A stretch of DNA of 64,000 bases from Actinoplanes missouriensis 431. GTDB lineage: Bacteria; Actinomycetota; Actinomycetes; Mycobacteriales; Micromonosporaceae. Positions 1-64,000 of this stretch are shown here, in pieces (the stretch's first letter is position 1; every line of letters begins with the position of its first letter). The position numbers were made by a program, and so were the translations under genes. The notes under the pieces are model-generated. The model did no database searches, was not told the origin of the DNA, and worked only from the letters and a program-made list of their open reading frames with translations. The stretch lies in contig NC_017093.1 of the NCBI RefSeq assembly GCF_000284295.1, positions 1,798,001-1,862,000 on the forward strand, given 5' to 3'.

Positions 1-120
1 GGGCCGAACGGGCAGGGCGCCCCGCCGGCGCAGCCGATCAGCGGCGTCCCGGCGGCCGCGTTCGACACCCGCCAGCACTATCCGCAGGCCGGCGGCCCGG
101 GCTGGCACGGACAGCCGTGA
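1..120 (+). CDS. C-terminal end of a gene cut by the window (probably a MoxR-family ATPase)
   Basis: Frame 1 is open from the first base to TGA at 118-120 and encodes 39 residues rich in Gly, Pro, Ala and Gln, which looks like a disordered tail. Nothing in these residues identifies the family. The identity is inferred from the two genes behind it: DUF58 and VWA proteins normally follow a MoxR AAA+ ATPase in one operon. The stop overlaps the GTG start of the DUF58 gene by 2 bp (GTGA), which implies translational coupling. Confidence 0.5.
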   Translation, partial: GPNGQGAPPAQPISGVPAAAFDTRQHYPQAGGPGWHGQP

Positions 121-1127
121 CGGCCCCCGGCCTGTCACCCGTCACGCCGGACGAGTCGGCGCGGGCCGAGGCGGTCCTCGGCCGGCTGCAGCTGCTCGTC
201 ACCCGCAAGCTCGACGGCCTGCTCCAGGGCGACTACGTCGGCCTGCTGCCCGGTCCGGGCACCGAGGCCGGCGAGTCCCGGGAGTACCGGCCGGGCGACG
301 ACGTGCGCCGGATGGACTGGCCGGTCACGGCACGCACCACGACGCCGCACGTGCGCCGCACGGTGGCCGACCGGGAACTCGAGACGTGGATGGCGATCGA
401 CCTGTCGGCCAGCCTGGACTTCGGGACCGCGCGGTGGCTCAAGAGTGATCTGGTGATCGCCGCAGCGACCGCGATAACGCACCTCACCGCTCGCGGCGGC
501 AATCGGATCGGCGCGGTGGTGGGGACGGGTCCGGGCGTACCGGAGAAGGGTCTGAGCGGCAGTTGGTGGCGCCGCAGGGCGGCGACGGCGCCCGGCCCCG
601 CGCCCAGCCCGCCGATGATCCGGATGCCGGCGCGGCCGGGGCGCAAGGAGGCGCAGGGGCTGCTGCGCGCGATCGCCAGGACCCGGATCCGGCCCGGGCG
701 CGCCGACCTGGGCCAGCTGATCGACATGCTGAACCGGCCGCCGCGCCGCCGTGGCGTCGCCGTGGTGATCTCCGACTTCCTGGCGCCGGTCGAGGGCTGG
801 GCGCGGTCGATGCGCAAGCTGGGTGTCCGCCACGACGTGCTGGCGATCGAGGTGGTCGACCCGCGTGAGCTGGAACTGCCGGACGTCGGGGTGCTCACCC
901 TGGCCGACCCGGAGACCGGCGAGCTGCACGAGGTGCAGACCGCCGACCCGAGACTGCGCCGGCGGTACGCGGAGGCCGCCTCGGAGCAGCGGGCCGCGAT
1001 CGCCCGTGCCCTGCGTGCCGCGGGCAGCGCCCATCTTCGGCTGCGCACCGACACCGACTGGCTGCTCGACATGGTCCGCTTCGTGGCCGCTCAGCGCCAC
1101 GCCCGTACCCGAGGGACCACACGATGA
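117..1127 (+). CDS. DUF58 domain-containing protein
   Basis: This 336-aa protein carries the DUF58 signature around residues 54-88 (RxYxxGDDxRRxDW followed by TAR). A VWA-like metal-site motif, DLSAS, lies at 95-99. The family works beside MoxR ATPases and VWA membrane proteins, and is thought to take part in chaperone-like assembly or envelope stress functions; the exact role is not established. No signal peptide or membrane segment is evident, so it is probably cytosolic or membrane-associated. It starts with GTG inside the stop of the preceding gene and its end overlaps the next start by 4 bp (ATGA), so the three genes form one operon. Confidence 0.9.
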   Translation: MTAPGLSPVTPDESARAEAVLGRLQLLVTRKLDGLLQGDYVGLLPGPGTEAGESREYRPGDDVRRMDWPVTARTTTPHVRRTVADRELETWMAIDLSASLDFGTARWLKSDLVIAAATAITHLTARGGNRIGAVVGTGPGVPEKGLSGSWWRRRAATAPGPAPSPPMIRMPARPGRKEAQGLLRAIARTRIRPGRADLGQLIDMLNRPPRRRGVAVVISDFLAPVEGWARSMRKLGVRHDVLAIEVVDPRELELPDVGVLTLADPETGELHEVQTADPRLRRRYAEAASEQRAAIARALRAAGSAHLRLRTDTDWLLDMVRFVAAQRHARTRGTTR

Positions 1128-2074
1128 TCCGTTTCCTGGAACCGTGGTGGCTGCTGACGCTGCTGCCGGTCCTCGCCATGGCCGGCCTCTACGTCTGGCG
1201 GCAGTTCCGCAAACGCAACTACGCGATGCGCTTCACCAACGTCGACCTGCTGCGCACGCTCGCGCCGAAGGGCCTGGGCTGGCGCCGGCACGTGTCGGCC
1301 GCCGCGTTCCTGCTGATGCTCGGCGCGCTCGCGGCGGCGACGGCCCGCCCGTCGGTCGACACCGAGCAGCCGCTGGAACGCGCCACGGTCATGCTCGCCA
1401 TCGACGTCTCGCTCTCGATGCAGGCCGACGACGTGGCGCCGAGCCGGATCGAGGCGGCGCAGGAGGCGGCGAAAGCGTTCGTGAACGAGTTGCCGCCCAG
1501 CTACAACCTGGGGCTCGTCTCGTTCGCGAAGGCGGCGAACGTGCTGGTCTCGCCGACCAAGGACCGGTCCGCGGTGATCACCGCGATCGACGGGCTGACG
1601 CTCGCCGAGGCGACGGCGACAGGTGAGGCCGTGTTCACCTCGCTGGACGCGATCCGCTCGGTGCCGTCGGACGGCGCGGACGGCGCTCCGCCGGCCCGGA
1701 TCGTGCTGCTCTCCGACGGATACCGGACGTCCGGGCGGTCGATCGAGGACGCGGCCACCGCGGCGTCCTCGGCGAACGTGCCGGTCTCCACGATCGCGTT
1801 CGGCACCGACACCGGTGTGGTGGACATCCGTGGCTCGGTGCAGCAGGTGCCGGTGGACCGGCTGTCGCTGCAGGAGCTGGCGGACAACACCAAGGGCCAC
1901 TTCTACGAGGCCGCGTCGGTCAGCGAGCTGAAACAGGTCTACGAGGACATGGGCAGTTCGATCGGCCACCGGACCGAGCCACGGGAGGTGACCCAGTGGT
2001 ACGCCGCGACCGGCCTGCTGTTCGGCCTGATCGGCGCGGGTCTCAGCCTCTTGTGGACGTCCCGGCTGCCCTGA
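1124..2074 (+). CDS. VWA domain-containing membrane protein (BatA-like)
   Basis: This 316-aa protein has a hydrophobic segment near residues 7-26 and a second near 58-74. A von Willebrand factor A domain follows, with the MIDAS start DxSxS at D94, S96 and S98 and conserved Thr/Asp loops further on. A third membrane helix sits near the C-terminus, about 293-312. This is the arrangement of BatA/Aerotolerance-type proteins, with the VWA domain between membrane anchors. Its ATG overlaps the DUF58 stop by 4 bp. It is the last gene of the MoxR-DUF58-VWA operon. The substrate or partner cannot be read from the sequence. Confidence 0.88.
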   Translation: MIRFLEPWWLLTLLPVLAMAGLYVWRQFRKRNYAMRFTNVDLLRTLAPKGLGWRRHVSAAAFLLMLGALAAATARPSVDTEQPLERATVMLAIDVSLSMQADDVAPSRIEAAQEAAKAFVNELPPSYNLGLVSFAKAANVLVSPTKDRSAVITAIDGLTLAEATATGEAVFTSLDAIRSVPSDGADGAPPARIVLLSDGYRTSGRSIEDAATAASSANVPVSTIAFGTDTGVVDIRGSVQQVPVDRLSLQELADNTKGHFYEAASVSELKQVYEDMGSSIGHRTEPREVTQWYAATGLLFGLIGAGLSLLWTSRLP

Positions 2075-2077
2075 GTC

Positions 2078-2170
2078 TCACGAGTTGTGCGCGAGCACGA
2101 AGAGCATGACCACCCATGCCGACAGCAGGGTGAAACCGAGGGGCGCGACGAGGTTCTTCACGGGAAACAC
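2078..2170 (-). CDS. Candidate 30-aa single-pass membrane protein
   Basis: A short open frame on the minus strand begins with GTG at 2168-2170, preceded by GGAAGT, and ends with TGA at 2078-2080. It encodes a positively charged start (MFPVKN) followed by about 20 hydrophobic residues and a short polar tail (AHNS), the profile of a small membrane peptide. Alternative GTG starts lie at 2171-2173 and 2159-2161. It is convergent with the VWA gene and its stop is only 4 bp from that gene's stop. I do not recognise a family. The case rests on composition and the weak ribosome-binding site, so it may be spurious. Confidence 0.35.
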   Translation of the reverse strand: MFPVKNLVAPLGFTLLSAWVVMLFVLAHNS

Positions 2171-2360
2171 CACACTTCCGCTGGTGACTGTGCGAGGCGG
2201 GTAACGCGCATGTCACGTGTCGCGGCCGAGCCCGGCACCCGGCGTCGTGGCGCACACGACGCGACCGGCCGGCCGTCGACACGGCGGGACCGGTGGGTGC
2301 GGGGTGGGAAAGCGTCTGGTCAGCGGTCAGAAACGCTGACGAGCGTCCCGGCCACGACTA

Positions 2361-2393
2361 GGAGGATCGCTATCTCGCACAGCGATCACCTCC
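2361..2393. repeat. Imperfect hairpin in the gap after the VWA operon
   Basis: GGAGGATCGCT (2361-2371) pairs with AGCGATCACCTCC (2381-2393), leaving a 2-nt bulge and a 9-nt loop. The stem is long enough to end transcription, but there is no U-tract. The gap 2075-2472 otherwise holds only the small minus-strand frame and the inverted repeat at 2432-2452. Confidence 0.45.
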
Positions 2394-2431
2394 ATAGCTC
2401 GTTCTGGCCTGGGAACCGCCTGGGAGCGTAC

Positions 2432-2452
2432 TCCTTAAGCGCCACTTAAGGA
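2432..2452. repeat. AT-centred inverted repeat 3' of the response-regulator gene
   Basis: TCCTTAAG and CTTAAGGA form perfect 8-bp arms around the 5-nt spacer CGCCA. It begins 20 bp past the stop of the minus-strand response regulator. In this GC-rich DNA, paired CTTAAG boxes stand out. It could be a terminator stem or a protein-binding site. Confidence 0.45.
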
Positions 2453-2472
2453 AATCGGGTCACCCGACCTGA

Positions 2473-3116
2473 CTATTCCCCGGCGGCGACCAGGCCGGTC
2501 TCGTAAGCGAGCACGACCGCCTGGGCCCGGTCCCGCAGCCCCAGCTTGCCGAGGATCTTCCCGATGTGGGTCTTCACGGTCTGCTCGGCGACCACCAGGT
2601 CAGCGGCGATCTCCTGGTTGGAGCGCCCGCGCGCGATCAGCCGCAGCACGTCGGTCTCGCGCGGGGTGAGCGCGTTCAGCTCGACCGGCCGCGGCCTGTT
2701 CCGCGCCGGCCGGGCGGCGAACTCGGCGATCAGCCGCCGGGTCACCGACGGAGCCAGCAGCGCCTCACCGGACGCCACCACCCGCACCGCCGTGACCAGG
2801 TCATCCGCGGGCGCGTCCTTGAGCAGGAACCCGCTCGCGCCGGCCCGCAGCGCCTCGTAGACGTAGTCGTCGAGATCGAACGTGGTGAGAATCAGCACTT
2901 TCGGCCCGCCGGCCAGCCGCCGGGTCGCCTCCAGGCCGTCCATCACCGGCATCCGGACGTCCATCAGCACCACGTCGGGGCGCAGCTCACGGGCGGCGGT
3001 CACCGCGTCCGCGCCGTTCGCCGCGTCGCCGACGACCAGCAGGTCGGGCTGGGCCGCGAGCAGCGCACCGAAGCCCTGCCGGACCATCGCCTGGTCGTCC
3101 GCGATCAACACCTTGA

Positions 3117-3120
<4 letters not shown>
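2473..3120 (-). CDS. NarL/LuxR-family response regulator
   Basis: This 215-aa protein has a receiver domain with acidic pair D8/D9, phospho-acceptor D54 in VLMDVRMP and K101 in LLKDAP. A LuxR-type helix-turn-helix follows at about 147-208 (LTPRETDVLRLIARGRSNQEIA). It is a transcription factor activated by phosphorylation, most like the LiaR/DesR branch. The ATG overlaps the stop of the histidine kinase gene by 3 bp (ATGA pattern), so both are co-transcribed and the kinase at 3117-4325 is the cognate partner. The target promoter is not evident. Confidence 0.93.
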
Positions 3121-5069
<1,949 letters not shown>

Positions 5070-5096
5070 CTTTTTCAGTCTCAGGAGAGAATTTTC

Positions 5097-5864
5097 GTGT
5101 CTGGACTTCTGGCCGGTAAGCGGCTGCTCATCACGGGTGTCATCACCGACGCCTCGATCGCGTTCTCGGCGGCGAAGGTCGCGCAGGAGGCCGGCGCCAC
5201 CGTGGTGCTGACCGGCTTCGGCCGGCTCTCGCTGGTCGAGCGGATCGCCAAACGGCTGCCCGAACCGGCTCCGGTGATCGAGCTCGACGTGACGAACCCG
5301 GAGCACCTCGGCGGCCTGGCCGACAAGGTCCGCGAGCACGTCGACGGGCTGGACGGCGTGCTCCACTCGATCGGCTTCGCGCCGCAGAGCTGCCTCGGCG
5401 GCGGCTTCCTGGACGCGCCGTGGGAGGACGTGGCGACGGCGCTGCAGATCTCCACGTTCTCCTACAAGTCGCTCGCCATGGCGGCGCTGCCGCTGATGGG
5501 CCGGGGCGGCTCGGTCGTCGGCCTGACCTTCGACGCCACCCAGGCGTGGCCGGTCTACGACTGGATGGGCGTGGCGAAGGCCGGCCTGGAGTCCGCGAAC
5601 CGCTACCTCGCGCTGCACCTCGGCGAGAAGGGCATCCGCAGCAACCTGGTCTCCGCCGGGCCGCTGCGCACGATGGCCGCCAAGTCGATCCCCGGCTTCG
5701 AGCAGTTCGAGGAGGCCTGGGCGGAGCGGTCCCCGCTGGGCTGGGACCTGACCGACCCGGAGCCGACCGCCCGGGCGATCTGCGCGCTGCTCTCCGACTG
5801 GTTCCCCGCGACGACTGGTGAGGTTGTGCACGTCGACGGGGGTTACCACGCGATCGGTGCGTGA
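5097..5864 (+). CDS. fabI: Enoyl-[acyl-carrier-protein] reductase (NADH), InhA/FabI type
   Basis: This 255-aa enzyme reduces the trans-2-enoyl-ACP in the last step of each fatty-acid elongation cycle. It has the InhA-like N-terminus with GKRLLITGVITDASIA and HSIGFAP with S91 at the position of InhA Ser94. The catalytic pair Y154 and K161 sits in YDWMGVAK. It starts with GTG after a clear AGGAGAG site. The length is slightly under mycobacterial InhA. Filamentous actinomycetes do not make mycolates, so its role here is ordinary type II fatty-acid synthesis. Confidence 0.95.
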   Translation: MSGLLAGKRLLITGVITDASIAFSAAKVAQEAGATVVLTGFGRLSLVERIAKRLPEPAPVIELDVTNPEHLGGLADKVREHVDGLDGVLHSIGFAPQSCLGGGFLDAPWEDVATALQISTFSYKSLAMAALPLMGRGGSVVGLTFDATQAWPVYDWMGVAKAGLESANRYLALHLGEKGIRSNLVSAGPLRTMAAKSIPGFEQFEEAWAERSPLGWDLTDPEPTARAICALLSDWFPATTGEVVHVDGGYHAIGA

Positions 5865-5884
5865 TCGGGTGGCAGGATGGTCGG

Positions 5885-6916
5885 GTGGTATACGACGCCT
5901 TCGTCCTGCTCTCCTTCGGCGGGCCCGAGAAGCCCGATGACGTGATGCCGTTCCTGCGCAACGTGGTGCGCGGGCGCGGAGTTCCGGACGAGCGCCTCGC
6001 CGAGGTGGCCGAGCACTATATGCACTTCGGCGGGGTCTCACCGATCAACCAGCAGTGCCGTGACCTGCTCGCCGCCATCGGCGACGAGTTCGGCCGGCAC
6101 GGCATCGATCTGCCGCTCTACTGGGGCAACCGCAACTGGCAGCCGATGCTGGCCGACACCGTGGCGCAGATGCGCGACGACGGTGTCGAGACCGCGCTCG
6201 GGTTCGCCACCAGCGCGTACGGCGGTTACTCCTCCTGCAAGCAGTACTGGGAGGACATCGCCGCCGCCCGCAAGGCGGTCGGGCCGGGCGCCCCCAAGAT
6301 CCTGAAGCTGCGGCAGTTCCACGACCACCCCGGTTTCGTCGAGCCGAACATCGAGTCGGTCCGGACCGCTCTCGCGTCCCTCGACGAGTCCCGGCGCGCC
6401 ACCACCCGGCTGGTCTTCACCGCGCACTCCATCCCGGTCAGCATGGCGAAGACCGCCGGGCCGACGGGTGGCCGCTACAACGCCCAGCTGGAGGAGACGG
6501 CCCGGCTCGTGCACGCCGCGGCCGCCGCCGACCTGGAGTACGACCTGGTCTGGCAGAGCCGCTCCGGCCCGCCGCAGGTCCCGTGGCTCGAGCCGGACAT
6601 CAACGACCACCTGGAGTCGCTCGCCGAGAAGGGCGTCACCGACGTGGTGGTCAGCCCGATCGGGTTCGTCTCCGACCACCTCGAGGTGATCTGGGACCTG
6701 GACAACGAGGCCAAGGACACCGCGGCCCGGCTCGGCCTCGGGTACGCGCGGGCCACCACCCCCGGCACCCACCCCCGGTTCGTCGCGATGATCCGCGAGC
6801 TGGTCCAGGAGCGGACCGCGGGAGCGTCCCACACGACGCTCGGTACGCTCCCGACCTGGGACGTCTGTCCCACCGACTGCTGCCCGCCCCCACAGCGACG
6901 AGGAGCCCCCTCATGA
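5885..6916 (+). CDS. hemH: Ferrochelatase (coproporphyrin III ferrochelatase type)
   Basis: This 343-aa protein inserts iron into the porphyrin ring. Actinobacteria use the coproporphyrin-dependent route, so the substrate is probably coproporphyrin III and the name cpfC applies. Recognisable blocks are LLSFGGPE near the start, the metal-site region with FTAHSIPVSM, and WQSRSGPPQVPWL. C118 (YSSCKQYW) sits where human ferrochelatase has an iron-sulfur Cys, and the C-terminus carries three more Cys in VCPTDCC, so a [2Fe-2S] cluster is likely. The GTG at 5885 has AGGA 7 bp upstream; a GTG at 5861 overlapping the fabI stop is the alternative. Confidence 0.93.
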   Translation: MVYDAFVLLSFGGPEKPDDVMPFLRNVVRGRGVPDERLAEVAEHYMHFGGVSPINQQCRDLLAAIGDEFGRHGIDLPLYWGNRNWQPMLADTVAQMRDDGVETALGFATSAYGGYSSCKQYWEDIAAARKAVGPGAPKILKLRQFHDHPGFVEPNIESVRTALASLDESRRATTRLVFTAHSIPVSMAKTAGPTGGRYNAQLEETARLVHAAAAADLEYDLVWQSRSGPPQVPWLEPDINDHLESLAEKGVTDVVVSPIGFVSDHLEVIWDLDNEAKDTAARLGLGYARATTPGTHPRFVAMIRELVQERTAGASHTTLGTLPTWDVCPTDCCPPPQRRGAPS

Positions 6917-7692
6917 CGGACCGCAAGCCCACCGAGAGCTGGCTCACCGACATGGACGGCGTGCTCGTCCACGAGGGTGTGCCGGTGCCCGGCGCGCCCG
7001 AGTTCGTGAACCGGATGAAGGAGTCGGGCAAGCCCTTCCTGATCCTCACCAACAACTCGATTTACACCCCGCGCGACCTGCAGGCCCGGCTCGTCCGGAT
7101 GGGTTTCGACGTCCCCGAGCAGTCGATCTGGACGGCCGCGCTGGCGACCGCTCAGTTCCTCTCCGACCAGCGACCGGGCGGTACCGCGTACGTGATCGGC
7201 GAAGCCGGCCTGACCACGGCGATGCACGCCTCCGGGTACGTGCTGACCGAGTTCGAGCCGGACTACGTGGTGCTCGGCGAGACCCGCACCTACAGCTTCG
7301 AGGCGATCACCAAGGCGATCCGGCTGATCAACGGGGGCGCCAAGTTCATCTGCACCAACCCGGACGCCACCGGCCCGTCCAACGAGGGCCTTCTCCCGGC
7401 CGCCGGCTCGGTCGCCGCGATGATCTCCAAGGCGACAGGTGTGAAGCCGTACTTCGTCGGCAAGCCGAACCCGATGATGATGCGCTCGGCGCTGAACGCG
7501 ATCGGCGCGCACAGCGAGACCACCGCGATGATCGGCGACCGGATGGACACCGACGTGCTGTGCGGTCTCGAAGCCGGGCTGGAGACCATCCTGGTGCTCA
7601 CCGGGATCAGCAGCCGGATGGAGAGCGAGACGTACCCGTACCGGCCGTCGCGCATTGTGAACTCCGTCGCCGATCTGATCGACGAGATCTGA
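6913..7692 (+). CDS. HAD-IIA family hydrolase (NagD-like phosphatase)
   Basis: This 259-aa protein has HAD motif I DMDGVL at 14-19, motif II in LTNNS, and motifs III/IV in GKPNPMMM and GDRMDTDV. The cap arrangement is that of the NagD/NagC-like IIA class. Family members remove phosphate from nucleotides or sugars; the substrate here cannot be told. The ATG follows an AGGAG site and overlaps the hemH stop by 4 bp, and the next gene begins directly at its stop, so it is part of the fabG-fabI-hemH transcript. Confidence 0.88.
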   Translation: MTDRKPTESWLTDMDGVLVHEGVPVPGAPEFVNRMKESGKPFLILTNNSIYTPRDLQARLVRMGFDVPEQSIWTAALATAQFLSDQRPGGTAYVIGEAGLTTAMHASGYVLTEFEPDYVVLGETRTYSFEAITKAIRLINGGAKFICTNPDATGPSNEGLLPAAGSVAAMISKATGVKPYFVGKPNPMMMRSALNAIGAHSETTAMIGDRMDTDVLCGLEAGLETILVLTGISSRMESETYPYRPSRIVNSVADLIDEI

Positions 7693-8181
7693 GTGCCCGC
7701 CTGGGAGGAGTCCTACCTGGGACAACTGCGGGAACTCGCCGGACCGGAACGGGTTTTGATAACCGTCGGCGCCCGTGCCGTCCTGCGTGACGGCGACGGC
7801 CGGGTGCTGCTGATCAAGCGAAGCGACAACGGGCGGTGGGCACTTCCGGCCGGGACCATGGAACTCGGCCAGACGCTGCAGGACTGCGCGATCCGCGAGG
7901 TCTTCGAGGAGACCGGGCTGACCGCGCACCGGGTCACGCCGTTCGCCGTCTACTCCGGCGGGCACGTGTCCACCAATGTGTACGGGCACCGGTACCAGCA
8001 CATCTCGCTCGCGGTCCGGGTCGAGGAGTGGTCCGGCGAACTCCTCCGGGAGACCGACGAGACCACCGACGCCGCGTTCTATCCGCTCGACGCGCTTCCG
8101 GAGGGCAGCACCCACTCGGTGCACGCCACCCTGGAGGACCTGGCGCGCTTCGAGGCCGGCGCACCCTTCGTCCTCGCATGA
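7693..8181 (+). CDS. Nudix hydrolase
   Basis: This 162-aa protein hydrolyses a nucleoside diphosphate linked to some other group; the substrate is unknown. The Nudix box runs from about residue 54 (GTMELGQ...REVFEETGL). The first Glu of GX5EX7REUXEEXGU is replaced by Gln, while the metal-binding REVFEE core is intact, so activity is still plausible. The GTG start follows the HAD stop with no gap, and its end overlaps the next gene by 4 bp, so translation is coupled in both directions. Confidence 0.85.
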   Translation: MPAWEESYLGQLRELAGPERVLITVGARAVLRDGDGRVLLIKRSDNGRWALPAGTMELGQTLQDCAIREVFEETGLTAHRVTPFAVYSGGHVSTNVYGHRYQHISLAVRVEEWSGELLRETDETTDAAFYPLDALPEGSTHSVHATLEDLARFEAGAPFVLA

Positions 8182-8585
8182 CGGTCTTCGCCGGGGTCGT
8201 CGCGGCCGCCTGGGTCTGTGTCCGGGACCGGCGCGTCCTCGTCGTGCGCGCGCACGGCTCGGACGCGTTCTACCTGCCCGGCGGCAAACCGGAGCCGGGG
8301 GAGACACACGCCGAGGCGGCCGCCCGGGAGGCCCTCGAAGAGGTCGGCATCCCGGTCGACCCGGCGCGGCTGCGGCCGTTCGCCACGATCGAGGCGCCGG
8401 CCCACAACCGGCCGCCGGGCACCCGGGTCCGCCTGGTGACGTTCGTCGCCGACGTGCCGGGCGAGCCGGCCCCGGCCAACGAGATAGCGGAGCTGGCGTG
8501 GTTCACCTCGGCGGACGAGGGCCGCTGCGCTCCGGCCATCAAGGTGTTGCTGGCCCGCCTGCACGAGTCCGACCTGATCGACTGA
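8178..8585 (+). CDS. Nudix hydrolase
   Basis: This 135-aa protein carries a complete Nudix box beginning LPGGKPEPGETHAEAA and ending REALEEVGI, with all four acidic residues present. It resembles the small MutT/8-oxo-dGTPase-like Nudix enzymes, but the substrate is not certain. The ATG overlaps the stop of the preceding Nudix gene by 4 bp, making it the last gene of the operon that starts at fabG. Two Nudix genes in tandem suggest local duplication, although the proteins are not close in sequence. Confidence 0.85.
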   Translation: MTVFAGVVAAAWVCVRDRRVLVVRAHGSDAFYLPGGKPEPGETHAEAAAREALEEVGIPVDPARLRPFATIEAPAHNRPPGTRVRLVTFVADVPGEPAPANEIAELAWFTSADEGRCAPAIKVLLARLHESDLID

Positions 8586-8631
8586 CCCGCGCCGCCGCTG
8601 CCCCGCCGCCGCCCCGCTGCGCCGCCGCGCC

Positions 8632-8809
8632 GAGCCGTAGTCCACGCAGGTCATGACGCCGTTTCGCCTGCTTCCGCTACGGCTGGCGGTGGCGAGCCGT
8701 AGTTCATGCAGGTTATGGCGCGGTTTTGCCTGCGTCGGCTACGGCTGGTGGTCGTGAGCCGTAGTTCATGCAGGTCATCACGCGGTTTTACCTGCGCGGG
8801 CTACGGCTC
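8632..8809. repeat. Three 62-bp direct repeats, each able to fold into a nested hairpin
   Basis: The boxes AGCCGTAG start at 8633, 8695 and 8757, and their inverse complements CTACGGCT start at 8677, 8739 and 8801: exactly 62 bp apart in both series. Each unit also has an inner pair, GCAGG and CCTGC. The array fills the space between two convergent genes and ends 8 bp from the stop of the leftward Nudix gene. Copies differ only in the loop and linker bases. Confidence 0.9.
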
Positions 8810-8816
8810 GGGGTGC

Positions 8817-9545
8817 TCAGCGGTGCTGGGTGAAGAAGCGCTCGGCTATCGCCGTGTGGATGCTGAAGCCCAACTCGGTCGGGCCGTAGAGGACCTCGCG
8901 GCTCAGGGTCTCCCCGGCCGGCGGGGGCGGCGGCAGGACGGCGGCGCCGATCAGGGGTGGCAGCAGGCCGAAGATGAGGATCGTGCCGTCCGGGGCGCTG
9001 ACGGTGTCGAAAAGGCGTACCAGGGAGGGGTCTCCCACCACGCCCGTCTCCTCACCCAGCTCGCGCACCGCCGCGGCCTGCCAGGTCTCGCCCAGCTCGA
9101 TGAAGCCGCCCGGCAGGGCGAGCCGGCCCTCGGCCGGTGGGATCCCGCGCCGCACTACGAGCAGGCCGGCGCCGACGGGCTGGACCGCGACGGCGACCGG
9201 GCTGGGATTGCGGTAGGTCGTCTCGCCGCACGCGGTGCAGCGCCGTGGCCCGCCCGGCACCGACCCGGCGCTGGCAACGGACCCGGAATCGGCCCCAGCA
9301 GCCGACACAGAGGCGGTGCCGGGCGGAGCAGCTGACGCGAGCCCGCGGCCGGGGCCGGGCGCAGGGGCGGTGCCGGGTGGAGCAGCTGACGCGAGCCCGG
9401 CACCGGGGCCGAGAGCCGACGCGGAGGAGGCGCCGGGCCCAGCAGCGGCGCGGCGGGCAGAATCGGAACCGGCGGCGACGGCCGGGACCGCGGCGGGTGT
9501 GAAGCGGGCACCGCAGAACGTGCAGTGGGCGTGCCGGTCCGGCAT
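8817..9545 (-). CDS. Zinc-ribbon Nudix hydrolase with a low-complexity insertion
   Basis: This 242-aa protein has a full Nudix box, GGFIELGE...RELGEETGV. In front of it is a zinc ribbon made of HCTFCG (C8, C11) and RRCTACG (C103, C106), as in NADH-pyrophosphatase-like and actinobacterial Nudix proteins. Normally the two Cys pairs are a few residues apart; here about 90 Ala/Pro/Gly/Ser residues separate them, including two 18-residue repeats around GLASAAPPGT. The catalytic part is normal in length. It is 1 bp from the next upstream gene on the same strand, so the two are co-transcribed. Confidence 0.85.
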   Translation of the reverse strand: MPDRHAHCTFCGARFTPAAVPAVAAGSDSARRAAAGPGASSASALGPGAGLASAAPPGTAPAPGPGRGLASAAPPGTASVSAAGADSGSVASAGSVPGGPRRCTACGETTYRNPSPVAVAVQPVGAGLLVVRRGIPPAEGRLALPGGFIELGETWQAAAVRELGEETGVVGDPSLVRLFDTVSAPDGTILIFGLLPPLIGAAVLPPPPPAGETLSREVLYGPTELGFSIHTAIAERFFTQHR

Positions 9546-9546
9546 G

Positions 9547-10329
9547 TTACGGCCGCAGCGGCGCGTTGCAGGCCGCCACCAGCGCCTGCCGGCAGGCCGC
9601 CGTCAAGGGCCGCAGCGCCGAGTCCCGGGCCTGGGCCTCGAAACCGTTCACCGCGCCGCCCGGCGCGTTCGTCTCGGCGAGCGCCAGCACCTGGTCGAGG
9701 ACGCTGGCGCGGGCGAAGAGGCGGCGGGAGCGGGGGTCGAAGCCGGGCGGCAGGGTCGCGGTGCTCTCCGGGCGGCGCAGAGCCTGCAGGGCGCCGGCCA
9801 GCTCCGGTTTCCACTGGGCGACGTCGAGCCGGGTGAGCTGCGCGGTGGCCTCGCCGAGCGCGGCGGTCAGCTCGGCTTCGGCCTCGGCGGCGCCCATCTG
9901 GAAGACCGGGCGGTGCTCGGGTGCCGGCATGAACCGCCACAGCACCGTCTCGAACTCCACGCCGGACCCGGACGTGTGCCGGCGGACCTCGGGGATCACA
10001 CCGAACTCGGGTGTCATCACCACCTCGCCGGCGAGCAGCGCGGCGCCGGTCAGCTCGCCCGGGCCGGGCAGGCCGCGTGGGTCGCCGGGCACCGGCAGGA
10101 CCAGGCGGATGTCGTCGGGATGCAGTTTCGCGAGGGCCGGCAGCGCCTGTGCGAGCGGAATGTCGGTCCAGGTGCCGGGAGCGTCCGCGACCAGGTGCTC
10201 CTCGCCGTCGGCGATCTCGTCGGCGATCTCGTCGAACGGCACGAGGCCGGCGCGCCAGGCGCGCACCCAGGTCACGAACCTGGTGGACCGGCGGGCGGTA
10301 CGGGTGGCCGCCCCAGCTACGGGTGACAT
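9547..10329 (-). CDS. Conserved hypothetical protein
   Basis: This 260-aa protein lacks a signal peptide or membrane helix. It has an acidic stretch (DEIADEIADGEEHLVAD) near residues 33-49 and a mixed alpha/beta composition after it. I do not recognise a domain. It is directly upstream of the zinc-ribbon Nudix gene with 1 bp between them. An 81-bp gap separates it from the divergent DUF3097 gene. Base composition and codon use match the neighbours, so it looks like a native lineage-specific gene. Confidence 0.75.
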   Translation of the reverse strand: MSPVAGAATRTARRSTRFVTWVRAWRAGLVPFDEIADEIADGEEHLVADAPGTWTDIPLAQALPALAKLHPDDIRLVLPVPGDPRGLPGPGELTGAALLAGEVVMTPEFGVIPEVRRHTSGSGVEFETVLWRFMPAPEHRPVFQMGAAEAEAELTAALGEATAQLTRLDVAQWKPELAGALQALRRPESTATLPPGFDPRSRRLFARASVLDQVLALAETNAPGGAVNGFEAQARDSALRPLTAACRQALVAACNAPLRP

Positions 10330-10410
10330 GCGAGCAAGGGTACGTGCCGGTACGGAAGGTTGTCTCGGCTCGGAGCGTCACCGCCGGTGTGTTCGTGATC
10401 GCGGGTTACC

Positions 10411-11223
10411 GTGCGGGACATGTATGGGGAGGATGTGCTCGCGGGTGGCAGGCGTCGCCGCAAGCCGATACCGGAGGTGGACGCCGAGCCGGATCTGGTC
10501 GTCGAGGACGCCGATTCGGGGTTCTGCGGGGCGGTGGTCGGCTGGGAGCTCGGCGCCGTGGTGCTGGAGGACCGGTTCGGGAAGCGCCGGAACTTTCCGC
10601 TGACGCCGGGTGCGTTCCTGCTGGACGGCGTGACGGTGACGCTGCGCAAGCCGGTTGTCGTCAATCATCAGCGACGGCGAGTGACCGCCTCCGGCTCGAT
10701 CGCCGTGGACGGCGTGAAGGCTCAGGTGGCCAAGGCCAGCCGGATCTGGGTGGAGGGCATCCACGACGCCGCTCTGGTCGAGCGGATCTGGGGTGACGAC
10801 CTGCGGATCGAGGGCGTCGTGGTGGAGCCGCTGGACGGCATCGACGACCTGGCCGCCGAGGTCGCCGCGTTCCGGCCCGGTCCGCGGCGCAAGCTGGGCG
10901 TGCTCGTCGACCACCTGGTGCCGGGTTCCAAGGAGAGCCGGATCGTGGCCGCGGTGAAGGACCCGGACGTGCTGGTGACCGGCCACCCGTACATCGACAT
11001 CTGGCAGGCGGTGAAGCCGGAGCGGGTGGGTCTGCGGGCCTGGCCGGTGATCCCGCCGGGCCGTCCGTGGAAGGAGGGCGTCTGCGAGGCCGTGGGGGTG
11101 CGCGAGCCGGCCGACATGTGGCGCCGGATCCTCGCGTCGGTGCACAGCTACAAGGACGTCGAGACACCCCTGATCAACTCGATGGAGCGGCTGATCGATT
11201 TCGTCACGGTGCTCGACGACTGA
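10411..11223 (+). CDS. DUF3097 family protein
   Basis: This 270-aa protein matches the actinobacterial DUF3097 family from memory: MYGEDVLAG near the start, an SH3-like N-terminal part, and the late blocks LVDHLVPGSKESRI, GHPYIDIWQAVKP and WPVIPPGRPWKEG. No biochemical role is known to me. The GTG at 10411 and the ATG at 10420 are both possible starts. The last 20 bp overlap the end of the convergent MocR gene. It is monocistronic. Confidence 0.85.
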   Translation: MRDMYGEDVLAGGRRRRKPIPEVDAEPDLVVEDADSGFCGAVVGWELGAVVLEDRFGKRRNFPLTPGAFLLDGVTVTLRKPVVVNHQRRRVTASGSIAVDGVKAQVAKASRIWVEGIHDAALVERIWGDDLRIEGVVVEPLDGIDDLAAEVAAFRPGPRRKLGVLVDHLVPGSKESRIVAAVKDPDVLVTGHPYIDIWQAVKPERVGLRAWPVIPPGRPWKEGVCEAVGVREPADMWRRILASVHSYKDVETPLINSMERLIDFVTVLDD

Positions 11224-12607
11224 GCGCTCTGCCGATGCGTTCGGCGGCCTCGGCGAGGCGGTCCGGCGGGTGGGCGGCGTAACCGATGACGAGGCCCGGC
11301 GGACCAGGTCGCCGGCGGTGCCAGGAGAGCGGCTGGACCAGCACACCCTCCGCGGCTGCCGCCTCCGCCAGAACAGTGTCGGCGATATCCCCGTACCCGG
11401 GAAAAGTGATCAGAAGGTGCAGCCCGGCAGCGACACCGGCCACCCGCGCGCCGGGGAGGTGCGCGCGTAGCGCGGTGAGCAGCGCGTCCCGGCGGCGGCG
11501 CTGCCGGGTCCGGACCGCCCGTAGGTGCCGTTCGTAGTCGCCGGACGCCAGCAGTTCGGCGAGGACCAGCTGTGGCAGGGCCGGATTGCCCAGGTCACTG
11601 GCGTGCTTGGCGGCGAGCAGGTCGGGCTGCAGGCGGCGCGGCGCGATCAGCCAGCCCAGCCGCATCGCCGGGGCGAGAGACTTCGAGACACTTCCCAGGT
11701 ACGCGACGCGGTCCGGCGCCGAGCCCTGCAGCGCGGCGACCGGCGCCCGGTCGTAGCGGTGCTCCGCGTCGTAGTCGTCCTCAACGATCAGTCCCGGCCA
11801 CCGCAGGAGAGCCCGTCGGCGTTCCGGGCTGAGCACCACGCCGGTCGGGAACTGGTGCGCCGGAGTCAGCACCGCCGTCGTCAGACCGGTTGCGATCAGG
11901 TCGTCGACCCGCATGCCCTGCTCGTCGACGGGCACCCCGACGACGCGCGTCCCCCAGTAGGTGAGCTGGTCGGCGGCGCCTCGCGAGCCCGGGTCCTCGA
12001 CGGCGAACGCGGATCCGGTCACCACCCGCGCGAGCAGGGCGAGACCTTGCGCGACGCCCGCGCAGACAAGCACGTCGTCCGCTTCGGCCCGCACCCCACG
12101 GGTACGCCCCAGCCAGCGCGCCAGTTCGACCCGGAGCCCGGGTACGCCGCCCGGGTCGCCGTATCCCAGATCAGCTCCGGTCACCCGGCTCAGCGCCGCC
12201 CGCTCCGCCCGTAGCCACGCGGCGCGCGGGAACGCGGACAGGTCGGGCACGCCGGGGGAGAGGTTGAGGTCGATGCCGTCCGGGGTGGAGAGCGGCAGCC
12301 GCAGGGTGTCCAGGGTGCGCCGGCGGTCACCGGCCGGGCGCTGACCCTGCTGCGTGCCGCGTCCGGTGACGACGGTGCCGGAACCGGTCCGGGCGGTGAC
12401 CAGCCCCTCGTCGGTGAGCCGCTGGTACGCCTCCACGACCACGCCCCGGGAGACCCGCAGCTCGCCGGCGAGCAGCCGGGTGGGCGGCAGCCGGTCGCCG
12501 GGCGTGAGCCGCCCGCCGGTGATGGCCGCGCGCAGGCCGTCGGTGAGCCAGGCGGTCAGGCCCTTGGCCGGCGCGGTCTCCGGGCGCAGCTCGAGGAAGT
12601 CCGACAT
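11204..12607 (-). CDS. MocR/PdxR-type transcriptional regulator (GntR HTH fused to aminotransferase-like domain)
   Basis: This 467-aa protein begins with a GntR winged helix (about 20-85, with LPPTRLLAGELRVSRGVVVEAYQRL). A fold-type I aminotransferase-like domain fills the rest, with SVSKSLAPAMRLGW containing the probable PLP-binding Lys. MocR proteins sense PLP or amino-acid-like ligands and often control a divergent transporter gene. That arrangement is seen here with the EamA transporter, whose start is 66 bp away. Its last 20 bp overlap the convergent DUF3097 gene. Confidence 0.92.
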   Translation of the reverse strand: MSDFLELRPETAPAKGLTAWLTDGLRAAITGGRLTPGDRLPPTRLLAGELRVSRGVVVEAYQRLTDEGLVTARTGSGTVVTGRGTQQGQRPAGDRRRTLDTLRLPLSTPDGIDLNLSPGVPDLSAFPRAAWLRAERAALSRVTGADLGYGDPGGVPGLRVELARWLGRTRGVRAEADDVLVCAGVAQGLALLARVVTGSAFAVEDPGSRGAADQLTYWGTRVVGVPVDEQGMRVDDLIATGLTTAVLTPAHQFPTGVVLSPERRRALLRWPGLIVEDDYDAEHRYDRAPVAALQGSAPDRVAYLGSVSKSLAPAMRLGWLIAPRRLQPDLLAAKHASDLGNPALPQLVLAELLASGDYERHLRAVRTRQRRRRDALLTALRAHLPGARVAGVAAGLHLLITFPGYGDIADTVLAEAAAAEGVLVQPLSWHRRRPGPPGLVIGYAAHPPDRLAEAAERIGRALSRRAP

Positions 12608-12650
12608 TGGTCCATGTTGGCAGGCGCGAATTGGCCCTCGAACCGGACCA
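12608..12650. promoter_or_regulatory. Candidate MocR operator in the divergent intergenic space
   Basis: TGGTCC at 12608-12613 and GGACCA at 12645-12650 form an inverted repeat with a 31-bp spacer between the MocR gene and the EamA gene. Well separated half-sites are usual for MocR regulators. The half-sites are only 6 bp long, so chance occurrence is possible. Confidence 0.3.
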
Positions 12651-12673
12651 TCCCACCGCGCAGGATCGGGGGC

Positions 12674-13720
12674 GTGAAAGCGTTACCGATCCTCGCCGGC
12701 GCGACCGGCATGGTGTTCGTCGGCGGCAGCGTGGCTGTCTCCGGTCACCTCGCCGAAGCGCCGCTCTTCACCGTGCAGGCCCTCCGGTACGCGGTGGCTT
12801 GCCTCCTGCTGCTCGCCTGGTCCCGCCGGTCCGGCGCGGCTCCCTCGCCCGGCGCGGCTCCCTCGCCCGGCGCGGCTCCCTCGCCCGGCGCTGTTGCTTC
12901 GCCCGGCGCTGTTGCTTCGCCCGGTGCCGCTGCGGTGCCCGTAACGCGTGGCGGGCGGCTGTCCTGGCCGCGGGGCGCCGAGTGGCTCTGGCTGCTCGGG
13001 GTCACCGGGACCGGCCTGCTGCTCTTCAACGTCGCCCTGGTACGCGGCGCGGCCCACGCCGAACCGGCGGTGCTCGGCGTCGCGGTCGCCTGCGTGCCGG
13101 TCCTGCTCGCGGCCGGTGGCCCGCTGCTGGAGGGCCGCACTCCGGCGCTGCGGGTGCTCGCCGCGGCCGTGGTGGTGACGGCCGGCGCCGCTCTCGTCCA
13201 AGGTCTCGGCCGCGCCGACGCCACCGGGCTCGGCTGGGCGTTCGTGACGTTCGCCTGCGAGGCCGCGTTCACGCTGCTCGCCGTGCCGGTGCTGGGCCGG
13301 CACGGTCCGCTCGGCGTCTCGGTGCACACCACGTGGCTGGCGGCGGTGCTCTTCGGCGTGACCGGGCTGATCGTCGAAGGGCCGGGCGCGGTGTTCCGGC
13401 TGGGCGCGCCCGAACTGCTGGCCGGCGCCTACCTCGCGGTGGCGGTGACCGCGGTGGCGTTCCTGCTCTGGTACACCTGCGTGGCCCGGATCGGCGCCGG
13501 CCGGGCGGGCCTGCTCACCGGTGTCGCCCCGATCAGCGCGGCAGTGGCCGGGATGGCGCTGGGCGGTCCGGCCCCGCGCCCGCTGGTCTGGCTCGGCATG
13601 GCGACGGTCGCGGCCGGCCTGGCCCTCGGCCTGACCAGCCGCACCCCGTCACCCGCCGAGCGCGGCCGCCCCCTGAGCGCCCGCCCCGCCGGCCGTCAGT
13701 TCTTCTCCACCTCGGAATAG
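12674..13720 (+). CDS. EamA/DMT-family transporter
   Basis: This 348-aa protein has about ten hydrophobic segments in two EamA repeats, typical of drug/metabolite exporters. The GTG at 12674 was chosen because GGATCGGGGG lies upstream and the family starts at the first helix. Between helices 2 and 3 there is a stretch of six-residue repeats (GAAPSP three times, then GAVASP twice) encoded by 18-bp repeats at about 12835-12942. This lengthens the loop and looks like slippage. The end overlaps the convergent SPFH gene by 25 bp. Expression is probably controlled by the divergent MocR protein. Confidence 0.88.
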   Translation: MKALPILAGATGMVFVGGSVAVSGHLAEAPLFTVQALRYAVACLLLLAWSRRSGAAPSPGAAPSPGAAPSPGAVASPGAVASPGAAAVPVTRGGRLSWPRGAEWLWLLGVTGTGLLLFNVALVRGAAHAEPAVLGVAVACVPVLLAAGGPLLEGRTPALRVLAAAVVVTAGAALVQGLGRADATGLGWAFVTFACEAAFTLLAVPVLGRHGPLGVSVHTTWLAAVLFGVTGLIVEGPGAVFRLGAPELLAGAYLAVAVTAVAFLLWYTCVARIGAGRAGLLTGVAPISAAVAGMALGGPAPRPLVWLGMATVAAGLALGLTSRTPSPAERGRPLSARPAGRQFFSTSE

Positions 13721-14802
13721 TCGGCACTGCCCAGGGCTGCCGACGGCGGCAGCTGGGCGGACGACGGCAGGGCGGACGGCGGGAGAGCGGCCGTCGACTC
13801 GGCCTCGGCTGCCTGGACCTCGGCGTTCACGCGCTGCGCCTCGGCTGCGGCGGCCTCGGCGGCGGCCTGTGCCTCGCGCTCGACGGCGCCGGAGTCCACG
13901 TCCGACGACGGGATGTCACCGGCCATGTTGGCCAGACCGCCGAGCGCGCCGCCGAGGCCCTCGAGCGCCTTGGTGAGCTCGGTCGGGACGATCCACACCT
14001 TGTTGGCGCTGCCGTTGGCGATCTGCGGGAGGGCCTGGAGGTACTGGTAGGCGAGCACCTTCTGGGACGGGTTGGCCTGGTGGATCGCGTCGAAGACGGT
14101 GCGGATCGCCTTGGCCTGGCCCTCGGCCTGCAGGATGCGGGCCTGCCGGTCACCGTCGGCGCGCAGCACCTGGGACTGCTTCTCGCCCTCGGCGGTGAGG
14201 ATCGCCGCCTGCTTGTGACCCTCGGCGTTCAGGATCGTGGCGCGGCGCTCGCGCTCGGCGCGCATCTGCTTCTCCATCGAGTCGCGGATGCTTGGCGGCG
14301 GCTCGATCGCCTTGATCTCGACGCGGGTGACCTTGATGCCCCAGCGGCCGGTGGTCTCGTCGAGCACGCTGGAGAGGTGCTTGTTGATCTGGTCGCGGCT
14401 GGTCAGCGCGCGCTCCAGGTCGAGCGAGCCGATCACGTTGCGCAGCGTGGTGACGGTCAGTTGCTCTATGGCCTGGAGGAAGTTGGAGATCTCGTAGGTG
14501 GCCCGCACCGGGTCGACGACCTTGAAGTAGAGCACCGTGTCGATCGAGACGACCAGGTTGTCCGACGTGATCACCGGCTGCGGCGGGAACGAGACGACCT
14601 GCTCGCGCATGTCCACCTTGGTGCGCACCGCGTCGACGAAGGGCACCAGCAGGTTCAGGCCGGGCGAGAGGGTGCGCTTGTACTTGCCGAGCCGCTCGAC
14701 GACGTCCATCCGCTGCTGGGGGACGATCCGCACGGACTTGACGAGGGTGGTCACCGCGAAGACCGCGATGACTATGACGAGCACCAGGATGATGGCTTCC
14801 AT
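13696..14802 (-). CDS. SPFH domain protein (paraslipin/stomatin-like)
   Basis: This 368-aa protein has an N-terminal membrane helix (residues 2-21) and an SPFH/PHB domain, with GKYKRTLSPGLNLLVPF and DNLVVSIDTVLYFKV recognisable. A coiled coil rich in AEG repeats and an Ala/Pro-rich tail follow. Such proteins form membrane microdomain scaffolds. The NfeD gene lies 30 bp upstream on the same strand, the usual SPFH-NfeD partnership. The last 25 bp overlap the end of the EamA gene on the other strand. Confidence 0.92.
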   Translation of the reverse strand: MEAIILVLVIVIAVFAVTTLVKSVRIVPQQRMDVVERLGKYKRTLSPGLNLLVPFVDAVRTKVDMREQVVSFPPQPVITSDNLVVSIDTVLYFKVVDPVRATYEISNFLQAIEQLTVTTLRNVIGSLDLERALTSRDQINKHLSSVLDETTGRWGIKVTRVEIKAIEPPPSIRDSMEKQMRAERERRATILNAEGHKQAAILTAEGEKQSQVLRADGDRQARILQAEGQAKAIRTVFDAIHQANPSQKVLAYQYLQALPQIANGSANKVWIVPTELTKALEGLGGALGGLANMAGDIPSSDVDSGAVEREAQAAAEAAAAEAQRVNAEVQAAEAESTAALPPSALPSSAQLPPSAALGSADYSEVEKN

Positions 14803-14832
14803 GACGCCTCTCAGGTTGTTCGAAGGGTGTTA

Positions 14833-15318
14833 CTAGACGTCGGGGAGATCGTCGTGCCACACCAGGACGGTGGCGCCACGGAGCTTGACGACCGTGACCC
14901 GGTCGCCCGGCTGAAACGTCTCCGTGCCGTCGAACGAACGAGCCTGCCACAACTCGCCGTCGATCTTGATCATGCCCCTGGACGTGTCGACCTCGTCCAC
15001 GACCACGCCGTGCGACCCCACGATCGCCTCCACGCCGAACGGGGTGTCACCCGTCTCGATCGACGGCCGGGCGTGGCGCATCACGATCGGCCGCACCGCC
15101 GCCACCGACAGGCCGGAGACCACCGCGAACACGATGACCTGGGCAAGCAGGGGCGCGCCGAGAGCCGCCGCGAGGGCGGCCGCCCCGGCGCCGGCGGCGA
15201 AGAAGATGATCAAAATGGTCGCGGTGAAGGCCTCGCCGATCACCAGCGCGATCGCGAGGACGATCCAGAGTACGGCTTCCACACCCCTGATCGTGGCACG
15301 TCCGCGCACCCTCGGCAC
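14833..15318 (-). CDS. NfeD family membrane protein
   Basis: This protein of up to 161 aa has two or three hydrophobic segments between about residues 15 and 77. A C-terminal OB-fold of the NfeD-C type follows, ending GDRVTVVKLRGATVLVWH. It is the short NfeD1b form without the ClpP-like protease domain and works with SPFH proteins, here the next gene downstream. The start is uncertain: the ATG at 15318 gives a 12-residue extension not expected in the family, and the GTG at 15282 has AGGGG too close for normal spacing. Confidence 0.88.
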   Translation of the reverse strand: MPRVRGRATIRGVEAVLWIVLAIALVIGEAFTATILIIFFAAGAGAAALAAALGAPLLAQVIVFAVVSGLSVAAVRPIVMRHARPSIETGDTPFGVEAIVGSHGVVVDEVDTSRGMIKIDGELWQARSFDGTETFQPGDRVTVVKLRGATVLVWHDDLPDV

Positions 15319-15392
15319 ATGACGATTTGGCGTAGCCGATTCGTCATCGAACAGTTAAACCCGTGAGTTCCCCCCACCGAGAGGCCCCCACC

Positions 15393-16697
15393 GTGTCGCT
15401 GCTTCCGGAGACCGCCCGCCGCGTCGACGAGATCGCTGCCCGCGCGCAGTCCAACGGCCGGGTGCCGTCGTTCGCCCTCGCCGTTCTCCGGGACCGTGCC
15501 GTCCTGCACTTCGCCGGCGCCGGTGAGCAGCCCCGGCCGGACCCGAAGACCCAGTACCGGCTCGGCTCGATCACCAAGACGATCACCGCGACGCTGGTGA
15601 TGCAGCTGCGTGACGAGGGGTTCTTCGCCCTGGACGATCTGCTCTACCGGCACCTGCCGGGCACGCCGATCGGCGGGATCACGCTGCGCCAGCTGCTCGG
15701 GCACGTCTCCGGCCTGCAGCGCGAGCCGGACGGCCCGTGGTGGGAGCGCAGCGCCGGCGGTGACGTGGACCAGCTGCTGGCCGGTCTGACCTACGAGAAG
15801 CTGGCCGGCGCGCCGTTCCGCCGGCACCGGTATTCGAATCTCGCATACGGCCTGCTCGGCGCCGTGCTGGCGCGGGTCACCGGGCAGAGCTGGGCGGAGC
15901 TGGCGGCCAAGCGGGTGCTCGACCCGCTGGGGATGAAGCGGACCACGTACGCGCCGGTCGAGCCGTACGCCCGGGGGTACGTGGTGCACGCGCTCGGCGG
16001 AACCCTGCACGAGGAGCCGCGGCCGGACACCGGCGCGATGGCCCCGGCCGGTCAACTGTGGTCGACCGTCACGGACATGGCGAAGTGGGCCGGCTTCCTG
16101 GCCGACCCGGCGCCGGCGGTGCTGGCCCGGGAGACCGTGGACGAGATGTGCGCGCCGGTGGTGATCTCCGATCTGGAGTCGTGGACGGCGGGGCACGGGC
16201 TGGGGCCGCAGCTGTTCCGCGTCGGTGAGCGGGTCTACGTGGGGCACGGCGGTTCCATGCCGGGTTACGTCGCCCACCTGGTCGTGCACCGCCGCAGCCG
16301 GTACGGGGTGATCGCGTTCGCGAACGCCTACGGGCTGGCCGGGGACCACATCCGGGAGGTGTCGCTGCGGACGCTGACCACGGTGCTGGACGCGGAGCCG
16401 GCGCCGGTGTCCCCGTGGCGCCCGCCGGTCGCCCCGGCCGGCGAGGCGGCCGAGCTGTGCGGCCGCTGGTGGTGGATGGGCAGCGAGTACGAGGTGGTCC
16501 CGGATGGCGACGCGCTGGTCATGACGGGGCCGTACCACCGGACCCGTTTCGTCCGGGAGGCCCCGGACCGGTGGCGCGGGGTCGAGGGGAACAACGAGGG
16601 GGAGTTCCTGCGGGTGGTGCGAGCGCCGGACGGGCCGGTCGACGCGCTGGACATCGCCACGTTCGTCTATCGCCGGGACCCGGCGCACCTGGCCTGA
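15393..16697 (+). CDS. Beta-lactamase-related serine hydrolase
   Basis: This 434-aa protein of the class C beta-lactamase/esterase superfamily has SITK as the SxxK active-site motif, YSN as the second motif and GHGGSMPG as the HxG-like third motif. The C-terminal 100 residues form an extra domain common in these esterase or peptidase-like enzymes. There is no clear signal peptide, so it is probably cytosolic. The GTG at 15393 follows GAGAGG at good spacing; a GTG at 15363 would add ten residues without a site. The gene is monocistronic. Confidence 0.87.
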   Translation: MSLLPETARRVDEIAARAQSNGRVPSFALAVLRDRAVLHFAGAGEQPRPDPKTQYRLGSITKTITATLVMQLRDEGFFALDDLLYRHLPGTPIGGITLRQLLGHVSGLQREPDGPWWERSAGGDVDQLLAGLTYEKLAGAPFRRHRYSNLAYGLLGAVLARVTGQSWAELAAKRVLDPLGMKRTTYAPVEPYARGYVVHALGGTLHEEPRPDTGAMAPAGQLWSTVTDMAKWAGFLADPAPAVLARETVDEMCAPVVISDLESWTAGHGLGPQLFRVGERVYVGHGGSMPGYVAHLVVHRRSRYGVIAFANAYGLAGDHIREVSLRTLTTVLDAEPAPVSPWRPPVAPAGEAAELCGRWWWMGSEYEVVPDGDALVMTGPYHRTRFVREAPDRWRGVEGNNEGEFLRVVRAPDGPVDALDIATFVYRRDPAHLA

Positions 16698-16915
16698 CGA
16701 ACCGCGCATGAGCCGGCGGCGGGGTGCGGCCGCAAGGACCGCCTGGCCGGTCGCCGGCTTCTCGAGGACTGGGGTCGATGCGTACCGGATGGGCCTGACT
16801 TTTCGGGTTTTTTGGTGATTGAGCCCACACCTTTCCGGAGTTTGGCATGCTCGTCGCAGGACCGACCGGTGCCCCCGGCCGCTCGGCTCGTTGCCCAGGT
16901 AACGAAGGCGGAGCG

Positions 16916-17593
16916 ATGAGCATCAGCCAACGTCAGACCGCGAGTGGACGCCCTCTGCGGGTCGCCCCGGCGTGGGTCGGCGCCCCGACACCGGCCGCCG
17001 GGACGGAGGCGGAGAACCACCCACTTCCGGTACGCGACGCGGTGTGGATCTGGTCGGTCCGCCGCTATGCCCGGTTGGCCCTGTGGGCGTTGCCGCTGGC
17101 CGCGGTGCTCTACGGGTGGCTGACGCTGGGAGTCGGCAGCACGCCGGGGCCGCTCGCGGTGCGGCTGATCGCCGGGTGGCTCGCCACGGTGGCGCTGATC
17201 GCGCTCGCCGGGCTGCTGGCCGCCTCCCGCACCCGCCGCTGCGCCCTGACCGGGCTGCTCTTCACGCTCGCAGGCTCGACGACCCTGGTGCCGCTCGCGG
17301 CGCTGCCCGAGGACGCGGTGGTGGCCAGCGCGCCGATCATGACGGGTCACGTGCCGGATTTCGTGGCGGCCGCCGGAGCGATCACCGGGATGGGGTTGCT
17401 GCTGCTCGGCTGGGCGGTATTCCGTTCGAAGCTGGTCAACCCGGCGGACGGGATCCTGATGATGCTCGCGGCCGTCGCCATCGGCTCGGAGTCGCTCACC
17501 GCGAAACCGATCCCCACGGTCGGCGCGTTGCTGCTGCTCGCCGCGGGGATGGGGCTGGCCTGGACCGGCGGGCGGCTGTTACCCCGGTCCTGA
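16916..17593 (+). CDS. Multi-pass membrane protein, unknown function
   Basis: This 225-aa protein begins with about 45 hydrophilic residues and continues with six hydrophobic segments between about residue 50 and 222. I do not recognise a family. The ATG at 16916 has GGCGGAG directly upstream; an in-frame ATG at 16847 would add 23 residues and lacks a site. The end overlaps the convergent STAS gene by 15 bp. The 218 bp in front contain a run of seven T within a T-rich stretch near 16801-16815 that stands out in this GC-rich DNA but no hairpin I can support. Confidence 0.7.
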   Translation: MSISQRQTASGRPLRVAPAWVGAPTPAAGTEAENHPLPVRDAVWIWSVRRYARLALWALPLAAVLYGWLTLGVGSTPGPLAVRLIAGWLATVALIALAGLLAASRTRRCALTGLLFTLAGSTTLVPLAALPEDAVVASAPIMTGHVPDFVAAAGAITGMGLLLLGWAVFRSKLVNPADGILMMLAAVAIGSESLTAKPIPTVGALLLLAAGMGLAWTGGRLLPRS

Positions 17594-17908
17594 CCGGGAG
17601 CCGACCACCGAGAAGACCCCGTCCAGGCGCATCGTGTGCAGGACGGTCTGCACGAACCGGGACGGCTCCGCCAGCGACAGTTGCGCGCCGTGCCGTTTCG
17701 CCTCCCGGTGGGCGCGGACCAGCAGACCCAGACCGGCCGAGTCGATGAGGTGGACGGCGTGCAGGTCGACCACCACGTCCCGCCCGGCGCCGGCCGCCGA
17801 CATCAGCGCCGGCCGGATCTCCTCGGCCACGTCCCGGTCGAGGTCGGCCAGCGGGGTGACGACCAGGGCGTCCAGATCGTCGTCCTGCGCCACGGCATAG
17901 GTGTTCAT
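17579..17908 (-). CDS. STAS-domain anti-sigma factor antagonist
   Basis: This 109-aa single-domain protein carries DSAGLGLLV with the phosphorylatable Ser57 of the SpoIIAA/RsbV family. Proteins of this type bind an anti-sigma factor and release its sigma factor when unphosphorylated. No kinase or sigma gene is next to it. Its ATG overlaps the stop of a 31-codon gene directly upstream, so translation is probably coupled to that small gene. It is convergent with the membrane protein gene, with a 15-bp overlap. Confidence 0.9.
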   Translation of the reverse strand: MNTYAVAQDDDLDALVVTPLADLDRDVAEEIRPALMSAAGAGRDVVVDLHAVHLIDSAGLGLLVRAHREAKRHGAQLSLAEPSRFVQTVLHTMRLDGVFSVVGSRSGPG

Positions 17909-18000
17909 CGCTCGTTCCTCGCGGTCGTCGCCACCGCGACCCGCCCGGCGCCGGCGACGAAACCGACGGCCACCGCGGTGACCAGGCTGACGGCCGTCAT
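17905..18000 (-). CDS. Small 31-aa protein translationally coupled to the STAS gene
   Basis: A strong ribosome-binding site (GGGAGGT) lies 5-6 bp before an ATG at 17998-18000. The frame runs 31 codons to a TGA at 17905-17907 that overlaps the ATG of the STAS gene. The peptide starts MTAVSLVTAVAVGFVAGAG, a hydrophobic stretch fit for one membrane pass, and ends with charged residues (RNER). The site, the stop-start overlap and the amphipathic layout together suggest a real gene, either a small membrane peptide or a leader that sets STAS translation. No family is recognised. Confidence 0.6.
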   Translation of the reverse strand: MTAVSLVTAVAVGFVAGAGRVAVATTARNER

Positions 18001-18150
18001 GTATACCTCCCGGAAATCACGGACACGCAGGAGACAAGCGTTGTCCGGCGCCTTGGCGATCCCGGCCCACGGTCATGACAGTTCGGTGACAAACCACTCG
18101 TCCCCGCCGCCAGAGGGGCCGCCGGGCGATCCGGGCGGCATCATGCGGAT

Positions 18151-18855
18151 ATGACCGCCGTGCTGCTGATCGAGGACGACGACCGGATCCGGCTGTCGCT
18201 GTCCATGGCCCTGGAGGATGAGGGGTACACCGCGTACACCTCGGCCACCGCCGAGGAGGGCCTCGCCGACTACCGCCGCAGGCCCGCCGACACGGTGCTG
18301 GTCGACCTCATGCTGCCGGGCATGGACGGCTTCGAGTGCATCCGGCAGCTGCGCCGGGAGACCGAGGTGCCGATCATCGTGATCAGCGCGCGGGACGACA
18401 CGCACGACATCGTGGCCGCGCTGGAGGCGGGCGCCGACGACTACGTGGTCAAGCCGGTGGCGGTCAAGGAGCTGGCCGCGCGGCTGCGGGCGCTGCGGCG
18501 CCGGGCCCGGGTGGCCGCCGCCGCGGCCACCGCGCCGGTGGACACCGCGCCGGTGGCGACCGTGCTGACGTTCGGCGATCTGCAGGTCAGTCCGGATGCC
18601 GGCGAGGTACGGCTGAACGGCGACCCGGTCAAGGTGACCCGCACCGAGTTCCGGCTGCTGTGCGAGCTCGCCGCCCATCCCGGGCTGGTGCTCTCCCGTC
18701 AGCAGCTGCTGCAGCGGGTCTGGGGATACGAGTTCGGCGACGAGCGGGTGGTCGACGTGCACGTCGGCCGGCTGCGCCACAAGATCGAGGTGGACAACCG
18801 GGAACCCCGGCACCTGGTCACCGTGCGTGGCCTCGGGTACAAGCTGCAGCCGTGA
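18151..18855 (+). CDS. OmpR/PhoB-family response regulator (orphan)
   Basis: This 234-aa protein has a receiver domain with D9/D10/D11 and phospho-acceptor D52 in LVDLMLPGMDG. An Ala-rich linker comes next, then an OmpR-type winged helix with RTEFRLLCELAAHPG and DVHVGRLRHKIE. It resembles CseB-type regulators of actinomycetes. No histidine kinase gene follows. The next 246 bp hold an inverted repeat and then the end of an unrelated convergent gene, so the partner kinase must be elsewhere. An open frame continues after the stop but does not resemble a kinase. Confidence 0.9.
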   Translation: MTAVLLIEDDDRIRLSLSMALEDEGYTAYTSATAEEGLADYRRRPADTVLVDLMLPGMDGFECIRQLRRETEVPIIVISARDDTHDIVAALEAGADDYVVKPVAVKELAARLRALRRRARVAAAAATAPVDTAPVATVLTFGDLQVSPDAGEVRLNGDPVKVTRTEFRLLCELAAHPGLVLSRQQLLQRVWGYEFGDERVVDVHVGRLRHKIEVDNREPRHLVTVRGLGYKLQP

Positions 18856-18948
18856 AGCCGATCGGCCTGCGAACGCCCGTCCCGCAGGCGCTCATCGCCC
18901 GTCGGGCGTCGCCGTTCTGGATCGTGGAAACGCCGCTGCCGGTTCCCG

Positions 18949-19044
18949 CGTGGGTGAGGGCACACGCAACGGCACCGTGGGCCCGCGTCCCCGCCATAGC
19001 CGGGATGAACGCACACGCAACGCATCCGTGTGCCGTCACCCACG
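18949..19044. repeat. Long inverted repeat between convergent genes
   Basis: CGTGGGTGAGGGCACACG at 18949-18966 and CGTGTGCCGTCACCCACG at 19027-19044 pair over 18 bp with a single mismatch. Within the 60-bp loop, GCACACGCAACG occurs again, giving a second nested pairing. It lies between the orphan regulator and the convergent globin-reductase gene, so it may stop transcription from both sides. Confidence 0.6.
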
Positions 19045-19101
19045 CCCGCGCGGGCTTCGGTGTGCCGCGGTCCCGGCTCGGCGACCCACGCGCGTACCCG
19101 A

Positions 19102-20874
19102 TCATTCCGGAGGGTCGTGGTGGATCCGCGCCGGCGGCACCCCGAGATCCTCCAGCGCCGCCGTCGTCGCCGCGACCATCAGCGGCGGGCCGGCGAGGCA
19201 GACCTCGTGGCGGGACCACTCGCCGTAGGCCGCGACCGCGTCCGTGACCAGCCCGTACGCATACGGCCCGGGATTGCCCTCGGACACCACCGGAACCACC
19301 GTCGCCTTCGGGGCCTCATGGGCAATAGCGGACACGTCGTCGATGTCATACAGCTCGCTGAGCTCCCGCACGCCCCAGAACAGGACGACCGGGCGCGGGT
19401 CGGCGGTGGCGGCCACCTGGGCGAGCATCGCCTTCATCGGGGCTATCCCGGTGTCTCCGGCGATCATCAGGACGCCGCGGCCCGCTTCGGAGGGAAGTGC
19501 CAGGTCACCCTCGGCGCGGGTGAGCCGGATCCGATCGCCGGTGCGGGTTCCGTGCACGAGGGTGTGGCTCACGCCGGCCGCGGACTTGGCGCGGACGTGC
19601 AGTTCGAGGGTTTCGTCCCGGTGCGGGGCGCCGGCCAGCGAGTACGGCCGCCACACTCCGGGCAGCTGGTCGACTTCGACGCCGGCGTACTGGCCGGGGC
19701 GGTACGGCATGGGCAGAAACGGTCGCACCCGGATCACCGCGAGGTCCGGCCGGCGCAGTTCGTGGGCGAGCACCTCGGCGGTCCAGACGGTCGGCTGGTA
19801 CGCGGCGAGCGTCCCCCCGTGCACGATCCACTCGTAGGTGTGCTGCCACGCCCATCGCCACGCCTGATCGAAGTCCTGCCGCCACCCGCCGGGCGCCATG
19901 CCGGCCCGCAGCGCCTCGGCGAGCGCCGCTCCGACGAGTTGCAGCTGGTTCCACTGCACGCCGCTCTCGGCGAGCGCGGCGCCGAGCTGCCCGCACCCGG
20001 TGACGACGGTGGGCGGATCGTCCAGATTGTGGGCTATCCAGGTGAGCGCCCGTGCCAGTTGGCGGCGCTGCGTGTCGGCCGTTCCGGGAACCGTCGCGAG
20101 CAGGTCCGGCTGGGCCTGGAGCAGGGCGTCCCACAGTCGTTCGGCCACCTCGGCGGTGCCGCCCGCGAACGTCAGGCTGGTGCTGAGCATCCGCTGGACG
20201 TCGCGCAGTTCGGCGTCGTCGGCCGGGTTCATGCCGTCGACTCCGGGGGCGTTGCGTTTCGGCGCAGGACCGTGCGGGCCGCCCCGGGACGGATATCCGT
20301 AGAGCGTCGGGTCGGCCGGGAACTCGGTGCCGGGCGGGCCGACCGGCCGGATCCCCTCGATGCCGGGGATCGGGGCGGCCGGTGTGGCGGGGCCGGCCGG
20401 GTTCACGCCGGTGATCGGGTTGATCCGGCCGGCGGCGGCGCCCCACACGCCTTTCGACGCTCCGGGGCGGCGTTTCGCGCCGAGACCGGACCGGCCGAGG
20501 GTGGCGCCGGGATCGCCGCGCCAGAGGATCTCCGGGTTGGCCCGGTCCGCCGGTCGCTGCGGGTCGGGCGGGGCGGGGCGGGCGGCCGCCGGGCGTCCCG
20601 AGGCCGATCGGCCCGACGGCGGGCGGCTGGCGGCGGGCGGGATCCGGCTCGGGTGCGGCGCCGGCGTGTCGGGGAAGCGGGACACGTCGTCCCCCGGATC
20701 CGCCGGTTCCGCCGGTTCGTGCGCCGGCTCGGTGCCGGCGGGAACGTCGGAGAGCGCCGCCGCGGTGTCCGCCGCCCCGGCCTCGGCGGCGTCCGGCGCG
20801 TTCTGGCGCAGTCGGATGGCTCGCAGCAGAGCGAGCAGATGCGGGTCGGAGCCCGGTCCCGAACCAGCCGACAC
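19102..20874 (-). CDS. Flavohaemoprotein-like globin/ferredoxin-NADP reductase fusion with degenerate globin
   Basis: This 590-aa protein has a disordered Pro/Ala-rich N-terminus (1-215) and a globin-like domain (about 216-352). An FAD/NAD reductase domain follows, with RPYS at 409-412, AGDTGIAPM and CLAGPP. The reductase would pass electrons from NAD(P)H to the globin, as in nitric-oxide dioxygenases. However, the residue aligning with the proximal haem His is L301, and the Phe of the CD corner is also missing, so haem binding in the usual way is doubtful. GTG at 20874 has GAGGGG 7 bp upstream. Confidence 0.85.
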   Translation of the reverse strand: MSAGSGPGSDPHLLALLRAIRLRQNAPDAAEAGAADTAAALSDVPAGTEPAHEPAEPADPGDDVSRFPDTPAPHPSRIPPAASRPPSGRSASGRPAAARPAPPDPQRPADRANPEILWRGDPGATLGRSGLGAKRRPGASKGVWGAAAGRINPITGVNPAGPATPAAPIPGIEGIRPVGPPGTEFPADPTLYGYPSRGGPHGPAPKRNAPGVDGMNPADDAELRDVQRMLSTSLTFAGGTAEVAERLWDALLQAQPDLLATVPGTADTQRRQLARALTWIAHNLDDPPTVVTGCGQLGAALAESGVQWNQLQLVGAALAEALRAGMAPGGWRQDFDQAWRWAWQHTYEWIVHGGTLAAYQPTVWTAEVLAHELRRPDLAVIRVRPFLPMPYRPGQYAGVEVDQLPGVWRPYSLAGAPHRDETLELHVRAKSAAGVSHTLVHGTRTGDRIRLTRAEGDLALPSEAGRGVLMIAGDTGIAPMKAMLAQVAATADPRPVVLFWGVRELSELYDIDDVSAIAHEAPKATVVPVVSEGNPGPYAYGLVTDAVAAYGEWSRHEVCLAGPPLMVAATTAALEDLGVPPARIHHDPPE

Positions 20875-20924
20875 TGGCAACCCCTCGGAGAAGTGAGCTA
20901 CATCGCCTCCACCATATGCCGGAT

Positions 20925-20944
20925 GTGCCGGAAATATCCGGCAC
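20925..20944. promoter_or_regulatory. Perfect palindrome between divergent genes
   Basis: GTGCCGGA and TCCGGCAC are perfect 8-bp arms around AATA, and a further TGCCGGA lies just before it. The site is 50 bp upstream of the globin-reductase start and 47 bp upstream of the SpoU methyltransferase start. It is likely a repressor or activator site for one or both genes; the binding protein is unknown. Confidence 0.5.
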
Positions 20945-20991
20945 GCAGGGGCCAGGGGCGGCCGCCCGAGCGCGGTAGGCACAATGCCTGG

Positions 20992-21786
20992 GTGCCACCA
21001 CTGAGCATCACCAGCCCCGACGACCCGCGCATCGCCGACTACCGGGCACTTACCGACGTCGAACTGCGCACCAAGTGGGAACCCCCGAACGGGCTGTTCA
21101 TCGCCGAAGGCGAGCTGGTCATCCAGCGTGCACTGCGAGCCGGGTACCGGATGCGCTCCGCCCTGGTCGACCAGAAACGCGCCGACCAGCTCACCGGCCT
21201 GCCCGCGGACGCCCCGCTCTACACCGCGCCCGCGCCCGTCCTCGAGTCGATCACCGGCTTCCACGTGCACCGGGGCATCCTGGCGTCGTTCCACCGCCGC
21301 GACCTCACGCCGCTCGGCGAGCTGCTGGCCGGAGCGAAACGCCTGGCCGTCCTGGAGGGCCTGAACACGCACACCAACCTGGGCGCCCTCTTCCGCAGCG
21401 CGGCCGCCCTCGGTATCGACGCGGTGGTCCTCTCACCCAACTGCGCTGACCCGCTCTACCGCCGGGCCGTGCGGGTCAGCATGGGTGAGGTGTTCGCCAT
21501 CCCGTACGCCAAGTCGGAGAACTGGCCGGAGACCCTCGCCACGATCCGCGAAGCGGGCTTCACCCTGCTCGCCATGACCCCGGCCGACGACGCGGTCGCC
21601 CTGCAGGACCTGACACCGGCCCAGCGCGAACGCCCCGCCCTCCTCCTCGGCGCCGAAGGCCCCGGCCTCACCCCGCACGCCCTGCGCGCCAGCGACGTCC
21701 GCGTCGCCATCCCCATGCGCAACGGCGTCGACTCCCTCAACGTCGCCACCGCCGCGGCGATCGCCTTCTGGGAACTATGCCGATGA
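20992..21786 (+). CDS. TrmH/SpoU-family RNA methyltransferase
   Basis: This 264-aa protein has the three SpoU motifs: NLGALFRSAAALG, LLGAEGPGL and IPMRNGVDSLNVATAAAI, the last with the knot and AdoMet-binding loop. An N-terminal substrate-binding domain of the SpoU type precedes them. It should 2'-O-methylate a ribose in rRNA or tRNA; which nucleotide cannot be told. The GTG at 20992 has no clear ribosome-binding site, and TAGGCACAAT lies just upstream, so a leaderless transcript is possible. It stands alone. Confidence 0.9.
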   Translation: MPPLSITSPDDPRIADYRALTDVELRTKWEPPNGLFIAEGELVIQRALRAGYRMRSALVDQKRADQLTGLPADAPLYTAPAPVLESITGFHVHRGILASFHRRDLTPLGELLAGAKRLAVLEGLNTHTNLGALFRSAAALGIDAVVLSPNCADPLYRRAVRVSMGEVFAIPYAKSENWPETLATIREAGFTLLAMTPADDAVALQDLTPAQRERPALLLGAEGPGLTPHALRASDVRVAIPMRNGVDSLNVATAAAIAFWELCR

Positions 21787-21962
21787 TCGGGTACGGGCGA
21801 CCCCGCCCCCAACCGCACTGAGACCGTCCCGCCCGTTCCGCGCGGCCACCGTCCGGCCGCCGGCCGCAGCGCGGCCGCCGGGACACGTCAGTGGTCCCGG
21901 TGCGAGCCGTCCCGCCCCCGATGAGGTCCCCGCCCGCGCCGCCGGGGCACGGGCGGGACGGG

Positions 21963-22325
21963 TCAGGGGACCGCGTAACCGGGGATGGACGGCCATCGGA
22001 CGGTCAGCACCACCGATTCCTCGGCGGCCACCCACGAGTGATCCACGCCGCGCGCCCACACCACGTAATCGCCCTGCTTGTCGAGCACCACGGTCCGCTC
22101 CGGGAACTCCATGTGGAAGCAGCCGCTGATCAGCACGAGCAGCGCCGTCCGGTCCTCGCCGCGCACCCACTGCGCCCGCCGGTCGCCCTTCGGATGGCGG
22201 CCCCACTTGATCTCGACGTCCGTGCTGTGCCGCAGGTCGCCCTCGGGCTTGAAGTGGCCGAGCAGCCACCCCCGATCGGCGAGCGCGTCCGGGTCGGCGT
22301 TACCGACGTAGATCCCATCTGTCAC
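21963..22325 (-). CDS. Cupin-like domain protein
   Basis: This 120-aa protein looks like a small one-domain cupin. The region CFHMEFPERTVVLDKQGDYV is followed by WARGVDHSWVA, which fits the second cupin motif. The first motif lacks the usual His-x-His, so metal binding is uncertain. The GTG at 22325 is the only start giving the full fold, with a weak upstream site. It is 11 bp from the stop of the serine hydrolase gene upstream on the same strand, suggesting an operon with it and murL. The substrate is unknown. Confidence 0.65.
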   Translation of the reverse strand: MTDGIYVGNADPDALADRGWLLGHFKPEGDLRHSTDVEIKWGRHPKGDRRAQWVRGEDRTALLVLISGCFHMEFPERTVVLDKQGDYVVWARGVDHSWVAAEESVVLTVRWPSIPGYAVP

Positions 22326-22336
22326 GGTCGCCGACG

Positions 22337-23470
22337 CTACCGGGTGGCGCCGAGCACCGCCGCCACGAGCGGGCCGACCTCGCGGGCCGCCCCGCCGGGA
22401 TAGGTGCAGCGCTGCCGGGTGTAGGCGATCACGAGGCCGCGGGACGGATCGGCCAGAGCGTGCGTGCCGGAGACGCCGCTGTGACCGAAAGCGGTCTCGC
22501 TGAGCCCCGGGTAGCGCAGGTGCTGGATCTCGAAGCCGAGGCCGAAGTGGTTGCGCTCGCCGGTGACTCGGTCGAAGCCGTCGGAGGTGCGCGCGGCGAA
22601 CTCCGCGAGGGTGTGCCGGTCGACGAGCGGCGCCCGGCCGCCGGTGCCCCAGAGCGCTGCGGCGTACATCGCGGCCAGGCCTCGTGCGCTGGCCACGGCC
22701 GCGCCGGAGACCGGGCCGCGGGCGCGCACGACGGGCGTGTTGATCCACTCGACGATGTCGGTGGGCGGGTGGGCGTTCCGGTTGAACGCGACGGCGGTGA
22801 GGCTCCGGGGCGGGATGACCGTCGTGTCGGCGGCCGGCAGAACCGGGCGGTAGCGCGACTCGTCGGGCCCGCCGAGGAAGACGTCGACGCCGAACGGTGA
22901 CCGGATCAGATCAAAGAACAACTTCTGCAGGGTACGGCCGGTGGCGTGCCACACGACTTCACCGAGGACCGCCCCGATCGTGAAGGCGTGGTACCCGTAC
23001 GCCGTGCCGGGCTCCCAGTACGGCGCCTGGTGGAGCAGCCGGGCCGCCACCGCACGGTCGTCGAGGAGCTCGTCCGGGGTGAACCCGCCGTCGACGCCGA
23101 TCAGCCCGGAGCGGTGGGCGAGCAGGTCCCGCAGCGTGAGGCGGGGGAGCGGGAACGCCGGCCAGTACTCGGCGACCCGGCGGTCCAGCTCCAGCACGCC
23201 GTCGTCCACGAGTCGCGCGATCACCAGGTAGACCGCGCCCTTGCCGGCCGAGAACACCCCGGTCAGCGCGTCACCGTCACCGGCCGCCGCGGTCCACAGG
23301 TCGACGACGAGCCGGCCGTCCACGTGGACGGCCAGCTGCGCGCCGGGATCCCCGGGCAACCCGGCGAGCACGTCGGCCACCGGGGCGAACGAGTCGTGGG
23401 CGTGTCCCCGTACCGCAATGGTGGCCGGCGCCGGACCGCGCCGGTCTCGCGTCGTGGGGTAGATGATCAG
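22337..23470 (-). CDS. Beta-lactamase-related serine hydrolase (EstB-like)
   Basis: The protein has SAGK as the SxxK motif, YGYH in the second-motif region and FGHSGVSG as the third motif, so an esterase- or peptidase-like serine hydrolase is likely. The start is unclear. Homology by eye seems to begin near AVRGHAHDSF, but no ATG, GTG or TTG lies between there and the stop of murL. A CTG at 23470 (377 aa), preceded by GAGG and overlapping the murL TGA, would couple translation; a GTG at 23380 would cut off part of the fold. Coordinates use the CTG. Confidence 0.78.
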   Translation of the reverse strand: MIIYPTTRDRRGPAPATIAVRGHAHDSFAPVADVLAGLPGDPGAQLAVHVDGRLVVDLWTAAAGDGDALTGVFSAGKGAVYLVIARLVDDGVLELDRRVAEYWPAFPLPRLTLRDLLAHRSGLIGVDGGFTPDELLDDRAVAARLLHQAPYWEPGTAYGYHAFTIGAVLGEVVWHATGRTLQKLFFDLIRSPFGVDVFLGGPDESRYRPVLPAADTTVIPPRSLTAVAFNRNAHPPTDIVEWINTPVVRARGPVSGAAVASARGLAAMYAAALWGTGGRAPLVDRHTLAEFAARTSDGFDRVTGERNHFGLGFEIQHLRYPGLSETAFGHSGVSGTHALADPSRGLVIAYTRQRCTYPGGAAREVGPLVAAVLGATR

Positions 23471-24765
23471 ACCGCCTCGTCGAGGATCTTCCGGTAGGCC
23501 GGGGGAATGTGATTCGGGCCGCCCGGCGTGAAGACGGCGCTGTGTGACGCGTCGGCCCACGCGGAGGCGGGCACGGCGGCGCGCAGCGCGACGAGCACCG
23601 GGGCGTCGTCGGTCAGCAGAGAGAGCGCGACCAGGCACTCCTCGGCCTCGCCGACGCACTCGAACGGCTTGTGCGCGTCCACGCCGAGCAGTTCGAGGAA
23701 GCCGGGGACCTGGGCCGGGTCGGCGAACAGGTCGTGGCCGAAGATGTGCGCGAGTCGTTCGCGGGGCATGTGCGGAGCCATCGCCAGGTAAACGAACCGG
23801 CACTTCGGACAGTCACCGCACCAGCGTGCCGTCGGGTCGTGAAGTTTGAACGCCTTGTTACAACTGGTGACGACGTCATCATACGCTGTGTAACCGGCGA
23901 AGAGCTGGGCGATGTGCAGCTCGGAGAGCGTGCGGAGCAGCGAGAAGTACGGGTCGGCAAGCCCCGCGTACGCCGTGACGGCCGCCCGCAGCAGGCCCTC
24001 CGCGGTCGCGCCCTTGGACCACTGGTGGTTGACCTCGTGACCGTTCCAGATCAGGTTCGGGTCGGAGGCGGAGCGCTCGTTCGACATCACCACCGGACCG
24101 AGGCCGTGCCAGACCGCGGTGGCGATCGCGATCAGCGAGTTGATCGCGGTGACCGGGATGTGGCCGTTCAACGCGCCGGCCTTGTTCAGCTCGAACAGCC
24201 GGGGGTCGAGCTTGCGGCGGGCGGCTAGGGCGGGCAGGCCGGACGCGGCGTTGACGTTCTCGATCACCGGGTTCGGGTTCACCGAGAACGGCACCGGGTC
24301 GAGCCCGGCGGCGCGGAGGATCTCCAGCGTGACGATCGAGTCCTTGCCGCCGCCGACCGCGGAGAGCGGCCTTCCCGACATCTCCGAAATTTCGGCATCC
24401 GGGAGCGCGCCGGGCGTGTCGATCGTGAGCTCCAGCACGTGCGGCAGCTGGTTGCGGTACGCGTACTCCGCCAGCCCGTCGGTGTAGACCGCCGTGAAGA
24501 ACGCGGTCACCGCCTCGGGCACGGCCTTCGGCGCCTCGATCCGCGGGGACGCGCCCACCTTGTAGTAGCTGACGCCGGCCACCACGTGCAGCAGGTCGAG
24601 AACCCGGTAGAACGCGTCCGGCACCTCCCGCCGGTGAGGCAGCGGAAACGTGATCGTCTCGGTGAAGCGCAGCGGCTCCGGCCCGTCGAGCAGGTAGTCG
24701 AACGCCGCCACCCCGGTCGTGGGATCGAACGTGTACGAGGGGAAGCGCATGACGTCGAACTGCAC
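23467..24765 (-). CDS. murL: UDP-MurNAc-L-Ala-L-Glu epimerase MurL
   Basis: This 432-aa protein matches my memory of MurL, which converts the terminal L-Glu of UDP-MurNAc-L-Ala-L-Glu to D-Glu in an ATP-dependent way. The ATP-pyrophosphatase-like loop SAVGGGKDS is at 135-143, and WCGDCPKCRFV supplies a Cys cluster. The identification is strengthened by the divergent gene 76 bp away, a MurD-like ligase of the kind that adds L-Glu (MurD2). The pair replaces the glutamate racemase plus classical MurD route. A good -10 (TAATAT) lies 32 bp upstream of the ATG. Confidence 0.88.
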   Translation of the reverse strand: MQFDVMRFPSYTFDPTTGVAAFDYLLDGPEPLRFTETITFPLPHRREVPDAFYRVLDLLHVVAGVSYYKVGASPRIEAPKAVPEAVTAFFTAVYTDGLAEYAYRNQLPHVLELTIDTPGALPDAEISEMSGRPLSAVGGGKDSIVTLEILRAAGLDPVPFSVNPNPVIENVNAASGLPALAARRKLDPRLFELNKAGALNGHIPVTAINSLIAIATAVWHGLGPVVMSNERSASDPNLIWNGHEVNHQWSKGATAEGLLRAAVTAYAGLADPYFSLLRTLSELHIAQLFAGYTAYDDVVTSCNKAFKLHDPTARWCGDCPKCRFVYLAMAPHMPRERLAHIFGHDLFADPAQVPGFLELLGVDAHKPFECVGEAEECLVALSLLTDDAPVLVALRAAVPASAWADASHSAVFTPGGPNHIPPAYRKILDEAV

Positions 24766-24796
24766 CCGGAAACTCCTGTCTTCTGGCCGACGGGCA

Positions 24797-24802
24797 ATAT
24801 TA
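24797..24802 (-). promoter_or_regulatory. Probable -10 element for murL
   Basis: On the minus strand this reads TAATAT, a near-consensus -10 box about 32 bp before the murL ATG. No clear -35 box is visible. Two TTCGGTT direct repeats flank the region on the plus strand, in front of murD2. Confidence 0.45.
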
Positions 24803-24841
24803 GTTCGGTTCGACGAGACGTGATTCGGTTAGGGGAGAGAC

Positions 24842-26194
24842 GTGCGCCTGGCAGACCTGCGTGGCCGCTCGGTGGCGGTCTGGGGCACCGGCCGCGAGGG
24901 CCGGGCCGCGGTGACCGCGATCGCGAAGCACGAGCCGTCCCGGCTGATCGCCGTCGACGACAGCGCGAACTACCTCGCCACGCCCTGGCAGGACGAGTTC
25001 GCGGCCCTCGCCCCGCTGGCCGGCGGTGAGCACGCGCAGGCCGCGCTCTACACGGCGGACGTCGTAGTGCGGTCACCCGGCGTGCCGCTGACCCACCCGT
25101 ACCTGGCGGAACTGCGCGCCCGCGGCGTCACCGTGACCGGCGGCAGCGCGCTGTGGATGGCGGAGAACGCCGCCAAGACCGTCGGCGTGACCGGCAGCAA
25201 GGGCAAGAGCACGACGTCCAGCCTGATCAGCCACCTGCTCGCGGCGGTCGGCAAGCCCAACGCCTACGGTGGCAACATCGGCGTGCCGCTGCTCGATCTG
25301 CCCGAATCTGATCTGTACGTGCTGGAGCTCTCCAGTTACCAGTGCGCCGACCTGACCGACTCGCCGCGGGTCGCCGTGGTGACGTCGCTCTTCCCCGAGC
25401 ACCTCGACTCGCACGGCAGTGAGCAGGCCTACTACCGGGACAAATTGAACCTTCTCCGGTACGGGCCCGAGCTGATCGTGGTCAACGCGGAGGACACCCG
25501 GCTCCGTGACGAGATCCGCGGGCTGACCGATGCCGGCGGGTTCCCGCCGGTGCCGGCCGCCGCCGAGGACTCCCGGTTCCGGGTCGAGGACGGGGTTGTC
25601 TACTGCAGTGACGAGCCGCTGTTCGCGCGGTCGGCGCTGGAGCTGAAGGGCCGGCACAACGAGCGGAACCTGTGCGTGGCGCTCGCGGTGCTCGACGGGA
25701 TGGGTGTGGACGTGCTGGGGTTGCGGGACGAGCTGGAGGCGGCTGTCCGGTCGTTCCGGGGCTTGCCGCATCGGCTCACCGAGATCGAGGACCCGTCCGG
25801 CGTGACGTTCGTGGACGACACGCTGTCGACGAGCCCGTACTCGGCGATGCACGCGATCGAGGCGTACGAGGATCGGCCACTCACCGTGCTGGTCGGTGGT
25901 ACGGATCGCGGGTTGGACTACGCGCCGTTACGTTCTTTCCTGGAGTCCCGCACACTCACCGTGATCGGCTTGCCGGACAGTGGGGCACGCATCATCTCGG
26001 AGATTTCGGATTTGTCGGGCGTAAGGACGATGCTGGCGGAGGATCTGGTGGACGCGGTGCGCCTGGCGCGCGAGGTCACCCCGGTCGGCGGGGTGGTGCT
26101 GCTGTCCCCGGCGGCGCCGAGTTACGGCCGCTTCCGCAACTTCGAACACCGCTCCGAAGTCTTCACCCAGGCAGTCCACGACACCGCCAAGTAG
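24842..26194 (+). CDS. murD2: UDP-N-acetylmuramoyl-L-alanine--L-glutamate ligase (MurD2-type)
   Basis: This 450-aa Mur ligase has the ATP loop GVTGSKGKSTTSS at 115-127, the central domain with ELSSYQ and the C-terminal domain with VGGTDRG. In the MurD2/MurL route it attaches L-Glu to UDP-MurNAc-L-Ala, and MurL then epimerises it. It starts with GTG after GGGGAGAG. Its place away from a dcw cluster and beside murL argues against the ordinary MurD, which may also exist elsewhere in the genome. It acts in the cytosol during peptidoglycan precursor synthesis. Confidence 0.88.
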   Translation: MRLADLRGRSVAVWGTGREGRAAVTAIAKHEPSRLIAVDDSANYLATPWQDEFAALAPLAGGEHAQAALYTADVVVRSPGVPLTHPYLAELRARGVTVTGGSALWMAENAAKTVGVTGSKGKSTTSSLISHLLAAVGKPNAYGGNIGVPLLDLPESDLYVLELSSYQCADLTDSPRVAVVTSLFPEHLDSHGSEQAYYRDKLNLLRYGPELIVVNAEDTRLRDEIRGLTDAGGFPPVPAAAEDSRFRVEDGVVYCSDEPLFARSALELKGRHNERNLCVALAVLDGMGVDVLGLRDELEAAVRSFRGLPHRLTEIEDPSGVTFVDDTLSTSPYSAMHAIEAYEDRPLTVLVGGTDRGLDYAPLRSFLESRTLTVIGLPDSGARIISEISDLSGVRTMLAEDLVDAVRLAREVTPVGGVVLLSPAAPSYGRFRNFEHRSEVFTQAVHDTAK

Positions 26195-26683
26195 CTCCCA
26201 CCGCGTAGGGCGGCGCCACCCGCGCCGCGCCGCTGTGCGCCCGCCCCGTCCCGCCCGCCCCGCCCCGCCCGCCCCGTCCCGCCCGCCCCGCACCGCCTCG
26301 TTGTGTGCCCGCATCGCATGGCGCCGGGCCGCCCGCTGCGTTGCGCGCACCGCGCCGCGGTGCCTGCTGCGCCGCCCGCGCCGCGTCGCCTCGTGGTGCG
26401 CCGCGCCGCCCTCGATGTGCCGCCCGCATCGCGCAGCCTCCTGGGCGCGCGATCTTGGCGAGTTGTGCCCGTGAGCTGACCGCGATCTGCCTAGATCTGC
26501 GTGGCTGGGGGTGCCGCGCGGGCGGCGACTCGGCCGGCGGCGGGGTGAAGGGCTGAGGAAGCGCCTGGCCGGGGCCGGCTTCGCGGGGCGTTGTCGTGGC
26601 TTCTGGGTGGGCGTTCGACCTCGTACGGAAAATTTTTTGATCTTGTTTCCGGAGTAACGGCGAGGTTTCGCCGCGTCACGGAG

Positions 26684-26712
26684 ATTGACCGAACGGACTA
26701 GTCCGCGTCAAT
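26684..26712. promoter_or_regulatory. Extended palindrome, likely an operator
   Basis: The core CGGACTAGTCCG at 26694-26705 is a perfect 12-bp palindrome. It is flanked by ATTGAC at 26684-26689 and GTCAAT at 26707-26712, which are also inverse complements. The whole sits about 250 bp before the RpiR start. CGAACGG follows each flank as a direct repeat. The binding protein is unknown. Confidence 0.55.
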
Positions 26713-26868
26713 CGAACGGGCAGGCCGAGAGAGCCGTTCGCCCGAGGACAAAACGGGCGTTAATGGTGCATGTGATGGCGGACACATCGTAAGGGTTATT
26801 TGCTGATTGATGGACGTCATCCGCCCTCCGCGAAACATCAGTTCATTACCGCAGCTCAGGTAACGGTT

Positions 26869-26894
26869 TGAAAACTTCACCCAACCGCTTGACA
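26869..26894 (+). promoter_or_regulatory. Probable -35 box with an adjacent TGAA-N3-TTCA site
   Basis: TGAAAACTTCA at 26869-26879 is a palindrome of the TGAA-N3-TTCA kind. TTGACA follows at 26889-26894. The best -10 candidate is TAAGAA at 26910-26915, at a short 15-bp spacing, so the promoter is only partly convincing. An RpiR-type regulator could bind the palindrome to control its own operon. Confidence 0.4.
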
Positions 26895-26958
26895 TGAAGG
26901 GTCGGTTAGTAAGAACTTTTACCGCGACAGTAAACAGTCCTTCCTGAAAGGGTGTCCG

Positions 26959-27933
26959 ATGGCTGAGCCGGAGATGGACGGCACCGCGTCAACCGCGGTC
27001 GCCGACTCGCTGGTTCGCGGCCAGACCACCCTCAACGGGAGTCATGGGCCGCGGGAAATGCCTGCTGAGGGCGTGCTTCTGCGCGTTCGCACGCTGCTGC
27101 CGGAGTTCACCGGCGCGCTGCAGCGGGTGGCCGAGCAGGTGCTCACCGACCCGGCCGCGGCCTCGCGGGCGACGATCGTGGAGCTCGCCGAGCGCAGCGG
27201 CACCTCGCCCGCGACGATCACCCGGTTCTGCCGGGCGGTCGGCTTCGACGGGTACGCGGATCTTCGTCTCGGCATCGCGGCGGAGACCGGCCGGGCGCGC
27301 TCGGCCGGCTGGACCGTGGACATCGGCCGCGAGATCCAGCCGAACGATCCGCTGGAGCGGGTCCTCGGTCAGATCATGGCGGCCGACACGCGGGCCATGC
27401 ACGACACCGCCTCGCTGCTGGATCTGGGTGAGGTGGAGCGGGCCGCGGTGGCAATCGCCGCCGCGCCGCGGGTGAACATCTTCGGCGCCAGCGGAAGCGC
27501 GCTGGTCGGCGAGGAGATGCAGTTCAGTCTGCACCGCATCGGCATCCCGGTGTGGGCCTGGACCGACGTGCACAACGGTCTGGCCAGCGCCGCGTTGTCC
27601 CGGCCCGGCGACGTCGCGCTCGGCATCTCGCACAGTGGCGAGACCGGCGAGACGATCGAGCTGCTCGCGGAAGCGAACAGCCGGGGCGCCACCACGATCG
27701 CGCTCACCAGCTTCCCGCGCTCACCGCTGGCCGAGCTCGCCGACATCGTCCTGCTCACCGCCACCCAGGCGACGACCTTCCGGCCGGACGCGCTCAGCGC
27801 GCGGCACCCGCAACTGGTCGTCCTCGATCTGCTCTATGTCGCCGTCGCGCAGCGGACACACGAGCGTTCGCACGCCGCGTTCCAGCGCACCGCCAAGGCG
27901 GTGCACGGGCACAAGGCAGCGCAAGAGAGCTGA
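26959..27933 (+). CDS. RpiR/MurR-family transcriptional regulator
   Basis: This 324-aa protein has an RpiR helix-turn-helix at about 40-115 (ELAERSGTSPATITRFCRAVGFDGYADLR). A SIS sugar-phosphate-binding domain follows at about 165-300, with FGASGSALVGEEMQ and ISHSGETGETIE. Family members sense phosphorylated sugars such as MurNAc-6-P or GlcNAc-6-P. It is the first gene before two carbohydrate ABC importers on the same strand, with 38 bp to the first, so it probably controls them. The ATG has AAAGGG 6 bp upstream. The N-terminal 35 residues are an unstructured extension. Confidence 0.9.
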   Translation: MAEPEMDGTASTAVADSLVRGQTTLNGSHGPREMPAEGVLLRVRTLLPEFTGALQRVAEQVLTDPAAASRATIVELAERSGTSPATITRFCRAVGFDGYADLRLGIAAETGRARSAGWTVDIGREIQPNDPLERVLGQIMAADTRAMHDTASLLDLGEVERAAVAIAAAPRVNIFGASGSALVGEEMQFSLHRIGIPVWAWTDVHNGLASAALSRPGDVALGISHSGETGETIELLAEANSRGATTIALTSFPRSPLAELADIVLLTATQATTFRPDALSARHPQLVVLDLLYVAVAQRTHERSHAAFQRTAKAVHGHKAAQES

Positions 27934-27971
27934 ACCTCTTTCTCAAAAATTGAATCCCCTCGGGAGGAAAA

Positions 27972-29285
27972 GTGAAGCGCAAGATTGCGGTTGCCGCGGC
28001 CCTCGCCGCGACGCTGCTCGGCGTCGCCGCCTGTGGAAGCAGCGGAAGCGACGACGAGGCCGCCACCTCGGCGACCGGCGCCGTGGACGGCAAGGGCAAG
28101 ACCCTCAAGGTCTGGCTCATGGTCGACGCCGAGACCGCGTGGAAGGGTGTGGTCGAGGACGCCAGCAAGCGGTTCACCGAGGCCACCGGCGCTCAGGTGA
28201 ACGTCGAGTACCAGCAGTGGGCCAACCACCTCACCAAGCTGGACGCGACGCTGGCCGGCACCGACGTCCCGGACGTGGTCGAGCTCGGCAACACCGAGTT
28301 CTCCAAGTACGTGTTCAACGGCGGCTTCGCCGAGCTCAACAAGGGTGACTTCGAGAACTCCGACACCTGGCTGACCGGCCTCTCCGGCGCGTGCGAGCTG
28401 GACGGCAAGACGTTCTGCGTTCCGTACTACGCCGGTGCGCGCGTGCTGATCTACCGCACCGACCTGTTCAAGAGCGCGGGCATCGCCGACGCGCCGAAGA
28501 CCTACGCGGACTTCCTCTCGGCCGCGGAGAAACTGCAGACCGCGAACGCGAAGGACAACAAGTTCAGCGCGTTCTACATGCCGGGCCAGTACTGGTACGC
28601 CGCGATGTCCTGGGTGAAGTCGAAGGGTGGCGAGATCGCCACCAAGGACGGCGACAAGTGGGTCGGCCAGCTCTCCTCGCCGGCTTCGCAGCAGGGCCTG
28701 CAGGAGTGGGTCGACGTCACCAAGAAGTACTCGAAGGCTGACGTCACCAAGAACGAGAACGAGCAGGCCGGCATCTTCGCGCAGGGCTCGGCCGGCATGT
28801 TCTACGGCAACGGCTGGGAGCAGGGCGTGGCCGAGGAGGTCCGCAAGGACCCGAACGACCCGAACTCGCCGCTGGTCCCGACCAAGGTCAAGGGCAAGCT
28901 GGCCGCCGCGCCGATGCCGGAGATCCCCTCCTTCCTCGGTGGCTCGAACCTCGGCGTGACCCAGAAGAGCGCCAACAAGGAGCTCGCCGCCCAGTGGATC
29001 AAGGCCTTCACCGACAGCAAGTCGATGGAGGGCCTGATCAAGGCCAACGCGCTGCCGAACTCGACCGCGCTGCTGGACAAGGCCGCCGAGAACCCGGCGA
29101 TCAAGAACCCGGCGCTGGCCGCGAAGTCCAGCTGGTTCCCGCCGAACGCCGAGAAGTGGGCCGACGTCGAGAAGGCCAGCATCCTGCAGACCATGCTGAC
29201 CGACATCCTGACCGGTAAGAAGACGGTCGCCGACGGCGCCAAGTGGGCCGACGAGCAGATCAACGCCACGCTCAACGAGGCCTGA
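27972..29285 (+). CDS. Carbohydrate ABC transporter substrate-binding lipoprotein (CUT1 family)
   Basis: This 437-aa protein has a lipoprotein signal peptide ending VAAC with C21. A periplasmic-binding-like fold of the extracellular solute-binding family 1 follows, where PDVVELGNTE is typical of the DasA/AglE-like group. It should catch an oligosaccharide or amino sugar outside the membrane and deliver it to the two permeases behind it. The operon regulator and the NgcE-like second system favour chitooligosaccharides or similar, but the ligand is not proven. GGGAGGAAAAG precedes the GTG. Confidence 0.9.
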   Translation: MKRKIAVAAALAATLLGVAACGSSGSDDEAATSATGAVDGKGKTLKVWLMVDAETAWKGVVEDASKRFTEATGAQVNVEYQQWANHLTKLDATLAGTDVPDVVELGNTEFSKYVFNGGFAELNKGDFENSDTWLTGLSGACELDGKTFCVPYYAGARVLIYRTDLFKSAGIADAPKTYADFLSAAEKLQTANAKDNKFSAFYMPGQYWYAAMSWVKSKGGEIATKDGDKWVGQLSSPASQQGLQEWVDVTKKYSKADVTKNENEQAGIFAQGSAGMFYGNGWEQGVAEEVRKDPNDPNSPLVPTKVKGKLAAAPMPEIPSFLGGSNLGVTQKSANKELAAQWIKAFTDSKSMEGLIKANALPNSTALLDKAAENPAIKNPALAAKSSWFPPNAEKWADVEKASILQTMLTDILTGKKTVADGAKWADEQINATLNEA

Positions 29286-29291
29286 TTCGCT

Positions 29292-29323
29292 GTGCCGCCC
29301 GCGGTCGAGGCCGCGGGCGGCAC
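29292..29323 (+). terminator. Intercistronic hairpin between binding-protein and permease genes
   Basis: GTGCCGCCCGCGG and CCGCGGGCGGCAC are perfect 13-bp arms around a 6-nt loop, 6 bp after the stop of the binding-protein gene and 18 bp before the permease start. There is no U-tract. Hairpins here commonly protect the upstream message or partly end transcription, so that the binding protein is made in excess over the permeases. Confidence 0.75.
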
Positions 29324-29341
29324 GCCCAGGAGGGATCACTG

Positions 29342-30319
29342 ATGTACGCCGTCGACACCCCGCCCCGGACGTCGGATCCGGCGCCGCAGCCGGCGCCGAA
29401 GAAGGTCAACCGGGTTCGCCGCCGCAGCCAGCGGGAGGCTCGGACAGCATGGCTGCTCTCCCTGCCCACCCTGCTGATCCTGGCCGGACTGCTGGCCTAC
29501 CCGCTCTACCGCATGATCCTTCTGTCCTTCCAGAACATGCGGCTGCGGGAACTGATCACCGGCCTGACCCCGCCGTGGGCCGGCTTCGACCAGTACACGA
29601 AGGCGCTGACCGACAGCGTCTTCTGGGGTGTCGTGGCGCGTACCGCGGTCTTCACCGTCGTCTCGGTCACCATCTCGGTGCTGCTCGGCCTCGGCGTCGC
29701 GCTGCTCATGCGCCGGGTGCACAGCAAGGTCCGGCTGTTCATGATGATCGCGATGATGTTCGTCTGGGCGCTGCCGGCCCTGGTCGCGGCGCAGGCGTTC
29801 CGCTGGATCACCGACTCGGACTTCGGCATCCTGAACTACCTGATCGACAAGATCCCCGGAGTGGACTTCGCGAACCACAGCTGGTTCGTGAACCCGTGGG
29901 AGGGCTGGGCGGTCATCACCACGCTGGTGGTCTGGGCCGGCATCCCGTTCCTGGCGATCTCGCTGAGCGCCGGGCTCACCCAAGTCCCGAAGGAGCTGCT
30001 CGAAGCGGCCACGGTGGACGGCGCCTCGGCCTGGCAGTCGCTGCGCAGCATCACGCTGCCGATCCTGAAGCCGCTGCTCACCATCGTCACGACGCTCTCG
30101 GTGATCTGGAACTTCGGGCTTTTCACCCAGAACTGGGCGCTGCGTGACGGGCACCCGGAGCCGGTCTATCAGACACTGGCGACGTACTCGTACACGCAGG
30201 CGTTCGGCCAGTCCCGGTACAGCTACGGCTCGGCGATCTCGGTGATCACCGTGCTGCTGATGCTCGGCGTGATGGCTTTCTACATCCGCCAGATGTTCAA
30301 GATCGGAGAGGTGGACTGA
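29342..30319 (+). CDS. Carbohydrate ABC transporter permease (MalF-like)
   Basis: This 325-aa protein has a cytosolic Arg/Pro-rich start, six or so membrane helices, and the EAA loop EAATVDGASAWQSLRSITLP that docks the ATPase. AGGAGGGATCACTG precedes the ATG. It is co-transcribed with the binding protein and the next permease, whose start overlaps its stop (TGATGG). No ATPase gene is in the operon; actinomycetes often use one shared MsiK-type ATPase encoded elsewhere. Confidence 0.9.
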   Translation: MYAVDTPPRTSDPAPQPAPKKVNRVRRRSQREARTAWLLSLPTLLILAGLLAYPLYRMILLSFQNMRLRELITGLTPPWAGFDQYTKALTDSVFWGVVARTAVFTVVSVTISVLLGLGVALLMRRVHSKVRLFMMIAMMFVWALPALVAAQAFRWITDSDFGILNYLIDKIPGVDFANHSWFVNPWEGWAVITTLVVWAGIPFLAISLSAGLTQVPKELLEAATVDGASAWQSLRSITLPILKPLLTIVTTLSVIWNFGLFTQNWALRDGHPEPVYQTLATYSYTQAFGQSRYSYGSAISVITVLLMLGVMAFYIRQMFKIGEVD

Positions 30320-31176
30320 TGGCTCGCCACGACGAAGGCGTCGTCACCGTCGGACGCAGCCGGACCGGCACGATCGCGGCGAACACCGTCGGCATCATCT
30401 TCGGCCTGTTGATGCTCTTCCCGGTGTACTGGGTGCTGAACACCGCGTTCAAGCCGGAGTCCGAGGTCAAGAGCTTCACGCCGACCTTCCTGCCGATCCA
30501 CCCGACCCTGGACAACTTCAAGTCGGCGCTGGGGGAGGAGCTCTTCCTGCCCGCCATGGTCAACGGCTTGATCATCACGGCCATGGCGGTCGCCGCGGCG
30601 CTCGTGGTCGGCTTCCTGGCGGCGCTCGCGATCGCCCGGTTCGCGTTCTACGGACGGAAGGCGATCATCCTGGTCGTCCTGGCCGTCCAGCTGGTGCCGT
30701 TCCTCGCGCTGCTCATCCCGCTGTTCCTGATGCTCCAGCGGGCGGAGCTCACCAACACGCTGCCCGGCGTCGCGCTGGTCTATCTGGTGCTGCTGCTGCC
30801 GTACACGGTGTGGACCCTGCGGGGTTTCATCTCCGGCATCCCCCGGGAGCTGGACGAGGCGGCGATGATCGACGGCTGCACCCGGGCCCAGGTGTTCTGG
30901 CGGATCATCCTGCCGCTCACCGGTCCCGGTTTGGTGGCAACCTCGGTCTACGGGTTCATTCAGGCGTGGAACGAGTTCATCATCATCAACACGCTGAACA
31001 GCCCGGAGAAGCAGAACCTGATGGCCTGGCTGCTCTACAACCAGACCGAACGCGGTACCGCCTGGGGTCCCCTCATGGCCGGTGCGATCATCACATCGAT
31101 CCCCGTGGTGATCTTCTTCCTGCTCATCCAGCGCAACATCGCCACCGGTCTGACCGCCGGCGCGGTCAAAGGTTGA
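30319..31176 (+). CDS. Carbohydrate ABC transporter permease (MalG-like)
   Basis: This 285-aa inner-membrane permease has six hydrophobic helices and the EAA loop DEAAMIDGCTRAQVFWRIIL. The C-terminal TAGAVKG tail is usual for the MalG side of CUT1 transporters. It forms the channel with the preceding permease. The ATG overlaps the preceding stop by one base. The next gene, the NgcE-like protein, begins 19 bp later, so both importers may lie on one transcript. Confidence 0.9.
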   Translation: MARHDEGVVTVGRSRTGTIAANTVGIIFGLLMLFPVYWVLNTAFKPESEVKSFTPTFLPIHPTLDNFKSALGEELFLPAMVNGLIITAMAVAAALVVGFLAALAIARFAFYGRKAIILVVLAVQLVPFLALLIPLFLMLQRAELTNTLPGVALVYLVLLLPYTVWTLRGFISGIPRELDEAAMIDGCTRAQVFWRIILPLTGPGLVATSVYGFIQAWNEFIIINTLNSPEKQNLMAWLLYNQTERGTAWGPLMAGAIITSIPVVIFFLLIQRNIATGLTAGAVKG

Positions 31177-31195
31177 TTCTGTGAAAGGGACAAAG

Positions 31196-32632
31196 ATGTC
31201 TGAGATAACGTCCTCCGATTTGGACCGTCGTACCCTGCTGCGCCGCGCCGCCGCGGTCGGCCTGGCCGCGACCCCCGCGGTCGGGATGCTGAGCGCGTGT
31301 GTCGGCGGCGGGACCGAGGAGGACGCTCCCGAGCAGGCCACCGGCGAGAAGTCGGCGGACAACCCGCTGGGTGTCGACCCGAAGGCCGGCATCGAGGTCC
31401 TGATCTTCGACGGCGGTCTCGGCACCAAGTACGCGACCGACGTGGACATCCCGCTGTACAACAAGAAGTGGCCGGACTCCAAGGTGACGTACTCCGCCAC
31501 CCAGGAGGTCGCCACTGTCGTCCAGCCGCGGATCAACGCCGGCGACGCGCCCGACATGATCAACAACTCGGGCTCGAAGCTGATGGACTTCGGCGCGGTC
31601 GTCAACGCCGGCCAGGCGCAGGACCTCACCGAGCTGTTCGCCGCGCCGTCCTGGGACGTCGCCGGCAAGACCGTCGCCGAGACCCTCGTGCCGGGCGCGA
31701 TCGAGCAGGGCACCTACAACGGCAAGCCGTACGCGGTGAACTACGCGTACACGGTCTACGGCCTCTGGCACAACAAGGCGCTGTTCGCCAAGAACGGCTG
31801 GACTCCGCCGGAGACCTGGGCCGACTTCACCGCGTTGCTCGACAGGATCAAGGCGGCGGGCATCACGCCGTACGGCTACGCCGGCGCGAACGCGGCGTAC
31901 TACCAGGTCCGGGCGATCCTGACCAGCGCCGGCAAGATCGGTGGCGAGCAGGTCCTCAAGGACATCGACAACCTGAAGCCGGGCGCCTGGACGAACGACG
32001 CCGTGGTCAAGGCCGCCGCCGCGTGGGCCGAGGTCGGCAAGAACTACATCGACAAGAGCTTCCTCGGCCTCAAGCACACCGAGGTGCAGCTCCGGCAGAA
32101 CCAGGACAAGCTGGCGTTCTACCCGTGCGGGTCCTGGTTGGAGAACGAGCAGGCCAAGGACACCCCGCCGGGCTTCGAGTACGCGCTCGCCGCGTACCCG
32201 AGCGTGACCACCTCCGACGCGCTCCCGGCGTCCGCCCTCAACGCCGCGGCCGGTGAGATCTACTTCGCTGCCGCCAAGAGCAAGAACCCGCGCGGCGGCA
32301 TGGAGTACCTGCGCGCGATGCTCGCCAAGGAGGCGGCGCTGGGCTTCACCAAGCTCACCAAGTCGCTCACCGTGGTGGCGGGCGCGGCCGACGGCGTGAC
32401 CATCTCGCCCGGTCTGACCAGCGCGAACGATGCCGTCGGCAAGGCCGGCAAGGACATCTTCATGGGTTACCTGTTCGACACCTGGTACAAGAAGCTCGAC
32501 GACGAGTCGCGCGTCGCCACGAACGACCTGATGTTCAAGGACTACGACGCGCAGAAGTTCGCCGAGCGGATGGAGAAGGCGGCCCAGGCCGTCGCGTCCG
32601 ACGCGTCGGTCACCAAGTTCACCCGCTCCTAG
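31196..32632 (+). CDS. ngcE: N-acetylglucosamine/chitobiose ABC transporter substrate-binding protein (NgcE-like)
   Basis: This 478-aa protein has a twin-arginine-type start (DRRTLLRR at 10-17) and a lipobox LSAC with C35, so it is a Tat- or Sec-exported lipoprotein. The mature part is a solute-binding family 1 fold. It resembles NgcE of Streptomyces, which binds GlcNAc and diacetylchitobiose. AAAGGGACAAAG precedes the ATG at 31196, so the GTG at 31181 was not used. It is followed by its own two permeases, giving the ngcEFG order. Confidence 0.75.
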   Translation: MSEITSSDLDRRTLLRRAAAVGLAATPAVGMLSACVGGGTEEDAPEQATGEKSADNPLGVDPKAGIEVLIFDGGLGTKYATDVDIPLYNKKWPDSKVTYSATQEVATVVQPRINAGDAPDMINNSGSKLMDFGAVVNAGQAQDLTELFAAPSWDVAGKTVAETLVPGAIEQGTYNGKPYAVNYAYTVYGLWHNKALFAKNGWTPPETWADFTALLDRIKAAGITPYGYAGANAAYYQVRAILTSAGKIGGEQVLKDIDNLKPGAWTNDAVVKAAAAWAEVGKNYIDKSFLGLKHTEVQLRQNQDKLAFYPCGSWLENEQAKDTPPGFEYALAAYPSVTTSDALPASALNAAAGEIYFAAAKSKNPRGGMEYLRAMLAKEAALGFTKLTKSLTVVAGAADGVTISPGLTSANDAVGKAGKDIFMGYLFDTWYKKLDDESRVATNDLMFKDYDAQKFAERMEKAAQAVASDASVTKFTRS

Positions 32633-32652
32633 TTCTTTCTCCGAGGAGAGCC

Positions 32653-33540
32653 ATGCGGCACGGCAAGTACCCCTTCATCATCGGCTTCCTTGCCGTGCCG
32701 GTGGCGCTCTACGGCACCTTCGTGGTCGCGGCATACATCCAGACGTTCCAGCTGGCGTTCACCAGCTGGTCCGGTCTGGGGCCGATCACGTACAACGGTT
32801 TCGACAACTTCGAGCGGCTGTGGAACGACGACCTGTTCTGGCGGTCCGTCGGGCACAACCTCTACCTGCTGATCCTGTTGCCGATCATCACGATTGCGAT
32901 CGCGCTGGTCTTCGCGTTCCTGCTGAACGAGGGCGGCGGGATGCACCGGGGCGTACGGGGCTCCAAGTTCTACCGGGTGATCTTCTTCTTCCCGCAGCTG
33001 ATGGCCCTCGCCATCGTCGCGGTGATCTTCGGCCGGGTGTTCTCCACGGACGAGAGCGGCATGCTCAACGGCCTGTTCCCGGACTCCTGGTCGCCGTGGC
33101 TCTTCCTGGCCGACGAGCGGTGGGCGCTGACCTGCATCCTCGCCGTGATGGTCTGGCAGGCGGTCGGCTTCTACGTGGTCCTCTTCTCGGCCGGCATGGG
33201 TTCGATCGAGCGGGAGGTCTACGAGGCCGCGGCGCTGGACGGCGCGAGCCGGATCAGTGTGTTCTTCAAGATCACGATTCCGCTGCTCTGGGGCACCCTG
33301 CAGGTCGCGTGGGTCTACCTCGGCATCGCGGCGTTCGACGCGTTCGCCCTGGTCAACATCATGTCGGTGGACCGCGGTGGCCCGGACGGCGCGACCTCGG
33401 TGCTGTCGATGATGATCTACCGGAACGCCTTCGAGTACTCGCAGGCCGGGTACGCGTCGGCGATCGGGGTGGCGCTCTTCTTCCTTACTCTGACCTTCGC
33501 CGCGTTGACCCTGCGGGTCACCCGGCGGGAAGCGCACTGA
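32653..33540 (+). CDS. ngcF: Carbohydrate ABC transporter permease (NgcF-like)
   Basis: This 295-aa MalF-type permease has hydrophobic helices from the first residues onward and the EAA loop YEAAALDGASRISVFFKITI. It begins MRHGKYPFIIGF, as in the NgcF group, without the long cytosolic start seen in the first importer. GAGGAGAG lies before the ATG. It lies 20 bp after ngcE and 8 bp before ngcG. Its partner ATPase is not in the window. Confidence 0.75.
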   Translation: MRHGKYPFIIGFLAVPVALYGTFVVAAYIQTFQLAFTSWSGLGPITYNGFDNFERLWNDDLFWRSVGHNLYLLILLPIITIAIALVFAFLLNEGGGMHRGVRGSKFYRVIFFFPQLMALAIVAVIFGRVFSTDESGMLNGLFPDSWSPWLFLADERWALTCILAVMVWQAVGFYVVLFSAGMGSIEREVYEAAALDGASRISVFFKITIPLLWGTLQVAWVYLGIAAFDAFALVNIMSVDRGGPDGATSVLSMMIYRNAFEYSQAGYASAIGVALFFLTLTFAALTLRVTRREAH

Positions 33541-33548
33541 GGTTCACG

Positions 33549-34439
33549 ATGACGACTACCGCTGCTCCCGCCGTGGCTCGCCCGATCGAGACCAAGAAGC
33601 GCGAGGTCAACGCGCTCAACGGTCTCGCGCACATCGCCCTTTTCGCGTGGGCGATCGCGACGGCCGGTCCGCTGATCTGGGTGCTCCTCGCCTCGTTCAA
33701 GAGCAACACCGAAATCTTCCTGGGTCAGCCGTTCGCGCTTCCGTCGTCGTTCTCGTTCGGCACCTACGTGAACGCCTGGAGCGAGGCGCACATCGGGCGT
33801 TACTTCCTGAACAGCGTCTTCGTGGTCGCGATCAGCACGGCCGGGACGATGCTCTTCGGCTCGATGGCGGCCTACGTGCTGGCCCGCTACCGATTCCGCG
33901 GCAACCGCTTCCTCTACTACCTGTTCGTCTCCGGCCTGGCGTTCCCCACGTTCATGGCGATCACCCCGCTCTTCTTCATCCTGAAGAACCTCGGGCTGAT
34001 CAACACGTTCACCGGTCTGATCCTGGTGTACATCGCGTACTCGCTGCCGTTCACCGTCTTCTTCCTGGCCGCGTTCTTCAAGGCGCTGCCGCACGAGATC
34101 GACGAGGCGGCGACCGTCGACGGCGCGTCACACACCCGCAAGTTCTTCCAGATCATGATGCCGATGGCGAAGTCCGGCCTGATCAGCATCACGATCTTCA
34201 ACATCGTCGGGCAGTGGAACCAGTACCTCCTGCCGGTCGCGATCATGCAGGGCGCGGGTGCCGACTCGAAGTGGGTGCTCACCCAGGGCATCGCGAACAT
34301 CAGCGTGCAGGCCGGTTACCACGCCGAGTGGTCCACGCTCTTCGCGGCGCTGACCCTGTCGATCCTGCCGATGATCGTGGTCTATGCGATCTTCCAGCGG
34401 CAGATCCAGGCCGGCCTCACCGCCGGCGCCGTGAAGTGA
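33549..34439 (+). CDS. ngcG: Carbohydrate ABC transporter permease (NgcG-like)
   Basis: This 296-aa MalG-type permease has six hydrophobic helices, the EAA loop DEAATVDGASHTRKFFQIMM and a C-terminal LTAGAVK. It follows ngcF by 8 bp and ends the transporter operon. The polymerase gene begins 33 bp later on the same strand with only a weak site, so read-through is possible. Confidence 0.75.
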   Translation: MTTTAAPAVARPIETKKREVNALNGLAHIALFAWAIATAGPLIWVLLASFKSNTEIFLGQPFALPSSFSFGTYVNAWSEAHIGRYFLNSVFVVAISTAGTMLFGSMAAYVLARYRFRGNRFLYYLFVSGLAFPTFMAITPLFFILKNLGLINTFTGLILVYIAYSLPFTVFFLAAFFKALPHEIDEAATVDGASHTRKFFQIMMPMAKSGLISITIFNIVGQWNQYLLPVAIMQGAGADSKWVLTQGIANISVQAGYHAEWSTLFAALTLSILPMIVVYAIFQRQIQAGLTAGAVK

Positions 34440-34472
34440 GAAGTTGTCGTACCGCGGGCGCAGAATGGCGGC

Positions 34473-36107
34473 GTGCTGGTAGCGGTACTCCCTGACGGTC
34501 GGCTGCAGGACCTGCGTGCCGACGGCGGGCCGGCCGGACCACCTCACCAGGTGGCCGACCTGCCCGCGACCATTGCTGCCCGGGAGGCCGCGGACCAGCC
34601 ACGCTGGGTCTGGGCCTCCACCGCCGACATCTATCCGGCGCTGCTGCGCGCCGGTGTCCGGGTGGCCCGCTGCCACGATCTGGAGCTCACCGAGGCCCTG
34701 CTGCTCGGGCATGCGGGGCGCTGGGGCGAGCCACGGGGGGTCGCCGCGGCGCTCGCCCGCATCCGCGGCCTCCCGGCGCCCCCCGATCCACCACGTCCCG
34801 ACGCCGAGCCGCCGGGTTTCGCCCAGGCCGCCCTCTTCGAGACCGCCTCGGCCCCGATCGTCGAGATTCAAGACCTCCTCGAGGTGTACGGGGTTCAGCA
34901 GCGCCGGATCACCGAGACCGATCACCCCGGCCGGTTCCGGATGCTCGTCGCCGCCGAGTCGGCCGGCGCGCTCACGGCTGCCGAGATGGGGCACACCGGG
35001 CTGCCGTGGCGTGCCGACATCCACGACGAGCTGTTGCGTGAGCTGCTCGGCGCGCCGCAGCCGGTCGGCCCGCCCCGGCGCCTCGCCGAGCTGACCGCCG
35101 AGATCAACGCGGCGTTCGGGGTGCGCGGCCTGCACCCGGACTCGCCGGCCGAGGTGGTCAAGGCGTTCGCCCGGGCCGGCATCCACGTGCCGAACACGCG
35201 TCGCTGGGTGCTGCGTGGCATCGATCATCCGGCGGTCGAGCCGCTGCTGGAGTTCAAGGAGCTCTACCGCATCTGGACCGCGCACGGCTGGTCCTGGTGC
35301 GACGCCTGGGTGCGCGACGGCCGCTTCCGCCCGGAGTATGTGGCGGGCGGCGTGGTCTCCGGCCGCTGGGCGACCCGCGGCGGCGGCGCGCTGCAGGTCC
35401 CCAAGGTCGTCCGCCGGGCCGTGGTGGCCGATCCGGGCTGGGAGTTCGTGGTCGCCGACGCCGGCCAGTTGGAGCCCCGCGTCCTGGCCGCCGTCTCCGG
35501 TGACTCCCGGCTGGCCCGGGCGGCGGCCGCCGGCGACCTCTACGCCGCGCTCGCCGCCGACTCGTTCGGCGGCGACCGGGCGAAAGCCAAGATCGCCCTG
35601 CTCGGTGCGATGTACGGGCAGACCGGCGGCGACGCGATCCCGGCGCTCGCAGTGTTGCGGCGGCACTATCCGGTGGCCTTCGACTATGTCGAGGCGGCCG
35701 CCCGGACCGGCGAGAACGGTGGTCTCGTCCGCTCCTGGCTGGGGCGGACCTGTCCACCCGCTCACGTGGCTCGCGATGCCGGCTTGGAGCCGCCGGAGGA
35801 CGTCGCCCCGCCGCCCGGTCGAGCCCGTGGGCGATTCACCCGGAATTTCGTGATTCAAGCGACCGCCGCGGAGTGGGCGCTCGTGGTGCTGGCCCTGCTC
35901 CGGACCGCCTTGTCGGACATGTCAGCCGAACTGGTGCTTTTCGTGCACGACGAGGTGGTGGTGCACTGCCCCGCCTCATCCTCCGCCGCCGTGGTCGAGG
36001 CGGTGCAGGAGTGCGCCGCCCGGGCCGGCCGGATGCTCTTCGGCGACACGTCGGTCCGTTTTCCTCTGGACGTCTCAGTGGTTGGTGCCTACGCCGACGC
36101 CAAGTGA
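34473..36107 (+). CDS. Family-A DNA polymerase-like protein with degenerate exonuclease domain
   Basis: This 544-aa protein belongs to the actinobacterial family annotated as bifunctional 3'-5' exonuclease/DNA polymerase. The polymerase part shows motif A as VADAGQLEPRVLA (canonical DYSQIELR altered), motif B as KAKIALLGAMYGQ and motif C as FVHDEVVVH with the catalytic Asp. The N-terminal 200 residues sit where an exonuclease should be but lack the DxE and other acidic residues. It lacks a 5' nuclease and is shorter than Pol I, so it is not the replicative PolA. Activity is uncertain. GTG start. Confidence 0.8.
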   Translation: MLVAVLPDGRLQDLRADGGPAGPPHQVADLPATIAAREAADQPRWVWASTADIYPALLRAGVRVARCHDLELTEALLLGHAGRWGEPRGVAAALARIRGLPAPPDPPRPDAEPPGFAQAALFETASAPIVEIQDLLEVYGVQQRRITETDHPGRFRMLVAAESAGALTAAEMGHTGLPWRADIHDELLRELLGAPQPVGPPRRLAELTAEINAAFGVRGLHPDSPAEVVKAFARAGIHVPNTRRWVLRGIDHPAVEPLLEFKELYRIWTAHGWSWCDAWVRDGRFRPEYVAGGVVSGRWATRGGGALQVPKVVRRAVVADPGWEFVVADAGQLEPRVLAAVSGDSRLARAAAAGDLYAALAADSFGGDRAKAKIALLGAMYGQTGGDAIPALAVLRRHYPVAFDYVEAAARTGENGGLVRSWLGRTCPPAHVARDAGLEPPEDVAPPPGRARGRFTRNFVIQATAAEWALVVLALLRTALSDMSAELVLFVHDEVVVHCPASSSAAVVEAVQECAARAGRMLFGDTSVRFPLDVSVVGAYADAK

Positions 36108-36129
36108 AGAAGTGGGTATCGTGGAGTCT

Positions 36130-36217
36130 CCGGCCGAGAGGCGCTGCAGCGGGCCACCCGTCACGCTCGACCGGTGATCCACCCCGAAACAAGGGCGCCT
36201 CCGACTTTCCTCGGAGG
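36130..36217 (+). promoter_or_regulatory. S-adenosylhomocysteine (SAH) riboswitch in the metH leader
   Basis: P1 is CCGGCCGAG (36130-36138) with CTCGACCGG (36166-36174), 8 of 9 paired. The conserved GAGGCGCTGC follows P1. The inner hairpin is CGGG-CCA-CCCG (36150-36160). The long-range pseudoknot is GAGGCGC (36138-36144) with GCGCCTC (36195-36201), with AAAC before it. This fits the SAH aptamer, known upstream of metH and ahcY. The expression part is visible: CCTCCGA (36198-36204) can instead pair with TCGGAGG (36211-36217), hiding the GGAGG ribosome-binding site. SAH binding should free it, an ON switch. Confidence 0.88.
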
Positions 36218-36227
36218 TGTGTACCCC

Positions 36228-39863
<3,636 letters not shown>

Positions 39864-39896
39864 CCGTCACCCGTCACCCGTCACCCGTCACCTGGC

Positions 39897-39931
39897 GACG
39901 TGGCGGACCGCACTCGCAGGTCCGCCACGTC
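39897..39931 (+). terminator. Terminator-like hairpin after metH
   Basis: GACGTGGCGGACC and GGTCCGCCACGTC are perfect 13-bp arms around a 9-nt loop, 34 bp after the metH stop. No U-tract follows, as is common in actinomycetes. Between the stop and the hairpin is a short run of CCGTCAC repeats (39864-39891). Confidence 0.75.
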
Positions 39932-40027
39932 CGGCCCGGCGATGTCCGGTCGGTGTTCCAGGTATTCCGGCAGCCGATCGTCCCAGCGCGGCGTCAACGA
40001 CGTGGGCCGGTGGACCGGGTGGCCAGC

Positions 40028-40125
40028 CGCTGGGTCAGCGGCTTGGCCGCCTGCTCGGTCAACGGCTTGGGCCGCCTGCTCGGTCAGCGGCTTGGGCCGC
40101 ATGCTCGGTTAGCGGCTGGCCCAGA
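40028..40125. repeat. Four imperfect 25-bp tandem repeats at the 3' end of the membrane hydrolase gene
   Basis: GGTCAGCGGCTTGG-type boxes start at 40033, 40057, 40082 and 40107 (spacing 24, 25, 25). Most units carry GCGGC-TTGG-GCCGC, a small stem. The stop codon of the leftward gene (40109-40111) lies inside the last copy, so the array is an extension of the end of that gene. Confidence 0.8.
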
Positions 40126-40930
40126 CGTCGAGGTTGAGGCGCTCGAGGACGCCGGGGACGAAGAGGCCGGCTATGGAGAGCAGCGAGATCACGGTGAAGG
40201 CCGTGCGCAGGACGATGACCTCGACCTTGCCGCCGACCTTGACCGCCATGCTGTTCGGGATGCCGATCATGCGCCACATGCGACGGTTGATCGGAATCGG
40301 CCAGAGGATGGGGACGCCGTTCTTCGTGATCATGTCGCCGAGGATGTGGACCACACATCCGACGGCCACCGCTAGACCGAGTAGCGGATAGCCCCGATCG
40401 CCGGGCAGGTTCGCCGCGGTGAACCAGGCGATGACCGCCGAGGAGAGCGTGACGATGACCCAGCCGGCGCGCTCGGCCCACTCGTCGAAGAGGCCCCGCA
40501 GCGCCAAACCGGCCATGAAGAAGACGATGCCGACGACCGCCCACTTCCCGTAGCTGGACGCCAGTGCCGTGGTGCCCCACCCGATCAGCGCGCAGAACGG
40601 CAGCGTGTGGGTGAACGTGCGGTGCCCGTTGTCGCGCCGCGGGTCACGGCTCAGCTTCGTCGCCGTGTAGACGCCGAGAGAGAACTTCTCGACCACCTCG
40701 GCGACGAAGAGCGAGGCGACGCCGAACGTGCGGGCAACCGTCGCGCCGCCCTGATTGCGGGTGACCTTTCCGGACATGTCCAGGTCGGGCAGGAGCGCGC
40801 CACCGGCACAGACCGCCGTTCCGACCGCGACCTCGAGCGGTGTCTGGCTGACCCCGGCGAACTGGGCGAGCGCCCAGGAACCCGCCAGCCAGGCTGCCGC
40901 GCCCGAGAGCGCGTGCGACGGACCCATCAT
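40109..40930 (-). CDS. Membrane-bound metal-dependent hydrolase (YdjM/PF04307-like)
   Basis: This 273-aa multi-pass membrane protein has the family's His/Asp motifs: MGPSHALSG at the start, LLPDLD, HRTFTHT and HILGDMITKNGVPILWP. The natural substrate of this family is not firmly known. The ATG at 40930 has GGAGGG 9 bp upstream; a second ATG follows directly. The last residues (NLDVWASR) and the stop run into the 25-bp repeat array. It stands alone between metH and the DUF1707 gene. Confidence 0.85.
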   Translation of the reverse strand: MMGPSHALSGAAAWLAGSWALAQFAGVSQTPLEVAVGTAVCAGGALLPDLDMSGKVTRNQGGATVARTFGVASLFVAEVVEKFSLGVYTATKLSRDPRRDNGHRTFTHTLPFCALIGWGTTALASSYGKWAVVGIVFFMAGLALRGLFDEWAERAGWVIVTLSSAVIAWFTAANLPGDRGYPLLGLAVAVGCVVHILGDMITKNGVPILWPIPINRRMWRMIGIPNSMAVKVGGKVEVIVLRTAFTVISLLSIAGLFVPGVLERLNLDVWASR

Positions 40931-41040
40931 GTGTTTCGTCCCTCCCCGAACAAACTCGGCCACTGTGGCAGAGAGCGGGACGAAGATCAACGACCGTCGC
41001 GGCCATGTCGGGGTGGGGTCGGCCACCCGACAATCGGGTG

Positions 41041-41463
41041 TCAGCCGCAGCTGCCGTGGGCGTAGCTGTAGTGGAATCGATAGCGGCCGTAGCGTGCGTG
41101 CCGCATCAGCCCTATGACCAGGAACGCCAGCGGGATGACCGGCCAGAAGAAGTGGGCTCCGGAGAGCAGCCACAGGCCAGTGAGGACACCCGCGATGATC
41201 AGAATGAGACTGGCGTGCCGCCACAGTGAGCGGCGTGTCGCCGCGAGGGCCTGAGGAGTGCGGGCCAGAGCGCCACGGCCACCGTCGGGGAGATCCGTGG
41301 TGAGGGGTGCGAGCTCGTCGCGATATTTCGCGGCGTAGGCGGCCGCGAGCCGTTCCTCGCCCTCGGCCAGATCGAGGCGTCCCTCCGCCATCGCGGCGCG
41401 CAGGATCTCGGCGACGTGGTCGCGTTCCGTGTCGGAGGTGCGGAACCGGGTCCCGGGTTGCAT
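41041..41463 (-). CDS. DUF1707 domain membrane protein
   Basis: This 140-aa protein has an N-terminal DUF1707 domain of about 50 residues (RTSDTERDHVAEILRAAMAEGRLDLAEGEERL, resembling a SHOCT-like helical pair). A linker and two hydrophobic helices follow at about 82-118. AAGGAGGAGACCC precedes the ATG. DUF1707 genes often sit beside two-component systems, and here a kinase-regulator pair begins 228 bp away on the other strand with a perfect palindrome between. A stress-signalling or envelope role is inferred only from context. Confidence 0.85.
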   Translation of the reverse strand: MQPGTRFRTSDTERDHVAEILRAAMAEGRLDLAEGEERLAAAYAAKYRDELAPLTTDLPDGGRGALARTPQALAATRRSLWRHASLILIIAGVLTGLWLLSGAHFFWPVIPLAFLVIGLMRHARYGRYRFHYSYAHGSCG

Positions 41464-41583
41464 GGGTCTCCTCCTTGGTGGGTTGCTGTTCTGCCCACCA
41501 GAGTCCTCGTCGTGGCGCTCCGGCGCGTCGCCCCGCGGGAGCATCCTGAGGGAGTGCTCGGGACGGCCGGACCCCATCCGGCG

Positions 41584-41599
41584 TACTCCCCGGGGAGTA
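41584..41599. promoter_or_regulatory. Perfect 16-bp palindrome TACTCCCCGGGGAGTA
   Basis: The two 8-bp halves are exact inverse complements. It lies 108 bp before the kinase start and 121 bp before the divergent DUF1707 start. LuxR-type response regulators bind such palindromes, so the regulator at 43143 is the natural candidate for control of both directions. Confidence 0.55.
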
Positions 41600-41691
41600 G
41601 GCCGAGGGGGCGATGTGGGCCTGTCGGCGTATCCGCCGTTCGCCCTCGGCGACGATGCCCCGCCGGTGCGCGGTGCCGTAGGTTCGGCGGC

Positions 41692-43146
41692 ATGAGGCAT
41701 CCCGGCAGGCGATCGTGGCAGCGCGAGGCTGCACGCGCTGAGCACGACGGGCTCGATGAGCGGCCGTCGTGGGCGGCGCGGCGCGAGTTCGCCGGCCGTC
41801 CGCCATGGGGTCGCCGGCCGCCATGGGCTCGGCGCAGGCATGTGGGCTGGCCGCCCGGCGCTGTGGCCGGGGCGCTGCTCTTCCAGGTGCTCGGTGTCCG
41901 CAACGTCGAGGTGCACACCGATCTCCTCGCGCTGGTCTACGCGCTGTCGCTGATCGGGCCACTCGCTCTCCTCTGGCGCCGGCGCGCGCCGCTCGCGGTC
42001 TTCGCGGTGGCGGTCTCCGCGTCGATCGGGATCGCGACGGTCGCCGCGCCGCACTGGACTTATGCGGTTGCCCCGCTCGTCGCGTTGTTCTGCCTCTCCG
42101 GGGCGGGCCGTCACCGGACCGCTTTCGTGGCGGCCGGCGTCGCCTTCGCGGCCTATCTGGCGGTCATGTTCGCGCTTCTGGAGCCGCTCGGTCTCCCGGG
42201 CGACCCGCCCCGCCTGCGGCAGGCGTTGCTGCTGGCGGGCGGGCTCGCCGGTGCGGTCGTGACCGGTGCGGCGGCCCGGGGCTATGCCGAGCAGGCCGCT
42301 GCCATGGAGAGGTTCCGGGCCGAGCAGGAGCGGGCCGAGGAGGAGCAGGCCCGGGCCCGTGCCGAGCAGGAGCGCCGGCAGGCCTCCGAGGAGCGGCTGC
42401 GGATCGCCAGCGAGCTGCACGACGTGCTCGGTCATCACCTGTCGCTGATCAACGTGCAGGCCGGTGTCGGGCTGCACCTGATGGACAGCCGGCCGGAGCA
42501 GGCCCGGGAGGCGCTGGCGGCGATCAAGACGGCGAGCTCGGAGGCGCTACGGGAGGTGCGGTCGGTGCTCGACGCGTTGCGCACCGAGGGCGAGGCGGCG
42601 CCCCGGCAGCCCGCGCTCGGCCTGAACCGGCTCGGCGAGCTCACCGCGGACGCCGGGATCCCGGTGCGGACCGAGGTCATGGGCGAGCCGCGCGAGCTTC
42701 CCGCCGAGGTGGATCGGGCCGCCTACCGGATCGTTCAGGAGGCGCTGACGAATGTGCGGCGCCACGCAGGGCCGAAACCGGATGCAACGGTCTCCATCGG
42801 TTACCTGCCGTCGTACCTTCATTTGTCGATCAGAAACGATGGGCCCGTGGTGCGCGCATCGGAGGGAGAGGCCGTGGCCGGCAGCGGGCAGGGGAGTGGC
42901 ATCGCCGGGATGCGAGCGCGTGCGGAGAGTCTCGGCGGTCGGCTGGAGGCGGGTCCTCCGGCGGGCGGCGGCTTCCTGGTGTCGGTGATGCTGCCGGCGC
43001 CGCACATGTCTCCCGAGCCGGGCGGCCCCCTCCCGCCGGATGAGCCTTTCCCGCCGGACGAGCCTTTTCCCGGGGACGAGCCCTTCCCGGAGGACGAGTC
43101 TTTCGCCACGGGGTCCGGTCGGGATGCGGCGGGTGAGGCGCGGTGA
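41692..43146 (+). CDS. Sensor histidine kinase of the HisKA_3 family
   Basis: This 484-aa protein has an Arg-rich cytosolic start (1-55), four or five membrane helices between 55 and 200 and a charged coiled coil (215-235). HisKA_3 has the phospho-accepting H243 in ASELHDVLGHH, and an HATPase_c domain follows. The C-terminal tail has a five- to six-residue repeat (PPDEPF, PGDEPF, PEDESF) not found in the first kinase. It is co-translated with the LuxR-type regulator, whose GTG overlaps its stop by 4 bp. Confidence 0.92.
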   Translation: MRHPGRRSWQREAARAEHDGLDERPSWAARREFAGRPPWGRRPPWARRRHVGWPPGAVAGALLFQVLGVRNVEVHTDLLALVYALSLIGPLALLWRRRAPLAVFAVAVSASIGIATVAAPHWTYAVAPLVALFCLSGAGRHRTAFVAAGVAFAAYLAVMFALLEPLGLPGDPPRLRQALLLAGGLAGAVVTGAAARGYAEQAAAMERFRAEQERAEEEQARARAEQERRQASEERLRIASELHDVLGHHLSLINVQAGVGLHLMDSRPEQAREALAAIKTASSEALREVRSVLDALRTEGEAAPRQPALGLNRLGELTADAGIPVRTEVMGEPRELPAEVDRAAYRIVQEALTNVRRHAGPKPDATVSIGYLPSYLHLSIRNDGPVVRASEGEAVAGSGQGSGIAGMRARAESLGGRLEAGPPAGGGFLVSVMLPAPHMSPEPGGPLPPDEPFPPDEPFPGDEPFPEDESFATGSGRDAAGEAR

Positions 43147-43820
43147 TCTCGGTGGTGCTGGCGGACGACCAGGCGCTGGTGCGGGCCGGGTTCCGGGCGT
43201 TGCTCGACGCGGAGCCGGACATCGCGGTGGTCGGTGAGGCCGCCGACGGGGTTCAGGCGGTCGAGCTGGTCCGGAGCAAGCGGCCGGACGTGGTGCTCAT
43301 GGACATCAGGATGCCCGGCGTCGACGGACTCGAAGCGACCCGCCGGATCGCCGCGGACGCCGAGCTGGCCGGGACGCGGGTGGTCATCCTGACGACGTTC
43401 GAGCTGGATGAGTACGTTTTCGAGGCGCTGCGCACCGGCGCGTCGGGGTTCCTGGTGAAGGACACCGAACCGGTCGAACTGCTGCGGGCGGTGCGCGTGG
43501 TGGCGGCCGGGGAAGCGCTGCTGTCGCCGAGTGTGACGCGGCGGGTCATCGGCGGGTTCATGGCGGGGACCGGGCGCGGTCCGACGCCGGAGCCGTCGTC
43601 CCAGCTGGAGCAGTTGACCGAGCGAGAGAAGGAGGTGATGGTCCTGGTCGCTGAGGGCCTGACGAACGACGAGATCGCCGGACGCTTGATGATCAGCCCG
43701 GCGACCGCGAAGACACACGTGAGCCGGACGATGATCAAGCTGGGCGCACGTGACCGGGTGCAGCTGGTGGTGCTGGCCTACGAGTTCGGCCTGATCCGCC
43801 CCGGCTGGCTGACCGGCTGA
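43143..43820 (+). CDS. NarL/LuxR-family response regulator
   Basis: This 225-aa protein has a receiver domain with D8/D9, phospho-acceptor D54 (VLMDIRMPG) and Lys in LVKDTEP. A LuxR helix-turn-helix follows at about 158-215 (LTEREKEVMVLVAEGLTNDEIAG). It is the partner of the preceding kinase, with which it overlaps by 4 bp. It resembles DesR/LiaR-type regulators. A likely target is the palindrome between the DUF1707 gene and its own operon. Confidence 0.93.
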   Translation: MISVVLADDQALVRAGFRALLDAEPDIAVVGEAADGVQAVELVRSKRPDVVLMDIRMPGVDGLEATRRIAADAELAGTRVVILTTFELDEYVFEALRTGASGFLVKDTEPVELLRAVRVVAAGEALLSPSVTRRVIGGFMAGTGRGPTPEPSSQLEQLTEREKEVMVLVAEGLTNDEIAGRLMISPATAKTHVSRTMIKLGARDRVQLVVLAYEFGLIRPGWLTG

Positions 43821-43826
43821 CCGTTG

Positions 43827-44321
43827 TCACCAGCCGGGGATCATGCCTTCGCCCGGTCCGGCGAACCAGGCTGGGGCCTCCTCGGCCAGGGCCGTGCGGA
43901 TGCGGTGGTGGGCGTAGGGGTTGAGCTCCGGCATGGCGTCCAGCGGGAACCAGCCGACCTGCAGGGACTCGGAGTCGTTCACGCGGGCCTCGCCGCCGAC
44001 CGCTCGGCAGCGGAACCAGGTGTTGACCATCTGGCACTCGTCGCCGTTCGGGTAGGTGACCTCGTGCAGGGCGATTCCGGCCAGGCGCTCGATCTTCACC
44101 TGGACGGCGGTCTCCTCCTCGACCTCGCGGATCACGGCGTCGGCGGGTTGTTCGCCGGGGTCCATGATTCCGGCGATCAGAGTCCACCGGGCGGTGTCGC
44201 TGCGCTGGTGGAGCAGGATCTCGCCGCGATCGTTGAAGACGACAGCGGTCACCGTCGGGAACATGATGAGGCCGGTGCCGACCTTGGCGCGCAGGTCGGT
44301 CACATAGTCGGAAGCAGGCAC
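43827..44321 (-). CDS. Nudix hydrolase
   Basis: This 164-aa protein has a Nudix box starting GIMDPGEQPADA and ending REVEEETAV. The catalytic Glu residues are in place, but the last Gly of the box is Ala. The region after the box (VTYPNGDECQMVNTWFRC) resembles Nudix proteins annotated as ADP-ribose or NDP-sugar hydrolases. The GTG at 44321 was taken because it fits the usual family start. Its stop is 6 bp from the stop of the convergent regulator gene. Confidence 0.85.
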   Translation of the reverse strand: MPASDYVTDLRAKVGTGLIMFPTVTAVVFNDRGEILLHQRSDTARWTLIAGIMDPGEQPADAVIREVEEETAVQVKIERLAGIALHEVTYPNGDECQMVNTWFRCRAVGGEARVNDSESLQVGWFPLDAMPELNPYAHHRIRTALAEEAPAWFAGPGEGMIPGW

Positions 44322-44342
44322 GCGGAAAACCCTAGTGCCGCC

Positions 44343-44465
44343 GCGCCAGCCGGTCCGGCACGCCGCACCGCCGCCAGCTGGTCTGGCACGGCACACGCGC
44401 CGCGCCAGCTGGTCCGGCACGGCGCACCGCCGCGCCAGCCGGTCCGGCACGGCGCACCGCCGAAC
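44343..44465. repeat. Four imperfect 30-bp tandem repeats 3' of the diguanylate cyclase gene
   Basis: CGCCAGCCGGTCCGGCACGG-like units recur with the central CCAG at 44346, 44374, 44405 and 44435 (spacing 28, 31, 30). Units contain CCGGTCCGG and TGCC/GGCA pairs that can fold. The array separates two leftward genes and ends 30 bp from the stop of the diguanylate cyclase. Confidence 0.75.
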
Positions 44466-44494
44466 CCGCCTGCCACGGGGCGGCTGGGGTGGGG

Positions 44495-45967
44495 TCAGCT
44501 GGCGGCTAGGACTGAGCGGTTTCGGCCGGCGGCCTTGGCCTCGTACAGGGCTGCGTCGGCTACCCTCAGCAGCTCCTCCGGGTCGGTGCCGGTGGCGGCT
44601 CCGACCGAGACCGTCACGGCCAGCAGCATGTCGTCGTCGGCCTTCACCGGTAGGCCCGCCACGGCGGTGCGGATGCGTTCGGCGAACGCGCGCAGGGCCG
44701 CGGGGCTTGTGTGCGGGGCCAGCACCACGAACTCCTCGCCGCCGTACCGTCCGACCACCGAGCCGGCCCGGGCGTTGGCGGCCAGGCGGTCGGCCACCTC
44801 GCGCAGGATGCGGTCGCCGGCCGGGTGACCGTAGGTGTCGTTCACTCGCTTGAAGTGGTCGACGTCGATGACGAGCAGACCCGCTTCGTACCCGTTACGG
44901 GAGGCTCGGCGGCACTCCACCGCGAGTGTCTCCTCGAACGCCCGGCGGGTGCGCAGGCCGGTGAGGCCGTCCGTGACCGCGGCCTGGCGCTGGCTCGTGA
45001 TCAGGCCGGCCATCCGGGCCAGGACCAGCAGGAACATGACGGCGCAGGAGGCGCTCGCCAGCGGGACGCTGAGATCCTCGCCGCGGAGGTGTTCGATCAT
45101 CTGCACGGCGGGGGCCATCAGCACGGCGATGGCGAGCAGGACCAGGCGGCCCGGCGACGCGTCGGGGATGGCGGTCGCGGTGCGCTGGTCGAACGTACGG
45201 ATGCCGGGATGCAGCGCGGCCATGGCGAGCAGCCCGAGCGAGGCCATCCACACGGTGTCCAGCCAGGCCGCCGACGTGGCTTCGCCGGTGACCACGCCGA
45301 GCACCGCGTAGAGCAGGTCGGCGCCGAACATCAGGACCAGGCTGGTGATCATCAGGTAGAGGACCGGGCCGCGGGTGCCGGCGCCCATCACCAGGCGGAT
45401 CGCCAAGATCAAGAGCATCAGATCCAGGACCGGATACGCCGATTCGGTCAACTTGGCAGCGAGCGGCAACTCGGAGTCCGAGGTGAGCGGGTTGACCAGG
45501 TAGACCCAGGTCAGCAGCCCGGCGCTGCAGGCGATGATCAGCGCGTCCACCCCGCTCGGCAGGTCCCAGCCGGGAGCGCGCCGCCGGATGAAGATGAGGA
45601 TCGCGGTCACCGCGAGCGCGTAGTAGACGAAGTACACGACGTCGGCGGGTGTCGGCTCGAGGAAGTCGCCGAGCCAGTCGTCGAAGACGGTCATGCCGTC
45701 GCCGACGGCGTAGAGCAGCTGCGCCGCGGCCAGGATCAGCCAGCCCGCCAGATGCGGCGGCCGATGCCGGATCGTGCCGACCACGATGAGGATCGGTGTG
45801 CCGATGCTGACGAACATGTACGGGGCGTTCATCAGCAGAAAGTGGTGGTCCGCCCGGCCCAGCCAGATCCGGGCCACCATGCACGCGACCATGACGACGA
45901 GCCAACCGTACAACCACCCGACACCGGACGGGGAACGCCGCCGGTCCGACACCTCATCACCCTGCAC
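44495..45967 (-). CDS. Membrane-anchored diguanylate cyclase (GGDEF domain)
   Basis: This protein of up to 490 aa has about ten hydrophobic helices in its first 320 residues and a C-terminal GGDEF domain. The active-site motif is intact as RYGGEEF, and DVDHFKRVNDTYGH is typical of active cyclases. It should make cyclic di-GMP from two GTP, controlled by its membrane part. No EAL domain is present. The GTG at 45967 gives full length; a GTG at 45952 with AGGGTGATG in front is a plausible alternative. Confidence 0.93.
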   Translation of the reverse strand: MQGDEVSDRRRSPSGVGWLYGWLVVMVACMVARIWLGRADHHFLLMNAPYMFVSIGTPILIVVGTIRHRPPHLAGWLILAAAQLLYAVGDGMTVFDDWLGDFLEPTPADVVYFVYYALAVTAILIFIRRRAPGWDLPSGVDALIIACSAGLLTWVYLVNPLTSDSELPLAAKLTESAYPVLDLMLLILAIRLVMGAGTRGPVLYLMITSLVLMFGADLLYAVLGVVTGEATSAAWLDTVWMASLGLLAMAALHPGIRTFDQRTATAIPDASPGRLVLLAIAVLMAPAVQMIEHLRGEDLSVPLASASCAVMFLLVLARMAGLITSQRQAAVTDGLTGLRTRRAFEETLAVECRRASRNGYEAGLLVIDVDHFKRVNDTYGHPAGDRILREVADRLAANARAGSVVGRYGGEEFVVLAPHTSPAALRAFAERIRTAVAGLPVKADDDMLLAVTVSVGAATGTDPEELLRVADAALYEAKAAGRNRSVLAAS

Positions 45968-46167
45968 CTGGCAAGCATTCTCAGGCCGGGTTGTTTTTCG
46001 GGTGCGAACCGGGAAGTACCCGGTTGCCGTTGGTCAGTCCGGCGGATCCGTAGGTGTGGCGTAGCCCCCGGTACCGTCGGGTACGAGCCATTCGTCGTCG
46101 CATCGAGCGCCGGCCCGGGGTCCGGAAGATGACGGGGCGCACAGCGGGCAACGCAAACGCTCCTCGC

Positions 46168-46190
46168 TTGACACATGGACTGTGACAGTC
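46168..46190 (+). promoter_or_regulatory. TTGACA box overlapping the operator-like GACTGTGACAGTC
   Basis: TTGACA at 46168-46173 is a consensus -35 box. GACTGT-G-ACAGTC at 46178-46190 is a perfect inverted repeat lying in the spacer to any -10 box, where a repressor would act. No good -10 hexamer is seen. The glycosidase start is 40 bp downstream. Confidence 0.45.
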
Positions 46191-46229
46191 TCAGTGTGAT
46201 CGACTCCGGGGCAGAATGAGGGTTGAGGG

Positions 46230-48842
<2,613 letters not shown>

Positions 48843-48916
48843 AAATTTTTCGCTTCGGCGTGCAACCTTCTCGACGGCTGCCACCGTTCCACACCCGTCG
48901 AAGGAGGTAGCCGATC

Positions 48917-49450
48917 TTGAACGCCGAGGAAGAGGAAGGGTTCCGCCAGTTCGTCGCCGCCCAGCTCGGGCCGCTGCGCAAATTGGCGTACCTGACTTGC
49001 GGCAACTGGCACACGGCTGAGGACGCCGTGGCCACCGCCCTGGCAAAGCTCTACCCGCGCTGGCGCAAGCTCGACCGGCCGGACCTGTACGCCAAGACCA
49101 TGGTGTACCGGGCCGCCGTCGACGAGACACGCCGGCCATGGCGCCGGGAACGCTCCGCGGGCGACGAAATGCCGGACATCGCGCAGCGTGACCCGGCTGC
49201 GGCAACCGACGAGCGCCTCCGGGTTCAGGTCGCTCTGCGCGCCGTGCCCCGCAAGCAGCGCGCCGCTCTGATCCTCCGGTACTACCTCGGGCTCAGCCTC
49301 GAGGAGACCGCCGGGGTGCTGGGAATCTCCGTCGGCACCGCCAAGAGCCAGACATCGCGCGGTCTCAGCCGCCTGCGCGAGGTGCTGGCCGCCGAGAGAA
49401 TCGACCTTCAGGTCGCGAACATCGAGGAGTTGACCCGTGCGGTTGCATGA
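48917..49450 (+). CDS. SigE-family ECF RNA polymerase sigma factor
   Basis: This 177-aa protein has sigma region 2 (residues 10-75, with LTCGNWHTAEDAVATALAKLYPRW) and region 4 (about 105-160, with LRYYLGLSLEETAGVLGISVGTAKSQTSRGL). It lacks regions 1 and 3, as in the actinobacterial SigE/SigM-like group. It begins with TTG at 48917, supported by the excellent site AAGGAGGT 8 bp before it. The next gene, a membrane protein, overlaps its end by 14 bp and is the probable regulator of its activity. Confidence 0.93.
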   Translation: MNAEEEEGFRQFVAAQLGPLRKLAYLTCGNWHTAEDAVATALAKLYPRWRKLDRPDLYAKTMVYRAAVDETRRPWRRERSAGDEMPDIAQRDPAAATDERLRVQVALRAVPRKQRAALILRYYLGLSLEETAGVLGISVGTAKSQTSRGLSRLREVLAAERIDLQVANIEELTRAVA

Positions 49451-50624
49451 GGTGGTGGATCTGGCGACGTCCGACGCTCCGCCGGACCGGAACACGATCG
49501 ACGAGATCGTCGGCAAGGGTCGTCGTGTGCAGCGCCGCCGCCGGGCCGGTTTCGCGGGCGCGGGCGCGGCCCTCGCGGTGGTCGCGGTGAGCGCCGCGGT
49601 CGCCCTTCCTTCCCTTTCCCGGGGTACGGGGGAGACAGTCGCCCCGCCCGCCGCCGCTCCGGCCGTCAACGCCGCGCCGGTGGCGAACTGGCAGTTCCCG
49701 GACGACCCGTTCACGTTCACGTTCGACGCGTTCGAGGTCGGCCGCTGGAAGGTGGCGGCGCCGATCGTCGCGTCGACGTCGTACCAGATCGCGTCGGTGT
49801 ACCTCGACGGCCGGAAGACCAACGACCGTTCGGTCACCGACGAGGAAGCCGCCGAGATGGCGAAGAACCTCGAGCTCAGGAAGCAGGGCAAGGCGCGCGC
49901 CGGGGAGCCGGAGAAGATCATCTACGCGTACCTGGTGCTCTACCGGCCCGGCGCGTTCGACCCGGCCAAGCTCTCCGGGGCGAAGCAGCTCACCGTGGAC
50001 GGCAAGAAGGCGTACCAGACCTTTGGTCCCGGCCACGGTGGGATGGCCCAGCGGGCGCTGGCGTGGGAGTACGCCGACAACGCGTACGCGGTGCTGGAGA
50101 CCCACTCGAACGGTGACGACGACCCGTCCGCCGAGGAGATGCAGAAGATCGTCAGCGGTCTGAAGCCGTCCGCCAAGCCGGCCAAGGCGACACTGCCGTT
50201 CACGCTCGACTACGTGCCGGCCGGATACCAGCCGGTAGAGCTCGGCGTGCATGCCATGTCCGGCCTCAACGGCATCGCGGCGGCCCGCGAGGGCGACTAC
50301 GGCGGCGCGATCTTCTCGAACAAGCCGCCGGCCACGACCGGTCTGATCGAGCCGTACGGTGGCGTCGACGGGGCGAACCTGCCGAACAGCTTCGAGATCT
50401 TCGTGGTGCCGGCCGAGAACTCGAACCAGACCACCGGCACCACCGAAATCAAGTGCGGCAACGGGTTCTGCACGCACCGCAGCCCGGACGGCAAGGTGAG
50501 CATCCAGGTCGCGAGCGAGGGTCGTCTGTCGGACGCCGAGATGACGAAGGTCCTGAAGGGCCTGAAGCTGGCCGACGTGAAGGACGACTCCACCTGGACG
50601 GATGCCGCTACAGCTCTGTCGTAG
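49437..50624 (+). CDS. Membrane-anchored partner of the SigE-family sigma factor
   Basis: This 395-aa protein has a short cytosolic start of about 38 residues (MRLHEVVDLATSDAPPDRN...), one membrane helix at about 39-60, and a long outside domain without a family I recognise. Its start lies 14 bp inside the sigma gene, so both are made together. By analogy with SigE-type pairs, it should hold the sigma factor at the membrane and respond to an outside signal. There is no zinc-finger HxxxCxxC. Two Cys (CGNGFC) in the outside domain could form a disulfide. Confidence 0.8.
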   Translation: MRLHEVVDLATSDAPPDRNTIDEIVGKGRRVQRRRRAGFAGAGAALAVVAVSAAVALPSLSRGTGETVAPPAAAPAVNAAPVANWQFPDDPFTFTFDAFEVGRWKVAAPIVASTSYQIASVYLDGRKTNDRSVTDEEAAEMAKNLELRKQGKARAGEPEKIIYAYLVLYRPGAFDPAKLSGAKQLTVDGKKAYQTFGPGHGGMAQRALAWEYADNAYAVLETHSNGDDDPSAEEMQKIVSGLKPSAKPAKATLPFTLDYVPAGYQPVELGVHAMSGLNGIAAAREGDYGGAIFSNKPPATTGLIEPYGGVDGANLPNSFEIFVVPAENSNQTTGTTEIKCGNGFCTHRSPDGKVSIQVASEGRLSDAEMTKVLKGLKLADVKDDSTWTDAATALS

Positions 50625-50638
50625 GTCGCGGGGGTGAG

Positions 50639-50670
50639 ACGGCCGGGTCGCTTGTCAGCGGCCCGGCCGT
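50639..50670 (+). terminator. Terminator after the sigma-factor operon
   Basis: ACGGCCGGG and CCCGGCCGT pair perfectly, with an inner CGC/GCG extension around the loop TTGTCA. The hairpin starts 14 bp after the stop and is followed by TTCGG. It is a typical GC-rich actinomycete terminator. Confidence 0.8.
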
Positions 50671-50738
50671 TTCGGTGGTCTGATCTGTCTGCTGCGGCTG
50701 TTGTTCTACCGCGGCTTTGTTTCACCGCGGCTTTTGTT

Positions 50739-51026
50739 CTACTGCAGCTGGCGGGTGTCCGCGCGGGCGACGATCGCCTCGGCGACGTGGCGCAGCTGCT
50801 CGTCGTCCGGGTGGAAGCCGGCGGCGATGTCGGGGTGCAGGCCTGCCTTCGCCTGTTCGAGCAGCATGCCGGTGACCTGCTCGACGCTCTCCCCGGCGTA
50901 CTGTTGCTCGATCTTGACGGTGGCGGCGTGAAGGGCGGAGGTGAGCTGGTCCTCGAGCGGACCGCGAAGCTTTTCCTCCACCGGGTTGAGTGAACGCGGA
51001 TCCAGGGTGACGTGCGGCTCAGCCAA
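50739..51026 (-). CDS. Small conserved hypothetical protein
   Basis: This 95-aa soluble, acidic, probably helical protein contains TVKIEQQYAGESVEQVTGML. A TTG start at 51026 is chosen because GGAGAGAG lies directly before it; upstream in-frame starts would add an Arg-rich extension unlikely to be real. I do not recognise a family. The gene is convergent with the sigma operon and its stop is followed by three rough 21-bp repeats of CGGCTTTTGTTCTACCG (50693-50750). Confidence 0.6.
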   Translation of the reverse strand: MAEPHVTLDPRSLNPVEEKLRGPLEDQLTSALHAATVKIEQQYAGESVEQVTGMLLEQAKAGLHPDIAAGFHPDDEQLRHVAEAIVARADTRQLQ

Positions 51027-51216
51027 GGCTCTCTCTCCTCGCCGGTCGTGCTCTTCGCCGGTCGTGCAACGCCGTGCGGATTGCCCGCCGGCCGGCGCCG
51101 GCAAACCCGCCCGAGGTCAGCGGTGTCCCGGTGTCACCTCGAAGAATGACCGGCGCTGCGGGTTCGCGTCCGGATCTCGGGGCCTCAGCCTTTCCAGCGC
51201 CGCGCCGATGGTCCTC

Positions 51217-51349
51217 GGCGGCCAGGCTGTGGGGTGCCGGGCTTCGCTCCAGCCTGCGGCGGTCAGGCGGCTGGGTGCCGGGCTTCGCGCCAGCCTGCGG
51301 CGGTCAGGCGGCTCGGGGCCGAGCTTCGCTCCAGCCTGCGGCGGTCAGC
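51217..51349. repeat. Three 41-bp tandem repeats copying the 3' end of the AbiEi-like gene
   Basis: CAGCCTGCGGCGGTCAG occurs with starts at 51250, 51291 and 51332, exactly 41 bp apart, with the rest of the unit also conserved. The last copy is the end of the leftward coding sequence, and the other two continue past its stop at 51304. Each unit can fold as CAGCCTG-CAGGCGGCTG. The 3' end of the gene has been triplicated. Confidence 0.85.
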
Positions 51350-52260
51350 GCGGCGCGGACGTCGGCGACCACCTCGTCCGGGCGGTGCCGGACCGCCCAG
51401 CCCGGAAAGCGGAGCAGCCGCACCCCACTGATCGCCACCTCGTTGCCGGATCGCATGTCGGCATACCAACCCCGTACCTCCATGTGTTGCGACCCGTCGA
51501 TCTCCACGTGCACATCCCACGGCTCGAAGAACACATCCCGGTACCGCCTCCGCCCCGCCCGATCCGTCCGCACCGCCTGCCGAGCCGGCTCCGGCAACCC
51601 GGCCCGCCGACACAGCCGCACGAACTCCACCTCGTACGCCGACTCGGAACCCCCACCCGCGTCCGCGAGAGCCGCCGCGATCACCCGCCGCCGCCGGACC
51701 CGCCGCCGAGCCCGCAACGCGACCCCCGCCTCGTCCACCCCGGCAACCCGCTGCTGAACCGCAGCCGCAACCAGTGTGATCGCCGCCGTATCCGTCAGTG
51801 CCCACTGCGCCGCGTCAATCAGAGAGCGGCCGGGCGTGGTGCACGGCACCGCGCCGGTCCGGCAGACATCGGCGTCGGAGAGGTAGCGACTGCGATGCAC
51901 GACGACGTTCCACGGCGGATCCTTGTCGGTCAACCGAGCCGGAAGGATGACGTGAATGGGACCGGCGTCGCCAGGTGACCCAGGCGTCTTCAGGCCGAGA
52001 ACTCGCAGGGCGGTCACGCCGGCGAGAAGCGCAGGACGGCCGTTGCCAACGGCGAGGCTGGCGATCCACCACTGCTCTATCTCGGTCACGGGGCCGGTGT
52101 GGGTGAGGTAGACGCCGAGATGCATGCGCTGCCAGCGCCCCGACTCGACGCGGTGCCAGATGGCGCTTTCGCTGAGGTGCCGGCGGGCCTGTCGCCAGGA
52201 GATCACGCCGTGCTGGCGCTGCAGGATGCGTGCGATCGGAGCGCCGTGAGCTGTGGTCAT
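51304..52260 (-). CDS. AbiEi-like winged helix plus DUF559/Vsr-like endonuclease domain protein
   Basis: This 318-aa protein starts with a winged-helix region of the AbiEi antitoxin type (residues 8-60, LQRQHGVISWRQARRHL). It continues with a middle domain and ends with a restriction-endonuclease-like fold of the DUF559/Vsr kind (about 240-318). There, VEIDGSQH, the DxxR following it and VRLLRFPGW fit the catalytic pattern. Such proteins are numerous in actinomycetes; their role is not established, although AbiE relatives act in phage defence. No AbiEii toxin gene is beside it. The last residues lie in a 41-bp repeat array. Confidence 0.78.
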   Translation of the reverse strand: MTTAHGAPIARILQRQHGVISWRQARRHLSESAIWHRVESGRWQRMHLGVYLTHTGPVTEIEQWWIASLAVGNGRPALLAGVTALRVLGLKTPGSPGDAGPIHVILPARLTDKDPPWNVVVHRSRYLSDADVCRTGAVPCTTPGRSLIDAAQWALTDTAAITLVAAAVQQRVAGVDEAGVALRARRRVRRRRVIAAALADAGGGSESAYEVEFVRLCRRAGLPEPARQAVRTDRAGRRRYRDVFFEPWDVHVEIDGSQHMEVRGWYADMRSGNEVAISGVRLLRFPGWAVRHRPDEVVADVRAALTAAGWSEARPRAA

Positions 52261-52898
52261 GGCCTCAGCATCCCGAGTTCGTGCGGCCCTGGGTCGCCCT
52301 GTGGACAGCGCGGCAGGTCCGGTGAGCGCCTGTGGATAACCGTCGACGGGACGATGCGTGGACGAGAGCACACGCTGCGGACCCGCAGCGTGGATGGGGT
52401 CGCACACTAGTCCCGGTCAGCGTCGATGAAGTCGCACATTGCCGTTGCATGTGCCCTCACCGCTGCTATGGCGTTGATGAAGTCGCACCGATCGGCTCCG
52501 TGTGCCCTGGCCTCCGCTCAGCGAGGCTGAAAGCCCACCGTGGCCCCTCACCCGGCCCAGGGCTCACCGTGTGCGCCCGTCCGGGGTTGAGGAGGGCTCA
52601 CCGTGTGCGCCCGTCCAGGGTTGAGGAGAGACCACCGTGTGCGCCCGTCCGGGGACGATGCGGGCTCACGGTCGCGCCCGTCCGGGGGCGATGAGGGCTC
52701 ACGGTGACCCCGGGGGCGGTCTATCGCTCACCGTGTGTCGGGGTCTTGGCGGAGGCTCACCGTGTGCCCGGGTCGCGGGCCGCTGAGGGCTCACCGTGGG
52801 CGTGCGTCCGGGGGCGGTGAGGGCACACTGTGGGCCCGGGTGGGGCCGGTGGCCCAAGGTGAGGCTCTCGATCGCCTTGGACCACCGGCACTCTTTCG
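52261..52898. other. 638-bp intergenic region dominated by tandem repeats
   Basis: The first 250 bp show no clear element apart from an inverted pair CACGCTGCGG/CCGCAGCGTG at 52373-52395 and a GTCGATGAAGTCGCAC direct repeat near 52421 and 52472. From 52530 on it is the 34-bp repeat array described separately. No coding frame with a ribosome-binding site and normal composition was found. Confidence 0.7.
52530..52830. repeat. About nine degenerate 34-bp tandem repeats
   Basis: The unit is roughly GGGCTCACCGTGTGCGCCCG followed by TCCGGGGTTGAGGA. Its CACCGT or CACGGT core recurs at about 52536, 52565, 52599, 52633, 52666, 52700, 52739, 52758, 52792 and 52824. Most spacings are 33-34 bp, with a few irregular ones. 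There are no unique spacers, so it is not CRISPR. It lies 3' of the leftward anthranilate synthase gene. Confidence 0.85.
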
Positions 52899-54884
52899 CT
52901 ACCCGTTCACGACCGGGCTAACCACGTCGGACAGCAATGGGGTCAACAAGTCGCGCAGGACGTCGATGCCGTCGCGGCTCAGCACCGACTCCGGGTGGAA
53001 CTGGACCCCGGCGAAGCGGGCGCCCCGCAACGCGTGGATCAGGCCGTCCGCCGGGTCGCAGGCCAGCTCGACGTCACCCTGCGGCGACGCCACCACCCGC
53101 CGGGCCGCGCCGAACCCCGCCAGCGCCGGTGAAACGGAACCGTCCTGCCCGGCGGGAGTCGACCCGGGCTGGCCGTGGGCGGCGGGGGTGGACCCGGGCT
53201 GGCCGTGGGCGGCGGGGGTGGACCCGGGCTGGGCGTGGGCGCCGGGCGTGGTGTGCGCGGCGGCGAGCGGGCCCCGGTGCGGGGACGGGACGGGCGGGGC
53301 GGTGGCGGCGAAGCTGGAGTAGAAACCGACCCGCCGCTGGGCGCCGAACAGGTCGATGTCGCGGGCCAGGCCCTGGTAGGGCGAATCCCGCCGGACCAGC
53401 GGCAACCCCAGCGCCGACGCCAGCACCTGCTGACCCAGGCAGACGGCGAAGAGCGGGCGGCCGGCGGCCAGCAGGGAGCGGACCAGCGCGTGCAGGGCCG
53501 CCATCTTCGGGTCGGCGGTGTCGGCCGGGTCGCCGGGGCCGGGACCCACCACGACGAGGTCGGCCGGGGGCGCCGGCGCGGACCAGGGGACAACGGTGAC
53601 GGACAGGCCGAGCGCCTTCAGCTGGTGGGCGAGCATCGCGGTGAACGTGTCCTCACCGTCGACGATCACGGCGGTCCGGCCGGTCAGCGCGGGCACCTCC
53701 AGGGCGCCGGGCTGCCGGGAGTCGAGCCAGAAGCGGGCCAGATCGGTGTTGCGGGCGGCCAGCAACCGCTCGGCTTCCGGGGACTGCGCGGATTCCCGTA
53801 CCGAAGGGGAAGCGGATGTGAAGGCACCCAGAATGCCCGCCGCCTTGGTGTGGGTCTCGGCGATTTCGCCGGCGGCCGTGGAATGCCGGACCAGTGTGGC
53901 GCCGACCGGAATGCGCAGGGTGCCGTCGGGGGCGATTTCCGCGGTACGGATCAGAATGGGCGCGTCGAGTGTCTGCCGGCCGGCGGAATCGTGGTCGAGC
54001 AGAGCCAGTACCCCGGCGTAATAGCGGCGGCCGCGCTGTTCGTGGCGGGCGATGACGCGGCAGGCGTTCTCGATGGGGCTGCCGGTGACGGTGGGCGCGA
54101 ACATGGTTTCGCGGAGCACGTCGCGCACGTCGAGGGAACCGCGGCCGGCAAGCAGGTATTCGGTGTGGGTGAGGTGGGCCATCTCCTTGAGGAACGGGCC
54201 GGCGACCTGGCCGCCGTGTTCGGCGACGGTGGCCATCATTTTGAGTTCCTCGTCGAGGACCATGTAGAGCTCTTCGATTTCTTTGGGGTCGCGCAGGAAA
54301 TCGAGGATGTCGCCGGAGCCGTTGCGGAACGTGCCGCTGATCGGGTTCATCATGACGATCCCGTCGGCGACGCTGACATGCCGTTCCGGGGTGGCGCCGA
54401 CGAGCGTACGAGTGCCGGTGTGCACCAGGAACGTCCAGTAGGTTCCCTGCTCGGAGGCGAGCAGCCGGCCGAACGCGGCCCGTGCCGCCTCGACCGGATC
54501 GCCGTCGACGGTGCCGGTCCAGGTGCGGTGAATGACGAAGTTGGCGCCCTCGCCGTGGCCGATCTCGTCGCGCAGAACGCGTTCCACGATCGTGCCGTAT
54601 TCGTCGTCGCTGATGTCGAATCCGCCGTCGCGCACGGTCAGGTCGCCGGGCGGGAAAGCGTCGAGCGGTTGTCTTTCGATCGAGTCGACGAGAAGGCATT
54701 CGAGCGGTGTCCCGTCGTCGACGCAGTCGAAACCGCGTTCGGCGATCTGGCGGAACGGAATCACCGCGAGAACGGGCCGGCCCGGTTCGAGAGGGATCGC
54801 GGCGAGCGTTTCCGCCGTCACGACGGTTCCGGTCAGCACTTCGACGTGGTCGGCGCCGTCGCGGTGGAGCAGAGCGAATGGCAT
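52899..54884 (-). CDS. Fused anthranilate synthase (TrpE-TrpG/PhzE type)
   Basis: This 661-aa protein has a chorismate-binding synthase domain (about 1-390, with NPISGTFRNG, EELKMMATVAEHGGQV and FAPTVTGSPIENACR). A class I glutamine amidotransferase domain follows (about 420-661), with catalytic Cys in AVCLGQQ and His-Glu in QFHPES. It resembles PhzE-like anthranilate/ADIC synthases. The leader holds a trp attenuator, which argues that the product is anthranilate for tryptophan. Inside the amidotransferase part there are three copies of AAHGQPGSTP (30-bp repeats near 53157-53240). No other phz or trp genes are near. ATG with GAGGA. Confidence 0.87.
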   Translation of the reverse strand: MPFALLHRDGADHVEVLTGTVVTAETLAAIPLEPGRPVLAVIPFRQIAERGFDCVDDGTPLECLLVDSIERQPLDAFPPGDLTVRDGGFDISDDEYGTIVERVLRDEIGHGEGANFVIHRTWTGTVDGDPVEAARAAFGRLLASEQGTYWTFLVHTGTRTLVGATPERHVSVADGIVMMNPISGTFRNGSGDILDFLRDPKEIEELYMVLDEELKMMATVAEHGGQVAGPFLKEMAHLTHTEYLLAGRGSLDVRDVLRETMFAPTVTGSPIENACRVIARHEQRGRRYYAGVLALLDHDSAGRQTLDAPILIRTAEIAPDGTLRIPVGATLVRHSTAAGEIAETHTKAAGILGAFTSASPSVRESAQSPEAERLLAARNTDLARFWLDSRQPGALEVPALTGRTAVIVDGEDTFTAMLAHQLKALGLSVTVVPWSAPAPPADLVVVGPGPGDPADTADPKMAALHALVRSLLAAGRPLFAVCLGQQVLASALGLPLVRRDSPYQGLARDIDLFGAQRRVGFYSSFAATAPPVPSPHRGPLAAAHTTPGAHAQPGSTPAAHGQPGSTPAAHGQPGSTPAGQDGSVSPALAGFGAARRVVASPQGDVELACDPADGLIHALRGARFAGVQFHPESVLSRDGIDVLRDLLTPLLSDVVSPVVNG

Positions 54885-54937
54885 GTGGTCCTCGTTTCTC
54901 GGCGAGGGCCGCCGGTCGAGGATCGGCACATGCGAAA

Positions 54938-54998
54938 CGGCCGCCTCGAGTGAGGCGGCCGCGGTGTGCTGTGAAGCGCGCGGGAAGTGGGCCGCCGG
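54938..54998 (-). terminator. trp attenuator: mutually exclusive hairpins
   Basis: Read on the minus strand, a terminator CGGCCGCCTC-ACTC-GAGGCGGCCG followed by TTTCG occupies 54961-54938. Upstream, GGCGGCCC at 54996-54989 can pair with the leader-peptide region (GTGGCCCGCC). Alternatively it can pair with GGCCGCC, the 5' arm of the terminator. These are the 1:2, 2:3 and 3:4 pairings of a classical amino-acid attenuator. It lies 54 bp before the anthranilate synthase start. Confidence 0.85.
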
Positions 54999-55031
54999 TC
55001 AGGCGGGCCACCACATCATTTGTGCGCGCAT
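54999..55031 (-). CDS. trpL: trp leader peptide MRAQMMWWPA
   Basis: A ten-residue reading frame with two adjacent Trp codons (TGG TGG) ends 37 bp before the attenuator terminator. Ribosome stalling at these codons under Trp shortage would block the 1:2 hairpin and allow the antiterminator. There is no Shine-Dalgarno sequence. TAAGCT, a -10-like box, ends 7 bp before the ATG, so the transcript is probably leaderless. Confidence 0.85.
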   Translation of the reverse strand: MRAQMMWWPA

Positions 55032-55066
55032 GGCGGAGAGCTTACGGCCTGACGCGCCCGACGCGC

Positions 55067-55139
55067 CAGGCCCGCCGTGCCGGGCGTGTCAGGCCTGCCG
55101 TGCCGGGCGCGCCAGGCCTGCCGTGCCGGGCGTGTCAGG
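55067..55139. repeat. Three 23-bp tandem repeats at the 3' end of a small gene
   Basis: TCAGGCCTGCCGTGCCGGGC-like units repeat every 23 bp, with CCAGGC or TCAGGC at each start. The array contains the stop codon of the leftward 76-aa gene (55135-55137) and reaches to the promoter of the trp leader. Confidence 0.75.
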
Positions 55140-55365
55140 CGAAAGCCATCTGCACGGCTCCCCGCGCCCACCGCATCCGGCCGATGGCGCAGTCCGGGTG
55201 CTCGCCGAACTCCTGTGCCACCCGCTCGGCACAGCCTGATTCCCCGAGCCGGTCGACCGTGGCGGTGACCGCCGCCCGGATCAGCTCCGGAGTCGGCTGC
55301 TGTGAGCGCTGCACGTCCGAGGCGAAGAGCGCTTCGGAACGTACGTCGTCGATAATCGCGTTCAT
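55135..55365 (-). CDS. Small hypothetical protein
   Basis: This 76-aa soluble protein with MNAIIDDVRSEALFASDVQR at the start has two Cys (SGCAERV and HPDCAIG). AGGACCCG before the ATG at 55365 supports the start; an upstream ATG at 55386 would add seven residues. I do not recognise the family. Its last codon and stop lie in the 23-bp repeat array just before the trp leader. It is divergent from the receiver-protein gene. Confidence 0.55.
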   Translation of the reverse strand: MNAIIDDVRSEALFASDVQRSQQPTPELIRAAVTATVDRLGESGCAERVAQEFGEHPDCAIGRMRWARGAVQMAFA

Positions 55366-55550
55366 CGGGTCCTCCCAGCCGTTCATCAGCGCGATGTGTC
55401 GTCCCGTACAGGACATCGCCCTGGGGATGCATTGGCGGGGCTCCTCGGTTGCCGCCGGGTTGCGCTGGGGCTTTTCGGTGCGAGGCGTTCGGCTCCGGGG
55501 CCGGAATTAACGCGATATCGTCCGGTAAAAGGGTCGAGGGGGGAACTGCC

Positions 55551-55925
55551 GTGACGACGGTCCTGGTGGCCGACGATGATGCCGACATCCGCGATCTGGT
55601 GGCGTTCAAGCTGGAACAGGCGGGACTCGAGGTCATCACGGTCGGAGACGGGCAGGCCGCCGTCGAAACCGCACGGGCGCATCACCCGACCCTGGCGGTG
55701 CTCGATGTCTCGATGCCGGGGCTGTCCGGCATCGACGTCTGCCGGACGCTGCGTGCCGAGCCCGGCACCGCCGACATGCTGATCATCATGTTGACCGCTC
55801 GGGTGCAGGAGCAGGACGTCGAGGGCGGGTTCAGCGCCGGCGCCGACGATTACGTGACGAAACCGTTCAGCCCGCGGGAACTGGTTTCCCGGATCCAGGC
55901 GCTGCTGACCCGCGCCCGCGCCTGA
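55551..55925 (+). CDS. Single-domain response regulator (CheY-like)
   Basis: This 124-aa protein consists only of a receiver domain: acidic D8-D10, phospho-acceptor D52 in VLDVSMPG, Thr in MLTAR and Lys in VTKPFSPREL. It lacks an output domain, so it should act by binding a partner. The GTG start at 55551 follows GAGGGGGG at good spacing. No kinase is near. The stop is 17 bp from that of the convergent GH3 gene. Confidence 0.88.
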   Translation: MTTVLVADDDADIRDLVAFKLEQAGLEVITVGDGQAAVETARAHHPTLAVLDVSMPGLSGIDVCRTLRAEPGTADMLIIMLTARVQEQDVEGGFSAGADDYVTKPFSPRELVSRIQALLTRARA

Positions 55926-55942
55926 ATCCGGGAGACGTCGCT

Positions 55943-58162
55943 CTAGTCGTTCGCCTCGGACACCAGCTTGTCCAGCTGACCGGCCCGCAACGGGCTGCCC
56001 GGGAATGTCGCCATGCGGCTCAGCGGCAGGCTGCCCAGCATCATCATCATGGCCGGGTCGGCGGTCAGAGCCGCCATCTGGCCTCCCTCGGTGCCCGCAT
56101 CGGCGGTCGCGGCGGCGAACGCGGCGCCCAGCAACTCGGCACCGCGCGGGTCGGCGAACCACTCACCCACGCTGGACTCCGCGGTCAGCGGCACCCGAGC
56201 CGCGTCGGCGGGCACCTCCAGCGTCACCTCGGAGCGGATGTCGCGGGAGGAGGCACCGACGGCCACGTGGTAGGTGCCGCCCTCGACGACCCAGCGGCCC
56301 AGGCGGGTCTCCCAGTAGGCCAGGTCCTCCCGATCGATGGTGAGCACGACCTCGGTGGTCTCGCCGGCCGGGATCTCGACGGAGGCGAACGCCTTCAGCT
56401 CGCGCGGCGCGCGGCGCACCCGGGAACCGGGGAGCGACACGTAGACCTGGACGACCTCACGCCCGTCACGGCGACCCGTGTTGGTGACCGGGACGCGCAC
56501 CTCGACGCCCGTCGCGGTGGCGGTGGCCGTGGCCGCGCCGTAGCCGAAGGTCGTGTACGACAGACCGAAACCGAACGGGTACGCCACCGCCTGCTCGCGG
56601 GCGTCGAATCCCCGGTAACCCACGTGGATGCCCTCGCCGTACCGCACGTGGCCGTGCTCGCCGGGGAAGTCCAGGTAGGAGGGGTGGTCGGACAGCTTCA
56701 GCGGGATCGTCTCGGCGAGCCGGCCGGACGGGTTGACCCGGCCGAACAGCACGTCGGCGAGGGCGCTGCCACCGGCCTGGCCCAGCAGCCAGCCCTCCAC
56801 CAGGGCCGGGACCGACTCGTCCCACGGCTTGGTGGCCAGGACCGCGCCGTTGGACAGCACCACGACCGTGCGCGGGTTGGCGGCGGCGACCCGCTCGATC
56901 AGCGCGAGGTGCGCCGCCGGGAGGTCGAGCGAGTCACGGTCGGCGCCCTCGGTCTCGTGCACGGTGCCGACGAAGACCACGGCGATGTCGGCGGCCTGCG
57001 CGGTGGCGGCGGCCTCGGCCAGGAGCGCCTCGTCGGGCTCGGCGCCCTCGACCGTGTAACCCGGCGCGAACGTCACGCCCGCGCTGGTGGCGGCCTGGAT
57101 CTGGGTGAGCGCGTCGTCCAGCTGGGTCGGCGTGATCTGCGAGCTGCCGCCGCCCTGGTAACGCGGGGTGCGGGCGAACTCGCCGATCACCGCGATCGAC
57201 ACGCCCGAGCCGGGCAGCGGGAGCAGGTCGCCCTCGTTCTTCAGCAGCACGATCGCCCGGCCGGCGATCTCCCGGGCCAGGGCGTGGTGCGCGGCAGCGT
57301 CATACCCACCGGCGGGCCGTTGCCCGGCCTTCTCCACCAGCGCGCGTACGCGTTCGGCGGACGCCCGCAGCAGACCCGGCTCGAGCCGTCCCTCCTCCAC
57401 GGCGTCACGCAGCGTGGCGTCGCCCGCGGCATCCGGCCCCGGCATGGTCAGGTCGAGCCCGGCCGCGATGGCCTTCACCCGGTCCACCACGGCGCCCCAG
57501 TCCGACACGACCAGGCCCTCGAAGCCCCACTCGTCGCGCAGGACCTCGGTGAGCAGCCAGCGGTTCTCGCTCGCGTACACCCCGTTGATCTTGTTGTAGG
57601 CGCACATCACGGTCCACGGCTGGGACCGGGTGACGACCCGCTGGAAGGCGCGAAGGTACATCTCGCGGAGCGTGCGCTCGTCGACGTCGGCGCTGATCCG
57701 CATCCGGTCGGTCTCCTGGCTGTTGACCGCGAAGTGCTTGAGCGACGCGCCGACGCCCCGGCTCTGCAGGCCGCGCACCCACTCGGTGGCGAGCACGCCG
57801 GTGAGGATCGGGTCCTCCGAGAAGTACTCGAAGTTGCGGCCGCCGAGCGGGCTGCGCTTCAGGTTGACCCCGGGGCCGAGCAGCACCGCGACGTCCTGCG
57901 CGCGGCACTCGTCGCCGAGCGCCTCACCCATCCGGCGCAGCAGCTCCGGGTCCCAGGTGGAGGCGCTGGCGACGGCGGGCGGGAAACAGGTGGCCGGGAC
58001 GCCGGCGAGCAGGTCGCCGCCGGCGGCCTGCATGCGGACGCCGTGCGGGCCGTCGGTCAGGGTGACGGCGGGCAGACCGGCGGACTCGACCGCGCTGGTG
58101 TGCCAGAAGTCGCCGCCGCTGGTGACGGCCGCCTGCTCGGCGGTGCTGAGCTCGGAAGACAT
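55943..58162 (-). CDS. Glycoside hydrolase family 3 beta-glucosidase
   Basis: This 739-aa protein has the GH3 N-terminal TIM barrel with KHF (142-144) and the catalytic nucleophile D221 in VVSDWGAV. The GH3 C-terminal domain follows, with the PA14-less arrangement, and then a fibronectin III-like domain (GRREVVQVYVSLPGSRVRRAPRELKAF region). There is no signal peptide, so it works in the cytosol on imported beta-glucosides. The divergent TetR gene and the operator between suggest induction by a sugar or related ligand. The ATG has a weak CAAGGGAG site. Confidence 0.9.
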   Translation of the reverse strand: MSSELSTAEQAAVTSGGDFWHTSAVESAGLPAVTLTDGPHGVRMQAAGGDLLAGVPATCFPPAVASASTWDPELLRRMGEALGDECRAQDVAVLLGPGVNLKRSPLGGRNFEYFSEDPILTGVLATEWVRGLQSRGVGASLKHFAVNSQETDRMRISADVDERTLREMYLRAFQRVVTRSQPWTVMCAYNKINGVYASENRWLLTEVLRDEWGFEGLVVSDWGAVVDRVKAIAAGLDLTMPGPDAAGDATLRDAVEEGRLEPGLLRASAERVRALVEKAGQRPAGGYDAAAHHALAREIAGRAIVLLKNEGDLLPLPGSGVSIAVIGEFARTPRYQGGGSSQITPTQLDDALTQIQAATSAGVTFAPGYTVEGAEPDEALLAEAAATAQAADIAVVFVGTVHETEGADRDSLDLPAAHLALIERVAAANPRTVVVLSNGAVLATKPWDESVPALVEGWLLGQAGGSALADVLFGRVNPSGRLAETIPLKLSDHPSYLDFPGEHGHVRYGEGIHVGYRGFDAREQAVAYPFGFGLSYTTFGYGAATATATATGVEVRVPVTNTGRRDGREVVQVYVSLPGSRVRRAPRELKAFASVEIPAGETTEVVLTIDREDLAYWETRLGRWVVEGGTYHVAVGASSRDIRSEVTLEVPADAARVPLTAESSVGEWFADPRGAELLGAAFAAATADAGTEGGQMAALTADPAMMMMLGSLPLSRMATFPGSPLRAGQLDKLVSEAND

Positions 58163-58208
58163 GAGACAAGGCTCCCTTGGAGAGAGGCGGACCCGCCGGG
58201 AAAGAGGC

Positions 58209-58230
58209 TTACCTAGTACCTACTAAGTAA
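58209..58230. promoter_or_regulatory. TetR-type operator between GH3 and tetR genes
   Basis: TTACCTAGT and ACTAAGTAA are 9-bp inverted arms with one mismatch around ACCT. It is the only AT-rich patch in the 135-bp divergent space and lies 46 bp before the GH3 start. It fits an operator for the neighbouring TetR protein. Confidence 0.6.
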
Positions 58231-58297
58231 TTAACTGAGAGGAAACATAGCCCCGCCCCGACCGGCCCGGCAAGGGTTTGCTGATAGGAAAGACGCT

Positions 58298-58912
58298 GTG
58301 AAAACCCAGCCCATCCGCCGTGAGCGGGCCCGGCTGCCGGCCGCCGAGCGGCGCCGGCAGATCATCGAGGTCACCACCCGCCTGATCGCCGAGCGCGGTT
58401 TCTGGGGGCTGTCGATGCAGGACGTGGCGGACGGCTGCACGCTGACCGTGCCGGGCCTGCTGCACCACGTCGGCTCCAAGGACAACCTGCTGGTCGCGGT
58501 CCTGGAGCACCGGGACGAGACGGACACCCGCACCCTCGCCGCCGAGCTCGGGGTGACCGCCGAGGAGCTGTGGACCGAGGGCCCCGGCGTCACCCTGCGG
58601 CAGGTCTGCTCGGCGCTGGTCCGGCGCAACGCGGCACAGCCGGAGATCGTCCGGCTGTTCGCGGTGCTGGAGGCGGAGTCGCTGGCGCCCGGCCACCCGG
58701 CCTACCGGTACTTCAAGCTGCGGCAGCGGCGCACCCTGGACATGCTCTCCCGGATCGCGCCGGGCGGCGGTGACGCGGACCGGTGGGCGCTGGCCGGCCA
58801 GGTGATCGCGATGATGGACGGCCTGCAGATCCAGTGGCTGCGCGACCCGGCCGCGATCGACCTGGTCGAGTCCTGGGAGGCGGCTGCCGACCGGCTCTTC
58901 ACGGGACTGTGA
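58298..58912 (+). CDS. TetR-family transcriptional regulator
   Basis: This 204-aa protein has an N-terminal helix-turn-helix (about 15-62: RRRQIIEVTTRLIAERGFWG and MQDVADGCTLTVPGLLHHVGSK). An all-helical ligand domain without a recognisable specific family follows. It starts with GTG and is divergent from the GH3 glucosidase gene, which it probably represses together with itself through the palindrome at 58209-58230. Confidence 0.9.
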   Translation: MKTQPIRRERARLPAAERRRQIIEVTTRLIAERGFWGLSMQDVADGCTLTVPGLLHHVGSKDNLLVAVLEHRDETDTRTLAAELGVTAEELWTEGPGVTLRQVCSALVRRNAAQPEIVRLFAVLEAESLAPGHPAYRYFKLRQRRTLDMLSRIAPGGGDADRWALAGQVIAMMDGLQIQWLRDPAAIDLVESWEAAADRLFTGL

Positions 58913-60163
58913 TCAGGCCGTACCCGATGAATCCGCTCCCAGCCAGGCGCGCACTTCCGCGGCCTCCTCGTCGGTGAGCGCGATCGACGCGGCCTCGGCC
59001 CGGTTCAGCACGTTGTCCGCGAACGCGGTGGCGATCTCCTCGGCGACCGGCGGCGGCTGGCGGTAGAGCGGCGCCCCGCCGAACGCGGTGCCCCGGGTGA
59101 CGAAGGCGATCGAGGCGCGGCTGACGTCGACGCCCTGCTCGGCCAGGCGGTCACGGGCCCAGCGGGTCGCCTCGGTCAGGTTGAAGTGGTGCTCGGCGGC
59201 GTAGTCGGCAAGCGCCCGGTAGACCGCCGGCCACATCTCCTTGGGCAGGCGGGGCAGGCTGAGCAGCGCGCTGAGGCGGCCCACCGGCTCGGGCGCGGGG
59301 CCGGATCCGCCGGACGACTCGGGCGGGTCGTGGCGGCTCTCGTCCCAGACGAAGTGGTTGGAGAACTTGGCGTGCGCGAGGCCCAGGCTCTCCAGGCCCC
59401 GGACGAACCCGCCGAACCCGAACCAGTTCGTCTCGTCGACGCTCGGGCCCAGCTGGCGGCGCAGGTCGTGGGCGAGCGAGGCGAGGTTGAGCGGGGCGGT
59501 GGCGGCGTCGTAACGCCAGCGGACCAGGTCGCGGAACTGCTCGTAGGAGACCGGCGTCTCGGCGACCTCCGCGCCCGAGCTGCCCTCCGGCGGCTCCTCG
59601 TCGGTCTCCACCGGCTCGCCCTGCACCAGTTCGAGCAGCTCCTGGCTGGTGATCAGACGGTCGGCGACGGCGACGAACGCCTCGGCGGCGTCCGACGGCG
59701 AGACGATCGTGGTACGCCGGTCGGACCGTCGCAGCCGGACCAGCAGCGGTGTCATGTCCGAGTCGCCGGACGCGATCACGAATTCCTCGTAGACCACCGG
59801 ATCGGCCAGGGCGTCGACCGCGTCCACCACCATCCGGATGTCCGCGGCGTTCTTCGTGTGCGTGAGCCTCGGGCAGTCGATCACCTCGAAGCCGGCGTTG
59901 ACGAAGAACGGGCGGAACTGGGAGTAGTAGAGGCGGGGCTGGCCGGCCTCGGGGTCCGGGTTCGGCACCCAGCCGCCCGGGTTCATGTAGCAGCGGACCA
60001 CCAGCCAGCGGCGTGGTCCGTCCACGGTGAGTGACGCGGTCAGCCGGGCCAGCCAGGCGGCCGGCTCCTTGGCGAACCTGATGGCCACGTCCGGGTCCTG
60101 TTTGATCAGGCCGCTGAACACGTTGTCGAAATCGAGGTAAAGAGCCGCACGCACCCGGGCCAT
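58913..60163 (-). CDS. NYN-domain RNase-like protein with probable OST-HTH region
   Basis: This 416-aa protein has an N-terminal NYN/PIN-like nuclease domain (1-175) with conserved acids D11, D13, N14 in LYLDFDNV, KNAADIRMVVDA, and ASGDSDMTPL. A middle part with VSYEQFRDLVRWRYD to FGGFVRGLESLG fits an OST-HTH/LOTUS RNA-binding module. A C-terminal helical region follows. It likely cuts or binds RNA; the target is unknown. It is tail-to-tail with tetR without a gap. A strong hairpin 13 bp upstream of its start separates it from glsB. Confidence 0.83.
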   Translation of the reverse strand: MARVRAALYLDFDNVFSGLIKQDPDVAIRFAKEPAAWLARLTASLTVDGPRRWLVVRCYMNPGGWVPNPDPEAGQPRLYYSQFRPFFVNAGFEVIDCPRLTHTKNAADIRMVVDAVDALADPVVYEEFVIASGDSDMTPLLVRLRRSDRRTTIVSPSDAAEAFVAVADRLITSQELLELVQGEPVETDEEPPEGSSGAEVAETPVSYEQFRDLVRWRYDAATAPLNLASLAHDLRRQLGPSVDETNWFGFGGFVRGLESLGLAHAKFSNHFVWDESRHDPPESSGGSGPAPEPVGRLSALLSLPRLPKEMWPAVYRALADYAAEHHFNLTEATRWARDRLAEQGVDVSRASIAFVTRGTAFGGAPLYRQPPPVAEEIATAFADNVLNRAEAASIALTDEEAAEVRAWLGADSSGTA

Positions 60164-60175
60164 GTCCGTGAACCT

Positions 60176-60213
60176 ACCGTGCCGGGCCGGCTGATGTGCT
60201 GGCCCGGCACGGT
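60176..60213 (-). terminator. Terminator hairpin after the GlsB-like gene
   Basis: ACCGTGCCGGGCC and GGCCCGGCACGGT are perfect 13-bp arms around a 12-nt loop. It lies between the stop of the leftward GlsB-like gene and the start of the leftward NYN gene. This suggests that these are separate transcription units. Confidence 0.8.
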
Positions 60214-60222
60214 TTGCCGGTG

Positions 60223-60486
60223 TCAGCGGCGTGCACGGAGGCCCGCGACCAGCGACACGCCGAGCGCGGCGAGGCCGACCTGCAGCGCCAGCTCGATCCA
60301 GTCGACGCCACGGGTGTCGTCGACGCCGATCGCGGCGGCGAGGAACGTGCCGATCAGGGCGGCGACCACGCCGATCGCCAGCGTGAGCCAGATCGAGATG
60401 TTCTGCTTGCCGGGCAGCACCAGCCGGCCGAGCGCGCCGATGATGAGTCCGATGATGATGGCGGTGAAGAAGCCGGTCACTTCCAC
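60223..60486 (-). CDS. GlsB/YeaQ/YmgE-family stress-response membrane protein
   Basis: This 87-aa protein has three hydrophobic helices and the family signature GLIIGALGRLVLPGKQN near residues 13-27. It is a transglycosylase-associated, stress-linked small membrane protein of unknown action. GAGGAGC precedes the GTG at 60486. It stands alone, ended by a strong hairpin. Confidence 0.9.
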   Translation of the reverse strand: MEVTGFFTAIIIGLIIGALGRLVLPGKQNISIWLTLAIGVVAALIGTFLAAAIGVDDTRGVDWIELALQVGLAALGVSLVAGLRARR

Positions 60487-60687
60487 TGCAAGCTCCTCGG
60501 GTGGGGTGTTGTACGCCCTCGGTGTTCCCGCCTGATCGCCGTTCCCAAACCGGTTCAGTACGGGATCACGGGCGCCACTACAGCATGACTCTGCTCCGCC
60601 ACTCTCCGAAACGCACACAGTGGGCGATCCGGGTCCGCCGCGCCGTCGTTGACTGGCCGCGGGCCCGGACACGATCGGAGGCGGCCG

Positions 60688-61152
60688 GTGCGACTCGGCG
60701 AGGTGCTCGACGTCATCGAACGGCTGCTGACCGGGAGTGGTCACCCGGAGATCGCGGCGGTCACCCGGTACGGCGCCGACGCGGTGGCCGGCGGACCGTC
60801 CCCGGCGGGCGTCCGGGTGCGGTACACGAGCGGCGCGGAAGCGTACCTGTGGGGTGCGATCTGGCCGGGGGAGAACGTCCTGCCGACGCCGGACGTGCTG
60901 CCGTGGCCGGCCCGCGCGGACCGGATCGCGGTGTTCACCGCCCGGTTGCTGGACGCGGCCCGGCCCGCGGCGCTGAGCGAGTGGCACGTGGTGGCGCTGG
61001 ACGGTCTCGGCCCGCCGGACGCGCGGGGCAAGGCGCCCCGGGGGCTGCGGATCGTGGCGGCCGACGGCACCTCGGTGCTGTTGCGGGCCACCGCCGCGGG
61101 GGCGCCCATGCCGGAGCCGGCCGAGGATCCGTACCCGGACTGGACGGTCTAG
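60688..61152 (+). CDS. Conserved hypothetical protein
   Basis: This 154-aa soluble protein with a helical start (GEVLDVIERLLTGSG) and several beta-strand-like segments has no recognised domain. The GTG at 60688 follows GGAGG at good spacing. The last 4 bp overlap the end of the convergent sigma-fusion gene. The 201-bp space before it, shared with divergent glsB, holds no clear promoter that I can support. Confidence 0.65.
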   Translation: MRLGEVLDVIERLLTGSGHPEIAAVTRYGADAVAGGPSPAGVRVRYTSGAEAYLWGAIWPGENVLPTPDVLPWPARADRIAVFTARLLDAARPAALSEWHVVALDGLGPPDARGKAPRGLRIVAADGTSVLLRATAAGAPMPEPAEDPYPDWTV

Positions 61153-63266
61153 GAGCCGGACATCGAGGCGCCCTTGCCGTTTCCGGTCACCAGGTAGTCG
61201 GTGGCGGGCAGGCCGCCGGAGCTCGTCCGTGCGCCGTCGGTGCCGCCCGGGTCGGTGGACTCGAACGAGGTGCCCGGCTCCTGCCAGCTGTTGCCGTCCG
61301 CCTTGGCCCCCGAGGACAGCGAGACCTCGCCCTGATCGTTCTCCGCCGCCACGTTGCGCCGCAGCACGGCCGGCGCGGTGGTCATCGCGAAACCGAGCCC
61401 GGTGTTGCGGAACGCGGTGTTGTTGCTCAGCTCGATCGCCGCGACGCTGCCCTCGTCGACGAAGCCGTGACCGTTGTTGCCCCAGGACGCGCTGTGCCGG
61501 ACCCGGTGCGCGCCGGTGGCGGCAGGGCTGCCGCCGCCGAGCGCGAAGCCGTTCGCGCCGTTCCCGAACGACCAGGTGTACTCGACGCCGACCGCGCCGT
61601 TGAAGGCGCCCAGGTTGACGCCGTCGCCGCCGTTGGCGAACGCCCGGTTGCCGCGCAGCAGGTTGCCGCCGCCGTCGCCGAACTGGACGGCCAGGCCGGA
61701 ACCCCGGTTGTCGTAGAAGTCGCTGTCCAGCACCTGGTTGTCCCTCGTGCCGGCGTCGCGCAGCATCAGCCCGGCGCTCCCGCTGCCGTGGATCACGAGA
61801 CGCTGGAAGACCCCACCGACACAGGAGCGGCAGACGTACGCCTGATCGGGCGCCCCGGAGATCTCCAGGTCCCGGACCGTCCAGTAGGACGCCTCCTGGG
61901 TGATCGCCCACTTGCCGGCCGGGATCGCGGACGCGTCGATCACCGGCCGCTCGCCGCGGTAGCCGGTGAGCGTGACCCGCTGCGCGGCAGTACCGCTCGT
62001 AGTAATCGTTATCGGACTCGTCAGCCGGTACGTGCCGCCCCGCAACGCGATCGTCTGCCCCGGCTTCACCACCGCGACCGCCTTGCCGATCGTCGCGAAC
62101 GGACGACCGATGCTGCCGTCACCGCCGTCGTCGCCGCCCGGTGCCACGTAGATGTCGGCCCGGGTGGCGGCCGGCGGGTTCGCCTTCGCCGAGGACGAGG
62201 CGGACGGCGCGGCGGAGGCACTCGGGCTCGCCGCCGCGGACGGCCGGACCGTGACCGGGACCTGCGCCGACGGGGCGGACGGGGGCGGCGCGACCGCCAC
62301 CGGGGCGTCCGGCTCGGCCGGCTCGTGCAGGACCGCGTAGGCGAAGCCGCCACCGGCCGCCACGGTCACCGCGGTCGCGATCACCAGGGCCTTCTGCTGC
62401 ACCAGCGCGGTGACGTTCGCGACCATGCTGAGCGCGGCCGGCTGGACCGCGGCGCCCCCGCCGTGCAGGGCGCCCTGGACCGCCGCGGTGAGGGCGGCCG
62501 GCACCGGCAGCAGCGTGACACCGAGCAGCAGACGCTCCGGCGAGACCATGCCGGCCTGGTGGACGTGGCACTTCGGGCAGTCGCGCACGTGCCGGGCCAG
62601 GCGTTTGCGCCACAGCGAGCCGGTGCTGCCGTCCCAGAACCGGATGGTGTCCGCCAGCTCCGGGCACATCGGACGGGCTCGCAACGCGCGGACCACGCCG
62701 CGGGCCAGGTCGAGCTGCGTCTTCATCCGCTGCACCCGGACCGCGGCGTGTTTCGGCTTCACCGCGAGCGCGGCGGCCAGCTCGGCGCGGCTCAGATCGC
62801 CCCGGGCCTCCTGCCACCAGAGCGCGAGCAGCTCCCGGTCGCTCTCCTCGAGCCAGCGGCCGGCCTCGGCGAGCTCCCGGCGCTGGTCGGCGACGACCAG
62901 CTCGGCGGTGGTCCGCTCGGCGAAGTCGCCGAGCGGGTCGGGCACGTCGACCGGCTCTGTGTGGCGGCGGGCCAGGGTCATCTTCCGGGTGCGCAGATAC
63001 ATCTGGACCCGGCGGTACGCGATGGCGATCAACCATGATCGAAAACGGTCAGGATCGCGGAGGGAGCGCAGACTGCGAATGGCCTGGAGCATGGTGTCCT
63101 GCACCAGGTCGTCGACGTCCGGGTGCCCGTTCAGCGCGCGGCCGATGATGTTGTAGATCAGCGGCAGGTGCCCGGTGATCAACTGGTCGAGGGCGCCGAC
63201 GCTGCCGCCCTGCGCGGCGCGGACCAGATCACTGTCGGGCGCGGTCGCAATCTGACTCTCCGTCAC
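61149..63266 (-). CDS. ECF sigma factor fused to zinc finger, membrane helix and outside beta-helix domain
   Basis: This 705-aa protein has sigma region 2 (18-95, with DVDDLVQDTMLQAIRSL) and region 4 (about 130-190, LSRAELAAALAVKPKHAAVRVQRMK). An anti-sigma-type zinc finger H226-x3-C230-x2-C233 follows, then one membrane helix (about 293-312) and an Ala/Ser/Pro linker. Last is a right-handed parallel beta-helix (from about 385, with RGGTYRLTSPITI and repeated Asn-Gly-rich turns) of the pectate-lyase-like kind. Sigma, anti-sigma-like and sensor parts are thus in one chain. The GTG at 63266 was taken; a GTG at 63308 is possible. Confidence 0.87.
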   Translation of the reverse strand: MTESQIATAPDSDLVRAAQGGSVGALDQLITGHLPLIYNIIGRALNGHPDVDDLVQDTMLQAIRSLRSLRDPDRFRSWLIAIAYRRVQMYLRTRKMTLARRHTEPVDVPDPLGDFAERTTAELVVADQRRELAEAGRWLEESDRELLALWWQEARGDLSRAELAAALAVKPKHAAVRVQRMKTQLDLARGVVRALRARPMCPELADTIRFWDGSTGSLWRKRLARHVRDCPKCHVHQAGMVSPERLLLGVTLLPVPAALTAAVQGALHGGGAAVQPAALSMVANVTALVQQKALVIATAVTVAAGGGFAYAVLHEPAEPDAPVAVAPPPSAPSAQVPVTVRPSAAASPSASAAPSASSSAKANPPAATRADIYVAPGGDDGGDGSIGRPFATIGKAVAVVKPGQTIALRGGTYRLTSPITITTSGTAAQRVTLTGYRGERPVIDASAIPAGKWAITQEASYWTVRDLEISGAPDQAYVCRSCVGGVFQRLVIHGSGSAGLMLRDAGTRDNQVLDSDFYDNRGSGLAVQFGDGGGNLLRGNRAFANGGDGVNLGAFNGAVGVEYTWSFGNGANGFALGGGSPAATGAHRVRHSASWGNNGHGFVDEGSVAAIELSNNTAFRNTGLGFAMTTAPAVLRRNVAAENDQGEVSLSSGAKADGNSWQEPGTSFESTDPGGTDGARTSSGGLPATDYLVTGNGKGASMSGS

Positions 63267-63467
63267 GATCCGCTCTTCTCTGCTGGTCCCCGGCCTCGGT
63301 GTGGTCACACGCTGTTACATCGCTCGATCGAGCCGTATCGTGGCACAGGATTTCCGGCGCTGTAAAGTTCGCTTTTCCGGGAAAACCGTTATCCCGCAGG
63401 TCGTCCCGCATCTACGACGATGTGAGCGTTCCCAGTTGTTGTCGTACCCCCGGCATAGGCTGCGGTC

Positions 63468-64000
63468 GTGAGGGGCGAGCCGAGCATCCTGCACGTCGAC
63501 CTGGACGCGATGTTCGCCGCCGTCGAGCAGCGCGACAAGGTGTCGCTGCGGGGCAGACCCGTGGTCGTCGGCGGCGTGGCGGGCCGAGGCGTGGTGTCCA
63601 CCGCGTCCTACGAGGCACGGGCCTTCGGCGTGCGTTCGGCCATGCCGATGGCGCAGGCCAGGAGACGCTGCCCACCGGGTACGGCGTACCTGTCACCCCG
63701 CTTCGCGGCCTACAAGCGGACCAGCCAGGTGGTGATGGCGTTGCTCGCTGAGGTGACACCGCTGGTCGAGCAGGTGAGCATCGACGAGGCGTACCTCGAT
63801 CTCACCGCCGGCGACCACGACCTGACGCCCCATGGGGTCACCGAGCTGGGGCTCCGCCTCAAACGTGACATCGCGGACGCCACCGGCGGCGTCACCGGCT
63901 CGATCGGCGCCGCCTCCTCCAAGCTGCTCGCCAAGATCGGCTCCGAGCTGCGCAAACCCGACGGCCTGACGGTGGTCACGCCCGGCGAGGAGCTCACGGT
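63468..64000 (+). CDS. dinB: DNA polymerase IV (Y family), cut by the window end
   Basis: The frame runs from GTG at 63468 to the last base and gives 177 residues. The N-terminal catalytic motif HVDLDAMFAAVEQ, VSTASYEARAFGVRSAM in the finger region and VSIDEAYLD with the catalytic acidic pair identify a Y-family lesion-bypass polymerase. TAGGCT at 63456-63461 lies 6 bp before the start and no Shine-Dalgarno sequence is present, so the message may be leaderless. No recognisable SOS box is seen. Confidence 0.93.
   Translation, partial: MRGEPSILHVDLDAMFAAVEQRDKVSLRGRPVVVGGVAGRGVVSTASYEARAFGVRSAMPMAQARRRCPPGTAYLSPRFAAYKRTSQVVMALLAEVTPLVEQVSIDEAYLDLTAGDHDLTPHGVTELGLRLKRDIADATGGVTGSIGAASSKLLAKIGSELRKPDGLTVVTPGEELT

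Follow-up and report, generated by a model that had tools for sequence, protein, structure and literature searches.

What does a sigma factor sense when its own chain continues through a zinc module and a membrane segment into an extracellular beta-helix, and which genes would it switch on? One gene in the 64,000-nt stretch of DNA from the soil actinobacterium Actinoplanes missouriensis 431 analysed here (the window) raises this question.

Results

One open reading frame encodes sigma, zinc, membrane and beta-helix modules

The frame at 61149-63266 (minus strand) contains no internal stop and starts with a GTG at 63266, with an alternative upstream GTG at 63308, 14 codons earlier. It forms a single 705-aa ORF, confirming the proposal of an earlier note, made from this sequence alone, that a sigma factor, a zinc module, a membrane pass and a beta-helix are joined in one chain. 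The order of the modules is ECF sigma-2/sigma-4, HxxxCxxC zinc module, membrane segment, Pro/Ser/Ala linker and right-handed beta-helix:

61149..63266, minus strand: fused gene, 705 aa plus stop (open frame; full-length relatives)
63337..63366, minus strand: candidate -35/-10 boxes of the fused gene, TTTACA ... CACGAT (pattern shared by 9 of 20 relatives inspected)
62970..63236, minus strand: sigma region 2, residues 11-99 (Pfam Sigma70_r2 29-95; AlphaFold helices)
62679..62927, minus strand: sigma region 4, residues 114-196 (NCBIfam sigma70-ECF match up to residue 185; AlphaFold helices)
62556..62666, minus strand: zinc anti-sigma-like module, residues 201-237, HxxxCxxC at 226-233 (conserved motif)
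62325..62390, minus strand: likely membrane segment, residues 293-314 (hydropathy)
62166..62312, minus strand: Pro/Ala/Ser-rich linker, residues 319-367 (sequence; low pLDDT)
61152..62162, minus strand: beta-helix, putative receptor domain (PL9 fold without Lys273), residues 369-705 (1ru4 and 5olr matches; active-site residues)

Pfam detected Sigma70_r2 (29-95), Pel9A-like_beta_helix (365-425) and Beta_helix (458-617) in the fused protein, with no match for sigma-4 or the zinc module (zf-HC2 not detected), and NCBIfam added sigma70-ECF (TIGR02937, 25-185) above its cut-off and pectate lyase PelN (366-692) under its cut-off. Sigma70_r2, TIGR02937 and the helices of the structural model together give the composition of an ECF sigma factor, sigma-2 and sigma-4 with no sigma-3. 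The HxxxCxxC module that had been noticed in the chain is kept in 45 of 45 aligned fused proteins, and C201, H226, C230 and C233 are invariant across 64 family members. As for the membrane pass, the hydrophobic segment is indeed present (293-314, hydropathy 1.83) and is the likely pass, but a single crossing is not proven, because residues 245-264 are nearly as hydrophobic (1.79), giving one or two hydrophobic segments.

An AlphaFold model built on a 64-row alignment (64 of 70 listed family proteins, with L206, L213 and L218 left out) had a mean pLDDT of 83.9 and a pTM of 0.55. Ten-residue blocks exceeded 90 for residues 11-90 and 131-240, helices of the zinc module spanned 202-237, and residues 250-361 (membrane segment and linker) were mostly below 50; the sigma part was poor with a 7-row alignment and good with the 64-row one. 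An AlphaFold model of the beta-helix had been proposed as a check, and this domain came out as a confident beta-helix, most blocks scoring 95-98. Foldseek listed AlgU (8z6g) and sigma-E (6jbq) for the fused-protein model, with low TM.

At its 3’ end, the fused gene overlaps by 4 bases, tail to tail, with a gene for a 167-aa protein (60649-61152, plus strand), which had no Pfam match; several Actinoplanes have similar genes close to their fused gene.

The fusion is conserved in related genomes

Within the genus, 7 of 12 genomes (A. missouriensis included) and 6 of 15 additional ones carry a full-length one-chain copy, compared with none of 8 genomes of the order that belong to other families. 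The best 80 of the 157 loci in a GTDB scan included 44 full-length relatives, distributed over Actinoplanes, Paractinoplanes, Amorphoplanes, Symbioplanes, Winogradskya, Virgisporangium, Dactylosporangium, Micromonospora, Rugosimonospora, Hamadaea, Catellatospora and one MAG. Of these, 42 are clean one-chain ORFs; in L206 the chain is divided between two ORFs, the L218 sequence contains Ns, and L213 duplicates L212 (one strain). Since full-length one-chain copies occur across genus genomes and GTDB loci, the fusion is neither chance nor an assembly artefact. The earlier note had named a frameshift joining two separate genes, or a lack of fused homologues in related genomes, as grounds for abandoning the fusion; the one-chain relatives in so many genomes rule out the first, including mis-joined genes, and dispose of the second. 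Further fusions with the same beta-helix receptor occur in Paractinoplanes (L221) and Kitasatospora (L222, L251); these three and L220 were treated separately from the 44-locus set.

The beta-helix has the fold of a PL9 lyase and, in most fused proteins, has lost Lys273

The description of the outside domain as a pectate-lyase-like beta-helix holds: its closest solved relative by sequence is the pectate lyase Pel9A (1ru4, E 9e-19), with which the model aligns at Z 42.4 and rmsd 2.3 over 333 residues. By fold, Pel9A ties as nearest with the rhamnogalacturonan lyase 5olr (Z 42.7, rmsd 1.8 over 330 residues); the VIA-align rows behind these comparisons cover at least one fifth of residues 368-704, the sigma part being barely tested there. 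The PL9 fold, a right-handed beta-helix, is shared with both enzymes along the entire domain, whereas the fused protein lacks the catalytic lysine and three of the four calcium-binding aspartates.

We take the active site of Pel9A to consist of the catalytic Lys273 and the calcium-binding Asp209/233/234/237, a numbering that fits the spacing in the 1ru4 alignment. At these positions the window protein reads S-G-D-N-A against D-D-D-D-K (Asp209 to Ser, Asp233 to Gly, Asp237 to Asn, Lys273 to Ala), and the loop preceding Lys273 is absent. We followed the five residues in 45 fused proteins, 43 of them scorable (L206 and L218 unscored), and in 8 secreted homologues. Lys273 is lost in 39 of the 43, replaced by Ala (18), Val (13), Thr (3), Asn (2), His, Ser or Leu (1 each), while all 8 secreted homologues keep D-D-D-D-K; the A. 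missouriensis genome itself also encodes a secreted PL9 (L004) with all five residues. By these residues the beta-helix of the window protein most likely binds instead of cutting, and it looks like a lyase turned receptor; an active enzyme in this species is unlikely, four of the five active-site residues having been replaced.

The outside domain could instead be a working lyase that produces its own signal. All five residues are kept in 4 of the 43 scorable fused proteins, namely L211 from Hamadaea, L212 and L213 from one Catellatospora strain and L217 from another Catellatospora, and a GH128-type paralogue in the A. missouriensis genome keeps, by eye, NEP and TEFG motifs that are presumably catalytic. 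Against these stand the four substitutions and the missing pre-Lys273 loop of the window protein, and we consider such an enzyme-sensor highly implausible here. As an observation on the four Hamadaea and Catellatospora fusions themselves, their residues suggest that the sigma factor may there carry a working lyase.

Paralogues carry other outside domains on the same core

Two paralogues in the A. missouriensis genome have the same sigma core and other outside domains, Glyco_hydro_cc (GH128-type) and AbfB; Lcl_C, DUF4185 and another beta-helix also occurred among the 19 paralogues scanned. In a Micromonosporaceae MAG the same sigma core is fused to a PL1-type pectate lyase domain, with no PL9 (L220, 822-2963), and relatives of the sigma core in Streptomyces and Kitasatospora (L223, L225, L228, L229) end, by eye, in a CAP/SCP-like extracellular domain. 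In a tree of the sigma part (82 rows, L206, L213, L218 and the paralogue L032 left out), receptor type mostly tracks descent, with 10 changes against 35.7 in shuffled data, and 40 of the 44 PL9 rows together with the PL1 row form one supported group. The tree draws the Hamadaea/Catellatospora PL9 lineage apart. We did not retain a separate capture of PL9 by this lineage, a single origin not being rejected (p-AU 0.2, in a test that omitted L215 and kept the PL1 fusion L220 in).

Some 3 kb separate the AbfB-type fused sigma of A. missouriensis and a gene for a GH11 xylanase (L048, 9683-11254 and 14274-15299), a hint that other receptor types of fused sigmas may also sit near matching enzymes.

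Pectinase genes lie near the fused gene

Among the first 7 loci, 5 have a gene for a secreted ricin-lectin pectinesterase divergent from the sigma gene and followed by a pectate lyase gene. Of the 44 loci, 29 have pectinesterase and/or PL1 genes within the fetched flanks (up to 6 kb per side), with these genes on the divergent side in 24, and the L221 and L251 loci likewise have such neighbours. As a yardstick, the 8.77-Mb A. missouriensis genome has 2 matches to pectinesterase and 8 to PL1, from which we estimate a chance of about 2% that a random 14-kb stretch holds at least one. In the window and in several Actinoplanes relatives, the divergent gene encodes DNA polymerase IV and no pectinase. 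Three features of the window lie on this side of the fused gene:

63388..63415, plus strand: ECF-promoter-like motif GTTATC-N14-GCATCTAC, pointing away from the sigma gene
63421..63434, plus strand: imperfect CebR-box-like palindrome (12 of 14 positions by eye)
63468-64000, divergent from the fused gene: DNA polymerase IV gene

A promoter-like motif lies at many fused loci and before distant pectinase operons

From the upstream DNA of seven loci we derived a motif, GTTRTC-N14/15-GCATCTAC, which is read away from the sigma gene; both boxes were present, at constant spacing, in six of the seven. A loose form, GTTRT-N15-18-RTCTAC, which was widened after some further loci had been viewed, occurs upstream of the sigma gene and pointing away from it in 33 of 44 loci, compared with 0 of 44 in the opposite direction and 0 of 2200 simple shuffles; the Hamadaea and Catellatospora version of its second box is CGTCTAC. 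The motif is missing upstream in 11 of the 44 loci, including that of the closest relative (L176), which counts against reading the fused protein as a pectin receptor.

Across the A. missouriensis genome the exact motif has one match, 31 nt before the GTG of a ricin-pectinesterase gene that is directly followed by a ricin-PL1 gene, and a relaxed pattern has only two, the sigma locus and this pectinesterase-PL1 operon. With a loosened pattern, no similar motif was found in the 17.5 and 18.8 kb stretches around the GH128-type and AbfB paralogues. In 60 genus genomes the exact motif matched 50 times, compared with 5 for a reversed-pattern control. Of the 50 matches, 39 precede pectin or rhamnogalacturonan enzymes, at least 11 of these 39 being sigma loci themselves, matched by sequence or position: G001, G002, G003 and G009, which were used to derive the motif, and G022, G024, G042, G046, G047, G048 and G067. 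The genes downstream of the 50 matches encode pectinesterases (25), PL1 (2), PL11 rhamnogalacturonan lyases (8), GH43 arabinanases (2), a GH54 arabinofuranosidase, a GDSL esterase with a weak pectin-acetylesterase match, DNA polymerase IV (at a sigma locus) and 10 others, a classification made by Pfam on 9 proteins and by BLAST against those 9 for the rest. Gene context and promoter-like sites support the earlier suggestion that the outside domain may sense a polysaccharide, and point more narrowly to pectin.

The motif is kept beside DNA polymerase IV in the window and in several Actinoplanes, where it may be a relic, a promoter of the polymerase IV gene or a site of autoregulation.

Sites like TGGGAGCGCTCCCA, given in passages of PMC5332605 as the CebR box of Streptomyces scabies, are present in 16 of 44 upstream regions of the fused gene. 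From these sequences, dual control by the CebR-box-like site and the motif is possible.

Motif and fused gene co-occur across genomes

The status of the fused gene was determined for 27 genus genomes, 13 with the full-length gene and 14 without. The relaxed pattern gives pectin-linked sites in 12 of the 13 fused-positive genomes and in 1 of the 14 fused-negative ones (one-sided Fisher p 9e-6, ignoring shared ancestry), and the exact pattern in 11 of 13 and 1 of 14 (p 6e-5, again ignoring shared ancestry). One genome (G034) has the fused gene and no pectin-linked site, and another (G028) has a site and no full-length fused gene. Among the genomes scored as negative, G011 has a relaxed match at a contig end that could not be classed (L282), and G021 has two short pieces, maybe of a decayed copy. 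Counted by pectinase locus, the motif stands at 8 of 46 in fused-positive genomes and at 0 of 14 in fused-negative ones, which is not significant (p 0.18; 30 pectinesterase and 30 PL1 loci, among the matches listed); most pectinase loci of fused-positive genomes, among the matches listed, lack the motif.

G028 also contains what appears to be a remnant of the fused gene, a 266-aa beta-helix ORF alone (L265, 1498-2298).

Motif and fused gene might co-occur through a shared pectin-degrading lifestyle, the motif being read by another sigma factor or activator and the fused sigma having other targets. The genome-level association ignores ancestry and the locus-level one falls short of significance; G028 has a site with no full-length fused gene, and L176 a fused gene with no motif upstream, all as this explanation would allow. 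However, the motif lies within the fused gene’s own intergenic region in 33 of 44 loci, none of 14 pectinase loci examined in five genomes without the fused gene has it, and paralogous fused sigmas occur in both fused-positive and fused-negative genomes, with and without the motif. We regard this explanation as unlikely.

Relation to known one-chain and two-protein systems

That large C-terminal extensions are known in ECF groups, as had been noted, is borne out for ECF52/53 in excerpts of PMC5826349 and PMC8999054. According to passages of PMC5826349, PMC8999054 and PMC10766802, ECF52 (SCO4117 of Streptomyces coelicolor), ECF53 and ECF48 likewise combine, in one chain, a sigma factor, a zinc finger, a membrane region (likely in the window protein), a proline-rich stretch and a carbohydrate-related outside domain. 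Fused ECF sigmas with carbohydrate domains are thus in print, with signal, targets and proteolytic step of the ECF52/53 types described as predicted or unclear in passages of PMC8999054 and PMC10766802. SCO4117 has a carbohydrate-binding module (smart00776), its deletion affects differentiation, and proteolytic release has been proposed for it (excerpts of PMC5826349). The window protein has a zinc finger after sigma-4 and a proline-rich linker (319-367) as in ECF52, but instead of a C-terminal module as in SCO4117 Pfam gives a Pel9A-like beta-helix. Where SCO4117 has a developmental role and a carbohydrate-binding module, the fused gene here has a dead PL9 lyase and pectinase neighbours.

The module order and the differentiation phenotype of SCO4117 (passages of PMC5826349) would also suit a sigma of the ECF52/53 type that has its role in development or at the cell envelope and whose beta-helix binds a glycan of the cell’s own envelope. 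The pectinase neighbours, the pectin-linked sites and the pectin/RG-I lyase fold speak against such a role, which we find quite improbable.

As described in parts of PMC4711584, sigma-I3 of Clostridium thermocellum drives pl11 and ce12 while RsgI3 binds pectin; in excerpts of that paper and of PMC6056542, RsgI6 carries a GH10 domain with very low activity and retained binding. Going by these sources, SigI3/RsgI3, and SigI11 of Pseudobacteroides cellulosolvens, resemble the fused protein in placing a sigma factor under an outside pectin-binding module (putative here) with pectinase targets (predicted here), and by this analogy sigma-I3/RsgI3 is the nearest working analogue of the fused sigma. 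SigI and RsgI are two separate proteins, in contrast to the one open frame here; sigma-I has no normal sigma-4 (passages of PMC6056542), and the RsgI3 receptor is a PA14 pair and no lyase. IutY of Pseudomonas putida (ECF243) also carries sigma and membrane anti-sigma parts in one chain and is freed by Prc/RseP, as stated in part of a review (PMC8999054), but it serves iron-siderophore signalling and not polysaccharide sensing.

We found no published fusion of an ECF sigma with a pectate lyase or a beta-helix, and no published promoter or regulon of a sigma with a pectate-lyase receptor, in a search that ran without the main ECF classification papers, so that absence in print is unproven. Fused ECF52/53 sigmas and the two-protein SigI/RsgI systems were known already, and the fused protein is a variant of these; the lost catalytic residues, the paralogues with other receptor domains and the likely target genes go beyond the earlier note.

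Discussion

We judge it probable that the fused protein is a pectin receptor and a sigma factor in one chain, with pectinesterase-PL1 operons as its predicted targets, because of its pectin/RG-I-lyase-like beta-helix, the loss of Lys273, the pectinase neighbours, the distribution of the motif, its co-occurrence with the fused gene and the RsgI3 analogy. Against this reading stand the locus-level link, which is not significant (p 0.18), the genome-level test, which ignores shared ancestry, the fused gene of G034 with no pectin-linked site in its genome, the motif beside DNA polymerase IV in the window, the derivation of the motif from some of the same loci, and the four fused proteins with a complete active site.

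In the mechanism that we propose, the zinc module would hold the sigma domains inactive at the membrane while the dead lyase domain outside would bind homogalacturonan or rhamnogalacturonan I. Glycan binding would then trigger cleavage within the linker or the membrane segment, or else alter the zinc module, and either event would free the sigma domains. The freed sigma is predicted to direct RNA polymerase to GTTRTC-N14/15-GCATCTAC promoters before pectinesterase-PL1 operons, in A. missouriensis the operon starting at chromosome position 1,110,109; the predicted targets in relatives also include rhamnogalacturonan lyase, arabinanase and related genes.

A broader reading, which we hold to be evenly poised, is that a membrane sigma factor captured a pectate lyase, which became a dead-enzyme receptor and so made a single-protein pectin switch, within a family that carries PL9, PL1, GH128-type, AbfB, CAP/SCP-like and Lcl_C receptors on one sigma/zinc/membrane core. 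In this reading, wherever a CebR-box-like site lies beside the motif, the operon would depend on both pectin and cellulose-breakdown signals.

If the pectin-receptor reading is true, this single gene would serve as a pectin biosensor for which receptor fold, promoter sequence and target genes are proposed, and the signal, targets and proteolytic step of the fused ECF52/53-type sigmas would become directly testable here. Together, the fusions with intact residues (Hamadaea, Catellatospora) and the dead ones (Actinoplanes and others) would allow the study of an enzyme becoming a receptor.
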